From Bacteroidota bacterium (lineage in GTDB: Bacteria; Bacteroidota; Bacteroidia; B-17B0; Aurantibacillaceae), in contig JADBXZ010000022.1 in NCBI GenBank assembly GCA_020403265.1, positions 1-64,000 on the forward strand: a stretch of DNA of 64,000 nt. The letters are read 5' to 3'. Within the stretch, counting starts at the first letter, position 1. Every line of letters begins with the position of its first letter. The translations under genes were made by a program, and so were the position numbers. Positions 1 through 64,000 of the stretch are shown piece by piece. The notes below the pieces were generated by a model. That model saw only the letters and a program-made list of their open reading frames with translations, was not told the origin of the DNA and made no database searches.

Positions 1-375
1 ATTACAAACAGGCTTCGACTCCGCTCAGCCTGACTCACTTTAGCATCGACTCTACACGTTCTGATGGTAACAGCGGTTTCGGTGTCGCTCAGTCTGACAA
101 AGTAAACGTGTCACCCTGAGCGGAGTCGAAGGGTGTATACAAAGCTTGTAGATAAGGGGATTACAAACAGGCTTCGACTCCGCTCAGCCTGACTCACTTT
201 AGCATCGACTCTACACGTTCTGATGGTAACAGCGGTTTCGGTGTCGCTCAGACAGACCAAGTAAACGTGTCACCCTGAGCGGAGTTGAAGGGTATATTCA
301 AAGACCATAGAATTACAAACAGGCTTCGACTCCGCTCCGCCTGACGTTTAGTATGCTCTAGGCTTAGCCTGACTG
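1..375. repeat. tandem intergenic repeat with REP-like inverted motifs
   Basis: Two nearly identical units (1-159 and 160-311) begin with ATTACAAACAGGCTTCGACT, and a third, partial copy starts at 312 and decays after about 345. Each full unit holds the motif CTTCGACTCCGCTCAG near its start (13-28, 172-187) and its reverse complement about 100 bases later (116-131; 275-290 with one C-to-T change), so the unit could fold back on itself. A further half-like copy, GTGTCGCTCAG, lies between them. No coding frame covers the stretch, and 376-447 is plain AT-rich DNA. The motif resembles dispersed intergenic palindromes of Bacteroidota; that is recollection, not a search. Two units of about 155 bases without spacers do not fit a CRISPR array. 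Confidence 0.85.
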
Positions 376-447
376 ATTTTTTAAATTGGATCATTATCAC
401 TAAACGAATTCAAAGTTTGAATGATATTTAATTTTAAATTTAGAAAC

Positions 448-1959
448 CTAAATCAAGGAAAGTATTTCTTCAACTATAATTCTTGTGTTGCTTAATCTCG
501 GTACTTTAAATTGCCCGCCTAATTTATTATTTTGTTTTAACCATTGATAAAAGGTGCCTTGCGGTAAGGCTTTAACTCTAGGTTGATGAATTACAAAATT
601 ATTGTAGCGTTTGGCTTCGTAATCGCTATTTAAAGTTTTTAATTCCGTATCTAGTATGTCAACAAAAAATTCAAAATTTGTGGGCGATTTTTCAAACTCA
701 ATTAACCATTCGTGCGCACCACTTTTTTCATTCATAAAAATGGGTGCAACGGTGTAATCTATAAGCGTTGCTTTTGTTTTTTCACAAGCTGTTTGAATGG
801 CTTTATCCGTGTTATGAACCATTAACTCTTCTCCAAAAACATTTAAATACTGCTTGGTTCTGCCACTAATTTTAAATCGATAGGGGTTGGTGTTCGTAAA
901 GCGAATCACATCGCCAAGCTGGTATCGCCACAAACCCGCATTTGTAGAAATCACAACGGCATAATCACAATCTTTTTTAACATCGTAAAGAGCAATGGTA
1001 TCGCCGGTGCTGTAGGATTGTTTTTGTGAATCGAACTCAATAAACTCGTAAAAAATTCCGTAGTCTAACATCAATAACATTTCATCCGAATTGGTTTCAT
1101 CCTGTATACCAAAAAAACCTTCGCTGGCGCTGTACATTTGCATGTAACTTAACTTAGGTAAATTTAAAAGTGAATCAAATTGTGAGCGGTAAGGCGAGAA
1201 ACTTACCCCTCCATGAAAATACACTTCTAAATTTGGCCAGATTTCTTTGATGCTTGATGCGTTTTTAAGTGTCAGAATTTTTTTCAATAACACCAACATC
1301 CAACTTGGCACACCGGCTAAACTTACTACATTTTCATCTTTTAAGCTTTGCGCCATTTTTTCCAATTTATCTTCCCATTCATCTAATAATGCAATTTCAA
1401 CCGCTGGGGCTCTAAAAAAATCGGCCCACATGGGTAAGTTTTGAATAATAATTGCACTTACATCTCCATAATACGAACTGTGCTTTCCATAAAAAGCCTC
1501 TTTAAAACTGCCACCTAAAGCCAGGTTTTTACCGGTGAATAGTTGCGTGTCCGGGTGGTTATTGCAGTGCAAGGCAATCATATCTCGACCCGCATTATAA
1601 TGGCAACCGTCTAAACTTTCAGGGCTAACCGGTATAAATTTACTTTTGTCTGTTGTGCCACTACTTTTAGCAAACCATTTTATTTCGCTTGGCCAAAGTA
1701 AATTCTGTTCACCTTCGCGCGTTCCGTTAATCAGTTGTTTTAAACTTTCGTAATCATTTAAAGGAACTTTGTTTTTAAAATCCTCATAACTTTTAATTGA
1801 ACTAAAGCCATGTTGTTTGCCATAGTATGTGTTGGCTGCGTCAAACATTAATTTGGTAAGCCACTCTTCCTGCACATCATTAGGATATTTGATAAACAAT
1901 TCAATTTGATGAATTCGTTTTTTCATGATCCAGCTGGCTATCGAATTAAGAATTGGCAT
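448..1959 (-). CDS. GH3 family acyl-adenylating protein
   Basis: The 503-residue product matches the GH3 (auxin-responsive promoter) family, ANL-type enzymes that adenylate a carboxylate with ATP. Visible motifs are the phosphate-binding loop KSSGTTDKSKFIP (residues about 98-110), the central YMQMYSASEGFFG segment (about 273) and the C-terminal hinge SGRTKQYLNVFGEEL (about 365). Length is normal for bacterial GH3 proteins. No signal peptide is seen, so it should be cytoplasmic. It lies 21 bases downstream of the PolX-like gene on the same strand and is probably co-transcribed with it. Plant relatives conjugate hormones to amino acids; the substrate of bacterial members is unknown and cannot be inferred here. 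Confidence 0.85.
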   Translation of the reverse strand: MPILNSIASWIMKKRIHQIELFIKYPNDVQEEWLTKLMFDAANTYYGKQHGFSSIKSYEDFKNKVPLNDYESLKQLINGTREGEQNLLWPSEIKWFAKSSGTTDKSKFIPVSPESLDGCHYNAGRDMIALHCNNHPDTQLFTGKNLALGGSFKEAFYGKHSSYYGDVSAIIIQNLPMWADFFRAPAVEIALLDEWEDKLEKMAQSLKDENVVSLAGVPSWMLVLLKKILTLKNASSIKEIWPNLEVYFHGGVSFSPYRSQFDSLLNLPKLSYMQMYSASEGFFGIQDETNSDEMLLMLDYGIFYEFIEFDSQKQSYSTGDTIALYDVKKDCDYAVVISTNAGLWRYQLGDVIRFTNTNPYRFKISGRTKQYLNVFGEELMVHNTDKAIQTACEKTKATLIDYTVAPIFMNEKSGAHEWLIEFEKSPTNFEFFVDILDTELKTLNSDYEAKRYNNFVIHQPRVKALPQGTFYQWLKQNNKLGGQFKVPRLSNTRIIVEEILSLI

Positions 1960-1980
1960 GGCTTAACTTTAGTTGGCGAG

Positions 1981-3579
1981 TTATTTGGATGAAAAGTAGG
2001 CACTTAATTCGGTAAGCGTTTTAGTGTTTAAACAATGTTCCTGAGTTAACATGCCTTTACGTGCTACACAAACGCCATAATACATATCTAACAATCCCTC
2101 GGTATGATGCGCATCCGGATTAATTGAGATCATCACTCCTTTTGATAAGCAATACGGAATCCATCTCCAATCAATATCCAAGCGATAAGGGTGAGCATTT
2201 AATTCAATACAAACGTTGTTTGCTGCACATGCATCAATAATTTTTTTGTGGTTGATGGGGTAGCCGGGTCTGCTTAATAGTAATCTTCCTGTTGGATGGC
2301 CCAATATCGTTGTGTAAGGATTTTCAATGGCTTTAATTAAGCGCTCTGTTGCACGTTCTTCTGTCATCTTAAGATTGGCGTGAACGGAGGCTACTATGAA
2401 ATCAAATTGTTTTAAGATTTCTTCCGGGTAATCTAAACTTCCGTCTCCCAAAATATCGCTTTCAATACCTTTAAAAATTTTGAACTGATTATGATACGTT
2501 TTATTTAATTCATCTATTTCCTGATGTTGTTTTAATACGTGTTCAATGCTTAGTCCATTCGCATATACAGCCGTTTTAGAGTGGTCGCATACACCAAAAT
2601 AGTCGTAGCCTTTTTGGATGCAAAAATCGGCCATTTCCTTTAAGGTGTGAACGCCGTCACTATAGGTTGTATGATTGTGCAAGGCGCCACGCAATTGATC
2701 GTATTCAATCAATACAGGTAGTGCATTATTGCGGGCTAATTCTACTTCTCCCAGTCCTTCGCGTAATTCTGGTTCAATGTATGGTAAGTCCAGCGATTCG
2801 TAAACTTCTTCTTCGCTGTAAAATGTAGTTACCGTTAAATCATTAAAACCAATTTGTTGCAGATGTTTGGCTGTGCTGGTTTTTTGAATTAGTTCATAAT
2901 AAAATTCGTCCGGTTTGCATGTCGAATAATTAATTTTTAATGGGCACAATTTTTCAAGTTCAGAATAATCGGCTGTTAAATCTCCATCCATTAAAATCTC
3001 AACCTTAGTTATAATTTCACATTTTCTGGCTAATTCTCCAACTGCTTCAATTTGAAGTTCCGGCTGTTTTTCACGTATTGCATCCAGTAGATTGTTGATG
3101 ATAAACACTATACTTGCAAAATGAAATTTATTTGAATTGGCTAATTTAAATTCAATGGCTTGTTTAACGGCTGATTGGGTTTTTTCACCAAATCCTTTTA
3201 AACTTGTTAGTCTGTTTTCATTACAGGCATAAAGTAATTCGCCGGTACTTTCAATTTCCAATTCATGCCAGAGTTGTTTTACTTTTTTTGGTCCTAGTCC
3301 TTTAATGCTCAATAAATCAATTACTCCTGCCGGCGTTTTTTCAAGTAATTCCGTTAATTCTTTACTTTGGCCTGTTTGTAAAATTTCAACAATGGTTTTG
3401 GCAATTCCTTTACCAATCCCTTCAATGGCGTTAATATCACTTTCTGTTTTTCCTTCAAAATTGTATCTGAGTTTATCTAATCTGTATGCAGCGTTACCGT
3501 AGGCTTTCACCTTAAATGCATTGCCGTCGTGTAAATCCAATAATTTCCCTGTTAATTCAAGTGCTTCAATAATGTCCAT
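1981..3579 (-). CDS. PolX-type HhH/PHP protein, polymerase site degenerate
   Basis: The 532-residue protein has the bacterial PolX architecture: an N-terminal pol-beta-like helix-hairpin-helix region (residues 1-140, with GIGKGIAKTIVEIL and KGLGPKKVKQLW), a palm/fingers region (about 150-290) and a C-terminal PHP phosphoesterase domain (about 295-532). The PHP metal ligands look intact: LHNHTTYSDG, GVCDHS, KGIESD, VASVHA, ILGHPTGR, ELNAHP and NPDAHH. In the palm, where active family members have G-S-x-R-R...D-x-D, this protein reads VGELARKCEIITKVEIL, so the catalytic aspartates are absent. It is therefore probably a PHP nuclease rather than a polymerase. Its promoter (3595-3625) is one of the clearest in the window. 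Confidence 0.85.
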   Translation of the reverse strand: MDIIEALELTGKLLDLHDGNAFKVKAYGNAAYRLDKLRYNFEGKTESDINAIEGIGKGIAKTIVEILQTGQSKELTELLEKTPAGVIDLLSIKGLGPKKVKQLWHELEIESTGELLYACNENRLTSLKGFGEKTQSAVKQAIEFKLANSNKFHFASIVFIINNLLDAIREKQPELQIEAVGELARKCEIITKVEILMDGDLTADYSELEKLCPLKINYSTCKPDEFYYELIQKTSTAKHLQQIGFNDLTVTTFYSEEEVYESLDLPYIEPELREGLGEVELARNNALPVLIEYDQLRGALHNHTTYSDGVHTLKEMADFCIQKGYDYFGVCDHSKTAVYANGLSIEHVLKQHQEIDELNKTYHNQFKIFKGIESDILGDGSLDYPEEILKQFDFIVASVHANLKMTEERATERLIKAIENPYTTILGHPTGRLLLSRPGYPINHKKIIDACAANNVCIELNAHPYRLDIDWRWIPYCLSKGVMISINPDAHHTEGLLDMYYGVCVARKGMLTQEHCLNTKTLTELSAYFSSK

Positions 3580-3594
3580 CTCAACAAATTTAGA

Positions 3595-3625
3595 GTAATA
3601 AATACTGGTGCCAAATTATTTTTTT
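3595..3625 (-). promoter_or_regulatory. promoter of the PolX-like gene
   Basis: Read on the minus strand, TTTG (3625-3622) is followed after exactly 19 bases by TAAATTTG (3602-3595). This is the Bacteroidota primary sigma pattern TTTG-N19-TAnnTTTG. The start codon lies 15 bases beyond the -7 box, so the mRNA would have almost no 5' leader. Confidence 0.7.
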
Positions 3626-3662
3626 TAATTTTTATAATTAATGAATTTAATCAATAAAAAAT

Positions 3663-3693
3663 TTTAGGATTTGCTTTGAATTTGCTAATTTCG
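3663..3693 (+). promoter_or_regulatory. candidate thrS promoter
   Basis: TAATTTCG at 3686-3693 matches TAnnTTTG except for one base, and TTTA at 3663-3666 sits 19 bases upstream as a weak -33 element. Transcription would start near 3700, giving a leader of about 34 nt made up mostly of the hairpin at 3709-3725. The match is imperfect. Confidence 0.4.
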
Positions 3694-3708
3694 TAAGCCT
3701 AAAACAAA

Positions 3709-3725
3709 CCTACGTTGTAAGTAGG
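3709..3725 (+). promoter_or_regulatory. thrS leader hairpin mimicking tRNA-Thr(UGU) anticodon arm
   Basis: CCTAC (3709-3713) pairs perfectly with GTAGG (3721-3725) around a seven-base loop, GTTGTAA. Numbered as an anticodon arm, the loop has U at 33, UGU at 34-36 and A at 37 and 38. UGU is the anticodon that reads the threonine codon ACA. The hairpin ends eight bases before the thrS ATG. In Escherichia coli, ThrRS represses its own mRNA by binding leader hairpins that imitate the tRNA-Thr anticodon arm; the same mechanism is inferred here from sequence only. Confidence 0.65.
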
Positions 3726-3733
3726 AAAACATT

Positions 3734-5674
3734 ATGATTAAAATTACATTACCCGATGGTTCTGTCCGTGAATACGAAAAAGGAACTACCTCTCACCAAA
3801 TCGCATTAAGCATTAGCGAAGGTTTAGCAAGAAACGTGTTAGCAGCAAAAGTAAACGGTCAGGTATGGGACTCCTCCCGACCAATTATTCAAGATGCTGC
3901 ATTGCAGTTATTAACCTGGAATGATAACGAAGGCAAAGAAACATTTTGGCACAGTACAGCCCATTTAATGGCCGAGGCACTTGAAGCCTTGTATCCCGGC
4001 AGCAAATTTGCGATTGGCCCTCCTGTGGAAAACGGCTTTTATTACGACATTGATTTTGGCGATAAAACATTTTCAATTGACGAGGTTGAAAAAGTAGAGA
4101 AAAAAATGATGGAGCTTGCGGCATCCAAGAGTGAGTATATGCGTAAAGAAGTTAGCAAAGCGGATGCCATTAAATATTTTACAGAAAAAAACGATCCTTA
4201 TAAATTGGAGTTAATTGATGGTTTGCAAGATGGCAGCATCACCTTTTACACTCAAGGTAACTTTACCGATTTATGTCGCGGACCACACATTCCCAATACC
4301 GGCCATATTAAAGCTGTTAAGCTTTTAAGAGTAGCCGGCGCTTATTGGCGAGGAGATGAGAAAAACAAACAGTTAACACGTATTTATGGGATTTCGTTTC
4401 CAAAGGATAAAGAGTTAAAAGATTATTTGATTTTATTAGAGGAAGCTAAAAAACGCGATCACCGTAAACTCGGTAAAGAATTGGAACTTTTTACTTTCAG
4501 TGAAAAAGTAGGGATGGGCTTACCTTTATGGTTGCCAAAAGGGGCAGCACTGCGTGATAAATTAGAGCAGTTTATGCGTAAGGCTCAGCAAAAAGCTGGT
4601 TATCTGCCTGTTGTTACACCGCATATTGCACAAAAAGAATTGTATGTGTGCAGCGGTCATTATGAAAAGTATGGCGCCGATTCGTTTCAGCCAATCAAAA
4701 CACCGCACGAAGGGGAGGAGTTTTACTTGAAACCAATGAACTGCCCGCACCACTGCGAAATTTATAAAGCATCACCTAAATCGTATAAAGATTTACCTGT
4801 GCGCTTGGCAGAGTTTGGTACTGTTTACCGCTACGAGCAACATGGCGAATTGCATGGTTTAACGCGTGTTAGAGGCTTTACTCAAGATGATGCGCATTTA
4901 TTTTGCAGGCCCGACCAGGTGAAGGAAGAGTTTTGTAAAGTGATTGATCTGGTACTTTATGTTTTTAATGCTTTGGGCTTTAAAGACTATACAGCGCAAA
5001 TTAGTCTACGTGATCCTGAAAATAAATCAAAATACATTGGTACCGACGAAAACTGGCAGATTGCTGAAAATGCGATTATTGAAAGTGCTCAGGAAAAAGG
5101 ATTAAAAACTGTAACCGAATTGGGTGAAGCAGCGTTTTATGGCCCTAAATTGGATTTTATGGTTAAAGATGCATTAGGAAGGAAGTGGCAGTTAGGTACC
5201 ATTCAGGTAGATTATAATTTACCCGAGCGTTTTCAGTTAGAGTACACCGGAAGTGATAACCAAAAGCACCGCCCGGTAATGATTCACCGCGCACCTTTTG
5301 GAAGCTTAGAACGCTTTATTGCAGTATTAATTGAGCATTGTGGCGGGAATTTTCCACTATGGTTAACGCCTGAACAGTATGCCATTTTGCCTATTAGCGA
5401 AAAGTACAACGATTATGCCATTAAATTAAGAGAAGAGTTGGCACAGCACGATATTCGCGGTTTTGTGGATGATCGCAATGAAAAAATCGGTAAAAAAATC
5501 CGCGATAATGAAGTTAAAAAAATACCGCTGATGTTAGTCGTTGGTGAAAAAGAAGAGGCTGAAAATAAAGTTGCCGTTCGCCAACACGGAAAAGGCGATG
5601 TGGGTGTGTTTGGTATTGATGAATTTATTAAATTTGTCAACGAAACCATACAAAATGATTTCAAAAACAATTAA
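3734..5674 (+). CDS. thrS: threonyl-tRNA synthetase
   Basis: ThrRS charges tRNA-Thr with threonine in the cytoplasm. The 646-residue protein shows the full family layout: TGS domain (residues 1-62, [10 protein letters not shown]), editing domain with [11 protein letters not shown] (about 73) and [12 protein letters not shown] (about 180), class II catalytic core, and C-terminal anticodon-binding domain (about 545-646). Zinc ligands are visible in [17 protein letters not shown] and MIHRAPFGS. The ATG is preceded by AAAACATT with no Shine-Dalgarno sequence, as usual in this phylum, and by the anticodon-arm-like hairpin at 3709-3725. infC follows after 30 bases, so the two are probably co-transcribed. 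Confidence 0.97.
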
Positions 5675-5694
5675 TTAATTACAAACTTAAAAAC

Positions 5695-5707
5695 GGAGGT
5701 CACTATC
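5695..5707 (+). promoter_or_regulatory. strong Shine-Dalgarno and ATC start of infC
   Basis: GGAGGT (5695-5700) lies five bases (counted from the last G of GGAGG) before ATC (5705-5707), which is in frame with infC. No ATG, GTG or TTG gives the conserved N-terminus. Shine-Dalgarno sequences are generally rare in Bacteroidota, so this one stands out and fixes the start. Confidence 0.75.
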
Positions 5708-6361
5708 AATCACTTCAAAAAACCGTTCAACGGTCCTAAACCAAACAACACGAACACCAACACCGGTCCTGTAAAACCTGGTGAAGAAAAACCTGTATTT
5801 AAACAACCCAAAGGCTTAAAGGCCGGCTTCAGACGCCCTGGCGTTAAAGAAGAACAACACCGTATTAATGATCGTATTTTTGCGAAGCAAGTGCGCGTGG
5901 TTGGTGAAGGCATTGAACCGGGTGTTTATTCAGTGTCGAAGGCCCTGGAAATGGCTCGTGAGCAAGGCTTGGATTTAGTTGAGATTGCACCGAACGTTGA
6001 TCCGCCTGTTTGTAAAATTGTTGATTATGGAAAGTTTTTATACGAGCAAAAGAAAAAAGCCAAAGAGGTAAAAGCTAAAGCAAGTAAGGTAGTTATTAAA
6101 GATATTCGATTCGGTCCTCATACAGATGATCATGATTTTAATTTCAAGAAAAATCATGCCATGAAATTTTTACAGGAAGGATGTAAGGTTAAAGCCTTTG
6201 TATTTTTTAGAGGCCGCGAAATTGTGTTTAAAGAGCAAGGTGAGATTTTGTTATTGCGTTTTGCCAGTGAATTAGAGGAGTATGGTAAGGCGGAGCAATT
6301 ACCTGTTTTAGAGGGTAAGAAAATGCAAATGGTTTTAGCACCAAGAAAACCTAAAGGGTAA
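5705..6361 (+). CDS. infC: translation initiation factor IF-3 (ATC start)
   Basis: IF-3 binds the 30S subunit and checks start codon and initiator tRNA. From ATC at 5705 the product is 218 residues: a basic, Asn/Pro-rich extension (1-50), the N-domain beginning [17 protein letters not shown] (about 53), and the C-domain with [17 protein letters not shown] (about 135). The ATG at 5891 would remove the first strand of the N-domain and most of RIND...QV, so it is rejected. IF-3 genes commonly start at AUU or another rare codon, which lets IF-3 repress its own synthesis; ATC fits that pattern. rpmI and rplT, usual downstream neighbours, are not present; a minus-strand gene ends 48 bases on. Confidence 0.93.
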
Positions 6362-6409
6362 TTTTGGCGTTAGAATTTAAACGCTTACAATTCAAACTCA
6401 TTACTTAAC

Positions 6410-7969
6410 TTATTCTATGATTAATTTTTGGGTGAAGGTTTTTAAATCTTCATCGGTTAATTTAATGAAGTAAATGCCTGTGGGTAAATTGACTAAAGGC
6501 AGTTGGGCGGTGCCGTTGTAAAATTGAATTTGTTGCTCATAACATAGTTGCCCCAAATTATTACTAATTTGAATTTGCGCTGTTTTATTGGCAAATAAAG
6601 GACTACTTAAATTAACTATTTGATTAGCAGGTTGAGGGTAAATGTTTACGTCAGCTGCCTGGTAATTGTTTTCTCTGATCCCAACTGTCGCACAGTAAAA
6701 AGCAGAGGTATCGCAACCGGTGCTATCGTATTTGACAAAGAATGCTGGTCGGGGAGCATTGTTTTTAATTTTATCCAAGGGAACGATTAATCCTCCATCT
6801 TGTGTTAAATTACCTCCGAGCGCACCAACGCCATATTCCCAATTAGAATTTAGAAAGTAGCTATAGTATCTTTTTTTAATAATTTCGGCATTTGGATTAA
6901 GTTTTAAAACCTGCACCATATAATTGATTAGTACGTTTTGTGCTTGGGAGGTGTCAATGATTCCAATCACCTTCAAGTTTTGTTCTTGATCTAAACTAAT
7001 AGATACAAATGCAGCCGAAGTATTCACTTCGCCAACTTCTTTATCATAAATTTGTGTTAAGCTATTACCGGTTATTTTAAATTTAGTTATAAATCCAACT
7101 GATTTTGGATTAAGACCATCATAATACTTTACCTTATAACCAAAAATGTAATAGTTATTTAAGTTATCTTTTAGGATCCCTGAACTACTGTTGTCAAGCT
7201 GGTAAGTGGCGGGCAAGCTATGTAATTGGTTGCCTAGACTGTCAAATAAAATAACAAATTTACTGTCATGCTGTGTGCCGAATGAATTAATTTTAAAAAC
7301 TGAGCCAGTAACGATTATGTGCTTTGTTACAGAATCTTGAATCACATCACGGCCTTCATAATAATTGGGAGAAGGCCCGTTGACAGTCTTTCGCCACAAT
7401 TCATTTCCATTTGAGTCTGTTTTAATTAAAAGTAACTTACTGTTAAAACTGGCATCTCTTATTTTACCAACAAGTAAAAAACCATCATCTATAGATTTAT
7501 TGCATTGGAATAAATTAATATCATGGTTAAGCGTAAGAAATTTTTTTTTCCATATAGTGTCCCCATTTTGATTAAGCTTAAGAAAAACACCAAAGTAATT
7601 GGATTGGGTAACACTTTTAGCATATTGAGCAAAGTAGATGTAATTTCCAATTTTTTTACCATAATTTCTTACCCATGTAAAATCATCATTATAACTATTG
7701 GCCGTATCACCAACTTGTTTTATTGTGTATGTATTGGCAAGGCTATTGTAGTTTATAAAATCCAATTTTGTTACTGTAAATCCATTTTCATTAACCTGTG
7801 TTTTGCTTATTATTAAATAATTATTAGGTGTAGTTTCAAAGGCGGCTATTGCCTTTGAACCATAGGAGCCAGGCACATCAATACGTTTTCTGAATCCACC
7901 TTGCCCAATTAACTTAAAAACACACAAAGTATACAACAAAAGAATTAATATGGTTTTTAATCTAAGCAT
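6410..7969 (-). CDS. secreted protein with type A T9SS sorting domain
   Basis: The 519-residue protein begins with a signal peptide (residues 1-22, ending KLIGQ) and ends with a type IX secretion C-terminal domain (about 440-519) containing NIYPQPANQIVNL, QISNNLGQ and LPTGIYFIKL. The middle holds repeated W-K-K/D-S-N-G-type strands such as LIKTDSNGNELWRKT, typical of secreted beta-propeller-like proteins of this phylum. It should cross the outer membrane through the type IX system and be attached or released at the surface. Its function is not known. It lies downstream of porQ on the same strand with a 129-base gap, so it may have its own promoter. Confidence 0.8.
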   Translation of the reverse strand: MLRLKTILILLLYTLCVFKLIGQGGFRKRIDVPGSYGSKAIAAFETTPNNYLIISKTQVNENGFTVTKLDFINYNSLANTYTIKQVGDTANSYNDDFTWVRNYGKKIGNYIYFAQYAKSVTQSNYFGVFLKLNQNGDTIWKKKFLTLNHDINLFQCNKSIDDGFLLVGKIRDASFNSKLLLIKTDSNGNELWRKTVNGPSPNYYEGRDVIQDSVTKHIIVTGSVFKINSFGTQHDSKFVILFDSLGNQLHSLPATYQLDNSSSGILKDNLNNYYIFGYKVKYYDGLNPKSVGFITKFKITGNSLTQIYDKEVGEVNTSAAFVSISLDQEQNLKVIGIIDTSQAQNVLINYMVQVLKLNPNAEIIKKRYYSYFLNSNWEYGVGALGGNLTQDGGLIVPLDKIKNNAPRPAFFVKYDSTGCDTSAFYCATVGIRENNYQAADVNIYPQPANQIVNLSSPLFANKTAQIQISNNLGQLCYEQQIQFYNGTAQLPLVNLPTGIYFIKLTDEDLKTFTQKLIIE

Positions 7970-8098
7970 TAGTCTAACTAAAATACAACAATTAATTATC
8001 TTCTACAAATTTGCTTTGAAAAACAAAATTATTGCCACTTTATGCATAAAATAAATATAAGCCCTCCTTAAAAGAACTTATACAAAACTCCGATACAT

Positions 8099-9151
8099 TT
8101 ACAATTTTACAGTTAAGCTAAATATACTGGCATTGCCCGGGAAGGCCATTTTACTGAAGGAGTAGGCAAAGGCAAAGCGTTTAAAGTTCATATGAAATCC
8201 AAAACTCAAACCGTTTACACCTCTTCTTTCAGGTAACGTCATTTCTTTTTGTCTTCTGTAATTATAAGCAATCTGTAAGTTAAAATTCTTACTAAATACG
8301 ATTTCAGTTCCAATAATGGTATGCCGCATTATACCATCAAAGCGACTATTAAAACGTACACCAAATTTTTGAAATCCGGTTGAATCTAATTTTCGGGAAT
8401 CAGTAACTAAAACGTTGGTTTTGCCTGTAGTATCAATTGGGCTGATGTATTTTAAATTGCGGTTGTTGAGATTATCAAATGTAACAAATGGCCTAAAGGG
8501 TGCCTTAGGTAGTTTGTAGCTAAAACCTAATTGTAAATTGGTAGGCAGTTTATCGTTAATGCTGTTAGTAGTGTAACTCTTGTAAACAATACCTACATTT
8601 TTTACCAGAATGCTTGCATTAAAATTAGTTTTACGGTACACAATGCCAAAATCTAAGGCATTGCCAAAACTTTGATAAACATCGTAGGTAGAAATTAACG
8701 TTTTAAACGTTGCGCCAATGTTAAAACTACTGTCTTTAAACGGTTTGGCATAGCTAAAATTAATGCTGTAATCGTTGGCCTTAAAATTATTGGTTTTGGT
8801 GCCAAACTCATCGTAACCATTAAAAGTGCCATAATCAAAAAACTGAAGACTGCCCGCAATCACCCCTTTTTCTTTTAATGAATGAGCGTAAGCCGCATAC
8901 CCAAAATTTAAATCACCTACATTGTTACAATAATTGAGTGCAATTTGTTTGGTCATGTATTTGTTTAAAAGAGCCGGATTACTGTGCAAGGAATGGATAT
9001 CCGTATTCCATAAGCCCATGTTTGTTCCGCCATTTGCTGCGGCACGCGAAGTCATTGGAATATCCAAAAACTTAAAAGCTTTGGTGCCCCCAATTTGAGC
9101 GTTCAAAAAAATTGATAACGTAACAAAATATGTTATTAAAAATGACCTCAA
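8099..9151 (-). CDS. porQ: type IX secretion system protein PorQ
   Basis: The 350-residue protein resembles PorQ, an outer-membrane beta-barrel component of the type IX secretion system. After a signal peptide (residues 1-19, ending FLNAQ) comes the diagnostic start IGGTKAFKFLDIPMTSRAAA, then HSNPALLNKYMTKQIALNY, YGTFNGYDEFG and a series of amphipathic strands ending in SIFSLTVKL, a barrel-type C-terminus. The presence of several proteins with type IX sorting domains in this window agrees with an active system. It follows the LytTR regulator by 42 bases, so it may share that transcript. Confidence 0.8.
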   Translation of the reverse strand: MRSFLITYFVTLSIFLNAQIGGTKAFKFLDIPMTSRAAANGGTNMGLWNTDIHSLHSNPALLNKYMTKQIALNYCNNVGDLNFGYAAYAHSLKEKGVIAGSLQFFDYGTFNGYDEFGTKTNNFKANDYSINFSYAKPFKDSSFNIGATFKTLISTYDVYQSFGNALDFGIVYRKTNFNASILVKNVGIVYKSYTTNSINDKLPTNLQLGFSYKLPKAPFRPFVTFDNLNNRNLKYISPIDTTGKTNVLVTDSRKLDSTGFQKFGVRFNSRFDGIMRHTIIGTEIVFSKNFNLQIAYNYRRQKEMTLPERRGVNGLSFGFHMNFKRFAFAYSFSKMAFPGNASIFSLTVKL

Positions 9152-9193
9152 TTTCTTTTTTATAACTATAACGCTAATTAGCTGTAATTATTG

Positions 9194-9907
9194 CTACAAG
9201 CTCATTAAATCTTTGAGTTTGGTTGTTTGTCTGCGGCTCACTTCTATTTCTTTTCCGTCTTTCAAACGCATGTTTAGTCCACCATTAATCCAATTTTCGA
9301 TGCTTGCAACGTAGTTGAGATTAACAATGTGTTTTCTGCTAACTCTAAAAAATTCTTTTTCACAGAGTCTGCTTTCCAAACTATTTAAACTTCGTAGTAT
9401 TAGTGGTTTAAAATTATCAAAATATACTCGCACATAATTTCCTTCGCTTTCAAAAAGTCTGATATCTTCTAATTTTACCAGCCAGCATTTGTCGCCGTCC
9501 TTTATAAATATATGATCTTTTGTGGAAAGTGGACTATCGTTATCTGATTTTAAACTAGTTTCTTTAATCGAAAGTTTTTTAATTGTTTCTGATAAGCGTT
9601 CCGGATTAACCGGCTTGAGCAAGTAATCGAACGCATTAAGTTCAAATGCTTTTATAGCATGCTCATCATAAGCCGTAACAAAAACGACATCAATCATGCC
9701 TGAAATTTCTTCAACTAATTCTAATCCGGTTTTACCGGGCATTTGAATATCACAAAAAATAACATCAGGTTTCAACTGATTAATTTTCTCAAGGGCATCC
9801 GAAGCGTCAGCACTTTCTGCAATAATTTCAATGTCTTTATAAGTTGCAAGTAAATTTCTTAATTCCAGTCTGGCAAGGCGTTCATCGTCAACAATAATTG
9901 CTTTCAT
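9194..9907 (-). CDS. LytTR response regulator
   Basis: The 237-residue protein has a receiver domain (residues 1-120: VDDER at 6-10, phosphoacceptor Asp53 in FCDIQMPG, conserved Lys in DYLLKPV near 98) and a LytTR DNA-binding domain (about 135-237: EGNYVRVYF, FRVSRKHIVNLNYV, KEIEVSRRQTTKL). It is the evident partner of the LytS-type kinase 11 bases upstream. LytTR regulators bind paired sites upstream of target promoters; no target can be named. The adjacent porQ gene is a candidate member of the same operon. Confidence 0.92.
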   Translation of the reverse strand: MKAIIVDDERLARLELRNLLATYKDIEIIAESADASDALEKINQLKPDVIFCDIQMPGKTGLELVEEISGMIDVVFVTAYDEHAIKAFELNAFDYLLKPVNPERLSETIKKLSIKETSLKSDNDSPLSTKDHIFIKDGDKCWLVKLEDIRLFESEGNYVRVYFDNFKPLILRSLNSLESRLCEKEFFRVSRKHIVNLNYVASIENWINGGLNMRLKDGKEIEVSRRQTTKLKDLMSL

Positions 9908-9918
9908 GTTTTGTATTT

Positions 9919-10944
9919 TTAAGGTAAAGGTATATTAATATCCACAACAACCAAATTATTAATTTCTGTTATAAAAATGGTTCCATCAACACCATACAAT
10001 AATTCCAATCGCTGTTTACTATTTATAAAACCAACGCCGGTTTCAGGTGTTTTATTGCTGAGTTTTCCGGTATTACTCACTTTTATTTTTAAAAATCCAC
10101 CTAGCTTAAACGCTTCAATTACGATATAGCATTTACCCGGTAATACGGATACGCCATGTTTAATGGCATTTTCAACTTGCGATTGAATGATAAAAGGCGG
10201 GATTTTAATATTGTTTACGTTTTCATCTACTTTTAGTTCAAATACCAATCTTTCTTCATATCTGATTTTTTCTAAACTAAGGTAGTCTTTTACGAGTTCT
10301 ATTTCGCTGCTAAGGTAAATTTCTTTACTCTTGTTCATTTGTAAAGTTGTTCTAAGTATGCTGCTGAGTTTAGTAATTGCCTCTTTGGCTTTAATCGGTT
10401 CTATATCAACTAAAGCCCGTATACTATTCATGCTGTTAAACATGAAGTGAGGATTTAATTGTGATTTTAAATTACTCAATTCAAATTCTCTACTACTCGC
10501 CAGATAGCGAAGCGCATTGATTTCACTGCGCTTGTAACTTTGAAAATATTTAAAACTAAAATAAATTAAATTCCAGAAGAGAAATATAATCCATAAACTC
10601 ACAATGCTGGTAATAATTTCCTTGAAGTCAGGACCAACATAATTCGTAATAAAAGAGCTGGCTAAAAATTTGGTAATTAAAAAAAACAAATTCGCTTTTT
10701 GTAAACTAAAAAAGATGATAATAATAATCTGAGCTAGAATTGTTTTTCTTGGAACATCATATCTCAAAACTAAATAACGATATAGATGCGTAATTCCAAT
10801 ACCAATAAAAATACTTGCTATGAAAATGTAATACTCGCGTTGTGTAATTATTCTTCCGGAAGAGAAAACAAATATGTTAAGGAGAATAAAGCCAATCCAG
10901 CCAACAAATTGACAAATCCAGTATGCTTTAGAATTTCTATTCAT
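9919..10944 (-). CDS. LytS-type sensor histidine kinase
   Basis: The 341-residue kinase has four predicted membrane segments (about residues 10-30, 38-60, 68-90 and 110-133) with no extracellular domain. A His_kinase domain follows with the phosphoacceptor region LKSQLNPHFMFNSMNS (His166) and an ATPase domain with PPFIIQSQVENAIKHG (about 250) and GVGFINSKQRLELLYG. It presumably phosphorylates the regulator downstream. Its start codon overlaps the end of ispE by eight bases, so kinase translation is likely coupled to ispE. Confidence 0.9.
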   Translation of the reverse strand: MNRNSKAYWICQFVGWIGFILLNIFVFSSGRIITQREYYIFIASIFIGIGITHLYRYLVLRYDVPRKTILAQIIIIIFFSLQKANLFFLITKFLASSFITNYVGPDFKEIITSIVSLWIIFLFWNLIYFSFKYFQSYKRSEINALRYLASSREFELSNLKSQLNPHFMFNSMNSIRALVDIEPIKAKEAITKLSSILRTTLQMNKSKEIYLSSEIELVKDYLSLEKIRYEERLVFELKVDENVNNIKIPPFIIQSQVENAIKHGVSVLPGKCYIVIEAFKLGGFLKIKVSNTGKLSNKTPETGVGFINSKQRLELLYGVDGTIFITEINNLVVVDINIPLP

Positions 10945-11761
10945 TTGGAAGTTGAATATGCATTAAATATTCAGAAGGAAGGTTTATTTGTGGCATAGCA
11001 TCGAAGATACCATAAACGGCGCTTCCACTTCCGCTCATAGATGCGTATAATGCTTTTTGTTGGTATAAATAGTTCTTTAGTTCTTTAATTTCCGGGTAAT
11101 TTAAGAATACTGATTCTTCGAAATCATTTTGTAGGACATTTTTCCAATCTTTTGGATGTAGCGTTTCAATACAATTTTTTAGATTATGGCTTGGTTGTTT
11201 AGGAATTACATTTGAGTAGGCCACTTTAGTATTGCTATGAATATTTGGATAGACAAGGCAGATATAATATTTGTTTAGATCTAGGGTTATATTTTCAAAA
11301 ACATTTCCAATTCCGGTTGCATAAACAGGTTTATTTGTGATAAAAAACGCACAATCTGCACCTAGTTTTGAAGCCAATTGATTTAACTCCTCCAAACTTA
11401 AACCTAGTTCATAAGTAGTGTTTAAATGATTAATGAAAAAAGCTGCATCTGAACTGCCTCCTCCTAAGCCGGCCCCCATCGGTAAAATTTTGTGTAAGTG
11501 AACGGAAAGGTTAGGCAAGGTTTTTACTTCTGACAATAAATTGTAAGCTTTATAAAGGATGTTATCTTCTGTTTTGCCGTCAATTTTAATGCCGCTTTGA
11601 TTAATGGTAAGGGTTGCAGGTTGATTAGTTTTTTCATTTACTTCCAAGATATCTGTCCAGTCAATCGGGTAAAATACCGTTTCAAGTGCGTGGTAACCGT
11701 TTGGGTACTTTTGAGTAATGTTTAAACCGATATTTATCTTACAATTTGGAAATAATAGCAT
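10937..11761 (-). CDS. ispE: 4-diphosphocytidyl-2-C-methyl-D-erythritol kinase
   Basis: IspE phosphorylates CDP-methylerythritol in the non-mevalonate isoprenoid pathway. The 274-residue product is a GHMP kinase: N-terminal FPNCKINIGLNIT, the ATP loop MGAGLGGGSSDAAFF (about residues 95-109) and the C-terminal ASMSGSGSAVYGIF. The start at 11761 is chosen because family members begin within a few residues of the KINIGL motif; a longer open frame to 11911 would overlap the divergent lipoprotein gene. ispE, the kinase and the regulator form a tight minus-strand group. Confidence 0.93.
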   Translation of the reverse strand: MLLFPNCKINIGLNITQKYPNGYHALETVFYPIDWTDILEVNEKTNQPATLTINQSGIKIDGKTEDNILYKAYNLLSEVKTLPNLSVHLHKILPMGAGLGGGSSDAAFFINHLNTTYELGLSLEELNQLASKLGADCAFFITNKPVYATGIGNVFENITLDLNKYYICLVYPNIHSNTKVAYSNVIPKQPSHNLKNCIETLHPKDWKNVLQNDFEESVFLNYPEIKELKNYLYQQKALYASMSGSGSAVYGIFDAMPQINLPSEYLMHIQLPNE

Positions 11762-11834
11762 TTTTTTAACAAATTTTGCCAGTTCAGATATTTGTGCTAA
11801 ATTGCAACAAATTATTTCAATAATATTAAAGAAT

Positions 11835-12866
11835 ATGAAAAAAATTAATTTAGGTATAACTGCGTTTGCTGCTGTTGCCATAATTTTTACCGGATGTGGG
11901 AAAAAGAACACTAGCCCAGAACCTACTGCAGATACTAAGTTTGAATCTACTATTGACGCTGCCTACGCAAATGCTGTGGTGACTGAGGTTGAAGACATTG
12001 CTGCATATTTGGCAGATGATAACACACCTTCAAGTAAATTGTTTGCTAACGCAGGTAGTTCAGGTACAATTTCTTATACAACAGTTCCTGGTTCTGCTTA
12101 TGCTATTGCTTATAATGGTACTGTTACTTGTATTGATGGTAGAAAAAGAAGCGGTGTAGTAAGTGTTAATTTTTCAAGTGCTCCTGCAAATTCAAAATCA
12201 TACAGAAAACCCGGCTACAGAGCCACTGTAACGCTAACCGGATACGAAGTGGATGGTGTAAAAGTACGAGTTAATGGCCCATCGGCTGTAAACAGTTTCA
12301 CCATTTTTAATGCAACACCTACAGCTAGCTTTAATGCTAGAGCAACATCATTGGTTTGGGAAATAGATGGAGATTTTACACTAGCTAGTGCAACTGACTC
12401 AATGACTTGGAAAGGTAAACTAACTAAAATGTTGACTAATTCTACCAATTCATTAGTTATGGCTGGTAACAACTTTACTACTTCACCAATTTTATGGTCA
12501 AAAAACACAAGCACGGCAACGCCTGGAGCATTTTTAACATATAAAGGTACCATTGAAGGAAAAGTTAACAAAAAGACAGAAGATTATAAATTTGAAATGA
12601 GTTCAGATCCAAGCATGATGATGTCAAGAGATTATAATTGTTCGCCTGATAAAATAATTATTAGAACAGCTCCTACTTTGTCAGTTATGACTGTAAACTC
12701 TGAGTGGCATCCATATTCTGCCGGTATGGCCACCATTACAGTTGCCTCAGAATCAGAGCCTAGAGTTATAGATTTTGCTAATGGAAGCCCTGTTGGAAGC
12801 AGTTGTGACAATAGTGTTTTTATTACTGTTAAGAGCACAACTTACCCTGTTAATTTGAAAAAATAA
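11835..12866 (+). CDS. putative lipoprotein of unknown function
   Basis: The 343-residue product starts with a lipoprotein signal (MKKINLGITA, hydrophobic core, lipobox FTGC with Cys21), followed by a Ser/Pro/Thr linker. The mature part is rich in Ser, Thr, Ala and short beta strands, with Cys residues in NCSPDK and SSCDNS near the end. It is likely anchored in the periplasm or at the surface. No known domain was recognised. The start at 11835 is preferred over upstream ATG 11718 because only it gives a signal peptide. A strong terminator follows at 12887-12916. Confidence 0.85.
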   Translation: MKKINLGITAFAAVAIIFTGCGKKNTSPEPTADTKFESTIDAAYANAVVTEVEDIAAYLADDNTPSSKLFANAGSSGTISYTTVPGSAYAIAYNGTVTCIDGRKRSGVVSVNFSSAPANSKSYRKPGYRATVTLTGYEVDGVKVRVNGPSAVNSFTIFNATPTASFNARATSLVWEIDGDFTLASATDSMTWKGKLTKMLTNSTNSLVMAGNNFTTSPILWSKNTSTATPGAFLTYKGTIEGKVNKKTEDYKFEMSSDPSMMMSRDYNCSPDKIIIRTAPTLSVMTVNSEWHPYSAGMATITVASESEPRVIDFANGSPVGSSCDNSVFITVKSTTYPVNLKK

Positions 12867-12886
12867 TCAAATTCAATATAATTTTG

Positions 12887-12916
12887 AAAAGGTCACAGAA
12901 ATGTGACCTTTTTTTA
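12887..12916 (+). terminator. rho-independent terminator after lipoprotein gene
   Basis: AAAAGGTCAC (12887-12896) pairs perfectly with GTGACCTTTT (12903-12912) around a six-base loop and runs into a T tract. It separates the lipoprotein gene from rpsA. Confidence 0.88.
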
Positions 12917-13018
12917 TGTCTTAAACCTGCCAGATTATCGAAATGTTAATTAAATTAATTAATTGTTATTCAATGATTTAATTTTCGGATAAAGCCTTAA
13001 ATCCTGCCAAAAAATTAG

Positions 13019-13026
13019 TATATTTG
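13019..13026 (+). promoter_or_regulatory. rpsA -7 promoter element
   Basis: TATATTTG matches TAnnTTTG exactly. No good TTTG is found 19 bases upstream (only CTTA). Transcription would begin a few bases later, giving a leader of about 75 nt that carries both hairpins at 13031-13090. Confidence 0.55.
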
Positions 13027-13030
13027 TAGC

Positions 13031-13090
13031 CCAATTTTTAAGGCAAATTGGAAAACGAAGTTTAACCCCTCAAGCAGCCTTAAGGCTTGA
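13031..13090 (+). promoter_or_regulatory. rpsA leader with two hairpins and complementary loops
   Basis: Hairpin 1 pairs CCAATTT (13031-13037) with AAATTGG (13045-13051) around the loop TTAAGGC (13038-13044). Hairpin 2 pairs TCAAGC (13070-13075) with GCTTGA (13085-13090) around AGCCTTAAG. GCCTTAA in loop 2 (13077-13083) is the exact reverse complement of the whole of loop 1, so a seven-base-pair loop-loop contact is possible. An alternative hairpin 2 (AGCC-TTAA-GGCT, 13076-13087) would compete with it. The leader ends 18 bases before the ATG. Autoregulation by S1 is known in other bacteria; here it is inferred. Confidence 0.6.
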
Positions 13091-13108
13091 TACAATTATT
13101 TAAAAAAC

Positions 13109-14896
13109 ATGGCAAATAATGCCCAAGTAGGAAATCCGGATTTCGATTGGAATTCGATTGGAAAAAAACAAGACAATTATACAACGGAAGAGAAATCTAA
13201 GTTGGATGAGTTGTACGGAAAATCACTAAATACCGTAACTGATTTACAAATCATTGAAGGTAAAGTTGTGTCGAAAAATAACCGCGAGGTTATTGTGAAC
13301 ATTGGTTATAAATCAGATGGCGTAGTTGCTTTATCTGAGTTTAGATATAACCCTGATTTAAAAATTGGTGATACCATTGAAGTATTTGTTGAAAGTGCTG
13401 AAAATGCTCAAGGACAATTGATGTTATCTCACAAAAAAGCACGTGCCAATAAAAGTTGGGATCGTGTTAATGAGGCACTTAATACTGAAGAAGTTGTTAA
13501 AGGTCATGTTAAGTGTCGTACCAAAGGCGGCTTAATTGTCGATGTATTTGGCATAGAAGCATTTTTACCTGGTTCGCAAATTGATGTAAAACCAATTCGT
13601 GATTACGATATTTACGTTGGTAAAACAATGGAATTTAAAGTTGTTAAAATTAACAACGAATTCAAAAATGTTGTTGTTTCTCACAAAGCTTTAATTGAAG
13701 CTGAAATGGAAACTCAAAAACGTGAAATCATTTCTAAATTAGAAAAAGGTCAAGTATTAGAAGGTACAGTGAAAAACATCACTTCTTATGGTGTATTCAT
13801 TGATTTAGGTGGAGTAGATGGCTTGATCCACATTACTGATTTATCTTGGGGCCGTATTAATCATCCTGAGGAAATCGTAAAATTAGACGAGAAAATTCAA
13901 GTGGTGATTTTAGAGTTTGATGATGATAAAAAACGTATTGCTTTAGGTTTAAAACAATTAACCAAGCATCCTTGGGAAGGTTTAAATGCTGAGTTGAAAG
14001 TTGGAGACAAAGTAAAAGGTAAAGTAGTTGTAATTAATGATTACGGCGCATTTATCGAAATAGCTCCAGGTGTTGAAGGTTTAGTTCACGTGAGTGAAAT
14101 GAGCTGGAGTCAGCATTTACGCAGCGCACAAGAGTTCGTAAAAGTTGGTGATGATGTTGAAGCTTTGGTGTTGACATTAGATAGAGAAGAGCGTAAAATG
14201 AGTTTAGGTATGAAGCAATTAACGCCTGATCCTTGGAATATGATCGTTGATAAATATTCTAAAGGAAGCAAGCATACCGGAACAGTTCGTAATTTTACAA
14301 ACTTTGGAGTATTTGTTGAATTAGAAGAAGGTGTTGACGGATTAGTTCACATTAGTGATTTAAGCTGGAGTAAAAAAATTAAACACCCAAGCGAATTCTG
14401 TAAAGTTGGTGATAAGTTAGATGTAGCTGTTTTAGAAATTGATGGTGAAAACAGACGTTTATCTTTAGGTCATAAACAATTGGAAGAAAATCCATGGGAT
14501 GTTTTTGAAACTATTTTCACAATCGATTCAATTCATAAAGGTACAGTAATGAATGTGAATGATAAAGGTGCTACTATTGGTTTACCTTATGGAGTGGAAG
14601 GATTCTGTCCTGCACGTCATTTAAATAAGGCAGAAGGTGGTAATGCTAAGGCAGAAGAGGTACTTGATTTTAAAGTAATAGAATTTAGTAAGGATGCTAA
14701 GCGCATTGTTGTTTCACATGCTCGTTTACATGAAGAAGTGAAAGAGGAAGCTAAAAAAGCAGACAAAGCAAGTAAAAAAGCTGAAGCTGAAGATGCCAAG
14801 AAAGCTGTAAAGAAGGTAAAAGACAGTGTTGAGAAATCTACACTGGGTGATATTTCTGCTTTATCAGATTTAAAAAATAAATTAGACGGTAAATAG
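13109..14896 (+). CDS. rpsA: 30S ribosomal protein S1
   Basis: The 595-residue protein contains six S1 RNA-binding repeats, seen from the recurring pattern G-x-V...G-x-F/V-V-x-L/I...G-L-I/V-H: for example GVFIDLGGVDGLIHITDLSW, GAFIEIAPGVEGLVHVSEMS and GVFVELEEGVDGLVHISDL. A Lys/Glu/Ala-rich tail (about 540-595) follows. S1 helps load mRNA on the 30S subunit, which matters in a phylum that makes little use of Shine-Dalgarno pairing. The gene stands alone between its own leader and a strong terminator. Confidence 0.97.
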   Translation: MANNAQVGNPDFDWNSIGKKQDNYTTEEKSKLDELYGKSLNTVTDLQIIEGKVVSKNNREVIVNIGYKSDGVVALSEFRYNPDLKIGDTIEVFVESAENAQGQLMLSHKKARANKSWDRVNEALNTEEVVKGHVKCRTKGGLIVDVFGIEAFLPGSQIDVKPIRDYDIYVGKTMEFKVVKINNEFKNVVVSHKALIEAEMETQKREIISKLEKGQVLEGTVKNITSYGVFIDLGGVDGLIHITDLSWGRINHPEEIVKLDEKIQVVILEFDDDKKRIALGLKQLTKHPWEGLNAELKVGDKVKGKVVVINDYGAFIEIAPGVEGLVHVSEMSWSQHLRSAQEFVKVGDDVEALVLTLDREERKMSLGMKQLTPDPWNMIVDKYSKGSKHTGTVRNFTNFGVFVELEEGVDGLVHISDLSWSKKIKHPSEFCKVGDKLDVAVLEIDGENRRLSLGHKQLEENPWDVFETIFTIDSIHKGTVMNVNDKGATIGLPYGVEGFCPARHLNKAEGGNAKAEEVLDFKVIEFSKDAKRIVVSHARLHEEVKEEAKKADKASKKAEAEDAKKAVKKVKDSVEKSTLGDISALSDLKNKLDGK

Positions 14897-14911
14897 AATA
14901 CCTAAAAAACT

Positions 14912-14935
14912 CCCATTACTACGTGTAGTAAAGGG
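14912..14935 (+). other. hairpin in rpsA 3' untranslated region
   Basis: TTACTA (14916-14921) pairs with TAGTAA (14926-14931) around CGTG, extended by CCC/GGG beyond an A-A mismatch. No T tract follows, so it is not a terminator by itself; it may protect the 3' end or act as an mRNA processing site. Confidence 0.45.
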
Positions 14936-14970
14936 CAACTAAATCCTGCCAAGGTTTTAGTTTTTGAGAG

Positions 14971-15004
14971 CCAAAGCCCCGCGTAAGCGGGGCTTTTGGT
15001 TTTT
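14971..15004 (+). terminator. rho-independent terminator of rpsA
   Basis: AAAGCCCCGC (14973-14982) pairs with GCGGGGCTTT (14987-14996) around the tetraloop GTAA, followed by TGGTTTTTATT. It is the most stable hairpin seen in the window. The region 15005-15185 beyond it shows no gene or clear signal. Confidence 0.92.
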
Positions 15005-15185
15005 ATTATAATTGTTCTGAGTTAAGTATTTCAATTCAATTTAGAAGTTAAAGAATAAGACTCACTTGAATTTCATTTCAATCAGGTGATTAATCTTAGA
15101 AATGAATTATTTCGCTTTATTTTTTTGGTGCGATTGAGGTTTAACCGATAAATAATTAAGCATTAATAACAATAAATACCAGTTG

Positions 15186-15335
15186 TTATTTTTTCAATTT
15201 AGTATTCAGAATGATACTTCCAATTCCTGCTGCAATGATTAAACCTCCAGCCAGATATTGCTTAGCTAAAAGCATAAACATACCTCCAAAAATTAGCATC
15301 GCTGCTGATCCGTATGCTAGTATTTGATTTTTCAT
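15186..15335 (-). CDS. small two-helix membrane protein, 49 residues
   Basis: An ATG frame from 15335 to TAA at 15186 encodes 49 residues starting MKNQILAYGSAAMLIFGG and ending NTKLKK. It has two glycine-rich hydrophobic segments (about residues 6-24 and 27-44) separated by AKQYL, and basic residues at both ends, the pattern of a membrane hairpin. The composition is clearly protein-like, and the frame is the only sensible use of this otherwise empty stretch. No family is recognised. It sits alone between the rpsA terminator and the metalloprotease gene. Confidence 0.6.
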   Translation of the reverse strand: MKNQILAYGSAAMLIFGGMFMLLAKQYLAGGLIIAAGIGSIILNTKLKK

Positions 15336-15451
15336 CTGTCTTAATTTAGTTGTTAGCCCTTTTATCCATTGTTATTCAAAATACTACACCTTCATATTTG
15401 TGCATAAGAAATTAAAGTAATAGTCTTTAAAGATGCGACAAAATTAAACAA

Positions 15452-15482
15452 AAAAGGCCTTAACAATTAGTTAAAGCCTTTT
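15452..15482 (-). terminator. terminator of the metalloprotease gene
   Basis: AAAAGGCCTTAAC (15452-15464) and GTTAAAGCCTTTT (15470-15482) pair with one mismatch around a five-base loop. On the minus strand the stem is followed by a T-rich run, placing it 17 bases after the stop codon at 15500. Confidence 0.75.
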
Positions 15483-15499
15483 AAAAGGTTCAAATAAAA

Positions 15500-17776
15500 T
15501 TATTTTGTTACAATTACCTTTTTAGTTGTTTTTTCTTTACCTGAGGTTATTTCAACGAAATAGATGCCATCTGGTTTATCTGAAAGATTAACAGTAAACA
15601 AATCATTTTGAATATCAGAAATACGCTGTTTGCCTAAGCTTTGTCCTAAGGAATTGTATATGTTGATTTCTACATCACTAGTATTATTTAGAGTAAACAC
15701 TATATTAAATTCCCCATTGTTAGGATTTGGAACTATACTAACGTTAGAGGTTAAATTTTGAGAATTTTCTTCAATACCAACAATTGGTCTGCATGAAACT
15801 AAAGGTATAATACCTAATTGCACTTTTGATTTACGATAAGAGCGTAATGTTTTCCAATTATTATTGCTATTTAACAACCATGCACTACTATCATTCAAAA
15901 GACCATTTCTTGAATTAGTGAAAATTCTTACGCTATCACCGCTAGCTCCCGGTGGAACAGTTATGCTGGTGAAGAAGCCTGTAGGCGGAAGAGGAAGTGG
16001 TGTAGCCAAATTAATCTTGTAAGGAATAATTTTGGTTCCACTGATAGTGTATGTTTTACTACCCCAATATTTAATTGTGGTTGTTTTTTGTGCAGCTGCA
16101 ATCATTCCTAAATTAACCGATTGTAATCCTATAAAAGATTGCGGACCATTAGCCATTGTACCACCATATAATTTGCAATCAATTGTAGTTCCTGGATTTA
16201 CAGCACGTGTCTTTAAACTATCAAACAAGACAATTACACCATAAACTTGTGGATTTGGAGTGTCGCTATATGTACCGGATGGGAAAAATTGAGCGAATTC
16301 TTTATCTTGATAACAATTAGTTCCGGCTAAGAATCCCGCATAACCTGTTTGGCAACCTGGTGTATTAATATCGTTAACAGTGCTATAGCGCATTAAGGTA
16401 TCTGTTAAGGTCATTACCCTGGCTGTATCTAAACAAGTTTTACATTTAGCTACATTCTGAATGACTGTTGAATAAGAAGAAGTTCCGGCTGTGTTTGTTG
16501 CAACCAAAGTTAAAACGTAATTGCCGGGAGCTGTAAACGTGATTGCTGGTGTTGCAACAGTGTTGTTTGGAGAGTAGGAAACTGTTGGCGGTGAGCATGA
16601 CCAATTATATGTTAACGGCATGTCACCGGTAGAATTATTAATTGGTGTAAAAGATTGGCCAACGCAAGGGATTGATCCTACTGAAAAGTTCGCTATTGCA
16701 GGTCCGGGAGCCGGAGGTGGCGGAGGCGGACCATTAGAACATAAACCATGTGTGCCTAATAAAGATCTATACGTGCCTTGTGTCATGGCGGTATGCATTC
16801 TGGTTCTTTGATCGTTTGTGAACATATACATGCACGCATCATCAGTATAATCCATAAAATTCATGATCATTGCACCAGGCGCTGCCGTTGCGCAAGCATC
16901 CAGAAAAGGTAAAGCAGGGCAACCAAATACAGAATTAGCAGAATTTGGTGTATCATTACAAAAATCATTACCGGTGCATGCTCCGCCATCATCGCCCCAA
17001 GTGTGTATCAAACCTAACCAGTGACCCAATTCGTGTGTTGTAGTTCTGCCTTTATTGTATGGTGCAGGTGTAGCTGTGCCAATACTTCCAAAAGCTGTGT
17101 TTAACATTACTACACCGTCATTTGTGGCGTTTCCACCACCGGCAACACCTGTAAGACTGATGCCGGCAGGGAATGTTGCGTAACCTAATAACCCCCCTCC
17201 TAAATTCATTACCCACATGTTACAATACCTGGTGGGATCCCAAATGGTATTTGGTTTAATTGTTGCGTTAATGTATGCAGTTGCGTAAGGACCATTGGTC
17301 CAGCCTTTGGCATTTCTATCAATGCGATCAATTCCCGGCTCAGGTAAAATACCACCTGTTGGATCTTTAACAGCCAAACAAAATGTTATTTGACAATCAG
17401 CTTTTACCCCAGCAAATGCAGCAGGCGCATTGCCATTATTAAAGCCTGTACCTGCAAAGTCTGCGTTAAGGATGTTAATTTGATCTATCACTTGAGCTTG
17501 AGAAATATTATCACCAACTCCTACGGCCTGCCCATTATGCACAATATGCACAACTACAGGAATAACCCATGGCGCGGGTTGTTGAGCTTTGCCTGCTTGT
17601 AAATTACTTTTATATTTTTCAACAGATTTGTTAAACCCTTTTATCCATTCAGCACTGGGCGTTTCGGTTGCACAGGTACGACCTTTGTTAGGATCTAAAT
17701 TTGGCTGAGAATAAATAGTTCCGTTGATTAAACCAGCAATTGTTAATGCGTAAAGTAGTTTTATTTTCATTTTCAA
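15500..17776 (-). CDS. secreted M43-like zinc metalloprotease with PKD and T9SS domains
   Basis: The 758-residue protein has a signal peptide (residues 1-23, ending TIYSQ), a catalytic domain with the zinc motif HELGHWLGLIHTW (about 246-258) and Met-turn NFMDYTDD (about 305), which match the pappalysin/cytophagalysin family M43. A PKD-like domain (about 360-440) follows a proline run, then a long beta-rich region, and finally a type A sorting domain with NVSIVPNPNNGEFNIVF, INIYNSLGQ and KPDGIYFVEI. It should be exported by the type IX system and digest extracellular protein. It is monocistronic, with a terminator at 15452-15482. Confidence 0.9.
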   Translation of the reverse strand: MKMKIKLLYALTIAGLINGTIYSQPNLDPNKGRTCATETPSAEWIKGFNKSVEKYKSNLQAGKAQQPAPWVIPVVVHIVHNGQAVGVGDNISQAQVIDQINILNADFAGTGFNNGNAPAAFAGVKADCQITFCLAVKDPTGGILPEPGIDRIDRNAKGWTNGPYATAYINATIKPNTIWDPTRYCNMWVMNLGGGLLGYATFPAGISLTGVAGGGNATNDGVVMLNTAFGSIGTATPAPYNKGRTTTHELGHWLGLIHTWGDDGGACTGNDFCNDTPNSANSVFGCPALPFLDACATAAPGAMIMNFMDYTDDACMYMFTNDQRTRMHTAMTQGTYRSLLGTHGLCSNGPPPPPPAPGPAIANFSVGSIPCVGQSFTPINNSTGDMPLTYNWSCSPPTVSYSPNNTVATPAITFTAPGNYVLTLVATNTAGTSSYSTVIQNVAKCKTCLDTARVMTLTDTLMRYSTVNDINTPGCQTGYAGFLAGTNCYQDKEFAQFFPSGTYSDTPNPQVYGVIVLFDSLKTRAVNPGTTIDCKLYGGTMANGPQSFIGLQSVNLGMIAAAQKTTTIKYWGSKTYTISGTKIIPYKINLATPLPLPPTGFFTSITVPPGASGDSVRIFTNSRNGLLNDSSAWLLNSNNNWKTLRSYRKSKVQLGIIPLVSCRPIVGIEENSQNLTSNVSIVPNPNNGEFNIVFTLNNTSDVEINIYNSLGQSLGKQRISDIQNDLFTVNLSDKPDGIYFVEITSGKEKTTKKVIVTK

Positions 17777-17906
17777 ATGTTTGCTAGGCTAAAATATTCA
17801 TTTTTAGTATAGATTCCAAATCCTTTACTCATTAAAACAGCCGTTTAAATAACTTATTTTCTAAATGTTTTAGTGGGAATTAAATGGACTTTAATAAAAA
17901 TATTTC

Positions 17907-17914
17907 TAGATTTG
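17907..17914 (+). promoter_or_regulatory. -7 element upstream of aminotransferase
   Basis: TAGATTTG matches TAnnTTTG and lies 18 bases before the ATG at 17933, supporting that start. The -33 region is poor (ATGG at 17884-17887). Confidence 0.45.
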
Positions 17915-17932
17915 TTTTTTCGAAACAATTTT

Positions 17933-19129
17933 ATGTCAAAGTTATCCAATCGCGTTAATGCCATTTCAGAGTCTCAAACAATTGCCATGGCCCGAAAAAG
18001 CAGAGAATTAAAAGCCAAAGGTGTTGATATTATATCCTTAAGTTTAGGCGAACCTGATTTTGCTACACCACAAATTATAAAAGAAGCTGCTAAAAAGGCT
18101 ATTGATGATAACTTTAGCTATTACACTCATGTAAGTGGTTACATTGAATTAAGGGAGGCTATTTGTAAAAAATTTAAACGAGATAATAATTTGGATTATT
18201 CTCCGGATGAAATTGTTGTGAGTACAGGCGCCAAACAAAGTATTGCGAATGCTGTACTTTGCCTTGTAAACGATGGTGATGAAGTGATTGTGCCTGCGCC
18301 ATATTGGGTTAGCTATTTGGAAATTTTAAAACTTGCAGGCGGCAAGCCTGTAATCATAAACACTGAGATAGAAAGTGATTATAAACTTTCCGCCGATCAG
18401 TTAAAGAAAGCAATTACATCTAAAACAAAATTGATTATGATAAGCACGCCATGCAATCCAACGGGTAGTGTTTACAGTCAACAAGAATTAAAAGAACTGG
18501 CAAAAGTGGTAGCTGAATATCCGGATTTATACATTCTAAGCGATGAGATATATGAGCATATTAACTTCATTGGAGGGCATCAAAGTTTTGCGCAGTTTGA
18601 TTTTATAAAGGATAGGGTTATTACAATTAATGGAGTTAGTAAAGGTTTTGCCATGACGGGCTGGAGAGGTGGAATAATGGCTGCTCCGAAATGGATTGCA
18701 CAAGCATGTGACAAGATGCAGGGACAATTTACATCTGCTACATGCAGTATTACACAAAAGGCGATGCACAAAGCAATGGAATTAGATTATGAAACCTATA
18801 TTAAACCAATGACGGATGAGTTTTTGAAGAGAAGAAATTTAGTGTTGGAGTTAATGAAAGATATTAAAGGATTAAAAACAAACGTGCCTGAAGGAGCTTT
18901 TTATGTTTATCCAGAGGTAAGTTATTACTTTGGTAAACAATATAATAATTTCATAATTAAAAACGCAACTGATTTAAGTTTGTATCTCTTAGATGAGGCT
19001 CATGTAGCTTTGGTACCCGGTGCTGCCTTTGGTGAAGATAACTATATACGTTTTAGTTATGCAACAAATGAAAGCATTCTTAAAGAAGCTCTCAAACGAA
19101 TGAAAAAAGCGCTTGATCAATTAGTTTAA
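17933..19129 (+). CDS. class I/II pyridoxal phosphate aminotransferase (aspartate type)
   Basis: The 398-residue protein is a fold-type I aminotransferase close to aspartate/prephenate aminotransferases. It shows SLGEPDF near the N-terminus, STPCNPTGSVYS (substrate and cofactor contact), LSDEIYEH, the Schiff-base lysine in NGVSKGFAMTGWRGG (about 237), and the C-terminal NYIRFSYATNE with the carboxylate-binding arginine. The start at 17933 is chosen because it gives the usual MSKLSNRVNAISES N-terminus and sits just behind a -7 element; the frame extends upstream to 17873 without supporting sequence. folB follows after six bases. Confidence 0.9.
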   Translation: MSKLSNRVNAISESQTIAMARKSRELKAKGVDIISLSLGEPDFATPQIIKEAAKKAIDDNFSYYTHVSGYIELREAICKKFKRDNNLDYSPDEIVVSTGAKQSIANAVLCLVNDGDEVIVPAPYWVSYLEILKLAGGKPVIINTEIESDYKLSADQLKKAITSKTKLIMISTPCNPTGSVYSQQELKELAKVVAEYPDLYILSDEIYEHINFIGGHQSFAQFDFIKDRVITINGVSKGFAMTGWRGGIMAAPKWIAQACDKMQGQFTSATCSITQKAMHKAMELDYETYIKPMTDEFLKRRNLVLELMKDIKGLKTNVPEGAFYVYPEVSYYFGKQYNNFIIKNATDLSLYLLDEAHVALVPGAAFGEDNYIRFSYATNESILKEALKRMKKALDQLV

Positions 19130-19135
19130 AATAAA

Positions 19136-19489
19136 ATGACAAATGAAATTCATGTTGAGGGGATAGAACTATACGCTTATCACGGTTGTTTGGAGGAGGA
19201 AGCAAAAATTGGAGGAAACTACATTGTTGATGTCTATATGACTGTAGACTTTACAAAATCTGCCATTGAAGATGATTTAACTAAAACAATTGATTACTGC
19301 TCTGTTTATCAAATTTGTAAAAGTGAAATGGCTATCCGAAGCAAACTGATTGAACAGGTTTGCATGAGGATTCATAAACAAATTATGACTAAACATCCAA
19401 CAATTATTTCATTAAGAGTTAAAGTAACTAAACATTTACCGCCAATGAATGGTGATGTTAAAAAAGTAAGTGTAGAAATTAAAACTTAA
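19136..19489 (+). CDS. folB: dihydroneopterin aldolase
   Basis: FolB cleaves 7,8-dihydroneopterin to 6-hydroxymethyl-dihydropterin in folate synthesis. The 117-residue product has the family start IHVEGIELYAYHGCLEEEAK, the conserved Tyr-His pair, KTIDYCSVYQI and the Lys in VKVTKHLPPM. Length is typical. It is six bases behind the aminotransferase and presumably shares its transcript. Its last 11 bases overlap the end of the convergent phosphatase gene. Confidence 0.93.
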   Translation: MTNEIHVEGIELYAYHGCLEEEAKIGGNYIVDVYMTVDFTKSAIEDDLTKTIDYCSVYQICKSEMAIRSKLIEQVCMRIHKQIMTKHPTIISLRVKVTKHLPPMNGDVKKVSVEIKT

Positions 19490-22400
19490 GGCCAATAACC
19501 AATATATCATCAGTTTGTATTATATCGCCTCTCCAATCCTTAATACTTGCGGAAATAACTTTAGCCTGTTCATTAAAGGATAACGTATGATTACTTAAAA
19601 GTAATTTTTTTAGTCTGGCACCAGAGTATTTTTTATTCTGTTCTCCACCAAATTGATCCTTTATTCCATCGCTATATAAGTAAAATGTTCTGTTCGGACT
19701 ATAATCTATGTGTGCAGTGGAAAATTGATTCGTTTCATTTTCGCCAATGGAAGTTCTTTGTGCTTTGATGTCCTGAATTTGGTGGTTAACGATGTAAACC
19801 AAATCCTGTTTAGCTCCTGCGAACATAACATTTTTGTTATTGGTGTTTAATACCAATACACTGGCATCCATCCCATCTCTAATGTTAGACTCTTTTAGAT
19901 TTAATTGCTGATAGAATAAGTAATTTAATCTCGTTAAAATCTCTCCTGGGTCTAATATAAGTTCTTCATAAACAATTTTGTTCAATAATGAGGTTCCGAT
20001 TATACTCAGCATGGCTCCAGGTACCCCATGTCCAGTGCAATCTCCTACTAAAACAACTAGATGCTCTTTTAATTTTCCAATCCAAAAAAAGTCACCACTA
20101 ATTTTATCTTTGGGTTTATAATAAATAAAGCTATTTGGTAACTCAGCACTTAATGTTTCCTGTCCTACAAAAATGGCACGTTGTAAGCGTTTAGCATAAT
20201 TTATACTATCAAGTAATTCTTCCCTCTGCTCTTGTATTTCTGCAGTTCTTTCTTTGATAATTTTTTCTAAAAGGACTTTGTTTTTCTTCAAAGATTTATT
20301 TCTTAGGTAGCCAATTAAGAAAAGAGAGAATAGGGTAAAACTGATTAGTAAATAAATGAACCATTTGGCCTTATAAAATGGTGGTATAATTTTAATAGTT
20401 AAAAAGAATGAATCGGCACTCCAGTTTTGATCTGAATTGGCCCCAATTAATTCAAATTTATAGGTGCCCGGCTCCAATGAATTATAAATTATGGTATTAC
20501 CTGATGCAGGTTCTACCCAATCTTCATTGAGCGGCAAAAATTTAAATTTAAATTTGTTTTTTTCCGGTAAATTAAAATCAAGTAAGGTGAAATCAATTTT
20601 AATACTGTTTTGATTTTCAGTCAAAACTATTTCGGAACCATTTTCAGGGTTTAAGAATTTGGAGTTATCATTCAGTACATTTAAGCAAGTAACATCAACT
20701 TTTGGTAAAGTGAAGTGTGATGTTTGAAAATCAGGGTTGAATATTACCATCCCTTGTTGAGTTCCAAGAAATAAGTAACCATCTTTTTCACTTATGTTAA
20801 AAATTACATTGGAAGGCAAACCGTCTTCAGTGTCAAATATTCTAAGTTCATTAGTTAAATAATTCCATTTAATTAAACCAATGGTGGAAGATATCCAATA
20901 AGATGTTTTATACTTTAATATATTATTCCCTTTTGGAAAATAGTCCAAATTTGGTGTTAGCACAGTTGTATTAGTATTTGAATAAAAATTGTGTTTAATT
21001 AAACCAAGGTGCTGAGTAAGCAATAAATAACAGCTGTCCTGAAACTTAATAAGATCATATATACTACCGGATTTAGGGACTTCAATTTTTTGTATGTTTT
21101 GATTTTGAGGGTTGATTTGAAGAATTGAGTTTATGCTTGAAATGATTACTTTTTTATCGATTATATAAGCCTGGTTAAATATTGAATTTTCTAATTCGGG
21201 ATTGTTTAGTTCAACAATTTTTTCAGTGTGTAAATCATATAAAAAAATCTTTTTTGAACTGAGGACGATAAGCTGATTCGGATTAATTGGATTTGGCACG
21301 CAGGATTGAAAGTTATAAACCTGATCGGGAAAGTATGTTTTTATATATTTAATAACTCCATCTTGGTTGATAGTCACTTTTTGAAAGTTATATTGCCCCA
21401 TCACAAAAAATTCAGTTGGGCTGTGTTCATAAAACTGATTTACAAAACGCTCTGAGTTTTTATAACTTCCATTAGGTCCTACATTGAATGATTTTTTAGT
21501 CTTTTGATTATAAATAGAGAAGCCTTCTCCTTCAATACCGGTATAAACAATGTGGTTATTTAATTTACTTGCTAATGCAACTTTTACTAAGTTATTTGGA
21601 AAAGAGTTTTTTGGATCATCATAATTTTTTTTTACAACTTGTAAGTCTGGTTTTCTGTTAGTGATTTTTTGGAGGCCAATATCTGTCCCAATCCATAATA
21701 TATCATTGTCATCTTTAAAAATAGCCCAAACTTTATTACTCATTAAAGAGTTATTATTGCCTGGTTCATGCGAATATATTTTAAACTGTTTTTTATCAAT
21801 ATCAAAAGAGGTAATACCAAAACTCCAATAACATTGCCAAATGGTATTATCTCTGGTTAAATGAAAAGTAACACTCGAGAAGAAATTATTTGGTGCTTTA
21901 TAAAATTGTTGTTTGTTACTGCTTGTGTTAATCGAAATAAGCCCATCATCAACGCTTGCCCAAATGTTGCCAAGGTAATCCTCTGAAATTCCACTGATAT
22001 TGGCGCTGCCACCTGTGTTAGTTATATCAAACCTTATAACTGTGTGTTTATTGATGTTGCATTTAAAAACGGCTTCTTCAACTTTTCCTGTGTTATCCTT
22101 TTTTTTGCATCCGGCCCATATATTTCCCTTACGATCCGTATAAACCGCCATAATATCCCAGCCTGCTAACAAAGTCTTTTTTCCATGTTTAATTGCTTCA
22201 ACTCTATTTTGAATAGCATTAAACTGAAGTAATCCGTTTTTCGTGGCTAAAATTTTGTTCCCTTCTGGAGAAGTTGTAATGGATTTAATAACTATTTTTT
22301 GATCTGTATCAATAGAATTGCTGTCAATTGGCACTTCACTGAATTTATTGGTAGCGTAGTGGTAACAACTCAAGCCGTTGCTAGTTCCAATAAGAAAATC

Positions 22401-22703
22401 ACTTTTATGAAAAGCCGAAAAGCAAAGTGCTGTTGGCCAATGTATACTTCCACTATCGCCAGGTACATGGTTATATTTTTTAAACACGTACCCGTCATAA
22501 CGAGCTATCCCGCTCAAAGTTCCTAACCAAATATAGCCTTTTTGATCCTGAAAAACCGAAGTTATAAATGGATTCCCAATGCTTTTGGTGTCAACAACAT
22601 CAATAATCGTTTCTGTTTCTGTTTGAGCCCTCAAATGAAGTATTGAGAGTGTTTGGAGTAGGGTTATACACCAAATCTTTATGTGTTTTTGAGTGAGCAA
22701 CAC
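19479..22703 (-). CDS. propeller sensor with SpoIIE-type serine phosphatase
   Basis: The 1074-residue protein starts with a signal peptide (ending LHLRAQ), followed by two-component-regulator propeller repeats (for example GYIWLGTLSGIARYDG, GNIWAGCKKK, DILWIGTDIGLQKI), a Y_Y_Y-like domain (about 680-765), one membrane helix (about 778-797), a coiled coil (KERTAEIQEQREELLDSINY) and a SpoIIE/PP2C-like phosphatase (about 860-1074: PKDKISGDFFW, LVVLVGDCTGHGVPGAM, YLYSDGIKDQFGG). It should sense a periplasmic signal and dephosphorylate a cytoplasmic Ser/Thr target, possibly a SpoIIAA/SiaC-like antagonist. It is not linked to a kinase here; a SiaC-like gene occurs at 61410. Confidence 0.88.
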   Translation of the reverse strand: MLLTQKHIKIWCITLLQTLSILHLRAQTETETIIDVVDTKSIGNPFITSVFQDQKGYIWLGTLSGIARYDGYVFKKYNHVPGDSGSIHWPTALCFSAFHKSDFLIGTSNGLSCYHYATNKFSEVPIDSNSIDTDQKIVIKSITTSPEGNKILATKNGLLQFNAIQNRVEAIKHGKKTLLAGWDIMAVYTDRKGNIWAGCKKKDNTGKVEEAVFKCNINKHTVIRFDITNTGGSANISGISEDYLGNIWASVDDGLISINTSSNKQQFYKAPNNFFSSVTFHLTRDNTIWQCYWSFGITSFDIDKKQFKIYSHEPGNNNSLMSNKVWAIFKDDNDILWIGTDIGLQKITNRKPDLQVVKKNYDDPKNSFPNNLVKVALASKLNNHIVYTGIEGEGFSIYNQKTKKSFNVGPNGSYKNSERFVNQFYEHSPTEFFVMGQYNFQKVTINQDGVIKYIKTYFPDQVYNFQSCVPNPINPNQLIVLSSKKIFLYDLHTEKIVELNNPELENSIFNQAYIIDKKVIISSINSILQINPQNQNIQKIEVPKSGSIYDLIKFQDSCYLLLTQHLGLIKHNFYSNTNTTVLTPNLDYFPKGNNILKYKTSYWISSTIGLIKWNYLTNELRIFDTEDGLPSNVIFNISEKDGYLFLGTQQGMVIFNPDFQTSHFTLPKVDVTCLNVLNDNSKFLNPENGSEIVLTENQNSIKIDFTLLDFNLPEKNKFKFKFLPLNEDWVEPASGNTIIYNSLEPGTYKFELIGANSDQNWSADSFFLTIKIIPPFYKAKWFIYLLISFTLFSLFLIGYLRNKSLKKNKVLLEKIIKERTAEIQEQREELLDSINYAKRLQRAIFVGQETLSAELPNSFIYYKPKDKISGDFFWIGKLKEHLVVLVGDCTGHGVPGAMLSIIGTSLLNKIVYEELILDPGEILTRLNYLFYQQLNLKESNIRDGMDASVLVLNTNNKNVMFAGAKQDLVYIVNHQIQDIKAQRTSIGENETNQFSTAHIDYSPNRTFYLYSDGIKDQFGGEQNKKYSGARLKKLLLSNHTLSFNEQAKVISASIKDWRGDIIQTDDILVIGLKF

Positions 22704-22729
22704 TCAAATATAAATAATTTTACAGAAAT

Positions 22730-23998
22730 CTAAAGTAATTTAGATAAAATAAGCCCAAATCGATATATATCCATAAAATTGTTATACAAAGGCACTGGCG
22801 CACATCTGATAACATTTGGCTCACGCCAATCTGGTATCACTCCATTCTTAATTAATTCATTATAAAGGGGCTTACCGTAACCATGAGCTACAATGCTTAG
22901 TTGACAACCTCTGTTTTCTTCAGGCGTTATAATTTCTAAACAATTGTTTTTTTGCTTATTTATCTCTCCTATTATAAAAGCTAAGTATCCTGTTAAAGCC
23001 TGGCTCTTGGCAATTAATGCGTTCATGCCAACTTCATCAAAAATATCCAAACTACTGAGGCATGCAGCCATGCTAAAAATAGGTGCATTACTGAGTTGCC
23101 ATTTTTCTGCACTTTGAATAGGAACAAAAGTTTTATCCATTAAAAAACGACTGCTTTTTTCATGGCCCCACCATCCTGCAAATAATGGCAAATCATTTTG
23201 TTTATGATATCTTTCATGAACAAATATGCCTGCAACACTTCCAGGTCCACTATTTAGGTATTTGTAACTACACCAAGCCGCAAAATCTACATTCCAGTCA
23301 TGTAATTTTAATTCAATATTACCGGCTCCATGTGCCAAATCAAATCCTACTATTGCTCCTGCTTCATGACCTGCGGCTGTAATATTCTTCATGTCAAATA
23401 CCTGACCGGTAAAATAGTTAACGCCACCAATTAGGATCAATGCAATACTTTCTTTGTTTTCTTCTATAGCTTTGTAAATGTCTTCATGACGAATGCAATA
23501 TTCTCCTTCTCTTGGTTGTATTTCAATTAATGCTTCCTGCGCATCAAAGCCATGAAATTTTAATTGACTCTGCAGAACATATTGATCACTTGGAAAAGCT
23601 TTAGCTTCACATAAAATTTTATAACGCTGTTTAGTAGGCCTGTAAAAGCTAACCATAAGCAGATGCAAATTAACTGTAAGCTGATTCATCATAACTGTTT
23701 CAGACGGCAATGCGCCCACCAGTTTGGCCATTTTTTCAGTTAACAATTCATGATATGGCATCCAAGGATTTTTTGCTAAGAAGTGCCCTTCAACACCAAA
23801 TTTTGCCCAATCGGAAAGTTCTTGTTCAATAAATTGTTTGGTTTGTTTAGGCTGTAATCCCAATGAATTACCTGTAAAATAAACAACCGGTTCATTGTTA
23901 TGCTCAGGAAAATAAAATTGTTCTCTGTAAGATTTTAGAGCATCATTTGCATCTAAATTTTCTGCAAAAGCAGCTGTGTTTTGAAAGGAAGTTGTCAT
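22730..23998 (-). CDS. kynU: kynureninase
   Basis: Kynureninase is a PLP enzyme that converts kynurenine or 3-hydroxykynurenine to anthranilate or 3-hydroxyanthranilate plus alanine. The 422-residue protein matches the family by YFTGNSLGLQPK (about 40), the FAKFGVEGHF-like segment WAKFGVEGHF, LAHGAGNIEL, the lysine motif WCSYKYLNSGPGS (Lys about 241) and WREPNVIRCAPVPLYN near the end. No other kynurenine pathway gene is adjacent. On the minus strand TATTTTTG (24034-24027) is a candidate -7 element. Confidence 0.93.
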   Translation of the reverse strand: MTTSFQNTAAFAENLDANDALKSYREQFYFPEHNNEPVVYFTGNSLGLQPKQTKQFIEQELSDWAKFGVEGHFLAKNPWMPYHELLTEKMAKLVGALPSETVMMNQLTVNLHLLMVSFYRPTKQRYKILCEAKAFPSDQYVLQSQLKFHGFDAQEALIEIQPREGEYCIRHEDIYKAIEENKESIALILIGGVNYFTGQVFDMKNITAAGHEAGAIVGFDLAHGAGNIELKLHDWNVDFAAWCSYKYLNSGPGSVAGIFVHERYHKQNDLPLFAGWWGHEKSSRFLMDKTFVPIQSAEKWQLSNAPIFSMAACLSSLDIFDEVGMNALIAKSQALTGYLAFIIGEINKQKNNCLEIITPEENRGCQLSIVAHGYGKPLYNELIKNGVIPDWREPNVIRCAPVPLYNNFMDIYRFGLILSKLL

Positions 23999-24026
23999 AG
24001 TTTAGCCTTAACCTTTTGTAAGTTCA

Positions 24027-24034
24027 CAAAAATA
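24027..24034 (-). promoter_or_regulatory. candidate kynU -7 element
   Basis: Read on the minus strand this is TATTTTTG, a match to TAnnTTTG, 28 bases before the start codon. No convincing -33 element is seen. Confidence 0.35.
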
Positions 24035-24068
24035 GCTAAATTTCAATACACAAGCTTTTGAACCTGTT

Positions 24069-24794
24069 TTATTTTAGTAATGAAACCTTTCCAACAAATT
24101 CTTTTGCCTTACCTCCTTCGATAATCACATTAATTTTATATGTGTAAACTCCATCCGGGCACTTTTCTCCCTTGAAGGTTCCATCCCATCCATTAGTAAA
24201 TTCGGTAGAGTTGAATAATAGTTCACCCCAACGGTTAAATATCCCTAAACTGTAATTTTTGAATGCAGTTCCTTTAGGAAGAAAAACATCATTTTTTCCA
24301 TCATTGTTTGGTGTAAATGCATTTGGTATAAATAATGCAAACTCATCTTCCACTCTAATTAACTTAGTAACACTGCCTTTACAACCTTTATCTGAAATAA
24401 CTACCAAGGTAACATAATAGTCGCCTGTTTCTTCAAATTTTTGACTTGCATTAGGCGTCCATGCACTAGATGGGTTGTTGTTAATGTACCATTCATAAGC
24501 AGCAATCTTATCGTTGTTTTTTAAGTAGTTCAAATCAACAACGTTATTGTATAATGTTGGTTTGTTTGGTTCGAAGTTAAAATTAGGTTCAGGGTTTGGA
24601 TTTAAATAAATATCAACAGATGTAGTTCTAGAACAGCCATTAGCATCGATTACTTGAACTGTAGGTTTGTAGTTACCTAGTTGATTATAGCAGCCTGATG
24701 CGTTTGCACCATTAATACTTGTAGTTAAACTCTTGTCTAGATTCCAATTGTAAACAACATTACTGCCACTCGCATTGCTTATGGGAAAACTATA
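24069..24794 (-). pseudogene. 5'-truncated adhesin remnant with gliding-type C-terminal domain
   Basis: The minus-strand frame is open from 24794 (after TAA at 24797-24795) to TAA at 24069, about 241 codons, but has no ATG or GTG anywhere near its beginning. It opens inside a PKD-like repeat (SNASGSNVVYNWNLDKS), passes a second one (EPNFNFEPNKP...AAYEWYINNN, GDYYVTLVVISDKGC) and ends in a complete type B sorting domain (FIPNAFTPNNDGKNDVF, GIFNRWGELLF, GWDGTFKGEKCPDGVYTYKI). Only 90 bases separate it from prfC, so the missing N-terminal part is gone. A TTG at 24533-24531 could give a 154-residue call but lies in the middle of the second repeat. Confidence 0.8.
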
Positions 24795-24883
24795 TTATTT
24801 ACTCATTCGAGAATGCAATTCACTCAATTTTCTACAACGATTTAAATTTAAAAAATTTAGAAACTAAAATTCTGACTTTAAAA

Positions 24884-26464
24884 TTAAAATTCGCTCTTAA
24901 GATGAAATTCAATTTCAGGAAATTTTTCTTGAGCCATCTGTAACAGCCATGCACTTTCTGCTAAAAAAACCGGTCTTCCTTCTTTGTCCAAAGCAATATG
25001 AGCGTTTCTGTCTTGCATAAAATTTTCTAGTTTCTTTTTATCTGAACAGCTAATCCATAAAGCTTTGTAGAGATTAATTTGATCAAACGTGGCACTTGCA
25101 TTATACTCCGCCTTTAGGCGATGCTGAATCACTTCAAATTGCAGCGCACCAACAGTTCCAATAATTTTTCTACCATCTACTTTCCTAGTGAATAATTGAG
25201 CAACTCCCTCGTCAGTTAACTGCTCCAAACCCTTTTGTAATTGTTTAGTTTTCATTGGATCAGTATTATTTACGTACCTGAAAAGCTCCGGAGAAAAACT
25301 TGGAATCCCTTTAAATTGAAAGTTAGCACCTTCTGTTAAGGTGTCGCCAATTTTAAAATTACCTGCATCATATAAACCAACCACATCCCCGGGGAATGCT
25401 TCGTCAATTATAGATTTTTGCTGAGCCATAAAAGCTGTGGGATTACTAAAACGCAGTTCTTTTTTTTCTCTTACATGATGGTAGTATTTATTTCTTTCAA
25501 AAGTACCACTACAAATTCTTAAAAAAGCAATTCTATCGCGGTGTTTCGGATCAAGGTTGGCGTGGATTTTAAAAACAAAACCACTAAACTTTTTATCTGT
25601 GGGTTCAATAATTCCAGCATCTGTCTCTCGGCTCTTAGGACCTGGTGCAATTTCAACAAAACAGTCCAATAATTCATTAATGCCAAAGTTGTTAACTGCA
25701 CTACCAAAGAAAACCGGACTAATTTTACCTTCGAGGTATTTTTGAGTATCTAATTGGTCATAAACACCATCAATCAAATCCACATCACCTCTTAATTGAA
25801 AAGCAAAATCTTCAGTTATAAGTTTATCAATCTCGCTGTCATTAATATCAGTAAATTTGATTCGCTCTTCAACTGTTGTTTTGCTGTCTCCTTGAAAGAG
25901 GTTTAGCGATTTATCAACTAAATCATAAACTCCTTTAAATGATTTACCAATTCCTATTGGCCAGGTTAAAGGTCTTACTTTGATTTTTAATTCTTTTTCA
26001 ATTTCGTCAAGCAAATCAAATGGATTTTGTCCTTCACGGTCTAGTTTGTTAATAAAAACAATTACAGGCGTATTACGCATCCTGCATACTTCCAAAAGTT
26101 TTCTTGTTTGTGGTTCTACTCCTTTTACACAATCAATAACCATGATTACACTATCAACCGCACTTAATGTTCTATATGTGTCTTCAGCAAAATCTTCGTG
26201 TCCTGGTGTATCAAGAATATTTACTTTATAGTTTTTATAGTCAAAGGCCATTACGGATGTACTTACGGAAATCCCCCTTTGTTTTTCTATTTCCATAAAG
26301 TCAGAAGTTGTGGCTTTTTTTATTTTATTTGACTTAACGGCGCCAGCGGTTTGTATAGCTCCTCCAAATAGTAATAGTTTTTCCGTTAAAGTTGTTTTTC
26401 CAGCATCGGGGTGTGCTATAATTGCAAATGTCCTGCGTCTCTTTATTTCTTCGTCGAATGTCAT
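24884..26464 (-). CDS. prfC: peptide chain release factor 3
   Basis: RF3 is the GTPase that recycles RF1/RF2 from terminated ribosomes. The 526-residue product has the GTP-binding motifs [12 protein letters not shown] (17-28), [14 protein letters not shown] (about 80) and NKLDREG (about 138), plus the RF3-specific [14 protein letters not shown] switch region and the C-terminal [17 protein letters not shown]. Full length. Start is ATG 26464. The gene appears monocistronic. Confidence 0.96.
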
Positions 26465-26475
26465 TTAAAAGTTTG

Positions 26476-26502
26476 CAAATATATTGAAAGTTGTTTAGCA
26501 AA
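26476..26502 (-). promoter_or_regulatory. candidate prfC promoter
   Basis: Read on the minus strand, TTTG (26502-26499) is followed by TATATTTG (26483-26476) with a spacing of 15 bases, shorter than the 19 seen for the PolX-like gene. The -7 box is a full match and lies 11 bases from the start codon. Confidence 0.45.
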
Positions 26503-26576
26503 CTCAATCAATTTGATGTAAAAACCGCCTATTTAATTAAATAGAATGAATTGGATAAAAAGTACCTTTTGACATA

Positions 26577-26584
26577 TAATTTTG
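26577..26584 (+). promoter_or_regulatory. candidate -7 element for the PD40 gene
   Basis: TAATTTTG matches TAnnTTTG. A TTG lies 23 bases upstream (26551-26553). A second match, TATATTTG at 26627-26634, lies only ten bases before the ATG; which is used cannot be decided. Confidence 0.4.
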
Positions 26585-26644
26585 CTAAATTATCTGCTAT
26601 TTTTCATGAAATATCTAAATTAATAATATATTTGTTGTTTATTC

Positions 26645-29257
26645 ATGAAACACTCAACCATGAGAAATTTATTAATTATTGCACTTGTAGTTATCTCAAT
26701 TGCAGTGAACGCGCAAGTTAAATCAGGCGGAACGTATAAGGAGTATTTCCAAGAAGGTTCTTATTTACTATTGGAAGATAATTATTTAATGGCTAAGGAT
26801 AATTTTGAAGCAGCCTACCAGCTTGACTCGAGTAGTTCAAATATCAATTATTTGTTGGGTATCTGCTACCTAAAATCTTTAAACGAAAAATACAAAGCCG
26901 AGTATCATTTAAGTGCAGCTATCAAAAATATATCTAAAAATTATAAAAATGATCAACATACCGAAAAAGCTGCCCCGCCTTTAGCTCATTATTATTACGG
27001 TGAAGCTTTGAATATTAACTATAAATTTGATGAGGCTATCATCCAATATAACGAATTTAAAAAATACGCTGGTGCTGATAAATTTTATGGCAAAAAAATT
27101 GCTCGTGCTATAGCAACTTCTGAGTTTGCTAAAACTCAATATGCCGCTCCTTTAAATGTTCAAATCACTAATCTAGGTGATAGTATCAATAGTCAATACC
27201 CTGATTTTAGTCCGGTAATGAGTGCAGATGAACATATGTTGATTTATACTACAAGGAGACCTGGTACAACCGGCGGAATGAAAGATATTTTTGGTTATTA
27301 TCATGAAGATGTTGTGGTAAGTTACAAGGATTTTAATGGTATTTGGAGCAGTCCTAAATCTTTATCTGAAAATATTAATTCAGGTAATATGGAAGCTTCT
27401 GTTAACATAACAGCAGATGGACAAACCTTGATTATTTATAAAGATGATGGTACAGGTACCGGAGGTAATATTTATTATAGTACCTATGATGGTAAGGATT
27501 GGAGCTCCTTAAAGGAATTTGGCTCAGATGTAAATACTAAATATTGGGAAAGTCACGCATGCTTAAATAAGGATCAAAGTGTACTTTATTTTTCGAGTAA
27601 CCGCCCTGGAGGTTATGGTGGTAAGGATATTTACCGTTGTATAAAATTGCCAAATGGAAAATGGAGCAAGGCTTATAATATGGGGCCTGTGATTAATACA
27701 GAAGCAGACGAGGACGGAGCATTTATTCATCCGGATGGTGTAACTTTCTTTTTCGCATCGAATGGGCACAAAACAATGGGTGGTTATGACATTATGTTTA
27801 CGACTATCAGTGAGGAAAATACATTCGGTGAGATTACCAATATAGGTTACCCAATTAACACAACTGATGATGATGTGTTCTATATCTCCTCTGTAGATGG
27901 TAAACGCGGGTATTTTTCCTCCGCTAAAGATGGTGGTTACGGAGAAAAAGATATTTACATGGTATCTATTCCTGAAGCAAAAGAAAAACCTTTGGCGCTG
28001 TTTAAAGGTCAAATTATACCTGCTCCGGGAGAAACTTTGCCTGAAGATCTTATTATAGTTGTAAAAGATAAGGAAACAGGAGAAATTGTAGGTACCTACA
28101 AGCCCAGAACTGTTAATGGAGTATTTTCTACAATTTTGCCTCCAGGAAGGGAATATAATTTTAGTTACCAAGCACCACAAGGGGAGGAATTTTACAATGA
28201 AGATGTATATGTAACAAATGATTTAACCTATAACGAAATTAAACGTGAGGTTAATTTGGAACCCGTTAATTTACTTGGAAAAATTGCAGCAAAGAAGAAA
28301 GCTATTGTATTGAACACCATAGTTCTGAATAACTCCAAACAAAAGTCGCCGGTTGCCGATGCCAATATTAGTATTCAGGAAGCTTCAGGATCTCCACAGT
28401 CTCTAAAATCTGATGCAAGTGGAAAGCACGATAATTTTGTTTTAGAAGCTGATAAAAAATATACAGTATTTGCTGAAAAGGATGGCAAGAAATCTGCGCT
28501 AGCAACTATTTCTACTAATGGTATTAAGGGACCAAAAGTATTCAGCCAAGTTCTGTACATCGATGGTAAACCAGCTGCCACCCAACCGGAACAACTTTTA
28601 AATGTGTTAGTTAAAGATAAACGAACAGGGAAAGCCATACCTTATGCCTCAGTTGTTGTTGAAGACAGCGAAGGAAACAAGAATGAATATCAAACTGATG
28701 AAAAAGGGTATGCAAAAGAAATAAATGTGGCCTTAAACACCAAGTACAAATTATCGGCTACAGAAGGCGCAAATGCAAGTGGTGTTTCTAACTTTACCTC
28801 TCCTGGTAAAGCAAGTAAAAAGGCTATTTTAAAAACGCTTTTAATTGGAGTTGAACAGGTGGCAAGTTCAAACAGTGGTGCATTGCCAGAAACTGAATAT
28901 GAGTATTTCTTTAAATACAATAAAAATTTAAATGATGATACTGAAGAACAATGGAATAAGTTCATTGACAAGATAATTGAGATTGCTTCTAAAAAGCGTA
29001 GTGTATCTGTTCGTATCAAGGCCAGTGCGTCTTATGTTCCAACTCGTACATTTAAAAATAATAGACAATTAGCTAGTACTCGTGCAAAAAATTTACAACA
29101 AAAAATTAAGGATGCTGTATTGGCAAAAGGTGGTGATGTGAGGAAATTACGATTCTCACGCTCCTCAAAAGTGAGCGGACCTCGCTACAAAGGTGATCAT
29201 GACATTGGCAGAAGCAAATATGAACCATTTCAGTTTGTAAAAGCAAAAGTTAAATAA
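26645..29257 (+). CDS. PD40/TPR outer-membrane-associated protein with OmpA-like tail
   Basis: The 870-residue protein has a signal peptide (cut after VNAQ; an internal ATG at 26660 would give the same peptide), TPR-like helices (about 30-160), a WD40-like PD40 propeller (about 170-450, for example MLIYTTRRPG, LYFSSNRPGGYGGKDIYR, YFSSAKDGGYGEKDIYMV), carboxypeptidase-regulatory-like folds (about 465-700) and a C-terminal OmpA-like region (about 760-870) with NNRQLASTRAKNLQQKI. The layout resembles PorE and similar type IX or envelope proteins. The usual peptidoglycan-contact GHTD is replaced by IKASASYVP. Its end lies 20 bases before the his leader peptide. Confidence 0.82.
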   Translation: MKHSTMRNLLIIALVVISIAVNAQVKSGGTYKEYFQEGSYLLLEDNYLMAKDNFEAAYQLDSSSSNINYLLGICYLKSLNEKYKAEYHLSAAIKNISKNYKNDQHTEKAAPPLAHYYYGEALNINYKFDEAIIQYNEFKKYAGADKFYGKKIARAIATSEFAKTQYAAPLNVQITNLGDSINSQYPDFSPVMSADEHMLIYTTRRPGTTGGMKDIFGYYHEDVVVSYKDFNGIWSSPKSLSENINSGNMEASVNITADGQTLIIYKDDGTGTGGNIYYSTYDGKDWSSLKEFGSDVNTKYWESHACLNKDQSVLYFSSNRPGGYGGKDIYRCIKLPNGKWSKAYNMGPVINTEADEDGAFIHPDGVTFFFASNGHKTMGGYDIMFTTISEENTFGEITNIGYPINTTDDDVFYISSVDGKRGYFSSAKDGGYGEKDIYMVSIPEAKEKPLALFKGQIIPAPGETLPEDLIIVVKDKETGEIVGTYKPRTVNGVFSTILPPGREYNFSYQAPQGEEFYNEDVYVTNDLTYNEIKREVNLEPVNLLGKIAAKKKAIVLNTIVLNNSKQKSPVADANISIQEASGSPQSLKSDASGKHDNFVLEADKKYTVFAEKDGKKSALATISTNGIKGPKVFSQVLYIDGKPAATQPEQLLNVLVKDKRTGKAIPYASVVVEDSEGNKNEYQTDEKGYAKEINVALNTKYKLSATEGANASGVSNFTSPGKASKKAILKTLLIGVEQVASSNSGALPETEYEYFFKYNKNLNDDTEEQWNKFIDKIIEIASKKRSVSVRIKASASYVPTRTFKNNRQLASTRAKNLQQKIKDAVLAKGGDVRKLRFSRSSKVSGPRYKGDHDIGRSKYEPFQFVKAKVK

Positions 29258-29265
29258 TAATAACC

Positions 29266-29273
29266 TATATTTG
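29266..29273 (+). promoter_or_regulatory. his operon -7 element
   Basis: TATATTTG matches TAnnTTTG exactly and lies nine bases after the PD40 stop codon. Transcription would begin close to the leader peptide ATG at 29278. No TTTG is found at 19 bases upstream, so read-through from the PD40 gene may also contribute. Confidence 0.5.
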
Positions 29274-29277
29274 TAAA

Positions 29278-29346
29278 ATGAATTTTTATAAAAAACATAG
29301 CCATCATCATTGCCAAGCCCAACTCGTAAGCTTTGTTTATAATTAA
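29278..29346 (+). CDS. hisL: his operon leader peptide, 22 residues
   Basis: An ATG frame encodes MNFYKKHSHHHCQAQLVSFV followed by Tyr-Asn and TAA. Histidine occupies positions 7, 9, 10 and 11 (29296-29310), four of five consecutive codons. It sits directly ahead of a terminator (29370-29394) and the hisG gene. This is the classical layout of a histidine attenuator: a ribosome starved for His-tRNA stalls on these codons and changes the folding of the RNA behind it. The symbol hisL follows usage for enterobacterial leaders and implies function, not homology. Confidence 0.82.
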   Translation: MNFYKKHSHHHCQAQLVSFVYN

Positions 29347-29394
29347 CAATTATCTAAATTATATTATATGGGCTTACATTTGTAAGCCCTTTTT
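29314..29394 (+). promoter_or_regulatory. his operon attenuator (terminator/antiterminator)
   Basis: Terminator: GGGCTTAC (29370-29377) pairs with GTAAGCCC (29382-29389) around ATTT, then five T. Antiterminator: GTAAGCTT (29326-29333) can pair with the same GGGCTTAC arm (six Watson-Crick and two G-U pairs). AAGCCC (29315-29320) can also pair with GGGCTT. Early hairpin: CAAGC (29314-29318) can pair with GC-TTTG (29330-29335) with one bulge, hiding the antiterminator. A ribosome stalled at 29296-29310 would cover 29314-29318 and free GTAAGC, allowing hisG transcription. Confidence 0.78.
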
Positions 29395-29407
29395 GTTTGA
29401 AATCAGT

Positions 29408-30268
29408 ATGGAAAATAAATTAAAAATTGCAATTCAAAAATCAGGTAGATTAAGTGAAGATTCATTGGATCTTCTTAAATCATGCGGTATTAAAATTAAC
29501 ACAGGTTTAAATAAATTAAAAACCACGGCAGAAAACTTTCCGCTCGAAATATTTTTTTTACGCGATGACGATATTCCGAAATATGTGGCAGACGGTGTTG
29601 CTGATATAGGCATAGTAGGTGAAAATGTGTTACTTGAAAACAGTAATCAAGTAAAGTTAATCAAGAAAACTGGATTTGGTAAATGTCGCTTATCTATTGC
29701 AATCCCAAGAGACAAGACTTATAAAACGAATAAATCGTTAAATGGATTAAAAATTGCCACAACTTACCCAATAATTTTAAAAAAATACCTAAAAGCAAAT
29801 AGAATTAAAGCTGATATTCACGAAATAAGCGGCAGCGTAGAAATAGCACCTAGTATTGGCTTAGCTGACGCAATTTGTGACTTGGTTAGTAGCGGAAGTA
29901 CTTTACTTAGTAATGGATTAAAAGAAGTGGAGGTTGTTTTGAAATCGGAGGCAGTTATTATTCAAAACAAAAGCTTGTCTAAAGAAAAAGAGCAACTTAT
30001 AGAACAACTAATTTTCAGGATTGATTCACTTCAAGGAGCTAAGAATAATAAGTACATTCTTTTAAATGCACCAAATAATAAATTAAAATCCATTTGCAAC
30101 TTATTACCTGGGATGAAAAGTCCAACCATTCTTCCTTTAGCAAAGGAAGGTTGGAGTTCTATTCATTCAGTTATTAAAGAAGATGATTTCTGGGAGATTA
30201 TCATGAAGTTAAAGAATGCAGGAGCTCAGGGTATTTTAGTTGTACCAATTGAAAAAATGATAATTTAA
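29408..30268 (+). CDS. hisG: ATP phosphoribosyltransferase, long form
   Basis: HisG joins ATP and PRPP in the first step of histidine synthesis and is usually feedback-inhibited by histidine. The 286-residue protein has KIAIQKSGRLSEDSLDLL at the start, LRDDDIPKYVADGVADIGIVG, EISGSVEIAPSIGLADAICDLVSSGSTL (PRPP loop) and a C-terminal ACT-like regulatory domain (about 215-286). The long form does not need HisZ. The ATG at 29408 follows the attenuator; the frame upstream to 29333 runs through the terminator and is not used. hisD starts directly after the stop codon. Confidence 0.95.
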   Translation: MENKLKIAIQKSGRLSEDSLDLLKSCGIKINTGLNKLKTTAENFPLEIFFLRDDDIPKYVADGVADIGIVGENVLLENSNQVKLIKKTGFGKCRLSIAIPRDKTYKTNKSLNGLKIATTYPIILKKYLKANRIKADIHEISGSVEIAPSIGLADAICDLVSSGSTLLSNGLKEVEVVLKSEAVIIQNKSLSKEKEQLIEQLIFRIDSLQGAKNNKYILLNAPNNKLKSICNLLPGMKSPTILPLAKEGWSSIHSVIKEDDFWEIIMKLKNAGAQGILVVPIEKMII

Positions 30269-31567
30269 ATGGAAACTATATATAATGCAGAATTAACAGA
30301 TTGGAATGAACTTGCCAAACGACCTACTCTAGATTTTTCTGAGTTGGAATTAAAAGTTCAAGAAATTATTTCAAAGGTTGTTAAAGGTGGAGATAAGGCG
30401 CTAATTGAACTTACGTATAAATTTGATGACGTTAATTTGGTTAGCTTGAAAGTTAGTGCTCAAGAATTTGAGAATGCAAAGCTTAAAGTTGACGAAGAAC
30501 TGAAACAAGCAATACATTTGGCAAAAAAGAACATTGAGCTTTTTCACGAAAAACAATTTTTAACTGAGTCAAAAGTAGAAACAGCTAAAGGTGTTACCTG
30601 CTGGAGAAAGTCTTTGCCAATTCAAAACGTTGGTTTTTATATACCTGGTGGCAGCGCACCTCTCTTTTCTACATTGTTAATGCTCGGTGTTCCTGCTTTA
30701 ATTGCCGGCTGCAAGTCAATAACAGTTTGCACACCTGCAGATAAAGAAGGAAATATCCATCCTGCAATATTGTTTGCTGCTGACTTATTAGGAATAAAAA
30801 ACATTTATAAAATTGGTGGGGCACAGGCTATTGCTGCTATGGCTTTTGGCACTGAGTCTATTCCTAAAGCAGATAAATTATTTGGCCCAGGTAACCAATA
30901 CGTAACCTGCGCCAAGCAGCTATTGGCAAATAAACAAGTTGCAATTGATATGCCTGCGGGTCCAAGTGAGTTAGCTGTTATTGCTGATGAATCCTGTATT
31001 CCTTCTTATGTTGCTGCTGATTTGTTATCACAGGCAGAGCATGGCACAGACTCACAAGTTGTTCTTATTTCTAATTGTAAGGATGTAATCCAAAACGTTA
31101 AAAAGGAATTAGATGGGCAATTGAATTTATTACCAAGAAAACAAATTGCAGAACGAGCATTAACGAATAGCAAATTGATTCTAGTTCAAAATTTACAACA
31201 AGCAATTGATTTTAGCAATTTTTATGCCCCGGAGCATTTAATAATTGCTGCAGAAAATGCAGAAGCACTTGCAGAACAAGTACTTAATGCCGGTTCTGTT
31301 TTCATTGGGAACTTCAGTTGTGAAAGTGCAGGAGATTATGCTTCCGGTACTAATCACACATTGCCGACCAATGGTTTTGCTAAAGCGTATAGCGGCGTTT
31401 CAGTAGATAGCTTTGTAAAAAAGATAACCTTCCAAAATGTAAGTCCTTCCGGATTGTTATCTATTGGCAATGCCATAGAAATAATGGCGCAAGCAGAAGG
31501 TTTAGATGCGCATAAGAACGCAGTAACTATTCGTTTAAAGGATATATTGAAAAAAAATGGAAATTGA
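30269..31567 (+). CDS. hisD: histidinol dehydrogenase
   Basis: HisD oxidises histidinol to histidine in two NAD-dependent steps with a zinc ion. The 432-residue protein contains GFYIPGGSAPLFSTLLMLG, KIGGAQAIAAMAFGTESIPK, FGPGNQYVT, DMPAGPSELAVIAD, LSQAEHGTDSQVVLI, and the zinc and catalytic ligands in FYAPEHLII and CESAGDYASGTNHTLPT. It begins immediately after the hisG stop codon and overlaps hisC by 11 bases. Confidence 0.96.
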   Translation: METIYNAELTDWNELAKRPTLDFSELELKVQEIISKVVKGGDKALIELTYKFDDVNLVSLKVSAQEFENAKLKVDEELKQAIHLAKKNIELFHEKQFLTESKVETAKGVTCWRKSLPIQNVGFYIPGGSAPLFSTLLMLGVPALIAGCKSITVCTPADKEGNIHPAILFAADLLGIKNIYKIGGAQAIAAMAFGTESIPKADKLFGPGNQYVTCAKQLLANKQVAIDMPAGPSELAVIADESCIPSYVAADLLSQAEHGTDSQVVLISNCKDVIQNVKKELDGQLNLLPRKQIAERALTNSKLILVQNLQQAIDFSNFYAPEHLIIAAENAEALAEQVLNAGSVFIGNFSCESAGDYASGTNHTLPTNGFAKAYSGVSVDSFVKKITFQNVSPSGLLSIGNAIEIMAQAEGLDAHKNAVTIRLKDILKKNGN

Positions 31568-32609
31568 GAAATTGGTTAGACCAAACATAGCAGAATTTAG
31601 CGCTTATACAGTAAAACGGGATGATTATTTAGAAGACGAGCAATTTGTTTTTTTAGATAATTGTGAAAATAATTTGGGCTCTCCTATTGGTTTAGGCTAT
31701 GAGCGGTATCCAACATCTAATCATATAGCTATCCGACAAAAGATTGCAGGCTTAGAAAAATTAAATCCAAAAAATATAGTTCTTGGTAATGGAAGTGACG
31801 AGTTAATTGATTTGATAATTCGTTGTTTTTGTGAGCCAGGCGTAGATGAGATACTCATTAACGAGCCTACTTTTGGGATGTTTAGAGTTTATGCGAAGCT
31901 GAATAATGTAAAAGTAAATTCTGCTGCTTTAGTAAAAGAGACTTTTGAGTATAATATTGAAGGCATGATTAGTAAACTTACACCGAGTACTAAATGTGTT
32001 TTTATTTGTTCGCCAAATAATCCAACGGGTACAATTATACAAGAATCTGCATTAATAAAATTATTAGATACTTTTAAAGGTATAGTTATATTAGACGAGG
32101 CATATGTTGATTTTTCATCAACCGGATCCATGACACGTTTGATTAATAATTACAAACACCTTATTGTATTAAAAACATTTTCTAAAGCATGGGGACTTGC
32201 TAAATTACGTTGTGGATACGCGATTGCATCAGAAACAATTATTAGTTATTTATTTAAAATTAAACCGCCTTTTAATGTTAACGGCTTGGCACAGGACTTA
32301 TTGATTAAAGCGTTAACAGATGTTAAGCTAAAAGATAAATATGTTGGCATCATTTTAGAAGAAAAACAACGGATACTGAATGAGCTGAAGAAATATTCAT
32401 TTGTGGTTTCTGTTTTGAGTGGTCATTCTAATTTTTTGTTCATAAAAGTAAAGGATGCAGATAAACTCTGTTCCTATCTCCTACATACTAAAATATTAAT
32501 AAGTAACAGAGGTAGCTTATTAAATTGTACTAATTATGTTCGAATAAGCATTGGAAACATTGAAGAGAATAATAGATTAATTGACGCGCTAAATAATTTT
32601 AAATCATGA
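31557..32609 (+). CDS. hisC: histidinol-phosphate aminotransferase
   Basis: HisC transaminates imidazole acetol phosphate to histidinol phosphate with PLP. The 350-residue protein shows DNCENNLGSP, LGNGSDELIDLIIR, CSPNNPTGTI, ILDEAYVDFS, the lysine motif KTFSKAWGLAKLRCGY and the C-terminal NYVRISIGN. Length is normal. It overlaps hisD by 11 bases and hisB by 4 bases, which suggests coupled translation. Confidence 0.95.
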   Translation: MEIEKLVRPNIAEFSAYTVKRDDYLEDEQFVFLDNCENNLGSPIGLGYERYPTSNHIAIRQKIAGLEKLNPKNIVLGNGSDELIDLIIRCFCEPGVDEILINEPTFGMFRVYAKLNNVKVNSAALVKETFEYNIEGMISKLTPSTKCVFICSPNNPTGTIIQESALIKLLDTFKGIVILDEAYVDFSSTGSMTRLINNYKHLIVLKTFSKAWGLAKLRCGYAIASETIISYLFKIKPPFNVNGLAQDLLIKALTDVKLKDKYVGIILEEKQRILNELKKYSFVVSVLSGHSNFLFIKVKDADKLCSYLLHTKILISNRGSLLNCTNYVRISIGNIEENNRLIDALNNFKS

Positions 32610-33706
32610 AGAAGATATTATTTATTGACAGAGATGGGACACTAATTGTGGAGCCAAAAACCGATTTTCAAATAGATAGTTTTGAAAAACTTAAGTTTTT
32701 ACCACATGTTATAACTAATTTGGCTAAAATTGCTGAACAACTCGATTTCGAGTTAGTGATGGTAACAAATCAGGATGGTTTAGGAACGAAATCCTTTCCT
32801 GAAAACACATTTTGGCCGGTGCAAAACTTTTTGGTTGATACACTTAAACTGCATGGCATAGAATTTAAGGCAATACATATTGATAAAAGCTTTGAAAGAG
32901 AGAATAAACCCACCCGTAAACCAGGAATAGCTATGCTCAAAGCTTACTTTTCAAATAAATACGATTTAAGAAATTCTTATGTAATAGGTGACAGATTAAC
33001 CGATATTAAATTGGCAGAAAATTTAGGTTGTAATGGAATTTTAATTTCAAATAAAAAGCAAAAATTAGGTTCACCTCATAAAGTTGTAAAAGATTGGAAT
33101 GCCATTTATCAATTACTTAAGGTTCCTTCTAGAACAGTTTACCACCAACGTCAAACAAAGGAAACTGATATTAAAATATATCTAACTTTAGATGGTGAGG
33201 GGCGTTCTAAAATTGAAACCGGACTTGGTTTTTTTAATCATATGTTGGATCAGATTGCCAAGCATGGATTAATAAATCTTGAAATTCATTGCAATGGAGA
33301 TTTGCATGTTGATGAGCATCATACTGTAGAAGATGTTGCAATTGCTTTAGGTGAAGCTTTTGGTAAAGCACTTGGAGACAAATTAGGGATAGAGCGCTAT
33401 GGTTTTTGTTTGCCGATGGATGATTGTTTAGCACAGGTTGCCATCGATTTTGGTGGACGAAACTGGATAGAATGGCAAGCAGACTTTAAGCGTGAAAAAG
33501 TAGGTGATGTGCCAACAGAATTATTCTTTCATTTTTTTAAATCATTTAGTGATGCCTCTAAATGCAATTTGAATATTAAAGCAGAAGGAATTAATGAACA
33601 TCATAAAATTGAGGCTATTTTTAAGGCGTTTGCTAAGGCAATTAAAATGGCAATTAAACAAGATTTTGAGAAAAGAATTTTACCTTCTACAAAAGGAATG
33701 TTATAG
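32606..33706 (+). CDS. hisB: bifunctional histidinol phosphatase / IGP dehydratase
   Basis: The 366-residue protein fuses a HAD phosphatase (residues 1-165: FIDRDGTLIVEP, VTNQDGLGT, RKPGIAMLK, VIGDRLTDIKLAENLG), which dephosphorylates histidinol phosphate, with imidazoleglycerol-phosphate dehydratase (about 172-366: GLGFFNHMLDQIAKHG, DEHHTVEDVAIALGEAF, KAEGINEHHKIEAIFKAFAK). The second domain carries the paired HHxxE manganese sites. This fused form is found in enterobacteria and many Bacteroidota. Confidence 0.96.
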   Translation: MKKILFIDRDGTLIVEPKTDFQIDSFEKLKFLPHVITNLAKIAEQLDFELVMVTNQDGLGTKSFPENTFWPVQNFLVDTLKLHGIEFKAIHIDKSFERENKPTRKPGIAMLKAYFSNKYDLRNSYVIGDRLTDIKLAENLGCNGILISNKKQKLGSPHKVVKDWNAIYQLLKVPSRTVYHQRQTKETDIKIYLTLDGEGRSKIETGLGFFNHMLDQIAKHGLINLEIHCNGDLHVDEHHTVEDVAIALGEAFGKALGDKLGIERYGFCLPMDDCLAQVAIDFGGRNWIEWQADFKREKVGDVPTELFFHFFKSFSDASKCNLNIKAEGINEHHKIEAIFKAFAKAIKMAIKQDFEKRILPSTKGML

Positions 33707-33709
33707 TAT

Positions 33710-34297
33710 ATGAAAGTTGCGATTATAGATTATAATGCTGGAAATATCAAATCGGTTGAATTTGCTCTTAATCGGATAGGTATCCAGCCCCTGTTAACAA
33801 ATAATTCAGATGAGTTGCTTTCTGCGGATAAGATAATTTTTCCGGGTGTAGGTGAGGCTAGCACCGCTATGAATTTTCTTAAACATTTGAAATTAGATGA
33901 GCAAATTAAAGAGTTGAAACAACCTGTGTTGGGAATTTGTTTGGGAATGCAACTAATGTGTTCATACTCAGAAGAAGGTTCAACAGAGTGTTTAGGTATT
34001 TTTCCGCAAAAAGTTAAACGATTTAATTCAGCAGAATTTAAAGTTCCTCAAATTGGATGGAATCAAATTTTAAATCTGAATAACCCTTTGTTTAGTGGGT
34101 TAACTCCCGAAAGTTATGTTTACTACGTGCATGGATTTTATGCTGAACTAGGCTCAAGTACTATTGCAGAGACTAATTATATTTTGAATTACAGTGCTGC
34201 ATTGAATAAAGGTAATTTTTATGGTGTTCAATTTCATCCTGAAAAATCAGGGAGCATAGGAGAAATTATATTACAGAATTTTATTGAGAGGATTTAA
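33710..34297 (+). CDS. hisH: imidazole glycerol phosphate synthase, glutaminase subunit
   Basis: HisH hydrolyses glutamine and channels ammonia to HisF. The 195-residue class I amidotransferase begins VAIIDYNAGNIKSVEFAL, has the nucleophile Cys in PVLGICLGMQLM (about residue 83) and the His-Glu pair in VQFHPEKSGS (about 178). Start at 33710 is three bases after hisB. Confidence 0.95.
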   Translation: MKVAIIDYNAGNIKSVEFALNRIGIQPLLTNNSDELLSADKIIFPGVGEASTAMNFLKHLKLDEQIKELKQPVLGICLGMQLMCSYSEEGSTECLGIFPQKVKRFNSAEFKVPQIGWNQILNLNNPLFSGLTPESYVYYVHGFYAELGSSTIAETNYILNYSAALNKGNFYGVQFHPEKSGSIGEIILQNFIERI

Positions 34298-34324
34298 ACC
34301 TAAAAAATGAAAACAAATCATAAT

Positions 34325-35053
34325 ATGCAAATTATTCCAGCAATTGATTTGATTGATGGAAAATGTGTAAGACTAACACAAGGAGATTATTTAAAGAAAA
34401 CTATTTATAATGAAAATCCTTTAGAGGTTGCCAAGCAATTTGAAGGAATAGGTATTAAACGATTGCATTTGGTTGACCTCGATGGAGCAAAATCAGGTGA
34501 GGTAGTTAATTTTAAAGTACTTGAAAAAATTGCAAACAGCACTAAACTTATGATAGATTTTGGTGGCGGGATTAAAACTACAGAAATGGTTCAGAATGTT
34601 TTAGATGCAGGTGCGTCGATGGCAACAGTTGGAAGCATAGCAGTTAAGAATGTGGAGTTATTTTATTCATGGATTAAACAATTCGGTTCTTCTCGCATAT
34701 TTTTAGGAGCAGATGTTAAGAATGAATTAATCGCTATATCGGGCTGGTTAGAAACAACAGAACTTCATATACTTGATTTCTTGAGAGGTGCTCTGCATAA
34801 TGGGTTAACGCAAGCGTTTTGCACGGATGTTAGTAAAGATGGTATGTTGGAAGGCCCTTCAATTGATCTTTACAAAAAAATTATAGAGACATTTCCTCAA
34901 TTAGAATTAGTAGCAAGTGGTGGTGTGGCTAAATTAAATGATATAGAAAATCTTGGATTAACGGGTTGCAGTGGTGTGATTATTGGAAAAGCCATTTATG
35001 AGAACCGTATTTCAATGAATGAATTAGAAAATTATTTAAAGCATGTTAACTAA
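34325..35053 (+). CDS. hisA: ProFAR isomerase
   Basis: HisA isomerises phosphoribosylformimino-AICAR phosphate in a TIM barrel. The 242-residue product begins [20 protein letters not shown], with Asp in [23 protein letters not shown] and the second catalytic region [14 protein letters not shown]. The ATG at 34325 is preferred because family members start right at the I-I-P-A-I-D motif; an in-frame ATG at 34307 adds six residues and cannot be excluded. Overlaps hisF by 11 bases. Confidence 0.94.
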
Positions 35054-35798
35054 ACGAATTATACCTTGTTTGGATATTAAAGACGGGCGAACTGTTAAGG
35101 GCATTAACTTTGAAAACATAAAGGATGCAGGTGACCCGGTAGAATTAGCAATTAATTATTGTCAAGCAGGAGCTGACGAGTTGGTGTTTTTGGATATTAC
35201 AGCAACAAATGATAAACGAAAAACGTTAACAGAATTGGTTAAGAAAATAGCACTGCACATAAACATTCCATTTACGGTTGGTGGCGGTATCAGTTCATCT
35301 GAAGATGTTAGGGCTTTATTAAATTCAGGTGCAGATAAGGTATCAGTTAATACGGCTGCGTATAACAATCCTACTTTAATAACAGAGTTGGCTAAACAGT
35401 TTGGTTCACAATGCATTGTTTTAGCAATTGATACTAAAAAGGTAGATGGCAATTGGTACGTTTATTTAAATGGAGGTAAGGTGAAAACCACAACAATGGC
35501 TTTAGACTGGGCTATTGAAGGAGTGCAGCGAGGTGCCGGTGAAATTTTATTGACATCCATGAATAACGACGGAACCAAGGATGGATTTGCAATCGAAATA
35601 ACGGGGGAAATTTCTAAAGCGGTAAATGTTCCTGTAATTGCCAGCGGAGGTGCCGGAATCACCGAACATTTTAAAGAAGTTTTTGAATTAGGATGTGCAG
35701 ATGCAGCGCTTGCTGCAAGTGTTTTTCACTATGGGGAAATTGAAATAAAAGCATTAAAAAAATATTTGAAAAAAAACAATATCCATGTCAGAATTTAA
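35043..35798 (+). CDS. hisF: imidazole glycerol phosphate synthase, cyclase subunit
   Basis: HisF closes the imidazole ring using ammonia delivered by HisH. The 251-residue TIM barrel has the catalytic Asp in [16 protein letters not shown] and the second in [16 protein letters not shown], along with phosphate-binding TVGGGISS and PVIASGGAG. It overlaps hisA by 11 bases and hisIE by 14 bases. Confidence 0.96.
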
Positions 35799-36396
35799 TA
35801 CAAAACGACCAGAGTTTGAGAAATATGTAGATGGGTTAATGCCAGCTATAATTCAGGATGCCAATACTAAAGTGGTATTAATGCTCGGGTTTATGAACGA
35901 AGAATCGTTTCAAAAAACATTGCAAACAAAACTTATCACATTTTTCTCTCGCTCCAAAAACAGGCTATGGACAAAAGGCGAGGGTAGTAAAAATTATATG
36001 CATTTGGTTTCACATGTTATAGATTGCGATAATGACACTTTACTTTTTCAAGTCAATCCGGCCGGTCCGGTTTGCCACACAGGAACGGATACATGTTTTG
36101 GGAATTGTGAAGATAGTCATGGGTTTATTTACAAATTAGAGGGAGTAATTGATAGCCGGATTGCTTTTCCAACTGAGCAATCCTATGTTAATAAACTCTT
36201 GTCTAAGGGAATTAATAAAGTTGCTCAAAAAGTTGGTGAAGAAGCAGTTGAACTGGTTATTGAAGCTAAAGATACTAATCGAGACTTGTTTCTGGGGGAA
36301 GCAGCAGATTTAATGTTTCACTTTATATTGCTTATAAAAGCCAAAGGTTACTCATTAAAGGATGTTGAGACCGTATTAAAAGAACGCCACAAATAA
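35785..36396 (+). CDS. hisI: bifunctional PR-AMP cyclohydrolase / PR-ATP pyrophosphatase
   Basis: The 203-residue fusion has HisI (residues 1-110: [49 protein letters not shown] with zinc Cys residues) followed by HisE (about 115-203: [44 protein letters not shown]). It completes the pathway steps 2 and 3 and ends the operon. No clear terminator is seen before the next gene. Confidence 0.95.
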
Positions 36397-36456
36397 CAAA
36401 GCAATCCGAAGTACTTTTTAAACTGACATCTTTTTTGTATTTTAGAACTTTGGATT

Positions 36457-39357
36457 ATTAAGAAGTTCATAACATATTTACTGGTTATACCATTAATAAT
36501 TTTTTCTCAGACGCCTATTTTTAATTTTCATTCTCTAGGGGCCGAGGAAGGATTGAATAATAATAATATATTTAATATTCAACAACATAAAAGCGGGTTA
36601 ATATATGTTACCACGCAAAATGGTATTTATCAATATGACGGGTATAATTTTCAAAAGTTAAAATTAGGCAGAATCAACAGTAATGTTTTGCAAAATGCGT
36701 TTCTGAATAACGATGATTTGTATTTGTCAGTGAGAAATGAAGGTATTGCAAACTACAATGTTGTGTCTGGAGAATTGGCGCAAAAAAATGCGTTAAAATT
36801 TAAAAATAATGCTGACCAAATTGTAACTACCGATAAATATATATATGCATTATTAAGTGGCATTAGATTAACCATTTTAAACTTGGAAAATGGTCAAATC
36901 ATAGAACAAAGTAATATTAATGGTATTGCCCAAAGAATTTACTGCATATTTAAAACTCAAACCAATAGAATATTAATAGGTAAGGATGATGGATTGTATG
37001 ATGTAACAGATGGTAATGCAATTAAAATTAATTTACCACTTAAAAATCAACCGGTTTATTCCATTACCGAAAATAATAACGGAGAGTTAATTCTGGGTTC
37101 GACAAATAAAATATTTGTTACTGGTGGTAATAAAATTATAAAGGAAATTATTCCAACTTATGCAAAAAGCAGTAAAACTTTTTTGCTCGGAGGTGAAAAA
37201 AGCATTAATAAATTAGTCGTTGATAAGTACAATAGAATATGGTTTACCTCTTATCCTGACGATAATTTATATGTGCAGTTTGAAAATGTTACATTCAATG
37301 TATTTGATATTTTAGACATTCCATCAAACTTAATCAATTGTATTTATAAAGATAACAAAGAAAATATATGGGTAGGTACATTTAATGATGGCTTATTCTA
37401 TATTCAGAATCCATCTTTTAATAGTTATAGTTTCAATTTAAATAGCAAACCACTCAATATTAATCAGGTATTGCTTAAAAACAAAGTGCTTATTGCTGCT
37501 ACAGGTAATGGCTTGTACGGAATGAATGTTGAAACTAACGAAGCCAAGGTCTTGTCTAAGCCAGACGATATTTTCCCGGATCAAATTTTGGGAATAAAGG
37601 AAATTAATAACCTAATTTATTATTTCAAGAAAAGTCAGTTTGTATTAAATAAATCTACTTTTCAGTCGAAAACTAATCTGTTAAGATTTGAGCCGGTTAT
37701 CGCTACTTTACACTTTTCGTTAGATGATCAAACTGCAATTGTAGCAGACAGATTTTCAAATCTTCTTTTAACCAATTCAAATGGCACAAAAACAATTGAT
37801 ACGCTGGTTTCATTTCCAAATTACAGAACGAACATTAATGCGTTATTCAAGTTAAATGACACACTTTTTATAGGTACTAACGAAGGGTTATACATATATG
37901 ATTTTAAATCTAAGAATTATCGATTTAGTGATTTACCTAAAACTAATTTTAAGATTAATGATATAGCACTAATTAATGGTAAAATTTATTTGGCTCATGA
38001 GGGTGGAATTACTGATTACTCTGCCAATCAATTAAAGGAGCAGCTTGGAACTTTTGCTTTAAATAGTGTTAAGAAAATAAAGTATTTTGCTGATAGAATT
38101 TGGTTAGCTACTCAGAATGGTTGTTTGATATGCGACAAAAATTTAGTACCAATTCACTTATTGGACAAGGCTTTTGGTTTGCAATCAAATAATATAAACG
38201 ATATTTTTTTCAATGAAAACAATGTTGTTGTTTCAACAAGCAGGGGAGTTGCCTTAATAGATACTGGTAGTGTTGGCATTAATCAACCTCAGTTACAATC
38301 TGTAAAAATTTCTTCAATACTTGTAGATGGCATTCAATTACCGGTAGAATCCAATGTTATTAAATTGAATGCAAATCAAAAGGATGTTGCCATATCATTT
38401 ATAAGTCCATATTTTAACAAACCCAATAAGCAGTATTATCGTTACAGAGTAAATAATGGTTTATGGAAAAGTATAGATAACTCTGTGTGTAATTTAGGTA
38501 ACTTAGAAGGGGGAATCAGCAAAATAGAAATTCAAAATTCCCTGAATAAAATTAAATGGGCTAACTCAACTACCGTTTTATTTGAAAAGGAGAAAGCATT
38601 ATCTAACGCCAATATTTTATACATTATCATTATTTTTGTTGGGTTGGCTTTAATTGCATTTGCAAGTTGGATTATCTTAAAACGAATAAAGGTTAACGCT
38701 TTGAAGCGCTTACAAGATGAACAACAAATGAATTTATTGAAGCATCAGGCCATGAATTCGTTACTAAGTCCTCATTTTATTTTTAATTCATTAACGTCTA
38801 TACAAAATTACATTAACACCAATAATAGTTTAAAAGCAAGCGAGTACTTAGCAAAGTTTTCGAGGTTAATAAGAATGATTATTGAAAAGGCATCGCAAAG
38901 TGAAATTAATTTGACCGATGAATTGACAAGATTGAAGTATTATTTAGAACTAGAAAAAGAACGATTTAAAAATAAGTTTGACTATCATCTTGATATAGAC
39001 CCAAACATCAACCAGAATGAAGTCAAAATACCCAATATGATTATTCAGCCGCACGTTGAAAACTGTATTATTCATGGAATTCTTCCTAAAATGGAACATG
39101 GTAATTTGTTTATTAGAATTAAAAGAATTGACGCTGGAATTATGCAAATTCAAATAGAAGATGATGGTATAGGTTTAATTAAAGCGAAGGAACATGCTAA
39201 AACAGGTCATAAATCTCTGGGAACAAGTACCATTAAAAATATTCTCGAGATTAATTCAAAAATAAGCGGAAGAAGACAAGAGGTCTCTATGATTGACAAA
39301 TCTACTATGAATGCGAACCAAACCGGTACTATCATCACCATTAATTTAGCACAATAA
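36457..39357 (+). CDS. propeller-type LytS sensor kinase, probable ATT start
   Basis: From ATT at 36457 the frame encodes 966 residues beginning (M)KKFITYLLVIPLIIFSQ, a clear signal peptide. Propeller repeats follow (SGLIYVTTQNGIYQYDGYNF, NIWVGTFNDGLFYI), a Y_Y_Y-like domain (about 625-705), one membrane helix (about 718-740), the kinase motif NSLLSPHFIFNSLTSIQNYI (about 765-785) and an ATPase domain (PNMIIQPHVENCIIHGI, DDGIGLIKAKEHA). No ATG, GTG or TTG lies between the upstream stop (36424) and the signal peptide; the first TTG is at 36553, after it. No response regulator is adjacent. The stop overlaps the presumed start of the next gene. Confidence 0.82.
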   Translation: MKKFITYLLVIPLIIFSQTPIFNFHSLGAEEGLNNNNIFNIQQHKSGLIYVTTQNGIYQYDGYNFQKLKLGRINSNVLQNAFLNNDDLYLSVRNEGIANYNVVSGELAQKNALKFKNNADQIVTTDKYIYALLSGIRLTILNLENGQIIEQSNINGIAQRIYCIFKTQTNRILIGKDDGLYDVTDGNAIKINLPLKNQPVYSITENNNGELILGSTNKIFVTGGNKIIKEIIPTYAKSSKTFLLGGEKSINKLVVDKYNRIWFTSYPDDNLYVQFENVTFNVFDILDIPSNLINCIYKDNKENIWVGTFNDGLFYIQNPSFNSYSFNLNSKPLNINQVLLKNKVLIAATGNGLYGMNVETNEAKVLSKPDDIFPDQILGIKEINNLIYYFKKSQFVLNKSTFQSKTNLLRFEPVIATLHFSLDDQTAIVADRFSNLLLTNSNGTKTIDTLVSFPNYRTNINALFKLNDTLFIGTNEGLYIYDFKSKNYRFSDLPKTNFKINDIALINGKIYLAHEGGITDYSANQLKEQLGTFALNSVKKIKYFADRIWLATQNGCLICDKNLVPIHLLDKAFGLQSNNINDIFFNENNVVVSTSRGVALIDTGSVGINQPQLQSVKISSILVDGIQLPVESNVIKLNANQKDVAISFISPYFNKPNKQYYRYRVNNGLWKSIDNSVCNLGNLEGGISKIEIQNSLNKIKWANSTTVLFEKEKALSNANILYIIIIFVGLALIAFASWIILKRIKVNALKRLQDEQQMNLLKHQAMNSLLSPHFIFNSLTSIQNYINTNNSLKASEYLAKFSRLIRMIIEKASQSEINLTDELTRLKYYLELEKERFKNKFDYHLDIDPNINQNEVKIPNMIIQPHVENCIIHGILPKMEHGNLFIRIKRIDAGIMQIQIEDDGIGLIKAKEHAKTGHKSLGTSTIKNILEINSKISGRRQEVSMIDKSTMNANQTGTIITINLAQ

Positions 39358-40337
39358 AAATTTATTTTACATATTTATTTATTTGTTTAGCACTTTGTTT
39401 AGGTGCACAAAAAAATCTTTTACCTGACACCACAGGATTTTGTGCAGGAGATACAGCAAAAATTGAGTTAAAAGAGAGGTTGGAAAAAAACGCCAGTATT
39501 GAATGGACAACCCCTTACCGAATTATTTACAATACTAAAAAAATTGTTGCAAACACAAGTGTTGGGAAATATTATGTAAAAGTAACCTCAGGTAAAAATG
39601 TATACTTCGACAGTACATTCATTAAAATGTACCCAAAACCAAAGCGTTTGTTAAGAGACACTACAGTTTGCAAAAGCAAGACGGTGGTTTTGGATGCTAA
39701 GAATCAAGGTGCACGATATTTCTGGAATACAGGAGATGTAACTGAAAAAATTAAGGTAGAAGCTAGCGGAAAATATTGGGTTAGAATTAATAATGGTGGG
39801 TGTGGTGTGATTGATTCGGTGAATGTAAAAATAATTAGCACGCAAAATCAGCTTAATTCTGAACACACATTTTGTTTGAGCGAAAGTAACAAATTGATTT
39901 CTATTAAACCCGGATCTTCAACTAAGATATTATGGAGCAATGGCTCAACTGGTAATGCGATAAATGTTTTAAAGGAAGGTGTTTACTGGGTTCAAACCGA
40001 GAGTAAACAATGTGGAAAACAAACAGACAGCGCCAGGGTTAAGTTTAAGGCATGCGACTGTGAGATGCTTATACCAAATAGCTTTACGCCTAATGAAGAC
40101 AATAAAAATGATTATTTTTTTCCTTTATTGCAGTGTGAGTATACGTACTTTAATTTGGTAATTTCAGATCGTTACGGTAACACCGTATTTGTTACAAGTA
40201 ACCCAAATGCGAAATGGGATGGAAGATACAAAGGTAATTTGTGTCCGGAGGATAATTATGTTTACACGATAGAGAGTATTGAAAAGGGTTCCGAGAAAAA
40301 AGCGGTAAGGAATGGTTATATATCCTTATTTAGATAG
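39354..40337 (+). CDS. secreted protein with type B (gliding-type) sorting domain, probable ATA start
   Basis: From ATA at 39354 the frame encodes 327 residues beginning (M)KIYFTYLFICLALCLGAQ, a signal peptide. The mature part has Ig-like repeats with the pattern F-W-N-T-G and L-W-S-N-G-S-T-G, each followed by G-x-Y-W-V. It ends in a complete gliding-motility-associated C-terminal domain (about 250-327: LIPNSFTPNEDNKNDYFFP, ISDRYGNTVF, KWDGRYKGNLCPEDNYVYTI). The ATA overlaps the kinase stop as ATAA. The only ATG/GTG/TTG codon near the front is TTG 39480, 42 codons inside. Probably exported by the type IX system; function unknown. Confidence 0.8.
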   Translation: MKIYFTYLFICLALCLGAQKNLLPDTTGFCAGDTAKIELKERLEKNASIEWTTPYRIIYNTKKIVANTSVGKYYVKVTSGKNVYFDSTFIKMYPKPKRLLRDTTVCKSKTVVLDAKNQGARYFWNTGDVTEKIKVEASGKYWVRINNGGCGVIDSVNVKIISTQNQLNSEHTFCLSESNKLISIKPGSSTKILWSNGSTGNAINVLKEGVYWVQTESKQCGKQTDSARVKFKACDCEMLIPNSFTPNEDNKNDYFFPLLQCEYTYFNLVISDRYGNTVFVTSNPNAKWDGRYKGNLCPEDNYVYTIESIEKGSEKKAVRNGYISLFR

Positions 40338-40357
40338 CAATAATTAAAATTAAATAT

Positions 40358-40744
40358 ATGATACTAAAAACATTTGAAACCGATACTTACATCATGAAAG
40401 TACACGACAATGCACTTGTTGAATTTTTAATTAAAGAAAATGTAGAGTTTAAAGAATCAGACATCTGGTTGTCAAAACAACAATGTTATGAATGTATGCC
40501 GAATGCTAAATTTTATGTGTTGCTTGAAAGCGAGGCAAGATTGAAAATCAGTTCTGATGCTAAATTGGCAGCGGCTTCTGAAAAATACGGCGAACATGTA
40601 GCTGCTTTGGCTTTGTGTAGCTCAAATTTAGAGCATAAAATTTTCGGAAATATTTATTTAAAATACCACAAACCGTTTGTTATTACTCGTTTTTTTGATG
40701 ATCGCGAAACAGCTTTATTTTGGTTAAATTCTAAGATGTCCTAA
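40358..40744 (+). CDS. conserved hypothetical protein, possibly STAS-like
   Basis: The 128-residue cytoplasmic protein has no signal peptide. Alternating hydrophobic strands and helices (YIMKVHDNALVEFLI, NAKFYVLLESE, VITRFFDDRETALFWLNS at the end) suggest a SpoIIAA/STAS-like fold common in unnamed Bacteroidota proteins. The family was not recognised with certainty. Its end overlaps the convergent gene at 40741 by four bases. Confidence 0.65.
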   Translation: MILKTFETDTYIMKVHDNALVEFLIKENVEFKESDIWLSKQQCYECMPNAKFYVLLESEARLKISSDAKLAAASEKYGEHVAALALCSSNLEHKIFGNIYLKYHKPFVITRFFDDRETALFWLNSKMS

Positions 40745-41040
40745 ATTAGCCATGTAATTATATCATGATGCAATTGAACATACTTTTTATTTTTTCTTTC
40801 TAGATTTACTTTTTCCTTGCTTGTAACAACAACCAATTTACTTACCTTACAATTCTTACAACTTTCATATCCTTGTTTAATCGCTTCTGTTAAGGTTATA
40901 CCTCTCTTACCAGTTTTGGCCAGTTGACAGTTTTTAGCATGATATTTTTTTCCGCTTTCGGAAACATAAACTGTTTTAGCATTTGTTTTTGAGTAAAATA
41001 GACATATGAAAAAGATAAAAATAAAACCGAATTTCATCAT
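40741..41040 (-). CDS. small secreted protein with Cys-His motif
   Basis: The 99-residue product has a signal peptide (residues 1-21, ending KTNA) followed by TVYVSESGKKYHAKNCQLAK and CKNCK. The spacing Y-H-x3-C...C-x2-C matches a small Cys/His module seen at the end of some secreted nucleases and in unnamed proteins, which probably binds a metal. Function unknown. Confidence 0.6.
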   Translation of the reverse strand: MMKFGFIFIFFICLFYSKTNAKTVYVSESGKKYHAKNCQLAKTGKRGITLTEAIKQGYESCKNCKVSKLVVVTSKEKVNLERKNKKYVQLHHDIITWLI

Positions 41041-41075
41041 AGTTTGGCAAAATTAAGCTATTTTTAAGAAGTAAA

Positions 41076-41477
41076 ATGCAAAATTCATTAATCTTATTGC
41101 GTGGCTTGCCTGGGAGCGGAAAATCAACATTAGCTCATGTTTTAGAGGATGATCAAAGTGTTGTATTGAGTATTGATGATTATTTCACAGATAAAAATGG
41201 AAACTATAGTTTTGTTTTTTCAGAAAATCATAAGGCTTATGAAGCCTGTATAAGCCGGACCTCTGATGCAATTAAAAATGGTGTAAAAAAAATCATCATT
41301 CATAACACGTTTACAATGGATTGGGAAATGGAGCCATATTTTAAATTGGCCTCAATTGGAAGCTATAGAATTTTTGTTGTAACAGTTGAGAATCGATTCA
41401 ATTTGAAAAACACCCATGGTGTTTCAAATGGGCAACTAAAAAAAATGGCGGAGAAATACAAGGTCGTATTATTTTAA
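41076..41477 (+). CDS. P-loop ATPase/kinase-like protein
   Basis: The 133-residue protein begins with a Walker A motif, LLRGLPGSGKSTLAHVL (P-loop residues 10-18), followed by LSIDDYFTDKNGNY, an aspartate pair typical of polynucleotide-kinase-like and N4BP2-like ATPases, and KKIIIHNTFTM, a Walker-B-like strand. It is short for a full kinase but includes the core. Substrate unknown. The start lies 13 bases upstream of... the preceding gene is divergent, and cdsA follows after 12 bases. Confidence 0.75.
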   Translation: MQNSLILLRGLPGSGKSTLAHVLEDDQSVVLSIDDYFTDKNGNYSFVFSENHKAYEACISRTSDAIKNGVKKIIIHNTFTMDWEMEPYFKLASIGSYRIFVVTVENRFNLKNTHGVSNGQLKKMAEKYKVVLF

Positions 41478-41489
41478 TACATTTGTAAC

Positions 41490-42344
41490 ATGGCACTTAA
41501 TTTAAAAACCCTTGGAGTTAGAAGTATTAGCGCGTTAGTTTTTGTAATCGTGCTAATGGGTGCAGTTTTATACAGTTATTGGTCTTTAATCCTTTTTTTT
41601 CTGATTATTTCGGTTATTGGAATACATGAATTTTACAATCTTGCAAACAAATTAGGTGCTAAGCCTTTCCGTTTACCGGGGTATTTGCTCGGGGTTTCTG
41701 TATTTTTAGCTTTCGTTGACTTTGCAACAATATTCAACTATTATTTCAAACAGAATGTATTCGCTTACCTAAGCATTTTAACAATGTTATTTTTATTGAC
41801 AACTTGTGTTTTAAAATTGAGGCAACAGCCTATTTTGGATTTGTGCTACACAGTATTTGGAGTTATATATGTTAGTATACCTTTTGCTTTGGTTGGTTAT
41901 TTGGCTGGTACATGGAGCTCTCTGAATCAAACAGGAGATGGTAGTGCTTGGACAATTTTATCTGTCATATTTTTAATATGGAGTAATGATACTTTTGCCT
42001 ATTTGGGTGGGAGTTTATTCGGAAAACATAAATTACTTGAACGAGTTTCGCCCGGAAAGACATGGGAAGGAACGGTTTTTGGTGTCTTAGTTACAATCGT
42101 GGTTAGTTTTCTATTGCAAACTTATCTACTGCATTCAGAAAATATGTTACTTTGGATTACTTTGGGTATATTAGTTCCAATTACAGCAACTATAGGAGAT
42201 TTGTTTGAAAGTTTGCTTAAAAGAAAGGCTGGAGTTAAGGATAGTGGAAGCTTAATGCCCGGTCATGGCGGTGTTTTGGACCGTTTTGACAGTTTACTAT
42301 TTGTAGTACCGGTTACACTTGTTGTTGTTAAATTTCTTTCCTAG
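41490..42344 (+). CDS. cdsA: phosphatidate cytidylyltransferase
   Basis: CdsA makes CDP-diacylglycerol from phosphatidate and CTP in the inner membrane, the branch point of phospholipid synthesis. The 284-residue protein has about seven hydrophobic segments and the family signature SLMPGHGGVLDRFDSLLFV near the C-terminus, preceded by LLERVSPGKTWEG and GDLFESLLKRKAGVKDSG. Its end overlaps the convergent 42341 gene by four bases. Confidence 0.94.
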   Translation: MALNLKTLGVRSISALVFVIVLMGAVLYSYWSLILFFLIISVIGIHEFYNLANKLGAKPFRLPGYLLGVSVFLAFVDFATIFNYYFKQNVFAYLSILTMLFLLTTCVLKLRQQPILDLCYTVFGVIYVSIPFALVGYLAGTWSSLNQTGDGSAWTILSVIFLIWSNDTFAYLGGSLFGKHKLLERVSPGKTWEGTVFGVLVTIVVSFLLQTYLLHSENMLLWITLGILVPITATIGDLFESLLKRKAGVKDSGSLMPGHGGVLDRFDSLLFVVPVTLVVVKFLS

Positions 42345-42628
42345 AGCTTAACGCTGTGTATCCTGTGTATAGGAATCACTAAACCTTGTTTTAAAATAAC
42401 CCTTTTATCGGTTACGCCCCAAACTGTTGTATTCACTACTTTTTTAGATGTGTCATCTTCAAAGTAAATTTTAATTTTTGATCTTTCTAGGTTCCCCAAT
42501 GACAAGGCTCTGTTTAGTTCGCTTATTCTTTCTGAGATATTATCAGATGCGGTTAATACTTCCGCAGAAGGGAATTTGAGGTTTTCAATTCCTTCCTTTT
42601 CAATTGTTTCAAACTCTTGTAAATTCAT
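42341..42628 (-). CDS. conserved hypothetical protein, 95 residues
   Basis: The product has an acidic helical first half (MNLQEFETIEKEG, SERISELNRALSLGN) and a strand-rich second half (KIKIYFEDD, TTVWGVTDKRVILKQGLVIPI). No signal peptide or membrane segment. It is likely a small cytoplasmic protein; no family was recognised. The 183 bases upstream, up to 42811, contain no gene or clear signal. Confidence 0.6.
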   Translation of the reverse strand: MNLQEFETIEKEGIENLKFPSAEVLTASDNISERISELNRALSLGNLERSKIKIYFEDDTSKKVVNTTVWGVTDKRVILKQGLVIPIHRIHSVKL

Positions 42629-42811
42629 GGTTAGTTAGATTATTAATTTATTAAAACGTTAAATAAATTAAAAGGTTGCAGCGTTTTAATTAAAAAGAAA
42701 TTAATAATTATTGCTTTAGCTTACAATTGACAAATATTCGATTAAATTAGAGATTTTACTAATGAATGAAGACAAATGGAACCAATTGTAATTTAAAATA
42801 TAAGTATTATT

Positions 42812-43936
42812 ATTAAATTTGCTTGTCTGTTTCTTAAATTAAATATACTTACATTAGTTTGTTTTGTGGGTTCAATTTTTGGCCAAAACGGTCTATTTGA
42901 GCACCCAAATTGGCATATAAAAACGGCCTATAATCAAGGAATTGTATTAGTCCACCGTAGTTCCATAAATTCCCTGGTAGAAGGTTATCCTGCCATTTAT
43001 GAAATTAATTTTATTAAGCCTACACTTGGTAATAAAATTTGGCAACAAGAAAATAATTTGCCTGACGTTGGCATAACAGCTCAATTAGTTGATTTTAAAA
43101 ATCCTCAACACCTTGGTTATGGTTTAGTTGCTGCGCCATTTATTGAAATTCCACTTAATAAATTAGAGCGTAGTAGGCGATTACACATGCGGATTTGTTG
43201 GGGGATTGCTTACCTCACCAAACCATTTGATGTTCATGGTAATCAAAAAAACCTTGCTATTGGAAGCGCTTTAAATCAATATGTGCAATTTCGTTGGTTT
43301 TGGAAATTAAAGTTGGGTCAAGCTTTGGTTGCCGAGCCGGGAATTTCATTCAGTCACGCTAGTAATGCCAGAGCCAAGGTGCCTAATTTGGGTTTAAATA
43401 TTTTAACCGTGCACACGGCTCTAAATTTTAAATTGCCAACTAAAAGGTTAGTACCGCAAAATTTAAAACAGGATAGTTCCACCAAAGCAAAAACCAAAAA
43501 CGAAATTGTGTCCTTTATTTCTGTTGGGTTTAACCAACGCGAAGTGAATTTAAAGAAAGAAATGTGCTACATGTGGGCAGCCTATTATCAGCGTAATGTT
43601 AGGAACACACATAAATTTGGACTAGGCTTAAATGTGTTTTATGACGAAAATTATTTAACAGACTATGAAAATTCAAATTTAGACCCTAATAACACCATTG
43701 CTAAAAGTAGGATGAGTTTAAATTTTGTGTATGCTTATAATATTGGACGCATTAGCATTCCAACAGAGATCGGCTATTATTTTTTGGCAAAGGCAGAGGC
43801 GGATGGTCCTGTTGTAACAAGGATTTCAGTTAACTATTATGCAAAGAATGGATTATTTGTTCATGCCGGATTGAGAACCCATTTTGCAATTGCCTATAAT
43901 TTTGAATACGGGTTAGGTTACCGAATGTATTTATAA
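42812..43936 (+). CDS. PagL-like lipid A 3-O-deacylase / acyloxyacyl hydrolase, non-standard start
   Basis: The frame encodes about 374 residues. The mature part resembles outer-membrane deacylases of the PagL/acyloxyacyl hydrolase type seen in Bacteroidota: HPNWHIKTAYNQGIVLVHRS at the front, LRICWGIAYLTKPFD-like MRICWGIAYLTKPFD, and the catalytic-type motif FSHASNARAKVPNLGLN (His and Ser as in PagL H-x-S-N). A signal peptide ending GSIFGQ is encoded in frame, but the only in-frame starts before it are ATT (42806-42812) or CTG 42827; GTG 42866 lies inside it. ATT 42812 is used here. waaA lies three genes downstream. Confidence 0.7.
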   Translation: MKFACLFLKLNILTLVCFVGSIFGQNGLFEHPNWHIKTAYNQGIVLVHRSSINSLVEGYPAIYEINFIKPTLGNKIWQQENNLPDVGITAQLVDFKNPQHLGYGLVAAPFIEIPLNKLERSRRLHMRICWGIAYLTKPFDVHGNQKNLAIGSALNQYVQFRWFWKLKLGQALVAEPGISFSHASNARAKVPNLGLNILTVHTALNFKLPTKRLVPQNLKQDSSTKAKTKNEIVSFISVGFNQREVNLKKEMCYMWAAYYQRNVRNTHKFGLGLNVFYDENYLTDYENSNLDPNNTIAKSRMSLNFVYAYNIGRISIPTEIGYYFLAKAEADGPVVTRISVNYYAKNGLFVHAGLRTHFAIAYNFEYGLGYRMYL

Positions 43937-43937
43937 C

Positions 43938-44681
43938 GTGAGAAAATTAATTAAATATATACTAGTAGCAGCCACACTAATTGCTTGTAAGCCTGAGAAC
44001 CAAAAAGATTGCTTCAAAGGTAACGGCAAAATTATTACAACAACACGCAGTCTTAGTGAGTTTAAAGAGGTAGTTTTAAATGATTACATCGATTATGAAA
44101 TTATTCCTTCTACAGGGTATAAAATAGAAATTACCGCAGGAGAAAATCTGATGTCTAACATTGTGGCTTCAATAGATAATTATTCGTTAACGATTGAAAA
44201 TAAAAATAGATGCAATTTTGTGAGAGGTTATAAACATTATCCAAGCATTAAAATTTTTATGCCAAAGTTAAAAACACTGTATCATCAGGGGGTTGGTAAA
44301 ACTAAAATTAGTTCAGATTTTAATCAGGATTCTATTTTTATTGTTGGTGAAAATAGCGGAGATGTGTATTTAAGTGGCGCTTATAATTTTGTTAGAACAA
44401 GTTCACATGGTAATACGAATATACATTTTAATGGTACGTCTAAAGAATTAACTAGTTACCTAAAAGGAACTAATTTCCTTTATGCTGAAGATGCAAAAAT
44501 ATCTCAGGATATAAATGTAACGAGTATTTCAATTGGTGATGTGTATTTAAGAGCTCAACCAACTGCAAGTTTAGTTGTGAATTTACAGCGCGATGGTAAC
44601 GTATTTTATAGTGGAAATCCTGTAATAATATTGGATAAAAGTGAAGGCAATCAAAAGGGTAAACTAATTAAAAATGATTAA
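43938..44681 (+). CDS. GIN-domain (DUF2807) lipoprotein
   Basis: From a GTG start the 247-residue product has a lipoprotein signal (MRKLIKYILVAATLIAC, Cys17) and a parallel-beta 'head GIN' domain with FKEVVLNDYIDYEIIPS, YKIEITAGENL and SLTIENKNRC. Members are envelope-associated with no established activity. It starts one base after the PagL-like gene's stop and overlaps the next gene by eight bases. Confidence 0.85.
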   Translation: MRKLIKYILVAATLIACKPENQKDCFKGNGKIITTTRSLSEFKEVVLNDYIDYEIIPSTGYKIEITAGENLMSNIVASIDNYSLTIENKNRCNFVRGYKHYPSIKIFMPKLKTLYHQGVGKTKISSDFNQDSIFIVGENSGDVYLSGAYNFVRTSSHGNTNIHFNGTSKELTSYLKGTNFLYAEDAKISQDINVTSISIGDVYLRAQPTASLVVNLQRDGNVFYSGNPVIILDKSEGNQKGKLIKND

Positions 44682-45456
44682 ATTTGTTTTTTTGAGGATA
44701 ATAAAAAATACGAGTTTAATTTTTTTAGCCTTAGTCGCAAATATTTGTGGGCTTGCGCAAAATGATACAAACGCAATTGGTTTTCATTATGTGGCGATCA
44801 ACTTCGGCGGTCACTTACCAAAAGGTGATTTAGAGAAACGATTTGGCCCAAACTTAAATGTAGGGGGTACTTATTTCTATAAAACGAAACGAAATTGGCA
44901 GTTTGGCGTTGAGGGTAATTACTTTTTTGGACAAAACGTAAAAGAAGATGTTTTAGCTAACATGAAAGTTGAATTCAATAATTCAAACACTTCTATTATA
45001 GATAATGAAGGTTATCCTGCAGATATTAGGATTACAGAGCGAGGTTTATGTTTTTTTGGCGTTGCCGGACGAATATTCAGATTGTTTAAAAACAATTTAA
45101 ATACAGGTATTGTGTTTAATGTTGGAGTAGGGTACATGCAGCATAAAATTAATTTGTACGATGCTCAAAAGAAAATAGCTGCTCTAAACGGTGAGTTAAG
45201 GTATGGATACGATCGATTGAGTAATGGTTTTTCTACCATGCAGTTTTTAGGTTATCAATATATCAGTAACAGTAAGTTTATAAATTTTTATGCTGGTTTC
45301 GAATTCATTCAGGGTTACACCAAAAGCGTCAGAAAATTTAACTACGATACCGGATTGCCGGATACAGAAAAGCGAACAGATTTATTGATAGGTTTAAGGT
45401 TAGGTTGGATACTACCATTATATAAACGAAAACCTAAGGAATACTATTATTATTAA
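44674..45456 (+). CDS. outer-membrane beta-barrel protein, function unknown
   Basis: The 260-residue protein has a signal peptide (about residues 1-27, ending CGLAQ) and strand-rich sequence with alternating aromatic residues: FHYVAINFGGHLPKGDLEKR, GGTYFYKTKRNWQFGVEGNY, FINFYAGFEFIQGY, ending in LRLGWILPLYKRK. This is typical of small porin-like barrels of Bacteroidota. It overlaps the upstream GIN gene by eight bases and touches waaA (TAATG). Confidence 0.75.
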   Translation: MIKFVFLRIIKNTSLIFLALVANICGLAQNDTNAIGFHYVAINFGGHLPKGDLEKRFGPNLNVGGTYFYKTKRNWQFGVEGNYFFGQNVKEDVLANMKVEFNNSNTSIIDNEGYPADIRITERGLCFFGVAGRIFRLFKNNLNTGIVFNVGVGYMQHKINLYDAQKKIAALNGELRYGYDRLSNGFSTMQFLGYQYISNSKFINFYAGFEFIQGYTKSVRKFNYDTGLPDTEKRTDLLIGLRLGWILPLYKRKPKEYYYY

Positions 45457-46706
45457 TGCAAACTCTTTATAATTTAATTATAAAATTATATGGCATTGCT
45501 ATTTTCTGTGCATCAGTTAATAAGCCAAAAGCCAAACAGTGGGTTAATGGACGCAAAGATTGGCGGAAGAAGCTTTCAGATAACGTAAATAAATTACCAC
45601 ATTCAAAAACAATTTGGGTGCATTGTGCTTCTTATGGTGAATTTGAGCAAGGCGCACCTTTAATTGAGACCATTAAAAACCAAAAAAGGGGTTATAACAT
45701 GGTAGTGACTTTTTTTTCACCAAGTGGTTATATGGCATTTAACAAAACTCCTTTAGCAGATGGAGTTTTTTATTTACCATTAGATACAACAACGAATGCA
45801 AGAGAATTTATTGATATTTTAAAACCCGGCATAGCCATTTTTGTTAAATACGAGTTTTGGCTAAATTATCTTAAAGAACTGCGCTTTCGTAACATACCTG
45901 CTTACCTTGTTTCAGCAACATTTAAACCGCATCATCCATTTTTCAAATGGTATGGTTCCATTTTTATCGACTCGCTTTTTACATTCAAAACCATTTATTT
46001 ACAAGATATTCAATCACAAAAATTACTCAAAAAAATTAATGTACATCATACCAAAATCACCGGCGATACGAGATTCGATAGGGTTTATCAGAATAAATTA
46101 ACGGAATACGAAGATAGGATTATTCATAATTTTAAAGGAAATCAATATTTGTTTATAGCAGGCAGCACTTGGCCAAATGACGATGATTATATCCTTGAAA
46201 CACTTAAACAAACTCAAAATATAGGTTTTAGATATGTTATTGCACCGCACGAGGTAAATGATTCCAACCTAGCGAAGCTTTATGAAAAATTAAATCGAGC
46301 GGGATTTCAATTCACAACCTATACAAATTTTCAAGAGGGAGCGCAAATACTTGTCGTAAACTGCATGGGTGTTTTAAGTAAGATTTATAAGTATGCTGAT
46401 TTTTCTTACGTCGGAGGTGGCTTCAATACTAATGGAATTCATAACATGCTGGAGCCTACAGTGTTTGGTAAACCAAGTAGTTTTTATGGCAAAAATTATA
46501 CTAAATTCAATGAAATTATTGAATTGAAAGCAATTAGTTGTATATTAAATTTAAATGAGAATTTAACCCTCACAAATGTGCTCAATAATTACGCTAAACT
46601 AAATTTAGTTGATATTGAAAATAAATTATCTGAGTATTTTAAAGCGAGAATAGGTAGTACAGAAGTTGTTGTGAAAGATATTTTTGCTATAATTAAGTCA
46701 GAGTAA
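45456..46706 (+). CDS. waaA: 3-deoxy-D-manno-octulosonic acid transferase
   Basis: WaaA (KdtA) transfers Kdo from CMP-Kdo to the lipid A precursor at the inner membrane. The 416-residue GT-B enzyme has WVHCASYGEFEQGAPLIETI (about 49-68), VTFFSPSGY, VFVKYEFW-like IFVKYEFWLNYL, ITGDTRFDRV, AGSTWPNDDD, APHEV and the C-terminal YVGGGFNTNGIHNMLEP. Full length. Start ATG overlaps the previous stop. Confidence 0.94.
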   Translation: MQTLYNLIIKLYGIAIFCASVNKPKAKQWVNGRKDWRKKLSDNVNKLPHSKTIWVHCASYGEFEQGAPLIETIKNQKRGYNMVVTFFSPSGYMAFNKTPLADGVFYLPLDTTTNAREFIDILKPGIAIFVKYEFWLNYLKELRFRNIPAYLVSATFKPHHPFFKWYGSIFIDSLFTFKTIYLQDIQSQKLLKKINVHHTKITGDTRFDRVYQNKLTEYEDRIIHNFKGNQYLFIAGSTWPNDDDYILETLKQTQNIGFRYVIAPHEVNDSNLAKLYEKLNRAGFQFTTYTNFQEGAQILVVNCMGVLSKIYKYADFSYVGGGFNTNGIHNMLEPTVFGKPSSFYGKNYTKFNEIIELKAISCILNLNENLTLTNVLNNYAKLNLVDIENKLSEYFKARIGSTEVVVKDIFAIIKSE

Positions 46707-46726
46707 TTTACTAAATTTGAGGCCTT

Positions 46727-47500
46727 ATGGATCCTAGAGCAGAATCATTTTTAAAGCTTCTCAAAATAATGGATGAACTCCGCGAACAATGTCCATGGGA
46801 TAAAAAACAAACCATCGAAAGTATTAGACATTTAACGATTGAAGAAACATTTGAGCTAAGTGACGCCATTTTAAAAGGAGATTTAAATGATGTAAAGAAG
46901 GAGTTAGGGGATTTATTATTACACATCGTGTTCTATGCTCGTATTGCTTCCGAAACGCAAACATTTACTATAAAAGAAGTCATTGATTCGCTATGTGATA
47001 AACTCATTTACCGCCATCCCCACATTTATGGCGATGTAAAAGTGCAAAATGAGGAAGATGTTAAGCAAAACTGGGAACAATTAAAACAAAAGGAAAAAGG
47101 GGGAAATAAAACGGTATTAAGCGGAGTTCCAAATAGTATGCCTGCTTTGTTGAAAGCATATCGCATACAAGAGAAGGCAAGATCTGTAGGATTTGACTGG
47201 GAACAGCCGGAACAAGTTTATGAAAAAGTAAAAGAGGAATTGCAAGAATTCGAAGCTGAGGTTAAAACAAAAAATCAACACGAAATCGAAAAAGAATTTG
47301 GAGATGTGTTGTTTTCACTCATTAATTATGCTAGGTTTTTGAATATTAATCCGGAGGATGCATTAGAATTAACAAATAAAAAATTCATTCAACGCTTTAA
47401 TTACATGGAGCAAAAGGTTAAGGAGCAAAATAAACAAATTTCGGATTGCAAACTTGATGAGCTTGATAACTATTGGAATGAGGCTAAATCTATTAAGTGA
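46727..47500 (+). CDS. mazG: MazG nucleoside triphosphate pyrophosphohydrolase
   Basis: MazG hydrolyses NTPs to NMP and pyrophosphate as a house-cleaning enzyme. The 257-residue protein has two MazG domains: the first with CPWDKKQTIESIRHLTIEET and KKELGDLLLHIVFYARIA, the second with EKVKEELQEFEAEV and EKEFGDVLFSLINYARF, both holding the EExxE...ExxD magnesium sites. It overlaps the PAP2 gene by four bases. Confidence 0.93.
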   Translation: MDPRAESFLKLLKIMDELREQCPWDKKQTIESIRHLTIEETFELSDAILKGDLNDVKKELGDLLLHIVFYARIASETQTFTIKEVIDSLCDKLIYRHPHIYGDVKVQNEEDVKQNWEQLKQKEKGGNKTVLSGVPNSMPALLKAYRIQEKARSVGFDWEQPEQVYEKVKEELQEFEAEVKTKNQHEIEKEFGDVLFSLINYARFLNINPEDALELTNKKFIQRFNYMEQKVKEQNKQISDCKLDELDNYWNEAKSIK

Positions 47501-48171
47501 AGAAATTAGTGTTAAATAATAGGATTCCTTTTCTCTTTTATTTACTGCTACTTAGCGTATGTTTTTATTTTATTTTTAATTACTCTAAAGTAGAAATTCA
47601 TTTGTTCATTAACAAGTTTGTCGGCAATGCTTATCTGGATGTTTTTTTTAAGTACATAACTTATATAGGAGATGGATGGTTTGTGCCCATGTTTATTTTG
47701 TTAATCACGATTATTAATTTACGATTAGCGTTAACATGCTTACTAAGTTTTTTAGTTGCAGTGATTATTTCTATTACACTAAAGTATATATTTTTTGACG
47801 ATGTTGTTAGGCCTTGGCATACCTTTCAATGGACAGTGCATGAGAAAATAAATTATGTGGATGGTGTAAAATTATATTTATTCAATAGCTTTCCAAGTGG
47901 CCATTCCACACAGGCTTTTGCAATTTTTATTCCACTTTTATTGTTTGTTAAAAAAACCGGCTTAAAGCTTTTAATCCTATTAATTGCTTTGATGGCAGCC
48001 TTCAGCAGAACCTATTTGTCAATGCATTGGCTTGAAGATATTGTTGCCGGATCCTTTATCGGCTTCACTACTGCACTGGTTGTTTACTATCTGATTTTTG
48101 AAAAGAATAAGATGATTAGATTAAATATGGGAGTAATGAATCTCAAATCCAATAAAACAAATGAAAAATAA
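47497..48171 (+). CDS. PAP2 family membrane phosphatase
   Basis: The 224-residue protein, from a GTG start, has about five to six membrane helices and the acid-phosphatase motifs VVRPW (motif 1), NSFPSGHSTQ (motif 2) and SRTYLSMHWLEDIVAG (motif 3). Such enzymes remove phosphate from lipids such as undecaprenyl pyrophosphate, phosphatidylglycerophosphate or lipid A. Overlap with mazG (four bases) and with the GT39 gene (11 bases) shows one transcription unit; the GT39 neighbour leans toward lipid A, but this is inference. Confidence 0.85.
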   Translation: MKKLVLNNRIPFLFYLLLLSVCFYFIFNYSKVEIHLFINKFVGNAYLDVFFKYITYIGDGWFVPMFILLITIINLRLALTCLLSFLVAVIISITLKYIFFDDVVRPWHTFQWTVHEKINYVDGVKLYLFNSFPSGHSTQAFAIFIPLLLFVKKTGLKLLILLIALMAAFSRTYLSMHWLEDIVAGSFIGFTTALVVYYLIFEKNKMIRLNMGVMNLKSNKTNEK

Positions 48172-49903
48172 CAATGCACTTCTTTATTTCTTTGTTTTAT
48201 TAGTATCCTTTCTGCTATTCGTGCCGTTTATTGGCAATATGCATCTTTTTGATTGGGATGAAATTAATTTTGCCGAATGTGCACGAGAAATGGTCTTAAC
48301 CGGCGATTATAGTAAGGTACAACTTAATTTCAAGCCGTTTTGGGAAAAGCCTCCTGTTTTTATTTGGTTTCAGGCTGTTTGTATGAATGTGTTTGGGATA
48401 AATGAGTTTGCTGCTCGATTACCCAATGCTATTTGTGGCATATTAACATTATTAATTTTGTTTCATTATGGTAAAAGATATTTTTCTCTCTCTACGGCTG
48501 TTTTATGGTGCTTGTTATTTACCGGGAGTATTTTACCACATCTTTATTTTAAATCAGGATTAATAGATCCATGGTTTAATCTTTTTATGTTTTTGTCTGT
48601 GCTGCAATTCATTTTTACCATCAATAATTTTAGGTCAAGATCGGTTATGTGGAATGCAATATTAACAGGCGTTTATCTGGGTTTGGCCGTTCTTACAAAA
48701 GGGCCGGTTGCAATTGTAATTATCGGCATGGTTATTTTAATTTCTGTTTTTATAACCAAACAAACTCAATTTTTAATCTCAAAGAATTTCGTATTGTTAA
48801 TTGCTTCAGTCATTCTTATTAGTATGAGTTGGTTTGGTTTAATGTTTTTAACCGGACATAGTGACGTCGTGCATGAGTTCATTTCATATCAAGTTCGTCT
48901 TTTTGAAACAGCTGACGCTGGGCATGATGGGCCTTTGTATTATCACTTAATCGTACTTTTAGTTGGTTGCTTCCCTGCTTCTCTGTTATTCTTGCAAGGA
49001 TTAAAGTCAACAGAGATACGTAGTCCTTTTGAAGTACTTTTTAAAAAAGTAATGCTGGTTTTGTTTTTTGTAGTATTAATTTTGTTTTCGATTGTTAAAA
49101 CTAAAATTGTACATTACTCCTCCATGTGTTATTTTCCGCTTACGTTTATAGGAGCATTGTATTTATCAGAGCATTCCTATAAAATGGAATTGTTCAAGCG
49201 GTGGTATAAATATCTTTACGTTGTAATTTCTATAGTACTAATTCTTGCTATCATTTTGGTTTGTAGCATTAATTGGCTAAAGCCATTCATTATTTCTGGT
49301 GATTTCATAAAAGACAACTTCGCATTAAGTAATTTAAAAGCAGACGTGCATTGGTCCGGTTGGGAGTGGAGTGTTGTTCTGCCGCTGATTAGCGCAACCT
49401 TCATTTTTTTGTATTTAAAAAGATTTACTAATCAACAACAAATTATTTATACTGGAATTGGCCTATATGCTTTGTTTATAAGTTTAACTTTAAACGTAAT
49501 TGTACCAAAAGTAGAAATGTACACACAAAACGCAGCGATAGTGTTTTATCAACAAGTTTCAAGTCATAAGTTCGATGTAGATTCATATCGATTTAAAAGT
49601 TATGCCTGTATATTTTATGGTGGTCGAACGCCTGAAACGTTTAACGACGCAGAACAAATCGATTTTATTGAAAAACAATTGATCAAAGCGGAACGAGAAG
49701 GGCATTCCAGATTTTCAAGTTATTCAACTGCTTATTGTGATTGGTTAAAGTATGGGAATATCAAGCAACCAGCTTTTCTGGTATCAAAAATCCAGGATGC
49801 AAATGAAATAGATGAACTAAAAACCTTTAAAAGGCTTTATGAACGGAATGGATTTGTGTTTTTTGTAAGAATGCCGGTAAATAAACTTAAAGTTGATTTC
49901 TAA
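48161..49903 (+). CDS. GT39-like membrane glycosyltransferase (ArnT-type)
   Basis: The 580-residue polytopic protein begins with one helix and the catalytic loop LFDWDEINFAECAREMVLTG (Asp-Glu near the first helix), then EKPPVFIWFQ, FAARLPNAICG, AVLTKGPVAIVIIG and FDKVKTKIVHYSSMCYFPL-like IVKTKIVHYSSMCYFPL. This arrangement is shared by ArnT and related GT-C enzymes that use polyprenyl-phosphate sugars. ArnT decorates lipid A phosphates; whether this one does cannot be told. Two bases separate its stop from the convergent TM2 gene. Confidence 0.85.
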   Translation: MKNNNALLYFFVLLVSFLLFVPFIGNMHLFDWDEINFAECAREMVLTGDYSKVQLNFKPFWEKPPVFIWFQAVCMNVFGINEFAARLPNAICGILTLLILFHYGKRYFSLSTAVLWCLLFTGSILPHLYFKSGLIDPWFNLFMFLSVLQFIFTINNFRSRSVMWNAILTGVYLGLAVLTKGPVAIVIIGMVILISVFITKQTQFLISKNFVLLIASVILISMSWFGLMFLTGHSDVVHEFISYQVRLFETADAGHDGPLYYHLIVLLVGCFPASLLFLQGLKSTEIRSPFEVLFKKVMLVLFFVVLILFSIVKTKIVHYSSMCYFPLTFIGALYLSEHSYKMELFKRWYKYLYVVISIVLILAIILVCSINWLKPFIISGDFIKDNFALSNLKADVHWSGWEWSVVLPLISATFIFLYLKRFTNQQQIIYTGIGLYALFISLTLNVIVPKVEMYTQNAAIVFYQQVSSHKFDVDSYRFKSYACIFYGGRTPETFNDAEQIDFIEKQLIKAEREGHSRFSSYSTAYCDWLKYGNIKQPAFLVSKIQDANEIDELKTFKRLYERNGFVFFVRMPVNKLKVDF

Positions 49904-49905
49904 TT

Positions 49906-50343
49906 TTACTCATTGACCCACATGAATATTTTTTTATTTTCATGATACCTTGTAATGTCTTTATCAAGCAGTATAACACAAAAGTCAATAAAAGGTAAAA
50001 TCCCAAACCCACCACCTACTGTACCTATATATACTACGGGCACATAAGGAGCGGTGCCTAAATAAATTCGATGCAATCCAACCATGCCAAAGGGGAACGG
50101 AAATGCCAATGCGGCTGCAACAGCTTTTTTGTTTTTTGCTTGTTTTTTCTTGAAAAGTAAAACCAAAGGGTTCGGTCGTTTATTTGAAAATTCGCTAAAA
50201 GACTTATTTTGGTTGTTTGAAACATTATCAATTTTCTTTATTAATTCTATCGAATCTGTTGAAATAACATAAACAGTGTCTGATTTCGCAGAGTGAAGCT
50301 TAATAATGCTTAGGCAAATCAAAAGTAAAAACAATATCCTCAT
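49906..50343 (-). CDS. TM2 domain protein
   Basis: The 145-residue product has a signal peptide (MRILFLLLICLSIIKLHSA), a short extracytoplasmic stretch (about 20-75) and a TM2-type pair of membrane segments with AFPFPFGMVGLHRIYLGT and IGTVGGGFGILPFIDFCVIL. Start at 50343 is preferred over the upstream ATG 50409 because it begins the signal peptide. Function unknown. Confidence 0.8.
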   Translation of the reverse strand: MRILFLLLICLSIIKLHSAKSDTVYVISTDSIELIKKIDNVSNNQNKSFSEFSNKRPNPLVLLFKKKQAKNKKAVAAALAFPFPFGMVGLHRIYLGTAPYVPVVYIGTVGGGFGILPFIDFCVILLDKDITRYHENKKIFMWVNE

Positions 50344-50520
50344 GTCTTTGATACAAACATCCAAAATTTTAGAATTTAATGCGTTGTTTAATACAAAACA
50401 AATCAACAATTTTAAACTTAAAACTCAACAACGATTGAATTGATTAGCTTCATTCACTCAATAGAAAGTATGTTTCACCCATTTATAACATATTTTCACT
50501 CAGTTTAACAAATAATTTTG

Positions 50521-50537
50521 TAACTGATAATCAGTTA
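50521..50537. promoter_or_regulatory. 17-bp perfect palindrome upstream of the ECF sigma gene
   Basis: TAACTGATAATCAGTTA is an exact inverted repeat with eight-base arms around a single A. It lies 72 bases before the sigma factor start, in a 266-base divergent gap (50344-50609) that is otherwise empty. A related half, CTCAGTTTAA, occurs near 50500. It could be an operator; no regulator is known. Confidence 0.45.
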
Positions 50538-50609
50538 GTTAGTTATATCTATTGAGTTATTTGAAATTTTGGCGTAACCTTTTGATTGCATTAACCTTAT
50601 AAAAGCTAA

Positions 50610-51206
50610 ATGTCTAATATTTCAGCACATATGACAATCAACTCACATTATCATCACACCGACGTGCAGCTTAATGAGGAGTTAGTTATCATTGAAGCTG
50701 CTAAAAAAAATCCTGCTCAATTTGCTCCATTGTATAACAAATATTACAAGCAAATTTTTAATTACTTATACCAACGAATGGATTGTAAAGAAACGGCTTT
50801 TGATATCACGAGTCAGGTTTTTTTAAAAGCATTAAGCAATTTGCAAAACTATCAATTTAAAGGAGTGCCCTTTGCAAGTTGGCTTTACCGCATTGCGCAC
50901 AACGAAATGATGTTAGTGTTTAGGAATCTAAAAGACAAGCGAGCTGTAAATGCTGATATTGGCGATTTAAGATTTATATGTGAAGAAACCAATGAACCCT
51001 TTTTTGAGGAATACATACCAATAATTAAAAAATTAATTACTGAGTTAGATGAAGAGGATTTAATGTTGGTTGAAATGCGTTTCTTTGAAAAACGTCCGTT
51101 TAAGGAAATTGCTGAAATTATAAATACAACAGAAGGAAATGCCAAAGTGAAAATGTTCAGAGTAATTGAAAAATTAAAAGTGAAAATTAAAAAATACAAA
51201 GTTTAG
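50610..51206 (+). CDS. ECF-type RNA polymerase sigma factor
   Basis: The 198-residue protein has sigma region 2 (about 45-110: FAPLYNKYYKQIFNYLYQRM, AFDITSQVFLKALSNL, PFASWLYRIAHNEMM) and region 4 (about 140-195: EDLMLVEMRFFEKRPFKEIAE, TTEGNAKVKMFRVIEKLK). An in-frame ATG at 50631 is an alternative start. The membrane protein six bases downstream may act as its antagonist. Confidence 0.9.
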   Translation: MSNISAHMTINSHYHHTDVQLNEELVIIEAAKKNPAQFAPLYNKYYKQIFNYLYQRMDCKETAFDITSQVFLKALSNLQNYQFKGVPFASWLYRIAHNEMMLVFRNLKDKRAVNADIGDLRFICEETNEPFFEEYIPIIKKLITELDEEDLMLVEMRFFEKRPFKEIAEIINTTEGNAKVKMFRVIEKLKVKIKKYKV

Positions 51207-51212
51207 ATCTTT

Positions 51213-52979
51213 ATGTCTATTAAATTCAATATAAACAGACCTCCGGTTACAGAAGAAGAAATAAAACAAAATCAAAATTTTGACCAGCTATTAAAACAAT
51301 TTAAAAATGCCAGTATCAAAAAGGCGAGGGAAGACCAAACCTGGTGGAAAAATAAAAAAACTATCTATCGGGCAGTTATCGGAGGCGTTGGAGTTGCCTG
51401 TACAATCACATTAATTTCCATTTTAAATACAAATACAAAAGCTAAACTAAATGATAAAATAACTACGAAAAAAGAAATCGCTACAAAAAAAAATCATACT
51501 ACTACATTTATTAATGCACCTGCTCCGGCACTAAAACCTCAAGCAACTAAATTTAAAATTGATGCACAAAAGGGTGGTGAAATTGTTGTCAATAAAAGTA
51601 AAATTGTAATTCCTAAAAATGCTTTCGTCAATAAAAAAGGTGTCTCCATCACAGGCGATGTAACGATTGAATATAATGAATATCATCATCCAGTAGATAT
51701 CATGTTAAGTGGTATACCAATGTTATATGATAGCGCAACCATTAAGAGTAATTTCGAAAGTGCTGGTATGTTTCAGATTAATGGTACCCAAAATGGAGAA
51801 AATCTGGCAATTCATCCAAATAAGTCGCTGGAAGTAAAAATGGCTTCTTTTAATAGTGAAGATAAATTCAATCAGTATTATTTAGATACAATAACTAGAA
51901 ACTGGGTTTATTTGAAAAAGGATGTAATAACGCCTTTGAAAAGTGAAGAAGAAAAAAATGCAAATGATCTTTCAAATAATAATTCCAAAAAAATTAAAGA
52001 ATTAAAGAAAAAAATTGAGATAGTAATACCTGCCAAAATAGACAGTGTAGAAAAATTCTACATGATAAAGTCTAAAGCGCTTCCGCTAATTCCACAACCA
52101 TTGAAGCCTTCCAAAGCAACAGGTCGGCCAACATTTAAATTGGACGGTAATTATGATGAATTTCCGGAATTAAAAGTGTTTGATAATTTAGTGTTTGAGG
52201 TTGGTGATGAGAACTTAAACTATAATAAGTCTTTTCATGAAATTACATGGAGTGATGTAAAAGTGACCGAAGGGCCTTTGAAAGGAAAGAATTATATACT
52301 CAATTTAGTTTATAGAAGTAAAAGAGAAAAATTGATTGTTTATCCGGTCTTGAGTGGAAATGATTTAGTTAAGGCAGAAAACTTATATGCCGCCAAAATG
52401 AAAGAATATGAAGTGCAATTACAAAAGCGTGCAGATAAAGAAAACAAGTTGTTTGCTGAAATGCAAGCAAAACAAGCCGAGTACATTGCACAGAAAACGA
52501 GTGCTGAATTGGCTTTAAAAAAGGAACAAGAGGAACTTCAATTACGAGCTAAACAGCGTCAGGAATCAAATCTAAATGAAGGTTTTGGTAGCCTTGGTGC
52601 ACAGCAAAAAGTGCAACGAATTTTTCAGATTAAAAACTTTGGTATTTACAATTCTGATTGCCCACATTTGGTAGTGTTAGATAATGCAACAAGGCCTGTT
52701 TTTCTATTAAATGGGAAACCTTTTTCAGCTCCTAATATTTATCTAATCAATTTTACAGATAATCGCGTTATTCAATTGGATAGAGCCAATGGCTATGCAA
52801 CTAATTTATTGGAAGGGAAGAGTTATGTGTTTTGTTTATTCAGTTCAAATACACTTTACTATTGCGATAAAGAAACCGTTACGCAGTCTATGGCCTCTGG
52901 CTCTAATAAATTTGAAGTAATGGAAAGAACAGATGCTTTGAGCAGCCCGGCTGACTTAAGAAAGCTGATAGAAGGTTAG
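51213..52979 (+). CDS. single-pass membrane protein, possible sigma partner
   Basis: The 588-residue protein has a cytoplasmic N-terminus (about 1-48, PPVTEEEIKQNQNFDQLLKQ), a membrane helix (about 50-68, AVIGGVGVACTITLISIL) and a large periplasmic part. That part includes a beta domain with KIVIPKNAFVNKKG and SITGDVTIEYNEYHHPVDIM (about 125-170), an Ala/Lys/Gln/Glu coiled coil (about 390-455) and a final beta region. The topology and six-base distance to the sigma gene resemble anti-sigma factors, but no anti-sigma domain was recognised. Confidence 0.75.
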   Translation: MSIKFNINRPPVTEEEIKQNQNFDQLLKQFKNASIKKAREDQTWWKNKKTIYRAVIGGVGVACTITLISILNTNTKAKLNDKITTKKEIATKKNHTTTFINAPAPALKPQATKFKIDAQKGGEIVVNKSKIVIPKNAFVNKKGVSITGDVTIEYNEYHHPVDIMLSGIPMLYDSATIKSNFESAGMFQINGTQNGENLAIHPNKSLEVKMASFNSEDKFNQYYLDTITRNWVYLKKDVITPLKSEEEKNANDLSNNNSKKIKELKKKIEIVIPAKIDSVEKFYMIKSKALPLIPQPLKPSKATGRPTFKLDGNYDEFPELKVFDNLVFEVGDENLNYNKSFHEITWSDVKVTEGPLKGKNYILNLVYRSKREKLIVYPVLSGNDLVKAENLYAAKMKEYEVQLQKRADKENKLFAEMQAKQAEYIAQKTSAELALKKEQEELQLRAKQRQESNLNEGFGSLGAQQKVQRIFQIKNFGIYNSDCPHLVVLDNATRPVFLLNGKPFSAPNIYLINFTDNRVIQLDRANGYATNLLEGKSYVFCLFSSNTLYYCDKETVTQSMASGSNKFEVMERTDALSSPADLRKLIEG

Positions 52980-52983
52980 TTTT

Positions 52984-53706
52984 ATGCTTAAACGATTTTT
53001 GATTACAGGAGTTCTCTTAAGTTGTTTTTCCTTTTATGTCAAGCGTCAAAAGAATCCACCCGGCACTGTAAAGATATTCGAACATTTTTTTGCTGATGAA
53101 ACAGAAATTTCGAATTTTAGTTGGTTAGAATTTGAATATGACATTAAGCGTAGATATGGTGTATTTTCAAAAGAACACCTGGCTGTAATACCTGATACAA
53201 CTGTTTGGATAACCTATGAGGCGGGAGATGTTTTTGTTAAAAATTACTATCGAAGCGTTGCTTATCGGGACTATCCTGTTGTTGGTATAAGCCAGGAGCA
53301 GGCACGCCTATTTTGTGAGTGGCGTAATTTCAGGGTAAAGCAATACTATTCAGTAGTTTACAAAAAAGAACTAAAGATCAATTACAGGTTACCAAAAGAA
53401 GTTGAATGGGAGTTTTTAAATGTTCCGCCATTCAGTCTCGAACACAAAGAACCAAGTAAATTGGTTAAAGATTCCGCCAAATTTCCTACACTTACCTTGC
53501 CTGTTTACAGTGGGTATCGTAATTTGCTTAAAATGTACAACCTGATAGGAAATGTGGCTGAAATGGTTGAAGAGAAAGGTATTTCCAAGGGCGGTTCTTT
53601 TGCGCATTCAGCTGATGAATCCTTGCCTGGTAAACAACAATTGTATCAAGGCGCGCAGGCGTGGCTTGGATTCAGATGTGTTTGCGAATACACAGTAAAC
53701 ATGTAA
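52984..53706 (+). CDS. FGE/SUMF1-fold lipoprotein, GldJ/GldK-like
   Basis: The 240-residue product has a lipoprotein-like signal (LITGVLLSC) and a formylglycine-generating-enzyme fold: TEISNFSWLEFEYD, YRDYPVVGISQEQARLFCEW, YRLPKEVEWEF, NLIGNVAEMVEEKGISKGGS and WLGFRCVCEY. GldJ and GldK of the gliding/type IX machinery use this fold, but this protein is shorter. It follows the previous gene by four bases. Enzymatic activity is unlikely to be inferable. Confidence 0.8.
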   Translation: MLKRFLITGVLLSCFSFYVKRQKNPPGTVKIFEHFFADETEISNFSWLEFEYDIKRRYGVFSKEHLAVIPDTTVWITYEAGDVFVKNYYRSVAYRDYPVVGISQEQARLFCEWRNFRVKQYYSVVYKKELKINYRLPKEVEWEFLNVPPFSLEHKEPSKLVKDSAKFPTLTLPVYSGYRNLLKMYNLIGNVAEMVEEKGISKGGSFAHSADESLPGKQQLYQGAQAWLGFRCVCEYTVNM

Positions 53707-53736
53707 CAATTACAAAACTGGGCATTATTTAATCGT

Positions 53737-54207
53737 ATGCCAACCAGATTTTTATTAGTCTTTTTTGTATGTTTAACTTATAAACTCGAGTCGCAATCTT
53801 CATATATGCGATTAAACATTCTGCAAAGGTCAATTAATCAATTAAAAGATAGCATAAATACCAATAAGGACAATTTTAAACACCTGATTTTATTCAAGGA
53901 TAGTGTAACAGTTAAGCAACTGTATTTAGACACTACAAACCATCGAGCTAAGTTGGAGCTATCTCACATTAGAGGAGCATGTTATTTATGGTATTATCAA
54001 AACAACTCGTTAATGATATTGGAAAATAGAGTCAATCCTAAGTTTAATTATTCAATCTACTTTAATAACGATGAACCTATAATTTTTAATGTAGGCGATA
54101 GAAGGCAGGATTTAACGGATCTTCAAAATTTTCCAAATATACAGCAAGCAATAAACTATGGTTTAAGGGCCTTAGAAGTTTTCTTAAGCCCATTAGGTTA
54201 TTGGTAA
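53737..54207 (+). CDS. small secreted protein of unknown function
   Basis: The 156-residue product has a signal peptide (residues 1-19, ending LESQ), a helical segment (MRLNILQRSINQLKDSIN) and strand-rich sequence including KLELSHIRGACYLWYYQNN. It is the last gene of the sigma cluster, 30 bases after the FGE-like gene. No family recognised. Confidence 0.65.
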   Translation: MPTRFLLVFFVCLTYKLESQSSYMRLNILQRSINQLKDSINTNKDNFKHLILFKDSVTVKQLYLDTTNHRAKLELSHIRGACYLWYYQNNSLMILENRVNPKFNYSIYFNNDEPIIFNVGDRRQDLTDLQNFPNIQQAINYGLRALEVFLSPLGYW

Positions 54208-54221
54208 ACTGTAAATGTTCA

Positions 54222-55265
54222 TTAACGGTTTATTCCTCGTTTATTCATTTCTGCTTGATATGCAGCAGCATATTTTAAATGTTTTTCATAAGTTTCCGAA
54301 AAGTCAGAGTACCCATTTAAACTTGGTTTAGCACAGAAAAAAATATATTTATGCTTCGTATAATTTAGCACTGCATCAATTGATTTTGTGTTGACTAAAC
54401 AAATTGGTCCGGGTGGTAATCCTTTATATTTGTATGTATTGTAAGGTGAATCAATTTCTTTGTCAACATTTAATACCCTTTGAGCCTCAAAATTTTTATT
54501 CGCAAATTTTAATGTAGGATCGGCATCCAGCTTAATATTTCTTTCTAATCTGTTAATGTAAACTCCGGCAATTTTCTGCTGTTCGCTGCTTATACCACTT
54601 TCACATTGTACAATTGACGCTAAGGTTATTATTTCCGGAATTGAGTAGCCGATTTTTTTAGAGAGATTTTTTCTATTACTATTCCAAGTATTATCAAAAT
54701 TAGCTTTTAATTGACTAAAAAAGTCATCTCGTTTAATTGCCCAGCTTACCTCGTATATACCCGGTGTAATCAATGCGAAGGCATTTCCTGGGTCTAGGCC
54801 AAAGTTCTTTTCGAGATAACTTTCATCCATTAAACGTTCTTCTAATTCATTTTCGTTGAGCTCAAGTTTATCTGCTGTATATTCAATGAAATCTTCAATC
54901 GAACGAATTTGTGAGTTATACGTCAGTTTAATTTTTTCTTGTTTATTGTATCGAAACAGGTTTATAATCTGTCTTTTGTTCATGCCATTGGTAATTCTGT
55001 ACTTGCCCGGATGTAATTGTTTATCCAAATCCATTTTTTTTGCAAGCCATATAAAGGAAGCTTCTTCTTTTATTATGTCTTCTTTAAGAAGTGTGTTTGT
55101 AAGGTCTTCAAGATTATCATTACTTTCAATATAAATAAAGGTATAACTCTTGTTTTTCAAGTGTACCTTTTCACCAAAAAATTTAATGTAGATAAAATAA
55201 ACACCTATTCCAATAATAGAAACAAGTAATAAACTTATTAGTGTTTTTGTTTTTCGTTTGGCCAT
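54222..55265 (-). CDS. mltG: endolytic transglycosylase MltG
   Basis: MltG cuts nascent peptidoglycan strands at the inner membrane. The 347-residue protein has an N-terminal membrane helix (about 10-30), a LysM-like region, and the catalytic part with LASIVQCESGISSEQQKIAG (catalytic Glu in CES), VYINRL, LDADPTLKFA, SPYNTYKYKGLPPGPI and the C-terminal FFCAKPSLNGYSDFSETYEKH. The ATG at 55265 overlaps the upstream stop as TGATG; the GTG three bases earlier is not needed. Confidence 0.94.
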   Translation of the reverse strand: MAKRKTKTLISLLLVSIIGIGVYFIYIKFFGEKVHLKNKSYTFIYIESNDNLEDLTNTLLKEDIIKEEASFIWLAKKMDLDKQLHPGKYRITNGMNKRQIINLFRYNKQEKIKLTYNSQIRSIEDFIEYTADKLELNENELEERLMDESYLEKNFGLDPGNAFALITPGIYEVSWAIKRDDFFSQLKANFDNTWNSNRKNLSKKIGYSIPEIITLASIVQCESGISSEQQKIAGVYINRLERNIKLDADPTLKFANKNFEAQRVLNVDKEIDSPYNTYKYKGLPPGPICLVNTKSIDAVLNYTKHKYIFFCAKPSLNGYSDFSETYEKHLKYAAAYQAEMNKRGINR

Positions 55266-57286
55266 CACATTCTCTTTAAATTACGAATCATTTCTTTTGC
55301 AATTGAGTTCTGATTATTTATTTTTAATATACGTTCAAAGTAGTTTAAGGCTTTTTTATTTTGTTTTAGGTTCACATATAAAGCTCCAATGTTCATCAAT
55401 AATGGTATGTTATCCGGATCTAGTTTTTCGCCTTGTAAATAAAGTTGTTCGCATTTAGGTACATTGCCTTGAATTAAGTACAAGTAACCTAGGTTTGTAT
55501 AAGCGGTTACAATTTTCGGATTTTCTGTTATCACATACTCTAATTCCTCAATAGCAGGCTTTATTTTTTTATTAAATGCTAAGTTGGTTGCGTATTTAAC
55601 TCTAAAATCTAACTGATATGGCGCTAGTTTTATTGCGGCTTTAAAAAATATTTCTGCATTAGTTGACTGATTTAAATTAACGAAACTTTCTGCAATGCGG
55701 TATAATGTCCAAGCATGTGTGTTGGAATAACTTTGTTTAATTAAAATTCTATTTATTACAGTTTCCGGCTCTAATTCAGTGATTAATTGAGCTATTTTTC
55801 CATATGCTTGCTGGATAAAATATAATTGAACTAATTCATTAAGATAAGTTGTTTTAGTTTCTTTTAAGTGGAAAGGGATTAATTTTAATGCACTATCTAA
55901 ATAAAACTCATTTTTTTCGAATTTTTCATATTGATTGAGGTAGGCTTTAACCTTGGAGTGATTGTCCGGATTTGATTCGTTTATTGCAATTAAGCCTAAA
56001 AATTCTTTAATGGAGGCTTTTTCCTTGTTTGTTATTGGTTTTTTAATATAATGATCATGTACGCTTACGTGAGGTATGTCTGTAGAACCGGAGTTAGGCA
56101 TGTGACAGTTTACACAGTTTGAATTTTGTAATTGGCCACTCTTATAGTTTTTTGAAGTTGATTTTTCAGTACAAATAACATTTGAATTAATTTGATGGCA
56201 ATTGATGCAAGCTAAGTTAAATTGATTGGTGTTGGTGTTTCTTACACTCACATGTGGGTTGTGGCAGGTAATGCAGGTCAATCCTTTTTTGTAAGGTTTT
56301 AAACTTGTTTTTTCGGATTGAATTTTTTCACTTGTTTTAATGAAACATGCACTTTGTTTTAAACGATCTGCATGTGAGGCCATGATAAATTCACTTTTTG
56401 AAGTTGTATACTTTGGTAAAAACACAGTCATAACATTACTTAATTTTTGCCCGGGTTTAAAGTCATAAAAACTTTTGCCTTCTTTCAATACTGCATTGCC
56501 TTGTAAATGGCATCTTTGGCATATATCAAATTGCAAATCTATTTGTAATTTGGAGGGATTAACAATTGAATAGTCAATGTATTTTGATGTGTCAATTTTT
56601 GTTCCACTGCTGCGTTCTCGAACATGTATGCTCCCGGGACCATGGCAGCGTTCACAATCTATCCCTAATGGTACCCGAGTGTATTTATTTTCACTCCCCA
56701 TTACAAAATCAGGATAGCCATTATGACAACTCATACATTCTAAACCAATTTTCCTGGAGAATCTTGTATTAACACCATTTTCGAAACCTGGAGGGAGGTC
56801 CCATTTTTTTTTCTGAGTAAAAAAAGTCATGGGCATTTGATGAATGTAACCATTAATGTTTTGTAGATGTGAATTAGTGTGCTGCCCGGACCCAATTATG
56901 AAATTGACTTGCTCAACCCGTTTAAAGCTTGTGTCTTTTTTGTTTAATTTAAATTCTTTTATGAATAGGCTATCATCCTGCCATAAGGCTTGATAACTAT
57001 AATCACTGAACTTATCATTGATGACCGAATTTTCAAACGAGGCAGAACTTTTTTCGCGAGTTGCTTTGTCGAATGAATGACCCATACCTGTTTGAATAAA
57101 AGTATTGTAAATTCCTTGGTGACAAGATTTACAAGTATTCATGCCAAGGTAACTCGCAGTATCAGAATGATTTTTATAAATCAGCGTGTCCTTTGATTTC
57201 ACAAATGATGAAGGCGCAACCCCTTGATCGCATGATGTGAGATATGCAGCAAAAAAACCGAACCAATATGCAAACAGTACTCTCAA
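55265..57286 (-). CDS. seven-heme cytochrome c lipoprotein with TPR tail
   Basis: The 673-residue product has a lipoprotein signal (YLTSC, Cys19), seven CxxCH heme sites (CKSCH, CMSCH, CERCH, CQRCH, CITCH, CINCH, CVNCH) spread over about residues 50-400, and TPR repeats (about 530-670: PKIVTAYTNLGYLYLIQGN, IPLLMNIGALYVNLKQN). This matches multiheme cytochromes of the cytochrome c554 kind fused to TPR, common in Bacteroidota. It should be periplasmic or surface-attached and shuttle electrons; donor and acceptor are unknown. Confidence 0.9.
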   Translation of the reverse strand: MRVLFAYWFGFFAAYLTSCDQGVAPSSFVKSKDTLIYKNHSDTASYLGMNTCKSCHQGIYNTFIQTGMGHSFDKATREKSSASFENSVINDKFSDYSYQALWQDDSLFIKEFKLNKKDTSFKRVEQVNFIIGSGQHTNSHLQNINGYIHQMPMTFFTQKKKWDLPPGFENGVNTRFSRKIGLECMSCHNGYPDFVMGSENKYTRVPLGIDCERCHGPGSIHVRERSSGTKIDTSKYIDYSIVNPSKLQIDLQFDICQRCHLQGNAVLKEGKSFYDFKPGQKLSNVMTVFLPKYTTSKSEFIMASHADRLKQSACFIKTSEKIQSEKTSLKPYKKGLTCITCHNPHVSVRNTNTNQFNLACINCHQINSNVICTEKSTSKNYKSGQLQNSNCVNCHMPNSGSTDIPHVSVHDHYIKKPITNKEKASIKEFLGLIAINESNPDNHSKVKAYLNQYEKFEKNEFYLDSALKLIPFHLKETKTTYLNELVQLYFIQQAYGKIAQLITELEPETVINRILIKQSYSNTHAWTLYRIAESFVNLNQSTNAEIFFKAAIKLAPYQLDFRVKYATNLAFNKKIKPAIEELEYVITENPKIVTAYTNLGYLYLIQGNVPKCEQLYLQGEKLDPDNIPLLMNIGALYVNLKQNKKALNYFERILKINNQNSIAKEMIRNLKRM

Positions 57287-57287
57287 A

Positions 57288-57809
57288 CTAATCTTTAAAT
57301 CTTTGCAAGAAACTTACATCAAGAAAATTTGCAGATTCTCCTCGTATCCATGATTTAAAAACGCCGTTACAAATAAAATTATTTTTCGAAAAAATAGCAA
57401 CACTCGAACTGTTTGTTATTGGAACATGAGCATACAGTTGATTGAGATGAAGCACCGAGAATGAATAATCAATGAGTAATTTTAAAGCTTCATTACCATA
57501 TCCTTTATTTCTTTGCGTTTGATCAATGAATATGCCCACCCCACATTTACTGTTTTTGATGTCAAATTCAAATAAGTCAATACAACCAAGCAACCTCTTA
57601 TCATTTTCGCGAATAATCATAAATCTAAATTGCTTCTGGCTATAAATATCATGGTTAGATAAAGCAAAGTCTATAATGGCTTCTTTGCTTAATGGCGTAT
57701 GTTGATTATTTATTATCCAATTATCTGTGCAATTTTCCCATTCATAAATAGAATCAACATCGCTTAACTCTGGTACTCTTAAATAAATATGTTCATTTTT
57801 TAATTGCAT
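57288..57809 (-). CDS. GNAT family N-acetyltransferase
   Basis: The 173-residue protein has the RimJ/RimL type GNAT fold: LRVPELSDVDSIYEWENC, LLGCIDLFEFD, the acetyl-CoA loop QRNKGYGNEALKLLIDYSF and LYAHVPITNSSSVAIFSKNNF. It may acetylate a protein N-terminus, polyamine or small molecule. Start touches the upstream stop (TAATG). Confidence 0.88.
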   Translation of the reverse strand: MQLKNEHIYLRVPELSDVDSIYEWENCTDNWIINNQHTPLSKEAIIDFALSNHDIYSQKQFRFMIIRENDKRLLGCIDLFEFDIKNSKCGVGIFIDQTQRNKGYGNEALKLLIDYSFSVLHLNQLYAHVPITNSSSVAIFSKNNFICNGVFKSWIRGESANFLDVSFLQRFKD

Positions 57810-58366
57810 TATTCTCGGTAGTAAGGTTGGCGTTCTTTTGAAATTAATTCTTGTAGCTCTTTATTAGTGTAACAAGGTAATGTTATTGTATTGGAATCGA
57901 ATTTAGCAGAATTGCTCGTAAAACATTTTAAAAATTCATTGTCTTTTAGTCTTATTAAAAGCTCAAAAAACAGCTCATCACTAATAGTTTCCACACCATA
58001 AAACTCACTTAAAAATAATTTAATAGGGCTTAGGCATGTGGCGTAGTTTTGTTTTACAAAGTCAAATTGATTGATATAGTGCTGTAATATTTCAAGTTGA
58101 AAATGCGAGCTAAAAACAGGTTGTTTTTGCAGTTCAATGAAACATGCTTCTATTTTTTTTTGCGCAATTGTTTTTAATAACACTTGAAAGTCAATATTAG
58201 TTTCATGGCCTTTAATAGTTAAAGAGTTGTAGTTACCATCAATCATTAAGCCAATATGTGGGGGAATTCTTTTATAGTGCAATATAACTAACCAAACTTG
58301 CTTTGATAGTGTATAACTGTCAAAATTAATCTGATTGAGTTTTATTTGAATGAAGTTCTCAGTCAT
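57809..58366 (-). CDS. conserved hypothetical protein, 185 residues
   Basis: The cytoplasmic protein (MTENFIQIKLNQINFDSYTL) has alternating strands and helices with the pair YKRIPPHIGLMIDGNYNSLTI. The start at 58366 is chosen because it overlaps dapF by only eight bases; the frame continues upstream to 58408 inside dapF. No family was recognised. It is part of the dapF-to-mltG operon. Confidence 0.65.
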   Translation of the reverse strand: MTENFIQIKLNQINFDSYTLSKQVWLVILHYKRIPPHIGLMIDGNYNSLTIKGHETNIDFQVLLKTIAQKKIEACFIELQKQPVFSSHFQLEILQHYINQFDFVKQNYATCLSPIKLFLSEFYGVETISDELFFELLIRLKDNEFLKCFTSNSAKFDSNTITLPCYTNKELQELISKERQPYYRE

Positions 58367-59147
58367 TGAGAAGGATTGTACCGGAATAGACAAAATTTGC
58401 CGGACCAATTAATCTTATGTTGTAAAAATTTTGTTCAAGAACCTTATCAAAACTCACCTCTAAATTACCGCCAAGGGTTTTAATTTGACAGTTGTTTTTA
58501 CTTGTAGAGACACCATTAATTGCTGCAACCAAAGCTGCTGCGGTAACACCTGTACCGCATGAATATGTTTCATTCTCTACACCTCTTTCGTATGTTCTCA
58601 CAAATAAAGAATCTTCCACTTTTTCTACAAAGTTAACATTGGTGCCTTCTAATGAAAATCTTTCATTGTATCGGATTGACTTTCCTTGATTGTAAACATC
58701 AAAATCTTTTAAATTTTCAACAAATTTCACAAAATGTGGTGAACCTGTATTTAAGTAAAAGTAATCGTTTCCAGCTTCGATGCTTTTAACATCCTGCATT
58801 TTTAAAGACACAATATTATCCTCGTTTATACTAGCTTCGTGTGGGCCGTCAATTGCCAAAAAAGTACATTTAGAAACGATTAGGTTTAATTTTTTAGCAA
58901 ATGCTGTAATGCAGCGTCCACCGTTTCCGCACATGCTGCTTATATTACCATCGCTGTTGTAATAAACCATTTTGAAGTCGAAATCTGGTTCGCTTTCTAT
59001 GAGCATTAAGCCATCTGCACCTATTCCAAAGCGTCTGTCACATAAGAATTTTACTTGATCGTTGTTTAATTGAATGTTGCCTGATAAATTATCTATTAAA
59101 ATAAAGTCATTACCAGTGCCTTGATATTTATGAAAATGAAGAAGCAT
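58359..59147 (-). CDS. dapF: diaminopimelate epimerase
   Basis: DapF converts LL- to meso-diaminopimelate for lysine and peptidoglycan. The 262-residue protein has FHKYQGTGNDFILID at the start, the two catalytic cysteines in SSMCGNGGRCI (Cys73) and TYSCGTGVTAAAL (about 196), and GIGADGLMLIE. Length is normal. Confidence 0.95.
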   Translation of the reverse strand: MLLHFHKYQGTGNDFILIDNLSGNIQLNNDQVKFLCDRRFGIGADGLMLIESEPDFDFKMVYYNSDGNISSMCGNGGRCITAFAKKLNLIVSKCTFLAIDGPHEASINEDNIVSLKMQDVKSIEAGNDYFYLNTGSPHFVKFVENLKDFDVYNQGKSIRYNERFSLEGTNVNFVEKVEDSLFVRTYERGVENETYSCGTGVTAAALVAAINGVSTSKNNCQIKTLGGNLEVSFDKVLEQNFYNIRLIGPANFVYSGTILLND

Positions 59148-59764
59148 TAATTAATTTTAGCCAGCAGTTCTGCATCAACCACCCTCTCTAATGGTTTAAA
59201 ATCACTGCTGTATTCCAATTTATAAACTTGATCACTACATTTTATGTAATAACTATTTTCCAGTTGATACAGGTCTATGTTAATGTAATCAACAAATCCA
59301 TAAAGCATTACTTTATTTTTAGTAAATCTGTAACCTTTGCTGTTTAAAGGAGTTTTCCAAAATTCAACAAAATAAAGATTACTATTGGAAGAGACTACAC
59401 CAGCTAACTTTGCAGGAACTGTGTCTGTTTGAATAATGTCTTCAAAACTAATTAACTTAACGTTTTTAACACTTATAAGCTCATCGGAAGCAATTTTTAA
59501 ATCATCATTAATTAAACTATCCACTTCATGGTAATTAACTTTATTATTTTTTCCAAGATTAATTTTAAAACGATTCTCTTTACTTGTATAGTTGTTTTGG
59601 GAGACATCATCAACTTTTTTTTCAGTAATGATAACTTGTTCCTTTGCTGATGATTTAATAGAGTCAAAAATATCTGTAAGCTTAAATACAAAAAAAGCAA
59701 CACCAAGCAATAACCCAATAGACAGGCCAAAAATAAATGATGGGATTTTGCGTTTAAGGTTCAT
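59147..59764 (-). CDS. conserved hypothetical protein with N-terminal membrane anchor
   Basis: The 205-residue product has one membrane helix (about residues 9-30, FIFGLSIGLLLGVAFFVF) and a soluble part with the strand-rich segment SNLYFVEFWKTPLNSKGYRF, VMLYGF, LYQLENSYYIKCSDQVYKLEYS. It overlaps dapF by one base (TAATG) and would be the first gene of that operon. No family recognised; similar small anchored proteins accompany dapF or mltG in this phylum. Confidence 0.65.
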   Translation of the reverse strand: MNLKRKIPSFIFGLSIGLLLGVAFFVFKLTDIFDSIKSSAKEQVIITEKKVDDVSQNNYTSKENRFKINLGKNNKVNYHEVDSLINDDLKIASDELISVKNVKLISFEDIIQTDTVPAKLAGVVSSNSNLYFVEFWKTPLNSKGYRFTKNKVMLYGFVDYINIDLYQLENSYYIKCSDQVYKLEYSSDFKPLERVVDAELLAKIN

Positions 59765-59846
59765 TAATCTACCTTAAAATTAGTTATTTTTTTTGTAATT
59801 GGGTTAAGGTTTGTTAAAAATAAATCCACAATTATAACAACACATT

Positions 59847-59854
59847 TATCTTTG
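59847..59854 (+). promoter_or_regulatory. candidate degP -7 element
   Basis: TATCTTTG matches TAnnTTTG and lies 22 bases before the ATG. No clear TTTG is found at the expected distance upstream. Confidence 0.4.
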
Positions 59855-59876
59855 CGTTATAATAAAAAAACACGCT

Positions 59877-61337
59877 ATGAAAAAGTTAATTTTAAATCTT
59901 GTAATTGCCGCTACAGGTGGCTTTATAGCACTTGGTGGCACTTATTTTTATTATTCAAAAATTAAAAGCAAAAATGTACAGGTCCAATCAGAAATGATAC
60001 AGCCCAATTATAGTTTGGTTGGTAATTTTGTAAATAGTTCAGGGGCTAATTTTGATTTTACGAATGCTGCAGAAAAATCTGTTAACTCTGTTGTTCATAT
60101 AAAAACAACAAGCGAACATGTTAACAATTTAAACTACGACCCATTTACTGAGCTGTTTTTTGGACCGCAAAGTCGCCAACAAAATTATTTACAACAAGGA
60201 AGTGGAAGTGGTGTTATAATAAGTGCTGATGGATATATTGTTACCAATAATCATGTTATCAACGGTGCAGATAAAATTGAAGTAATCTTAAATAATAAAA
60301 AAGCTTACGACGCTAAAGTCATAGGCACAGATCCAAGTACAGACGTTGCTTTGGTTAAAATTGATGAAAATTCATTGCCATTTCTATCATACGGTAACAG
60401 CGAAGCTGTAAAAGTTGGTGAATGGGTTTTGGCTGTTGGCAATCCATTTAATTTGGAGAGCACAGTTACAGCCGGAATTATTAGTGCAAAGGGTAGAAGT
60501 AATATTTTAGATAATTCTAAGAGACCGATTGAGTCTTTTATACAAACAGATGCTGCGGTTAATCCCGGAAATAGTGGAGGAGCGCTTGTTAATACAAACG
60601 GCGAATTGGTTGGCATTAATACTGCAATTGCAAGTAATAATGGAGCCTATCAAGGTTATTCTTTTGCAGTGCCCGTTAATATTGTAAAAAAAGTTGTGAG
60701 TGACTTAATTGAATTCGGCACAGTACAAAGAGCTTACATTGGTGTTAGTATTAGGGATATTGATAGTAAGTTTGCTAAAGAAAAGGGATTAAGTCAGTTA
60801 AACGGTATCTATATTAATGGTATTGCAGACGGTGGAAGCGCTCATGATGCAGGTATGCAGGAAGGTGACGTGATTACAAAAATTCAGAATGTTAATGTTG
60901 GTTCTATAAGTGCAATGCAAGAGCAATTAAGTAAATATCGCCCCGGAGATAAAATTAATGTTACGGTACTAAGAGAAAATCGTGAAAAGGAACTTAATGT
61001 TGTGCTTAAAACATTAAATAATACAACAAAATTAGTTAAGAAGAGCGAATTGGTAAAATCAACAATCAGTGCTTTAGGAGCAGATTTTGTAAATGCTGAA
61101 GAGGATGTACTTAAACGTTTAAGGTTAAGTAGTGGTGTACGAGTTGAAAAATTATACAATGGTAAACTGGCTCAAGTAGGAATTAAAGAAGGATTCATCA
61201 TCACGAGTATCGATAGAAAAAAAGTTAGTCAACCAAAAGACATCGAACAGATTTTAAGTGATAAAACAGGAGTTATAAGTTTGCAGGGTTACTATCCTAA
61301 CGGTTTAGGAATAACTTATCAATTTGACATGAAATAA
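59877..61337 (+). CDS. degP: Do-like serine protease/chaperone (DegP/HtrA)
   Basis: The 486-residue periplasmic protease has an N-terminal membrane/signal segment (about 5-25), a trypsin-like domain with the triad His126 (NNHVINGAD), Asp156 (DPSTDVALVK) and Ser233 (NPGNSGGALV), and two PDZ domains (about 275-365 with YIGVSIRDI and GMQEGDVITKIQNV, and about 390-486). It should degrade or refold damaged envelope proteins. It is monocistronic, with a terminator at 61379-61411. Confidence 0.93.
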   Translation: MKKLILNLVIAATGGFIALGGTYFYYSKIKSKNVQVQSEMIQPNYSLVGNFVNSSGANFDFTNAAEKSVNSVVHIKTTSEHVNNLNYDPFTELFFGPQSRQQNYLQQGSGSGVIISADGYIVTNNHVINGADKIEVILNNKKAYDAKVIGTDPSTDVALVKIDENSLPFLSYGNSEAVKVGEWVLAVGNPFNLESTVTAGIISAKGRSNILDNSKRPIESFIQTDAAVNPGNSGGALVNTNGELVGINTAIASNNGAYQGYSFAVPVNIVKKVVSDLIEFGTVQRAYIGVSIRDIDSKFAKEKGLSQLNGIYINGIADGGSAHDAGMQEGDVITKIQNVNVGSISAMQEQLSKYRPGDKINVTVLRENREKELNVVLKTLNNTTKLVKKSELVKSTISALGADFVNAEEDVLKRLRLSSGVRVEKLYNGKLAQVGIKEGFIITSIDRKKVSQPKDIEQILSDKTGVISLQGYYPNGLGITYQFDMK

Positions 61338-61378
61338 GGAATTAATTTCTTTAGCTTTAAGAGAAAGTACAAAGAATG

Positions 61379-61411
61379 GGTTTAATTCGAACGGATTAGA
61401 CCTTTTCTTTT
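61379..61411 (+). terminator. rho-independent terminator of degP
   Basis: GGTTTAATTC (61379-61388) pairs with GGATTAGACC (61393-61402) around GAAC, with two G-U pairs, then TTTTCTTTT. The T tract reaches the stop codon of the convergent SiaC-like gene. Confidence 0.7.
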
Positions 61412-61781
61412 AGTATTCGATAAACACGTAGTTTAGGTTGGTTATACCTTTAAAGTTTTCTCCAGCCTCCTTTAGTTCATAATCGTCCTTATCATGCTTC
61501 CATTCAATTGTAATATTATTTTTAATAGTTGGAGTTTTAGAAAGCGTAATAAAAAAATCCAGTAAACATTTAGAGCTACTTGAATTATAGTAATTTAATT
61601 CAAAGACCAGTTTTTTAATGTTATTAGTTTTGATTAATTGAACCAAATCGGGAATAAAGCTATCAAAGAATTCAACAGCATCCTCTGGTGTGCAATCACC
61701 CTCAAATAAAATAAAATTAGAGCTCAAATCATGTAAAATGTTTGGAGTATTTCTTGTTTTATTCTTGATGGCATTAATCAT
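61410..61781 (-). CDS. SiaC/DUF1987-like regulatory protein
   Basis: The 123-residue protein matches the SiaC (DUF1987) family: FILFEGDCTPEDAVEFFDSF, LVFELNYYNSSSSKCLLDFF and ITIEWKHDKDDYEL. SiaC is switched by phosphorylation on a Ser/Thr, probably within NSSSSK, by a SiaB kinase and by a SpoIIE-type SiaA phosphatase. Neither is adjacent; the SpoIIE phosphatase at 19479 is a distant candidate. Confidence 0.75.
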   Translation of the reverse strand: MINAIKNKTRNTPNILHDLSSNFILFEGDCTPEDAVEFFDSFIPDLVQLIKTNNIKKLVFELNYYNSSSSKCLLDFFITLSKTPTIKNNITIEWKHDKDDYELKEAGENFKGITNLNYVFIEY

Positions 61782-61885
61782 TTTGTAATTAAGTTTTGTT
61801 TTGAATAATTATTTTTTTGAGAATTAATTCAATGGTTTGCAAATTTAAACAATCTAAATTAAATTCATAAGCACTCTTACATCAA

Positions 61886-63151
61886 TTAATTAAAATAATT
61901 TTTAGTTCCATTGATTATACCAATAACTTTACTTTGAAACGTTTTGTTCAAATATGGAGAATTGTCAGATAGCGAAAGATTAAATTTTTTATCAAATGAG
62001 AATGACGCATGCTGGCTAAAGATAGTTAAATTGGCTTCCTCATTAATTTCTATTTTTGGAATATTGATTTGTAGAACTTTTCTAGGATTAGTAGTAATAG
62101 CTTCAATTAACTGACTAAGGTCTTTTTCTTCGTACTTTTCCAATACGCTTGGCAATGCAGTTTGAAGATTCACTGCACCAAACTCTGCAAGGTCAAACTC
62201 TAAATCTTTACTTTCAACATCATGTGGGCAATGATCGCTTATAACAACATCAATAATGCCAGATTCTAAGGCACTGCGAAGCGCAGCAATGTCTTTTTTA
62301 GTTCGTAAGGGTGGATTTAATTTGAAATGACTATCAAACTCCAATAAACTTGAATCGTCTAATACGAGGTTGAAAGCGCTAACGCCGCATGTGACATTTA
62401 ATTCTTTACTTTTCGCTTTTTTAATCAAATCAACACTTCCTTTCGAACTGATGGAATTAATATGAAGTTTGCCACCAGTTTCTTCGAGTATCGAAAGATT
62501 ACGTTCCAAATTAATCTCTTCGGCAAATGCCGGCATTCCTTTTAAACCTAGTTTGGTTGATACTTCTCCTTCATTCATCATACCACCATTGCTTAAAGTT
62601 TCGTCATTACAATGCACCATCAGCAAACTGTTAATGTTATTAGCGTATTGAAGCGCTCTGTATAGTGCTCCGGCGTCTTTGAATGCATGTTTATAGTCGC
62701 TAAAGCCACAAGAACCACTTTGTTGAAGATCATACATTTCAGATAATTCTTTTCCTTTTTCGTCGATTGTTATTGTGCCGAGCGGATACACATCTACAAC
62801 TTTGTTTTTTGTATTTGAAATAATGTATTCAATTTGCGATTTATGATTAAAATGCGGTTGATTATTACTATGAACTGCAATGCCGGTAAAACCTCCTGAT
62901 GCAGCACTTTTAATTAAAGAATTGAGTGTTTCTTTATGCTCAAAGCCAGGTTCCCCGGATGTGGTTTGCAAATCAAACCACCCAATAGATACAAGCAGTT
63001 GTTCTCCTTGTATAACCTTGCCGGTAAGCTTCTCTGAGATATTCTTTTTGATTTCAGTAATTTTACCCGATTCAATTAAAATATCTACTACTTTATTGTG
63101 GTATTCTGATCCGGGACTAATAACCTTTACTTGCTTTAATAAAACACTCAT
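61886..63151 (-). CDS. dihydroorotase-like amidohydrolase, N-terminal metal motif missing
   Basis: The 421-residue protein aligns by eye with dihydroorotases: GEPGFEHKETLNSLIKSAASGGFTG, LMVHCNDETL, KGMPAFAEEINLERNL, LHINSISSKGS, KLNPPLRTKKDI and ISDHCPH. The N-terminal D-x-H-x-H metal motif of active enzymes is replaced by FDLQTTSGEPG, so two metal histidines are absent. It is probably a non-catalytic paralogue (PyrC-prime type) that partners an active enzyme or aspartate transcarbamoylase. It overlaps the upstream BatA-type gene by four bases, a neighbourhood seen for this branch in Bacteroidota. Confidence 0.85.
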   Translation of the reverse strand: MSVLLKQVKVISPGSEYHNKVVDILIESGKITEIKKNISEKLTGKVIQGEQLLVSIGWFDLQTTSGEPGFEHKETLNSLIKSAASGGFTGIAVHSNNQPHFNHKSQIEYIISNTKNKVVDVYPLGTITIDEKGKELSEMYDLQQSGSCGFSDYKHAFKDAGALYRALQYANNINSLLMVHCNDETLSNGGMMNEGEVSTKLGLKGMPAFAEEINLERNLSILEETGGKLHINSISSKGSVDLIKKAKSKELNVTCGVSAFNLVLDDSSLLEFDSHFKLNPPLRTKKDIAALRSALESGIIDVVISDHCPHDVESKDLEFDLAEFGAVNLQTALPSVLEKYEEKDLSQLIEAITTNPRKVLQINIPKIEINEEANLTIFSQHASFSFDKKFNLSLSDNSPYLNKTFQSKVIGIINGTKNYFN

Positions 63152-64000
63152 TTTAAAAATCTGATAATTAATGATTCAATTAAAATAAAAAATAAACTTA
63201 AAATTAAAAATATTTTCCAAAGTTTTAAAGAGTCAATGTTTTCTATTGCTTCACTTACTTTCTCATTTTCTTCTAGATCGAGTAAATGAAGGTTTTTTTG
63301 GTTTAAATAAGAGATTTTTTTTGTAAGTTCAGTTTTGTTTAAAAACTCCAAATTGCTTTCTAATTTGTTAAAATTAAAAGCTATACCGGCTATAGTACTG
63401 TCTGCCTTTTGAATGGAGTAATAGCCCGAATTCAATTCCGAACCTCTGATAAACAATTGCTTTTTATTTTCAATAACTTTAAATTCTGGAATGAGTTCAA
63501 ATTTAGAGTTTAGTTGTTTAATAACAGGAGGAATCTCTGTCTGATTAAAATCGTAGTTGGTTTGAATAGAAATGTTTTGGCCGCTTAAATAAAATAATGG
63601 CTCCGGCTGAACGCTGTTAAAGGACATTTTATAGAAAATTGGTACAAATAAAGCGTGTTTAACAAAATTGCTTGATTGAATATTTAAAGGTGAATTAAAA
63701 AAATAGTTATCATTGATCGTGTTTTTTGATCGGCTTAAAATTGCCCCACCATCGATGGAAGTTAATAGTTTTTCAAAGTTGGATTGCAAATTTTCCTTAA
63801 ATGTATAACGACCTCTGAAGTTGGGTAAATTTAAATTGGTGTTTGTTTTTTCGAAAACACCATCAAAAAAGCCAGTTCCTATCTCAATTTTATCAGTCTT
63901 TATAGTTGCTGTATCAAATAAATTTAGGTTTGGTAATTTACATTGATTAAGTAATTGATTGTAGCCGGCCATCTCAATTTGTTTATTTGGAATAATAATC
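63148..64000 (-). CDS. BatA-type membrane protein, C-terminal part (cut by window edge)
   Basis: The frame stays open through the window end, so only the C-terminal 283 codons are present; the ATG at 63972 is internal. The visible part is a VWA/beta-rich periplasmic region (IDGGAILSRSKNTINDNYFF, SFNSVQPEPLFYLSGQNI) and a last membrane helix (WKIFLILSLFFILIESLII) with a short basic tail. This fits the C-terminus of BatA-domain proteins found next to dihydroorotase-like genes. Function unknown. Confidence 0.65.
   Translation of the reverse strand, partial: IIIPNKQIEMAGYNQLLNQCKLPNLNLFDTATIKTDKIEIGTGFFDGVFEKTNTNLNLPNFRGRYTFKENLQSNFEKLLTSIDGGAILSRSKNTINDNYFFNSPLNIQSSNFVKHALFVPIFYKMSFNSVQPEPLFYLSGQNISIQTNYDFNQTEIPPVIKQLNSKFELIPEFKVIENKKQLFIRGSELNSGYYSIQKADSTIAGIAFNFNKLESNLEFLNKTELTKKISYLNQKNLHLLDLEENEKVSEAIENIDSLKLWKIFLILSLFFILIESLIIRFLK

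What the first reader, a model, noticed from the sequence alone, without database searches (positions are those of the whole stretch)
3709..3725. thrS leader copies a tRNA-Thr(UGU) anticodon arm
Seen directly: a 5-bp stem and 7-nt loop, the exact geometry of an anticodon arm, with U33, UGU at 34-36 and A37, ends eight bases before the thrS ATG. UGU is the threonine anticodon for ACA. Known: E. coli ThrRS represses its own translation through leader hairpins that imitate tRNA-Thr. Inferred: the same logic in Bacteroidota, where there is no Shine-Dalgarno to mask, so bound ThrRS would block ribosome loading directly. The leader seems to consist of little else.
Basis: partly seen in the sequence, partly recalled or inferred. 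Interest (0 to 1): 0.85.

Follow-up and report, generated by a model that had tools for sequence, protein, structure and literature searches.

The report
tRNA-mimicking hairpin before thrS
The short leader in front of a Bacteroidota threonyl-tRNA synthetase gene carries a conserved hairpin that copies the anticodon arm of threonine tRNA, very probably so that the enzyme can bind and switch off its own mRNA, a trick known until now (as far as I could find, among bacteria) from E. coli.

Summary
It is far more than chance. The hairpin precedes thrS in 32/32 distinct leaders of the genus and 24/28 of the rest of the family. All five stem pairs covary. With no requirement on the loop, U33, G35 and U36 are invariant in all 56 family hairpins. 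Across 262 leaders, "GU" at 35-36 is found in 111, the 15 other dinucleotides in 2-22 each; shuffles give about 5. Position 34 takes all four bases, so all four threonine anticodons occur, as ThrRS recognition predicts. Forms of it occur in Sphingobacteriaceae (two arms, the second enclosing the AUG) and some Cytophagales, patchily in class Bacteroidia; none convincing in other classes of the phylum. The same scan recovers the known anticodon-like arm of the E. coli thrS operator. Best reading: a minimal ThrRS autoregulatory operator, a new variant of a known kind. Binding and repression are inferred, not shown. I found no Rfam family and no paper on it.

The parts
3687..3694 (+). -7 box-like element TAATTTCG (Bacteroidota consensus TAnnTTTG); predicted transcription start near 3699
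   Evidence: Motif TAnnTT[TC]G found 8-20 nt (mostly 14-16) before the hairpin in 36 of 37 family leaders where the motif was found; placement -12 to -5 from PMC9723704. Not measured in this organism.
3709..3713 (+). 5' arm of anticodon-arm-like hairpin (CCTAC)
   Evidence: covariation with 3721-3725
3714..3720 (+). 7-nt loop GTTGTAA: U33 at 3715, UGU (34-36) at 3716-3718, A37 at 3719
   Evidence: U33, G35 and U36 invariant in 56/56 stem-anchored family hairpins
3721..3725 (+). 3' arm of the hairpin (GTAGG)
3726..3733 (+). A-rich 8-nt spacer to the start codon, no Shine-Dalgarno
   Evidence: spacing 6-14 nt in 55 of the 56 family leaders scored
3734..5674 (+). thrS, threonyl-tRNA synthetase (646 aa), presumed repressor and regulated gene

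Best explanation
The hairpin is a translational operator for threonyl-tRNA synthetase. It presents ThrRS with bases that identify tRNA-Thr (G35 and U36 in an anticodon-arm fold). When ThrRS is in excess over tRNA-Thr, its anticodon-binding domain docks on the hairpin 8 nt before the AUG and keeps the 30S subunit off the start site; tRNA-Thr competes for the enzyme and relieves repression. Shown here: presence, position, covariation, loop specificity, phylogenetic spread and restriction to the thrS leader. Inferred: ThrRS binding, repression, competition by tRNA.
For: Hairpin in 32/32 genus and 24/28 family leaders, plus 6/6 further family leaders fetched later. All five pairs change on both sides with pairing kept in 32 and in 24 distinct hairpins; covariation score 0.84 against 0.36 +/- 0.04 in shuffles, and 1.23 against 0.24; at least 28 pair changes on a ThrRS tree for hairpins close to the ATG. 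With no loop-sequence requirement, 56/60 family leaders have a 5-bp stem with 7/8-nt loop, and U33, G35, U36 are invariant in all. Dinucleotide control: GU 111/262, next best AA 22, median of the 15 others 7; shuffle expectation 5.4. Position 34 is U, A, C or G in natural leaders, i.e. every Thr anticodon NGU. G35/U36 are listed ThrRS identity elements (PMC9976931; PMC4267643). The exact 17-mer occurs 8 times in 40 genus genomes, each at thrS. Covariance-model search of the whole genome ranks thrS first; the next sites lie inside or antisense to ORFs. Leaders of 12 other aaRS genes of the same genome have no cognate anticodon arm. Positive control: the same kind of scan on E. coli K-12 thrS finds GTGATCT-TTCGTGT-GGGTCAC, which matches its known anticodon-like operator arm (PMC9976931).
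Against: No binding or expression data. Four family leaders (genera g2, g3; L268-L271) and many Bacteroidia families lack it, so it is dispensable for thrS. The larger comparison across the class required U33 and GU in the scan, so invariance there is by construction (the family-level result is not). Only one arm in the window, while the E. coli operator uses two.
Confidence: 0.88

Rival explanations
1. Another RNA-binding protein (for example an RRM-type regulator, common in Bacteroidota) recognises a U-N-GU hairpin at thrS; resemblance to tRNA-Thr is incidental.
For: Loop is short and U/G/A-rich; no ThrRS binding measured (inference).
Against: The three fixed bases are U33 and the Thr identity bases, position 34 takes all four values, geometry is 5 bp + 7/8 nt, and the element is at thrS only.
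Confidence: 0.06
2. DNA-level dyad: a transcription-factor operator of 17 bp just downstream of the promoter.
For: It is an inverted repeat close to a -7 box.
Against: Arms change freely while the asymmetric loop is kept; G-U wobble pairs occur (e.g. CCTAT-gttgtag-GTAGG in L111, L114, L115; CCTGC-gttgtag-GTAGG in L124), which fit RNA rather than a DNA dyad; position relative to the start differs between clades.
Confidence: 0.03
3. A plain structural barrier or mRNA 5'-end stabiliser acting without ThrRS.
For: Hairpin close to the start codon and to the predicted 5' end.
Against: Does not explain the fixed U33/G35/U36 and the free position 34.
Confidence: 0.03

Closest known systems
E. coli thrS translational operator (ThrRS autoregulation; domain 2 anticodon-arm mimic)
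   Same: Leader hairpin with U33 and a Thr anticodon upstream of thrS; 7-nt loop; recovered by the same scan. Specificity there follows tRNA identity rules and was switched to Met by changing the anticodon (PMC9976931).
   Different: E. coli operator is over 100 nt with two anticodon-like arms, a Shine-Dalgarno and a U-rich ribosome site; here one 17-nt arm in a leader of about 35 nt with no Shine-Dalgarno. No common descent can be shown.
Yeast HisRS and ThrRS anticodon-arm mimics in mRNAs (PMC6542539, PMC9956033)
   Same: A synthetase binds an anticodon-stem-loop-like mRNA element.
   Different: Eukaryotic; HisRS element is within its own mRNA, ThrRS element in the RPC10 mRNA and activating; unrelated in sequence.
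T-box leaders of aaRS genes (e.g. thrS in Gram-positive bacteria)
   Same: RNA leader of an aaRS gene responding to tRNA.
   Different: A T-box pairs with the tRNA through a codon-like specifier and is long; here an anticodon-like loop, 17 nt, no Rfam match.

Membership tests
E. coli-type thrS translational operator | cis element in the leader of thrS | tested here: met
E. coli-type thrS translational operator | anticodon-arm-like stem-loop with U33 and Thr anticodon | tested here: met
E. coli-type thrS translational operator | second anticodon-like arm for the other ThrRS subunit | tested here: not met
   One arm in the window and its family; two arms in most Sphingobacteriaceae leaders
E. 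coli-type thrS translational operator | operator adjoins a Shine-Dalgarno ribosome site | tested here: not met
   No SD between hairpin and ATG
E. coli-type thrS translational operator | ThrRS binds it and represses translation | not testable with these tools
   Needs gel shift and reporter
E. coli-type thrS translational operator | common descent | tested here: inconclusive
   None convincing in 38 leaders from other classes of the phylum; patchy in Bacteroidia
T-box leader (RF00230) | covariance-model match, specifier codon, T-box bulge | tested here: not met
   No Rfam match at gathering score in the window, nor up to E = 1 in 3580-3800
Thr operon leader (RF00506) | attenuator leader peptide and terminator | tested here: not met
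   No Rfam match; leader too short

The most novel reading that the evidence does not exclude
A separate, convergently evolved class of ThrRS operator in Bacteroidia: a single free-standing anticodon arm suffices because the ribosomes do not depend on a Shine-Dalgarno, and in Sphingobacteriaceae the start codon itself forms part of the 3' arm of a second mimic (AATCAT-AGTTGTAG-ATGATT), so that ThrRS would clamp the AUG directly.
Probability: 0.5. Interest if true: 0.75.

Novelty: new variant of a known kind. Interest (0 to 1): 0.64.

Why it matters
It extends synthetase autoregulation by tRNA mimicry to another phylum, in a form stripped to one 17-nt arm, in organisms whose ribosomes do not rely on Shine-Dalgarno pairing. 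Nature has already done the identity experiment: leaders with UGU, AGU, CGU and GGU exist, with 7- and 8-nt loops, at different distances from the AUG and even around it. That makes the minimal requirements for a synthetase operator, and how repression works without a Shine-Dalgarno, directly testable in culturable Pedobacter or Mucilaginibacter.

Tried and rejected
ARAGORN: no tRNA gene in the window. Rfam at gathering score and E up to 1: nothing. Other aaRS leaders of the genome (Ser, Pro, Gly, Val, Ile, Met, Leu, Cys, Asp, Lys, Asn, His): no cognate anticodon arm. Other sites of the element in the genome: in or antisense to ORFs only. Other classes of the phylum: 38 leaders with only chance-like hits. 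Literature for a Bacteroidota thrS leader: none found; the library holds open-licence papers only, so an unseen report is possible (one Flavobacterium transcriptome paper mentions structured 5' UTRs of unnamed aminoacyl-tRNA synthetase mRNAs, PMC9723704). A possible 7-bp outer pairing of 3663-3669 with 3698-3704 was set aside: it spans the predicted promoter and would not be in the transcript.

Full report
Observation. Window 3709-3725 is CCTAC-GTTGTAA-GTAGG, ending 8 nt before the ATG of thrS at 3734. Arms are 5 bp, the loop 7 nt, with U33 at 3715, UGU at 3716-3718 and A37 at 3719. The leader RNA folds into this hairpin alone. The downstream gene is a full-length ThrRS with TGS, SAD, class II core and anticodon-binding domains. 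The upstream gene runs the other way (PolX-like, 1981-3579), so the 154-bp gap holds this promoter and leader. A -7 box-like TAATTTCG at 3687-3694 would put transcription start near 3699 if the published -12 to -5 placement holds here, so the hairpin fills half of a leader of about 35 nt.

Chance. In shuffles of the 60 nt before thrS such a hairpin appears with p about 0.002. The comparative evidence is much stronger. I fetched thrS leaders from the genus, the family, the class and the phylum. Scanning 262 distinct leaders (120 nt upstream plus 12 nt) for a 5-bp stem, 7/8-nt loop, U33 and a given dinucleotide at 35-36 gives GU in 111; the fifteen other dinucleotides give 2 to 22. Shuffled leaders give about 5. 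The genus has it in 32/32, the rest of the family in 24/28, and 6/6 further family leaders read later also have it; one of these six (L322) is probably the same contig as L033, which was counted in the wider group. The four without belong to two genera of the family (L268-L271).

Covariation. Among 32 distinct 7-nt-loop hairpins all five pairs change on both sides and every cell is a standard pair: CG/AU/GC, CG/UA, UA/CG, AU/GC/GU, CG/UA/UG/AU. Among 24 distinct 8-nt-loop hairpins the result is the same. Slid controls drop to 30-51% paired. On a ThrRS tree the five pairs of hairpins lying close to the ATG need at least 28 changes. A caution: hairpins were selected as paired, so 100% paired is partly by selection; the family-wide recovery with no loop requirement (56/60) is the less biased statement.

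Loop. In those 56 stem-anchored hairpins U33, G35 and U36 are invariant; 34 is U in 55 and C in one; 37 is A, U or G. Beyond the family, 34 is also A, C or G. All four are threonine anticodons. G35 and U36 are bases by which ThrRS knows its tRNA in several organisms (one review lists G34 as well for bacteria). The genome's tRNA-Thr(UGU) and (GGU) have loops TTTGTAA and TTGGTAA. An enlarged 8-nt loop is used by a yeast mitochondrial tRNA-Thr charged by its ThrRS, which makes the 8-nt variants less odd.

Where it occurs. In the window's family the hairpin ends 6-14 nt before the ATG in nearly all leaders. In most Sphingobacteriaceae leaders (Pedobacter, Mucilaginibacter, Olivibacter) there are two: one mostly 37-50 nt upstream (further in a few), typically ATCAC-NNNGUAN-GTGAT, and one whose 3' arm is the start of the gene, AATCAT-AGTTGTAG-ATGATT, with variants that keep U-NGU; Sphingobacterium mostly shows the start-codon arm. 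Algoriphagus, Echinicola, Belliella and Roseivirga have 5-8 bp arms with 8-nt loops about 22-43 nt upstream. At the level of family codes it is present in about a dozen of some 60 sampled Bacteroidia families, and I saw none convincing in 38 leaders from other classes. One genome has a second, distant thrS without it (L318).

Specificity in the genome. The exact 17-mer is at thrS only in 40 genomes. A covariance model ranks the thrS leader first in the whole genome, and the next sites lie inside or antisense to ORFs. Twelve other aaRS genes have no cognate arm.

Mechanism. The established model is E. coli thrS: ThrRS binds anticodon-like operator arms, blocks the 30S, and tRNA-Thr relieves it; changing the anticodon to Met moves control to MetRS (PMC9976931; PMC9956033; PMC3858243). 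My scan recovers the E. coli CGU arm (-54) and a second UGU-loop hairpin further up (-118) that I take to be its second arm (the latter assignment is inference). The Bacteroidia element works, I infer, in the same way but with one arm right before the start codon. Since Bacteroidia ribosomes do not recognise Shine-Dalgarno sequences (PMC9976891, abstract), the bound enzyme would simply occupy the initiation region. None of this has been measured.

Verdict. The finding is real and its interpretation is the best-supported one. It is a new variant of a known kind rather than a member of the E. coli operator by descent, because the two-arm architecture and the Shine-Dalgarno are not met in the window and common descent could not be established.

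Noticed in passing
window 5690-5710: infC after thrS has no ATG/GTG/TTG start in frame before its conserved N-terminal domain; a strong AAAACGGAGG lies 5 nt before an in-frame ATC (5705). The GGAGG-N5/6-ATT/ATC layout is kept in nearly all same-family loci: a Shine-Dalgarno plus non-AUG start in a phylum whose ribosomes otherwise ignore Shine-Dalgarno sequences, suggestive of IF3 autoregulation as in E. coli.
   Followed up: partly
L037-L067 (Sphingobacteriaceae ones), L073, L080, L092, L138, L140, L144, L157, around the thrS ATG: Sphingobacteriaceae leaders carry AATCAT-AGTTGTAG-ATGATT with the start codon in the 3' arm, a second Thr-anticodon-like hairpin overlapping the AUG.
   Followed up: partly
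L185, L189, L195 (f9) and L244 (f44), thrS leaders: GC-rich relatives with CGU loops in 8-nt form (e.g. CCACC-GCTCGTAG-GGTGG), perhaps a separate lineage of the element.
   Followed up: no
L318 (G026, second thrS): One same-genus genome has a second thrS of 53% identity whose leader lacks the hairpin.
   Followed up: no
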